Part shown: one piece after another, positions 1-8,119 of the stretch | Layout: each line of letters opens with the position of its first letter | How positions within the stretch are numbered: the first letter of the stretch is position 1 | Assembly: GCA_902773395.1 (NCBI GenBank) | Contig: CACYEJ010000313.1 | Span: 1 to 8,119, forward strand | Direction: 5' to 3' | From: an uncultured Ruminococcus sp. | GTDB lineage: Bacteria > Bacillota_A > Clostridia > Oscillospirales > Acutalibacteraceae | DNA: 8,119 nt | Notes under the pieces: generated by a model | Database searches by the model: none | Told to the model about the DNA's origin: nothing | What the model saw: the letters and a program-made list of their open reading frames with translations, nothing else | Position numbers and translations under genes: made by a program

Positions 1-291
1 GGCAATTCGCAAGCTCTTGCCTGTTTTAGTTTTAATCGAAAGATTATATTTTATGGTGTTTTGATTTTTTTCTTAATTTTCTCTAAAGAAAGTTTATTTA
101 GTTTCGCTGAGGGCAGTTTATTCTTCTACGCTGATTGGGTTTCGTCAGCGACGGGACTCTGCATTAGGAACACCAGCCAATCAGTCTACGCCTGGCAGCT
201 TGACTTCTTGGGGTGTTCCGTCACCCGCAAACTTTTGAAAAAGTTTGATCAAAACTTTTATATGCTAAATCTTTTAAATTTTGAGTATATG
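1..291. repeat. Palindrome-rich non-coding block, probable interspersed repeat
   Basis: I see no credible gene here. The stretch holds several nested inverted repeats: CGCTGA (105-110) with TCAGCG (145-150), CTGATTGG (131-138) with CCAATCAG (177-184), and GGAACACC (167-174) with GGTGTTCC (212-219). AAAAGTTT at 239-246 can pair either with AAACTTTT at 229-236 or with AAACTTTT at 252-259. Read on the minus strand, the last pair forms a hairpin with a 5-nt loop about 33 nt after the aroF stop and is followed by a short T run, so it may act as a weak AT-rich terminator for aroF. GGCAA (1-5) and TTGCC (17-21) form one more small stem. Palindromic blocks with AAAGTTTGATCAAACTTT-like ends are, from memory, common between genes in Clostridia. 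That this is a dispersed family is inference; the inverted repeats are seen directly. Confidence 0.5.
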
Positions 292-1320
292 TTAAATAAT
301 ATCTGCAATTTCAAGAATAAGCTTTTCCGACTTCTCCCAACCTAAGCAAGGATCAGTTATAGATTTTCCATATACCATGTCTGTAACCTTTTGATTGCCG
401 TCCTCAATATAGCTCTCAATCATCATTCCCTTAACTATCTTCTTAATCTCAGGATTCTGATGTATACTGTGAATTACATCGTGGCTTATTCTTATCTGCT
501 CCAAATACTGCTTACCGGAATTTGCATGATTAGTATCAATCACAACCGCCGGATTCAAAAGACCTTTCTCCTTATACGCTGCAATCAGCTCTACAATATC
601 TTCATAGTGATAGTTGGAGATGTTGTGTCCCTGAGAATTTGTCCAGCCCCTCAGAATTGCATGTGCGAGCGGATTACCCTTACTTTCCACTTCCCAGCCT
701 CTGTAGATAAATGTATGACTTCCCTGTGCTGCCTTTACGGAATTAAGCATAATTGAGATATCGCCTCCGGTAGGATTTTTCATACCTACAGGCACATCAA
801 TGCCGCTTGCGGTAAGGCGGTGCTGCTGATTTTCTACCGATCTTGCGCCAACTGCGACGTAAGACAGCAAATCGGAGAGATACCTATAATTATCCGGATA
901 AAGCATTTCGTCCGCACTTGTAAGACCTGTTTCAGCAAGCACACGCATATGAAGCTTTCTGATTTTTGTAACACCTTTAAGCATATCGGAATCGGTAAGA
1001 GGGTCCGGCTGATGAAGCATACCCTTGTAGCCCTCGCCTGTTGTTCTGGGTTTGTTGGTATAAACTCTTGGAATTAGCAGCAGCTTATCCTTAACCTGCT
1101 CCTGCACCTTTGCAAGACGTGTAACATAATCCATTACGGAGCCTTCATAATCGGCAGAACACGGACCGATTACAAGAATAAATTTATCCAACTCTCCGGT
1201 AAATATTTTTTTAATCTCTTCATCTCTTATCTTTTTGACATTAGCCATTTCTTCGGTAACAGGATACTGTTCTTTAATCTCCTGTGGAATAGGCAGTTTT
1301 CTTTTGAATGTGCAGTTCAT
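292..1320 (-). CDS. aroF: 3-deoxy-7-phosphoheptulonate (DAHP) synthase, type I-alpha
   Basis: This enzyme condenses phosphoenolpyruvate with erythrose 4-phosphate to make DAHP, the first step of the shikimate pathway to Phe, Tyr, Trp and chorismate. The 342-residue length fits the E. coli AroF/AroG/AroH class. Visible motifs are IGPCS (51-55), NKPRTT (89-94), GARSVENQQHR (158-168), MKNPTGG (180-186), NHANSGKQ (264-271), ESYIEDGNQ (302-310) and KSITDPCLGWE (319-329). By comparison with AroG, the metal ligands should be C54, H265, E302 and D323, and all are present. The ATG start has a strong AGGAGG Shine-Dalgarno (1332-1327) 6 nt upstream. The gene stands alone behind its own promoter, leader peptide and attenuator, which suggests control by aromatic amino acid supply. 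Members of this class are often feedback-inhibited by one aromatic amino acid; I cannot tell which one here, so the F/G/H letter is arbitrary. Confidence 0.96.
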   Translation of the reverse strand: MNCTFKRKLPIPQEIKEQYPVTEEMANVKKIRDEEIKKIFTGELDKFILVIGPCSADYEGSVMDYVTRLAKVQEQVKDKLLLIPRVYTNKPRTTGEGYKGMLHQPDPLTDSDMLKGVTKIRKLHMRVLAETGLTSADEMLYPDNYRYLSDLLSYVAVGARSVENQQHRLTASGIDVPVGMKNPTGGDISIMLNSVKAAQGSHTFIYRGWEVESKGNPLAHAILRGWTNSQGHNISNYHYEDIVELIAAYKEKGLLNPAVVIDTNHANSGKQYLEQIRISHDVIHSIHQNPEIKKIVKGMMIESYIEDGNQKVTDMVYGKSITDPCLGWEKSEKLILEIADII

Positions 1321-1332
1321 ATTTTTCCTCCT

Positions 1333-1369
1333 AAAAAATACCGATGCTTGCGTGTAACAAACATCGGTA
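1333..1369 (-). terminator. Rho-independent attenuator terminator of aroF
   Basis: In the transcript, TACCGATG (complement of 1369-1362) pairs with CATCGGTA (1346-1339). Beyond one A-C mismatch, TTG pairs with CAA, leaving a 7-nt loop. Six U residues (1338-1333) follow the stem directly. The U run abuts the aroF AGGAGG, so the structure lies between the promoter and the gene and must be overcome for aroF to be expressed. That position, with the competing antiterminator and the aromatic-rich leader frame, marks it as an attenuator and not an end-of-operon terminator. Confidence 0.9.
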
Positions 1370-1421
1370 AAGACTCACAAAATAATGTAAATATAAATCT
1401 ACTTTAACCCTCTGATGTTTG
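1358..1421 (-). promoter_or_regulatory. Antiterminator stem of the aroF leader
   Basis: The leader RNA contains CAAACATC (complement of 1421-1414), perfectly complementary to GATGTTTG (1365-1358). The pairing continues after a 4-nt bulge (AGAG): GGTTAAAG (1409-1402) pairs with CTTTACC (1372-1366) with one bulged U. This 15-bp interrupted helix uses the 5' arm and part of the loop of the terminator, so the two structures exclude each other. The leader stop codon (1406-1404) lies inside the 5' arm. A ribosome reaching the stop would cover that arm and let the terminator form; a ribosome stalled at the Trp/Tyr codons about 40 nt upstream would leave it free. The pairing is read from sequence; the mechanism is inferred from trp-type attenuators. 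Confidence 0.82.
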
Positions 1422-1505
1422 ATGCACGACAAAAGAACCGGAGTAATAATAGCCCCAGCTTGTAAAGTAAAAGTATGAATATGCTGTATTAAAATTCTTA
1501 CTCAT
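1404..1505 (-). CDS. Aromatic-amino-acid-rich leader peptide of aroF
   Basis: A 33-codon frame starts with ATG at 1505 and ends with TAA at 1406-1404. A Shine-Dalgarno-like AAAGGTG (1521-1515) lies 9 nt upstream, and a strong promoter lies just before it. Aromatic residues are F5, Y9, Y11, F12, Y13, F14, W17, Y19, Y20, Y21 and F25: 4 Phe, 6 Tyr and 1 Trp, a third of the peptide. The frame contains sensors for all three end products of the shikimate pathway, matching the role of DAHP synthase as the common entry enzyme. A weak hairpin (CTGGGG at 1458-1453 with CTCCGG at 1443-1438, two wobble pairs) spans the Trp and Tyr codons and might act as a pause structure. The peptide itself probably has no function beyond ribosome positioning. 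I do not recognise a named family for it. Confidence 0.87.
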   Translation of the reverse strand: MSKNFNTAYSYFYFTSWGYYYSGSFVVHQTSEG

Positions 1506-1542
1506 TGCTGCGTACACCTTTCATTGGATTGATTATGATAAC

Positions 1543-1571
1543 AGTATAACAAATAATAACTCAAATGTCAA
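1543..1571 (-). promoter_or_regulatory. Sigma70/SigA promoter of the aroF leader
   Basis: TTGACA (1571-1566), a 17-nt spacer and TATACT (1548-1543) give a near-consensus housekeeping promoter. Transcription should start near 1536, about 30 nt before the leader ATG and about 215 nt before aroF. Three ATAAC words on the plus strand (1538-1542, 1546-1550, 1556-1560) and the inverted pair GATAAC (1537-1542)/GTTATC (1574-1579) lie in and around the promoter. They could be an operator, but this is speculative in AT-rich DNA. Confidence 0.85.
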
Positions 1572-1634
1572 CAGTTATCCAATTAAATTTTAACGATTTA
1601 AAGCTTTTATGCAATAAACCAAAGCTGCAATATT

Positions 1635-2117
1635 CTATTTATGATACTTTGTACCTGAATTAATGGAAAACGCACGATATATCTGTTCGCATAGCATAAC
1701 TCTTGCAAGCTGGTGAGGGAATGTCATTTCAGACATAGAGAGCTTAACATCTGCACGCTGCTTTACTTCATTCGAAAGTCCCCAGCTTCCCCCTATTATA
1801 AAAGCGATACTGCTTACACCATTTACAGCAGATTCGCTGATAAAGTCCGCAAATTTTTCTGATGACCTCTGTTTTCCTTCAATGCACATAGCAACAATTT
1901 TTGCAGACCTATCAATTTTTGAGAGAATACGCTTACCCTCTGAATTGAGAATATTTTCTATCTGAGCATTATTAGGTGCATCTGTTGTTTTCTCCTCGTC
2001 CACTTCTATGATATCAAATTTACAAAATGCCTGCAAACGTTTTGAATATTCCGCCACGGCATCTTTCAGATATTTCTCTTTAAGCTTCCCTACACAAATA
2101 ATACTCACTTTAAGCAT
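1635..2117 (-). CDS. rlmH: 23S rRNA (pseudouridine1915-N3)-methyltransferase RlmH
   Basis: RlmH is a SPOUT-class enzyme that uses S-adenosylmethionine to methylate pseudouridine 1915 in helix 69 of 23S rRNA on assembled 70S ribosomes. The 160-residue product matches the family length of about 155-160. It begins MLKVSIICVGKLKEKYLKDA, has the knot-forming cofactor segment FIIGGSWGLS (106-115), the TFPHQLARV motif (132-140), EQIYRAF (144-150) and the diagnostic C-terminal YHK. I chose the ATG at 2117 over an in-frame TTG at 2138, because the longer form would translate through the Shine-Dalgarno (AAAGG, 10 nt before the ATG) and family members start at MLK. It follows walJ by 22 nt, so the two are probably co-transcribed. 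No clear terminator follows it; the next promoter (aroF) starts about 60 nt downstream. Confidence 0.96.
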   Translation of the reverse strand: MLKVSIICVGKLKEKYLKDAVAEYSKRLQAFCKFDIIEVDEEKTTDAPNNAQIENILNSEGKRILSKIDRSAKIVAMCIEGKQRSSEKFADFISESAVNGVSSIAFIIGGSWGLSNEVKQRADVKLSMSEMTFPHQLARVMLCEQIYRAFSINSGTKYHK

Positions 2118-2139
2118 AGCATTTCTACCTTTCAGCAAA

Positions 2140-2928
2140 TCAAAAAATAATACTTTGTCCGTCTGTTTTCACCGGTGCAACTCCCAATGTAAAATCATTA
2201 TTTAGCACCATACCCTGAGCATTCAGCTCGTTGAGTGATTCCTGATACGCAAGCTCCGGCATATTATTTTCCCGACTCAAATGAGCAAGCAGCAGCCTTT
2301 TGGTTCCGCTTCTTACAAGCTTCGGGAGAAACTCTGCACAAACTGTATTTGACAAATGACCTAAATCGGACATTATTCTTCTTTTTAGCAAATATGGATA
2401 CGGTCCCATTTGCAGCATTCTCACATCATGGTTAGATTCAATCACAACGGCATCGCAGCCAAGCAAAGCATTTTCCACCTCATCGGACATATATCCTAAA
2501 TCGGTAGCAATAGCGAATTTGACATCATTCATCGTCACTCTGTATCCGCACCCCTCCTCACAATCATGAGAGATAGGAAAGCAGTCAACGTGCATATTAT
2601 CCAAATCAACGCCGCCGCTTTGAATAAAGTGACAGTCTGTTTTCTCGTCTACAAGCTTTAACCTTCGCATTGCCCTCTGAGTACCCGGTGTTGAAAATAC
2701 AGGTATTGAAAACTTGTTTGCAAACACACGTAAGCCCTTTGCGTGGTCAATATGCTCGTGTGTGACAAATATCGCCTGAATTGAGGATATATCTATATCA
2801 TTGTCGTTTAATGCAGCGGTGAGCTGTTTTGCGGATTGACCTGCATCAATCAGTATCCCCCTCCCTCCGCTTGCGACATAATAACTGTTTCCTTGACTTC
2901 CGCTGAACAGCGGCACAAGCTTTGCCAT
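2140..2928 (-). CDS. walJ: WalJ/YycJ-type metallo-beta-lactamase-fold hydrolase
   Basis: A 262-residue cytosolic MBL-fold protein of the YycJ/WalJ group. It starts with the typical MAKLVPLFSGSQGNSYYV and carries the metal-binding THEHIDH motif (56-62). Further likely ligands are H121 (SHDCEEGCGYR), D143 (ATDLGYMSD), H167 (ESNHD) and H216 (AHLSREN), plus the family motif SDLGHLSN (187-194). In Bacillus-type genomes the gene ends the walRKHI cluster and lies near rlmH. WalJ has been linked to coordinating cell-wall metabolism with cell division, and some relatives have nuclease activity; the substrate cannot be read from the sequence. Here the walRK genes are absent, but murA lies upstream and rlmH 22 nt downstream. 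The ATG at 2928 has an AAAGGGG Shine-Dalgarno upstream. Confidence 0.92.
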   Translation of the reverse strand: MAKLVPLFSGSQGNSYYVASGGRGILIDAGQSAKQLTAALNDNDIDISSIQAIFVTHEHIDHAKGLRVFANKFSIPVFSTPGTQRAMRRLKLVDEKTDCHFIQSGGVDLDNMHVDCFPISHDCEEGCGYRVTMNDVKFAIATDLGYMSDEVENALLGCDAVVIESNHDVRMLQMGPYPYLLKRRIMSDLGHLSNTVCAEFLPKLVRSGTKRLLLAHLSRENNMPELAYQESLNELNAQGMVLNNDFTLGVAPVKTDGQSIIF

Positions 2929-2961
2929 AATATTAACCCCTTTTTAGCCCTGAGCATTAAA

Positions 2962-3007
2962 ATACCGTTTTTTAAAGCAGTATTATCTCCACTTCAAAAA
3001 ACGGCAT
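2962..3007 (-). terminator. Long hairpin between murA and walJ, possible terminator
   Basis: In the transcript, ATGCCGTTTTTTGAAG (complement of 3007-2992) pairs with CTTTAAAAAACGGTAT (2977-2962). This is a 16-bp stem with two G-U pairs and a 14-nt loop. Only a short U-rich tail (UUUAAU) follows. It starts about 20 nt after the murA stop and ends about 34 nt before the walJ ATG. It could be a partial terminator that lowers walJ-rlmH expression relative to murA, or an mRNA-stabilising or processing stem. I see no strong promoter between it and walJ, so complete termination seems unlikely. Confidence 0.5.
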
Positions 3008-3025
3008 TATTTCTGCACTTATAAA

Positions 3026-4315
3026 TTAAAGCTCTTCGTCTACATTTTCTTTGTAAGTAACTCTTCTTATGTCTGCGCCAATATTTGTGAGCTTTTCTAT
3101 GATTTTCTCATAGCCACGTTCGATATATGTAATATGAGATATCTCAGTCACACCTTGTGCAGCCAGTCCTGCAATCACCATTGCCGCACCTGCTCTAAGG
3201 TCAAGTGCTTTAACCTTTGCACCGTATAAACAAGACTTGCCGTAAATGTGAGCTATATTTCCGTTGTCGATAATATCTGCACCCATTTTTCTAAGCTGAG
3301 GCAAATATGAAAATCTGCTTTCCCAAACGCACTCCATTACTCTGCTTCTGCCGTTTGCCTTAGTAAGCAGTGCAACAAACTGCGGCTGCATATCTGTTGG
3401 AAAACCCGGATGCGGCATTGTTTTTACATTGCAGCTTCTCAGTTCATTTTCTCTGATTACTCTGACAGCCTCGTCATACTCCTCCACAATTGTACCGGTA
3501 TCTCTGAGCTTTGCGGTAATCGACAGCAAATGCTCCGGTATAATATCCTTAATGAGAACATTTCCTCCGGCAGCAGCAACAGCCGCCATATACGTACCTG
3601 CTTCAATCTGATCGGGAATAATTGAATATGTACAGGAATGAAGTCTTTCCACTCCTCTGATTTTGATAACATCAGTACCGGCACCCTTGATATTGGCACC
3701 CATTGAATTAAGGAAATTTGCAAGATCTACAATATGTGGCTCTTTAGCGGCTCTGTCAATTATAGTCTTACCGGGAGTTTTGACTGCGGCGAGCATTGCA
3801 TTCATGGTTGCTCCAACCGACACAACATCAAAATAAATAGGCTTTCCTTCAAGCTTCTCGGAAGTAAGCTCAATATGCGTTGGAAGAATATTACACTCTG
3901 CGCCCAAGCATTCAAACGCTTTCAAGTGCAAATCAATCGGACGCTCACAAAAGCTGCATCCGCCCGGAAAAGGAACTGTTGCCTTTCCAAACTTGCCAAG
4001 CAGTGCACCCAACAGATAATACGAAGCACGCATATCTCCTACCAGCTTATCGCAAGTTACCTTATGACTGATAATTCCTCTTGGATCAATTTCAACTCTT
4101 GAATCATCGTCATCAATTTTTCTCACCTTTGCACCCATATGCTTCAGGATTTTAAGAATAACAGAAACGTCCTTAATCCTCGGTAAATTCTCTATAATAC
4201 ACGGCTCATCAGCAAGCACGACAGCCGGAATTATCGCAACAGCGGCATTTTTTGCTCCGCTTATGGAAACCTCGCCATACAGCTTATTTCCTCCGTTAAT
4301 AACAAACTTATCCAC
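3026..4315 (-). CDS. murA: UDP-N-acetylglucosamine 1-carboxyvinyltransferase MurA
   Basis: MurA transfers enolpyruvate from phosphoenolpyruvate to UDP-GlcNAc, the first committed cytoplasmic step of peptidoglycan synthesis and the target of fosfomycin. The product has 429 residues, the usual length. The substrate-binding K22-N23 is in SGAKNAA (19-25). The loop PGGCSFCERPIDLHL (117-131) carries C120, aligned with the catalytic Cys115 of E. coli MurA. A Cys at this position predicts fosfomycin sensitivity at the target level, unlike Asp variants. GFPTDMQPQ carries the conserved Asp of the active site. The start is GTG, with GGAG 9 nt upstream; the protein begins in line with the family. Many Firmicutes have two MurA paralogues, and which one this is cannot be decided here. 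It has its own promoter and a leader of about 230 nt. Confidence 0.96.
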   Translation of the reverse strand: MDKFVINGGNKLYGEVSISGAKNAAVAIIPAVVLADEPCIIENLPRIKDVSVILKILKHMGAKVRKIDDDDSRVEIDPRGIISHKVTCDKLVGDMRASYYLLGALLGKFGKATVPFPGGCSFCERPIDLHLKAFECLGAECNILPTHIELTSEKLEGKPIYFDVVSVGATMNAMLAAVKTPGKTIIDRAAKEPHIVDLANFLNSMGANIKGAGTDVIKIRGVERLHSCTYSIIPDQIEAGTYMAAVAAAGGNVLIKDIIPEHLLSITAKLRDTGTIVEEYDEAVRVIRENELRSCNVKTMPHPGFPTDMQPQFVALLTKANGRSRVMECVWESRFSYLPQLRKMGADIIDNGNIAHIYGKSCLYGAKVKALDLRAGAAMVIAGLAAQGVTEISHITYIERGYEKIIEKLTNIGADIRRVTYKENVDEEL

Positions 4316-4554
4316 TTAGGCACTCTCCAATCCGGATTTTTTACGAATGCACTCACACACATTTTCTGCAAAACTGCATTCGTCAAACAACCAACCGCCC
4401 AATACCCCGAAGGCAGTCTGCCGTAAAAACTCATCATACAACAGCTCTATCTAATACATATACCAGAATGATTCTAAATCAACATAATATTTCTTTAAAA
4501 CACAATTCATCATAAAAATTTAAAGACCTGCTCACTGTCAAGCTACATATTATA
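4316..4554 (-). promoter_or_regulatory. Long murA 5' leader with hairpin before the start codon
   Basis: This stretch, with 4555-4626, is the largest gene-free gap inside the window. In the transcript, ACGAATGCA (complement of 4383-4375) pairs perfectly with TGCATTCGT (4351-4343) across a 23-nt loop that itself contains a short GCA/TGC stem. The helix lies about 27 nt upstream of the murA GTG and is followed by an A run, so it is not a terminator in this direction. A second TTGACA (4541-4536) lies downstream of the main promoter, with only a poor -10 match. I recognise no known riboswitch or T-box. The leader may control translation or stability, but the sequence does not show how. Confidence 0.4.
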
Positions 4555-4583
4555 ATGATAATACAAAAGCCTAAAAATGTCAA
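4555..4583 (-). promoter_or_regulatory. Probable SigA promoter for murA
   Basis: TTGACA (4583-4578), a 17-nt spacer and TATCAT (4560-4555) match the housekeeping consensus at 11 of 12 positions. It lies about 45 nt after the metallopeptidase stop and about 240 nt before the murA GTG. A TATAAT (4554-4549) directly downstream is too far from this -35 (23 nt) and has no good -35 of its own. The promoter separates murA-walJ-rlmH from the dnaG-rpoD unit. Confidence 0.7.
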
Positions 4584-4626
4584 GATTATTTCAAGGAGTT
4601 ACAAAAATATATCATTTTCTACAACT

Positions 4627-5028
4627 TTATTCGATAGGCGGCTCATGAAATTCAGCTATATCTATACCCGAAATATACCTATCCATTTGCTCATCGTCAT
4701 ACTTATTGAGGTCACGAACACCCGAAAGCATCTCCATATGATGTCTTAATTCGTGTGCGAATGTATGGCGGAGCTTCTCAAAAAACTGGGTATTGCTCAA
4801 ATAACCATGCACAATATTAAAGGAACCATAGTAAATCACTATATATCTGCCCGTAAACTCGTTATGATATTCGCCCATAATATACAGCGGACGATTAGGC
4901 AAGCTCTTTGGGTGCAGCTTAGCTTTTTCAGACAGAATAACCCCTCCGCTCAGCTCTCTAAGAAGCTCAGCGGGGGTGTTATCAATAATGCGTTCCAGCA
5001 TTGCGCTTACTTCATCATATGTTTTCAT
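4627..5028 (-). CDS. Small zincin-like metallopeptidase family protein (HExxH)
   Basis: A 133-residue soluble protein with no signal peptide or membrane segment. It has a single HExxH zinc motif, H92-E-L-R-H96, in FAHELRHHMEML, followed by G103 and D106. An upstream block resembles small bacterial 'metallopeptidase family' proteins (Zincin_1/DUF1025-like): a GGVILSEKAKLHP segment (28-40), LYIMGEYH (48-55) and RYIVIYYGSF (61-70). The third zinc ligand is not obvious and the metzincin spacing is not met. No substrate is known to me. The ATG lies 7 nt after the rpoD TGA; the nearest AAGGA is about 20 nt away inside rpoD, so translation is probably coupled to rpoD. Context suggests constitutive low-level expression with the sigma factor. 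The family assignment is from memory of motifs and is less certain than the catalytic motif. Confidence 0.82.
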   Translation of the reverse strand: MKTYDEVSAMLERIIDNTPAELLRELSGGVILSEKAKLHPKSLPNRPLYIMGEYHNEFTGRYIVIYYGSFNIVHGYLSNTQFFEKLRHTFAHELRHHMEMLSGVRDLNKYDDEQMDRYISGIDIAEFHEPPIE

Positions 5029-5035
5029 AGCGGCA

Positions 5036-6130
5036 TCAATCGAGGAAGTCCTTCAACTTTTTGCTTCTGCTTGGGTGTCTGAGCTTACGAAGAGCCTTTG
5101 CCTCAATCTGACGGATACGCTCACGAGTAACCTTAAACTCTCTGCCAACCTCTTCCAAAGTTCTGGAACGACCGTCCTCAAGACCAAAGCGAAGTCTGAG
5201 TACTTTTTCCTCTCTGGGTGTAAGCGTGTCGAGAACCTCAGAAAGCTGCTCCTTCAAGAGTGTATGGCTTGCAGCATCAGCCGGTGCCGGTGCGTCATCG
5301 TCCGGAATAAAGTCGCCCAGATGAGAATCCTCCTCCTCACCGATAGGAGTTTCGAGAGATACAGGCTCTTGAGCAACACGCATAATCTCTCTAACCTTAT
5401 CAACCGGCATATCTATTACCTCAGCAATCTCCTCTGCTGACGGCTCGTGACCGTTTGTGTGCAGAAGCTGACTGGATACCTTTTTAACCTTATTAATAGT
5501 TTCAACCATATGAACCGGAATTCTGATTGTCCTTGCTTGGTCGGCAATAGCCCTTGTAATAGCTTGTCTAATCCACCATGTTGCGTAGGTAGAGAACTTA
5601 AAGCCCTTTGTATAATCAAATTTTTCTACAGCTTTAATCAAACCGAGATTGCCCTCCTGAATCAGGTCAAGGAACTGCATGCCTCTTCCGAGATATCTTT
5701 TAGCGATACTTACAACGAGTCTGAGGTTCGCCTCTGAAAGACGTTTTTTTGCTGCACTGTCGCCCTCTTTAATTCTGATTGCAAGGTCAATTTCTTCCTC
5801 AGAAGATAAAAGCGGCACTCTGCCTATCTCTTTCAAATAAACCTTTACAGGGTCATCAATTGTAATTGCACCGTCGCCTGAATCAGCGAACGTTTCGCCC
5901 TGAGCCGCAAGCTCGTGTTCAAGGTTATCAAACGAATTATCGTCGAAGTCCTCTATTACCTCTACTCCGGCAGCTTCAAGTGCATCGTAAAATTTTTCGA
6001 GCTGTTCGGGATCAAAGTCAACCTCACCCATTGCATCAAGGATTTCCTTTGTGCTGAGGTTGCCCTTTACTTTACCCTTTTCTCCAAGCTCTCTTAGTAT
6101 AGTTTTCTTATCTGGTGTTTGTGCAGCCAT
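5036..6130 (-). CDS. rpoD: RNA polymerase primary sigma factor RpoD/SigA
   Basis: This is the housekeeping sigma factor that directs RNA polymerase to -35/-10 promoters like those seen in this window. The 364-residue length is close to Bacillus SigA (about 371); it lacks the large insert between regions 1 and 2 found in E. coli RpoD. It has a short acidic region 1.1 (about 1-85), region 1.2 [16 protein letters not shown] (93-108), region 2 from [19 protein letters not shown] with the -10 recognition helix [14 protein letters not shown] (182-195), region 3 (about 210-290) and region 4 with the -35 helix-turn-helix ([20 protein letters not shown], 324-343). I chose the ATG at 6130: its AAAGGA lies 7 nt upstream, whereas for the ATG at 6136 the same site would be only 1 nt away. 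It lies downstream of dnaG, as in the macromolecular-synthesis operon. Confidence 0.97.
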
Positions 6131-6165
6131 ACGCATTTCCTTTCTTTTTCACATGAGAAGATTTC

Positions 6166-6229
6166 TTTTACCTTAACTTAAACTTGCAGCCCAACCGAAT
6201 ATATTTTTCAGTTGGAAATTTTACCTTAA
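6166..6229 (-). promoter_or_regulatory. dnaG-rpoD intergenic hairpin with flanking direct repeats
   Basis: In the transcript, CCAACTGAA (complement of 6215-6207) pairs with TTCGGTTGG (6199-6191), a 9-bp stem with one G-U pair and a 7-nt loop. No U run follows, so it is not a standard terminator. An 11-nt direct repeat, TTTTACCTTAA on the plus strand, flanks it at 6166-6176 and 6219-6229. In the E. coli macromolecular-synthesis operon the dnaG-rpoD junction is an RNA processing point, and a similar role here is inference. I see no clear consensus promoter in the gap. Confidence 0.4.
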
Positions 6230-6234
6230 TCAAT

Positions 6235-8007
6235 TTATTTTTTCTTTTTATCTGCTTTCAGCTTATTAAAATACGCCTGAATATCTTCGGGGGATTCCTG
6301 TGCAATCTCCTCGGCAGAACGTTTTTCTCGCTCATTCAAGATTATATCAACATACTCCCTGCATGAATCCGGAGAATTGGTTTCAACATAGTTACTTGCA
6401 AATATCTTAGCAATCCTCGAATTTTCCTCCTGATTAAACTCTCCGGAGATATCTACCATTGTGGCATTTCTTCCGTTTAATATTCGATCTGTTATAACAG
6501 AATATACACGCCTGTTAAAATCTGTTATCATTTTTTCCGGCGGAAGCTCAGCATACACGCTTCTTACCATATCGGGATTTAGAAGTAAGTACGCAATCAA
6601 AGCCTCTTCCGCTTTGACAGCACGAACACTGCCTGTTTCATGAGTGTTCAGCCTTTCGTCACGTCTTACAAGATTTTTCTGAATACGTTCAAACTCTGCT
6701 CTTCTCTCACGCTTGTAGCGTCCTCTGACATATTTAGAAATCTGATTTTCAACAGATAGTCTGTCTATACCTGTTTCCTCACAAAGCTTACCTATGTACA
6801 CCGAACGCTCTATATCGTTATCCAACTGTGCTAAGAGTTTAGCAGTTTCAGTTGTGAATTTTATTTTTCCCTCAGCGGTATTTATATTATAACTCTGACG
6901 AAGCTTAGAAATTCTATATTCAAGGTCATTGCCTGTACCCTCAAGAAGCTGTTTAAATTTTATATAGCCGTTAGCACCGTGACGTTTAATAAATTCATCG
7001 GGATCTTTTCCCTCAGGAATAGACAGCACCTTGATATCAAGCCCTTCTTTTCTGAGTATGCCGATTGCTCTTGCGGTAGCCTTCTGCCCTGCTTCATCTG
7101 AATCGTAGCATAGAACCACGGTATTTGCGTAGCGTTTAATAATGACTGCCTGCTCCTCTGTGAGTGCTGTGCCGAGCGTGGCAATTGCAAAATCAAATCC
7201 AGCCTGATGAAGCGCAATCACGTCCATATAGCCTTCGCAAAGAATAAGCTTGTCTGATTTAGAATTTTTCGCTTTATTGAGAGCAAAAAGATTATTACTC
7301 TTTTTGAATACCGGAGTATCTGATGTATTGAGATACTTTGGCTTTTCATCGGTCATAATTCTTCCGCCGAAAGCTATCACATTTCCTCGAACATCAATAA
7401 TCGGAAACATAACTCTGTTTCTGAATCTGTCGATATAATTGCCGTTTTTACTCTGCATTGACAGATTAGCCTGTTCCAGCTCGAACGGACGAAAGCCTTT
7501 CTTTACAAGATAATCGGTCAAAGCTGACCACTGATCCGGCGCAAAGCCCAAGCCGAAACTTGTTATCGTCTTATTTGAAAGCTGACGAGAATGAAGATAA
7601 TCAAGACCTGCTTTCCCCTGAGGAGTCTTCAACTGAGAGTAAAAGAACCTTGCCGCCTCACGGTTAGCCTCGTAAATTCTCATTCTCAGCTTACGCATGG
7701 AGTCATCGTAGGAATCCTGAGGCATATCCATACCGGCTCTCTGAGCAAGAAATTTCACAGCATCTATGTAATCAAGATTTTCAATTCTCATCATGAAGCT
7801 TATTACATCGCCGCCCGCCTGACAGCCGAAGCAAAAGAAAGAATCTGTTTCGGGATACACAGTGAAAGAAGCTGTTTTTTCGTTATGAAAGGGGCAGAGT
7901 CCAACCGGATTTCTGCCTCGTCTTTTTAGATTGACGTAACCTGATATCACCTCTGTAATGTCATTTTTCATTCGCAGTTCCTGCAAAAAATCGTCCGGCA
8001 AAGCCAA
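6235..8007 (-). CDS. dnaG: DNA primase DnaG
   Basis: DnaG makes the RNA primers for lagging-strand and restart synthesis, working with the replicative helicase. The 590-residue protein has the three usual parts. The N-terminal CHC2 zinc-binding domain has ligands C38, H41, C59 and C62 (GLCPFHNEKTASF, FFCFGC). The RNA-polymerase core includes RFRNRVMFPI (194-203) and the KYLNTSDTPVFKKSNNLF segment (224-241). The TOPRIM fold shows E258 in CEGYMD and D302/D304 in YDSDEAGQ, with GKDPDEFI (333-340). The C-terminal part (about 430-590) is the helicase-interacting region and ends in a lysine-rich tail. The start is TTG at 8007 with AAAAGG about 10 nt upstream; the next ATG (codon 13) would remove the conserved PDDFLQELR segment. 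A normal, intact housekeeping gene leading the dnaG-rpoD unit. Confidence 0.97.
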   Translation of the reverse strand: MALPDDFLQELRMKNDITEVISGYVNLKRRGRNPVGLCPFHNEKTASFTVYPETDSFFCFGCQAGGDVISFMMRIENLDYIDAVKFLAQRAGMDMPQDSYDDSMRKLRMRIYEANREAARFFYSQLKTPQGKAGLDYLHSRQLSNKTITSFGLGFAPDQWSALTDYLVKKGFRPFELEQANLSMQSKNGNYIDRFRNRVMFPIIDVRGNVIAFGGRIMTDEKPKYLNTSDTPVFKKSNNLFALNKAKNSKSDKLILCEGYMDVIALHQAGFDFAIATLGTALTEEQAVIIKRYANTVVLCYDSDEAGQKATARAIGILRKEGLDIKVLSIPEGKDPDEFIKRHGANGYIKFKQLLEGTGNDLEYRISKLRQSYNINTAEGKIKFTTETAKLLAQLDNDIERSVYIGKLCEETGIDRLSVENQISKYVRGRYKRERRAEFERIQKNLVRRDERLNTHETGSVRAVKAEEALIAYLLLNPDMVRSVYAELPPEKMITDFNRRVYSVITDRILNGRNATMVDISGEFNQEENSRIAKIFASNYVETNSPDSCREYVDIILNEREKRSAEEIAQESPEDIQAYFNKLKADKKKK

Positions 8008-8083
8008 GAAAACACAACCTTTTTATATATTATTACATAATTACAGCAGACGTCATAAATTCTCACCTAAAGCGAGATGTTAG

Positions 8084-8106
8084 TTTGGAGTTAGGAATTT
8101 GGAGTT
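8084..8106. repeat. Short heptamer-type direct repeat upstream of dnaG
   Basis: On the plus strand the units TTTGGAG (8084), TTAGGAA (8091) and TTTGGAG (8098) follow each other with a period of 7, then TT. The outer two are identical. This looks like the edge of a short tandem low-complexity tract of a type found between genes in many bacteria. The window ends 13 nt later, so its full size is unknown. Between it and dnaG (8008-8083) there is a small hairpin (8061-8077) and AT-rich DNA, but no convincing promoter. Confidence 0.5.
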
Positions 8107-8119
8107 GTTTTTCGAGCTA

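What the first reader, a model, noticed from the sequence alone, without database searches (positions are those of the whole stretch)
1404..1505. Unannotated 33-codon leader peptide with 11 Phe/Tyr/Trp residues in front of DAHP synthase
The sequence shows an ATG frame with a Shine-Dalgarno, 4 Phe, 6 Tyr and 1 Trp codons, including Trp-Gly-Tyr-Tyr-Tyr, between a consensus promoter and aroF. It covers all three end products of the pathway that aroF opens. Random AT-rich DNA seldom yields such density together with correct signals. Standard gene finders would miss it by size. Leader-peptide attenuation of aromatic genes is classical in proteobacteria (trp, pheA), whereas Gram-positive bacteria are better known for T-box or TRAP control, so a pan-aromatic sensor here would be a less described arrangement.
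Basis: partly seen in the sequence, partly recalled or inferred. Interest (0 to 1): 0.88.

Follow-up and report, generated by a model that had tools for sequence, protein, structure and literature searches.

The report
Phe/Tyr leader peptide controlling aroF
A tiny, unannotated gene rich in phenylalanine and tyrosine codons sits before the first gene of aromatic amino-acid synthesis and most likely works as a ribosome-read switch; similar ones precede this enzyme's gene in many related bacteria, a group better known for a different kind of RNA switch.

Summary
In a folding model, a ribosome at the stop codon lowers the antiterminator probability from 0.80 to 0.01.

Of 19 genus genomes with AroF, 17 carry the leader (15 used in the model, 2 found by it). 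The YFYF core is in frame, with F/Y exchanges; the Trp block is not conserved. Similar leaders precede the other DAHP synthase subfamily: 35 of 70 upstream regions in the family (0.4 expected), 27 of 63 in the class (0.3 expected).

Phe/Tyr codons are 1.6-3.1x, Trp 0-1.4x expectation: probably a Phe/Tyr sensor, not pan-aromatic. Such control of DAHP synthase is known in C. glutamicum and proposed in Acholeplasma and for E. coli/Shewanella aroF: a new member of a known kind, apparently undescribed and widespread in this bacterial class. No expression data.

The parts
1543..1571 (-). sigma-70-type promoter match TTGACA-17-TATACT with TG before -10
   Evidence: 11 of 12; consensus match only, no transcript data
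1517..1522 (-). Shine-Dalgarno GAAAGG of the leader ORF
1507..1518 (-). segment 1 (GGUGUACGCAGC), pairs with GUCGUGCAUC after the aromatic codons (1:2 helix)
   Evidence: fold; 1:2 pairing in the best 5% of shuffles in 8 of 16 genus leaders, window included, but only 7 of 47 Bsub-type leaders
1404..1505 (-). leader peptide ORF, 33 codons plus TAA
   Evidence: relatives
1464..1475 (-). conserved Tyr-Phe-Tyr-Phe codons, proposed stall site
   Evidence: YFYF in 15 and YYYF in 1 of 16 model leaders; YFYY and YYYF in the two found later
1443..1457 (-). second aromatic block Trp-Gly-Tyr-Tyr-Tyr, variable in relatives
1436..1460 (-). hairpin P2 over the second aromatic block; possible RNA polymerase pause hairpin (inference)
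   Evidence: a hairpin at this place in 15 of 16 leaders by eye, not in L096; mean z only -1.3
1402..1430 (-). segment 2: GUCGUGCAUCAAACAUC and GGUUAAAG, 5' arm of the antiterminator, overlaps ORF end and stop codon
1358..1372 (-). segment 3: CUUUACCGAUGUUUG, pairs with segment 2 or with segment 4
1333..1369 (-). intrinsic terminator (stem-loop 1369-1339, U tract 1338-1333)
   Evidence: (13 pairs)
1327..1332 (-). Shine-Dalgarno AGGAGG of aroF, directly after the terminator
292..1320 (-). aroF, AroFGH-type DAHP synthase, proposed regulated gene

Best explanation
A ribosome-mediated transcription attenuator of aroF that reads the supply of charged tRNA-Phe and tRNA-Tyr. Shown by sequence: the promoter match, translatable leader with YFYF core, terminator and competing antiterminator arm. 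Inferred: when Phe/Tyr-tRNAs are plentiful the ribosome runs to the stop codon, covers segment 2, segment 3 pairs with segment 4 and transcription ends before aroF. When they are scarce it stalls at the YFYF (and YYY) codons, segment 2 stays free, pairs with segment 3 before segment 4 is made, and aroF is transcribed.
For: Leader in 17 of 19 genus genomes with AroF and in 0 of 3 without AroF; two of the 17 (L292, L293) were not used to build the model and keep the aromatic core with F/Y exchanges. Core in frame with the ATG in 16 of 16 model leaders, with 10-13 residues before it, while the frame of the segment-2 RNA shifts. F and Y interchange and third bases vary. Terminators: 47 of 50 leader-bearing Bsub-type upstream regions in the family, 36 of 38 in the class sample, 5 of 5 class-2 leaders, against 10 of 69 control loci. 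Segment 2:3 pairing beats 95% of shuffles in 7 of 16 genus leaders and 18 of 47 family leaders (0.8 and 2.4 expected), and in 7 of 16 and 14 of 47 with another segment cut. Modelled antiterminator higher with a ribosome stalled at the core than at the stop codon in 14 of 16 genus leaders (median 0.69 against 0.04), 34 of 47 family, 15 of 19 and 10 of 17 class leaders.
Against: No expression, ribosome profiling or termination data. At equilibrium the full-length RNA favours the terminator in every ribosome state for 15 of 16 genus leaders, window included, so the antiterminator must act kinetically. Without any ribosome the antiterminator is also predicted (0.79 in the window), unlike trp as I recall it, so the default state is unclear. 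The opposite order, antiterminator higher at the stop codon, appears in 2 of 16 genus (L011, L096), 8 of 47 family, 3 of 19 and 3 of 17 class leaders and 4 of 5 class-2 leaders. G009 and G018 have aroF without the leader. SD spacing is long. Leaders outside the genus were picked by a rule (at least 4 or 5 F/Y/W in 6 residues), so their F/Y enrichment is partly built in; the lack of Trp enrichment is not.
Confidence: 0.85

Rival explanations
1. Pan-aromatic attenuator: the single Trp codon also stalls the ribosome, so Phe, Tyr and Trp are all sensed.
For: W at the WG position in 10 of 18 leaders; 6 of 18 distant class leaders carry W in a [S/N/T/F]W[G/S] context, e.g. L340 YFYFSWGYFYFSTGYF.
Against: Trp codons 1.38x (genus), 0 of 109 codons (class 2), 0.85x, 0.60x, 0.79x expectation; WG replaced by PG/PE with a hairpin kept.
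Confidence: 0.12
2. The peptide itself is the sensor: a nascent chain containing YFYF arrests the ribosome in response to free aromatic amino acid (as TnaC does with tryptophan, recalled).
For: YFYF-like core in 18 of 18 leaders of the window's type; C. glutamicum AroR has F-Y-F (PMC4046766 passage).
Against: Outside the genus the run varies between F and Y (FFFYFF, YFYYYF, YYYYYFFF) and so does its length: a class of codons, not one peptide, is kept.
Confidence: 0.06
3. A structured RNA (riboswitch or protein site) with an incidental ORF.
For: RNA conservation in segment 1, P2 and segment 2; fold z-score -3.6.
Against: In-frame aromatic core in 16 of 16 with SD and start codon; class-2 and Bsub-type leaders share the F/Y run plus terminator but not the window's RNA sequence; no Rfam match to the leader.
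Confidence: 0.05
4. Chance ORF without function.
For: None beyond small size.
Against: 3 of 5000 shuffles and presence in 17 of 19 genus genomes with AroF.
Confidence: 0.01

Closest known systems
Corynebacterium glutamicum aroR leader before aroF (Neshat et al. 2014 itself not read; passages of PMC11802643, PMC4046766, PMC7356990 read)
   Same: Short leader with Phe-Tyr-Phe before a DAHP synthase gene, ribosome-mediated attenuation; reported to respond to Phe limitation, not to Tyr
   Different: Actinobacterium; sequence homology not tested here; the present leaders have longer F/Y runs and occur before two DAHP synthase subfamilies
uORFC-13-1 motif before aroF in Acholeplasma (PMC8632094, passages read)
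   Same: uORF with promoter, RBS, Phe codon(s) and terminator before the DAHP synthase gene, predicted attenuation
   Different: 24 representatives, only Acholeplasma and environmental sequences, at least one Phe residue; sequences not compared here
aroF attenuator sensing Tyr-tRNA, hypothesised for E. coli and listed for a Shewanella aroF prediction (PMC2659441 table and PMC8632094, passages read)
   Same: Attenuation of a DAHP synthase gene by tRNA charging
   Different: Proteobacteria; the passages give no leader peptide sequence for aroF
E. coli pheL (pheA), trpL and the pheST leader (PMC11802643 passage)
   Same: Translated leader, control by supply of the charged tRNA of the coded amino acid
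   Different: Other genes, one amino acid each, other phylum
T-box (RF00230)
   Same: Senses tRNA charging (recalled) before amino-acid genes; in the same genus before pheS, alaS, leuA, cysS
   Different: No T-box match in the window; here translation of a peptide is the proposed sensor

Membership tests
ribosome-mediated (leader peptide) transcription attenuator | short ORF with SD, rich in codons of the pathway's product | tested here: met
ribosome-mediated (leader peptide) transcription attenuator | intrinsic terminator between leader and gene | tested here: met
   for the window; 58, 88 for relatives
ribosome-mediated (leader peptide) transcription attenuator | competing antiterminator whose 5' arm is covered by a ribosome at the stop codon | tested here: met
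   window; arm within the footprint in 15 of 16 genus leaders; 2 of 16 do not follow the model
ribosome-mediated (leader peptide) transcription attenuator | read-through rises on starvation for the coded amino acid | not testable with these tools
   needs reporter or RNA-seq
ribosome-mediated (leader peptide) transcription attenuator | 1:2 (protector) helix excludes the antiterminator | tested here: inconclusive
   1:2 and 2:3 coexist in the window's truncated fold
pan-aromatic sensor | Trp codons enriched and conserved | tested here: not met
T-box (RF00230) | match to the T-box model | tested here: not met
any Rfam family | match of the leader at gathering score | tested here: not met
   window; 20 loci; only two tRNAs found; nothing significant
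C. glutamicum aroR leader | sequence homology | not tested
   its sequence was not fetched

The most novel reading that the evidence does not exclude
One old family of Phe/Tyr leader-peptide attenuators spreads over the bacterial class of the window's relatives and guards the entry to aromatic synthesis; it was kept while the DAHP synthase beneath it was exchanged between the Bsub-type and the AroFGH-type (genus of G001: 0 of 22 genomes have Bsub-type, while the same query rings in 131 of 200 family genomes). Support: genus leaders beat all their own shuffles against a model of Bsub-type leaders in 11 of 16 and against distant class leaders in 12 of 16, the window in both. Those models were built from leaders picked for F/Y clusters, so convergence on F/Y runs remains the alternative, and gene order gives no support.
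Probability: 0.45. Interest if true: 0.72.

Novelty: new member of a known kind. Interest (0 to 1): 0.6.

Why it matters
Amino-acid genes of clostridial bacteria are usually described as T-box or protein controlled (recalled). Here one genus appears to sense Phe charging in two ways, by T-box before pheS and by a translated leader before DAHP synthase. An element this widespread, with no Rfam match and none described in the papers found, would change the annotation of the pathway's first step in many gut and rumen bacteria and allow a direct test of why a lineage uses one tRNA-charging sensor or the other.

Tried and rejected
Pan-aromatic sensing: rejected as the main reading because Trp is neither conserved nor enriched. 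Riboswitch or T-box at this place: no Rfam match. In-situ gene swap shown by gene order: not supported; of the loci held only L002 (the same locus again as L082) shares rlmH and mbl with the window. Class-2 leaders (L145, L149, L155, L162, L170): the ribosome model gives the opposite order in 4 of 5; 2:3 pairing is in the best 5% of shuffles in 0 of 5 with one cut and 3 of 5 with another; 1:2 pairing over the SD is strong (5 of 5 below all 200 shuffles). For Bsub-type leaders 1:2 pairing is near chance (7 of 47 in the best 5%). P2 as a conserved hairpin: weak (mean z -1.3); the pause idea rests on recalled consensus. Of five weak matches of the leader model outside the genus, L211 and L212 are leaders of Bsub-type DAHP synthase, L214 is a possible leader of another gene, L213 lies inside a 628-aa ORF and L215 looks unrelated. 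Loci without a leader by the 4-in-6 rule: 20 of 70 Bsub-type in the family, 25 of 63 in the class. Seven of 70 class loci were dropped because the gene start was not found; two peptides in the combined set of 109 occur in more than one locus. One family AroFGH match (G105) was not fetched because it starts at a contig end. L009 and L010 have 210 and 115 nt of upstream sequence.

Full report
What is there. On the minus strand, in order: promoter match 1571-1543, SD 1522-1517, leader ORF 1505-1404, intrinsic terminator 1369-1339 with U tract, SD 1332-1327, aroF 1320-292. aroF is an AroFGH-type DAHP synthase. In 5000 dinucleotide shuffles of the 400 nt upstream of aroF, 3 gave an SD-preceded ORF with both the density and the number of aromatics seen.

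The switch. CAAACAUC at the end of the ORF is complementary to GAUGUUUG in the 5' arm of the terminator, and GGUUAAAG around the stop codon to CUUUACC at its start. So the RNA can form the terminator or an antiterminator, not both. The ORF's last codons and stop lie on the antiterminator's arm. Folding the transcript up to the terminator loop, the probability of the antiterminator is 0.79 without a ribosome, 0.80 with one stalled at the YFYF codons and 0.01 with one at the stop codon. Over the 16 leaders of this type the medians are 0.69, 0.69 and 0.04; 14 of 16 go the expected way, L011 and L096 do not. In the complete RNA at equilibrium the terminator wins in every state for 15 of 16 (L004 is the exception), so the choice must be made during transcription, which I infer.

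Conservation in the genus. In the genus of G001 (the genome of L001, 92% identical AroF) 22 genomes were searched: 19 have AroF (G022 partial) and 17 a match to a covariance model built from 16 leaders, 15 of these genomes plus the window, one match each. G009 and G018 have AroF without the leader; G012, G016 and G021 have neither. The matches in G022 and G010 were not in the model; both lie near contig ends, with the AroF hit on another contig, so their link to aroF is inferred. They read SYFYY..NWGFYFSG and SYYYF..KPGYFPA. In the 16, YFYF (once YYYF) follows the start codon in frame after 10, 11, 12 or 13 residues, a sign of selection on codons. After it the frame is not kept: the segment-2 RNA is read as QTS or KTS, as SNI, or cut by a stop. 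So the front is kept as codons and the back as RNA. The WGYYY block is variable; Trp at that place is in 10 of 18.

Beyond the genus. In a family sample, 81 of 200 genomes match AroFGH-type synthase and 131 of 200 the other, Bsub-type, synthase at E <= 0.001, a few weakly (the names type Ialpha and Ibeta are recalled). The 400 nt upstream were scanned for SD-preceded ORFs of 10-60 aa with at least 5 F/Y/W in 6 residues. Hits: 0 of 69 AroFGH loci L012-L080, many of which have the same protein-coding ORF directly upstream; 5 of 78 AroFGH family loci outside the genus (0.0 expected); 35 of 70 Bsub-type family loci (0.4 expected; 50 of 70 at 4 in 6, 3.2 expected). The 70 are the best 30 plus 40 further down the list. 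In a class sample 107 of 148 genomes have Bsub-type; of 70 upstream regions taken, 63 were readable, and 27 of 63 carry a leader (16 of the 30 best, 11 of 33 others; 0.3 expected), 38 of 63 at 4 in 6 (2.6 expected). Examples: MKTNVFAAEYFYFYFIKKI (L235), MKQLFFTAEYYYFYFYFRSKKVFTAKNISQ (L310), and L340 with YFYFSWGYFYFSTGYF, which aligns to the window's YFYFTSWGYYYSGSF.

Terminators and antiterminators elsewhere. A terminator follows 47 of 50 family Bsub-type leaders, 19 of 20 and 17 of 18 class leaders and 5 of 5 class-2 leaders, against 10 of 69 control loci; Bsub-type loci without a leader by this rule have one in 13 of 20 (family) and 11 of 25 (class), some of which may have leaders below the threshold. 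Segment 2:3 pairing is in the best 5% of shuffles in 18 of 47 Bsub-type family leaders (14 of 47 with another cut) and 7 of 16 genus leaders with both cuts. One form of the segment-2 RNA (TTTGCTGC-like) was found in 18 of 109 leaders, in all three frames and after the stop.

What is sensed. Observed over expected codons: genus F 1.56, Y 3.06, W 1.38; class 2 F 1.74, Y 2.30, W 0 against 1.3 expected; Bsub-type family F 2.02, Y 2.31, W 0.85; class sample F 1.94-1.96, Y 1.94-2.28, W 0.60-0.79. The leaders outside the genus were chosen for F/Y/W together, so the sum is biased but the split is not. Hence Phe and Tyr, most likely as a pool; whether Tyr alone acts is open (in C. glutamicum only Phe did, PMC11802643 passage).

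Setting. The genus also uses T-boxes: matches in 22 of 22 genomes (over the cut-off in 18). Of 30 T-box loci, 24 gave a downstream ORF. PheS, AlaS and CysS were confirmed on one example each of these, and LeuA in L005, where a T-box lies between aroF and leuA. So Phe charging is apparently sensed in two ways in one genus.

Known or new. Ten paper searches and the passages read (PMC11802643, PMC7356990, PMC4046766, PMC1262725, PMC8632094, PMC2659441, PMC11878033; no paper read whole) gave C. glutamicum aroR, Acholeplasma uORFC-13-1, and an attenuator hypothesis for aroF of E. coli and Shewanella. None of these passages describes such leaders in Clostridia. The library lacks most subscription papers, so absence is weak. 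Rfam has no match for the window or for the leaders of 20 related loci.

Verdict. A real leader-peptide attenuator of aroF by sequence evidence, very probably reading Phe/Tyr charging; new member of a known kind, part of a wide and apparently uncatalogued set.

Noticed in passing
L246:1-330 and L214 (G044): Short ORF MKNHNIFKNSYYYRFCKGAF with a terminator-like hairpin (AGCCCCTCGGGGCT, T run) before an acyl-CoA ligase gene; a weak model match (E 0.003) that may be a leader of another aromatic-linked gene.
   Followed up: partly
L145, L149, L155, L162, L170: A second kind of leader before AroFGH-type aroF: F/Y run, no Trp, with the leader's own SD region paired to the RNA after the run; the simple ribosome model does not fit 4 of 5.
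   Followed up: partly
L005:1482-1734; L083: A T-box lies between aroF and leuA (LeuA confirmed in L005, by eye in L083), so two different tRNA-charging sensors sit side by side.
   Followed up: partly
L262, L265, L267, L270, L276, L277, L279, L283, L284: Upstream ORFs of another style (RFTGF.YP.YF...F.AC) before Bsub-type DAHP synthase, mostly with fewer F/Y runs but recurrent sequence.
   Followed up: no
L009 and L098 upstream of aroF: Two genus members with aroF but no leader; in L009 a promoter-like sequence sits shortly before the start codon behind short GC-rich repeats.
   Followed up: no
window 4627-5028 (-): 133-aa ORF between murA and rpoD with a HELRHH sequence (metallopeptidase-like, recalled motif) and no Pfam or NCBIfam match.
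   Followed up: no
window 238-259: Imperfect palindrome around TTTGATCAAA just after the end of aroF.
   Followed up: no
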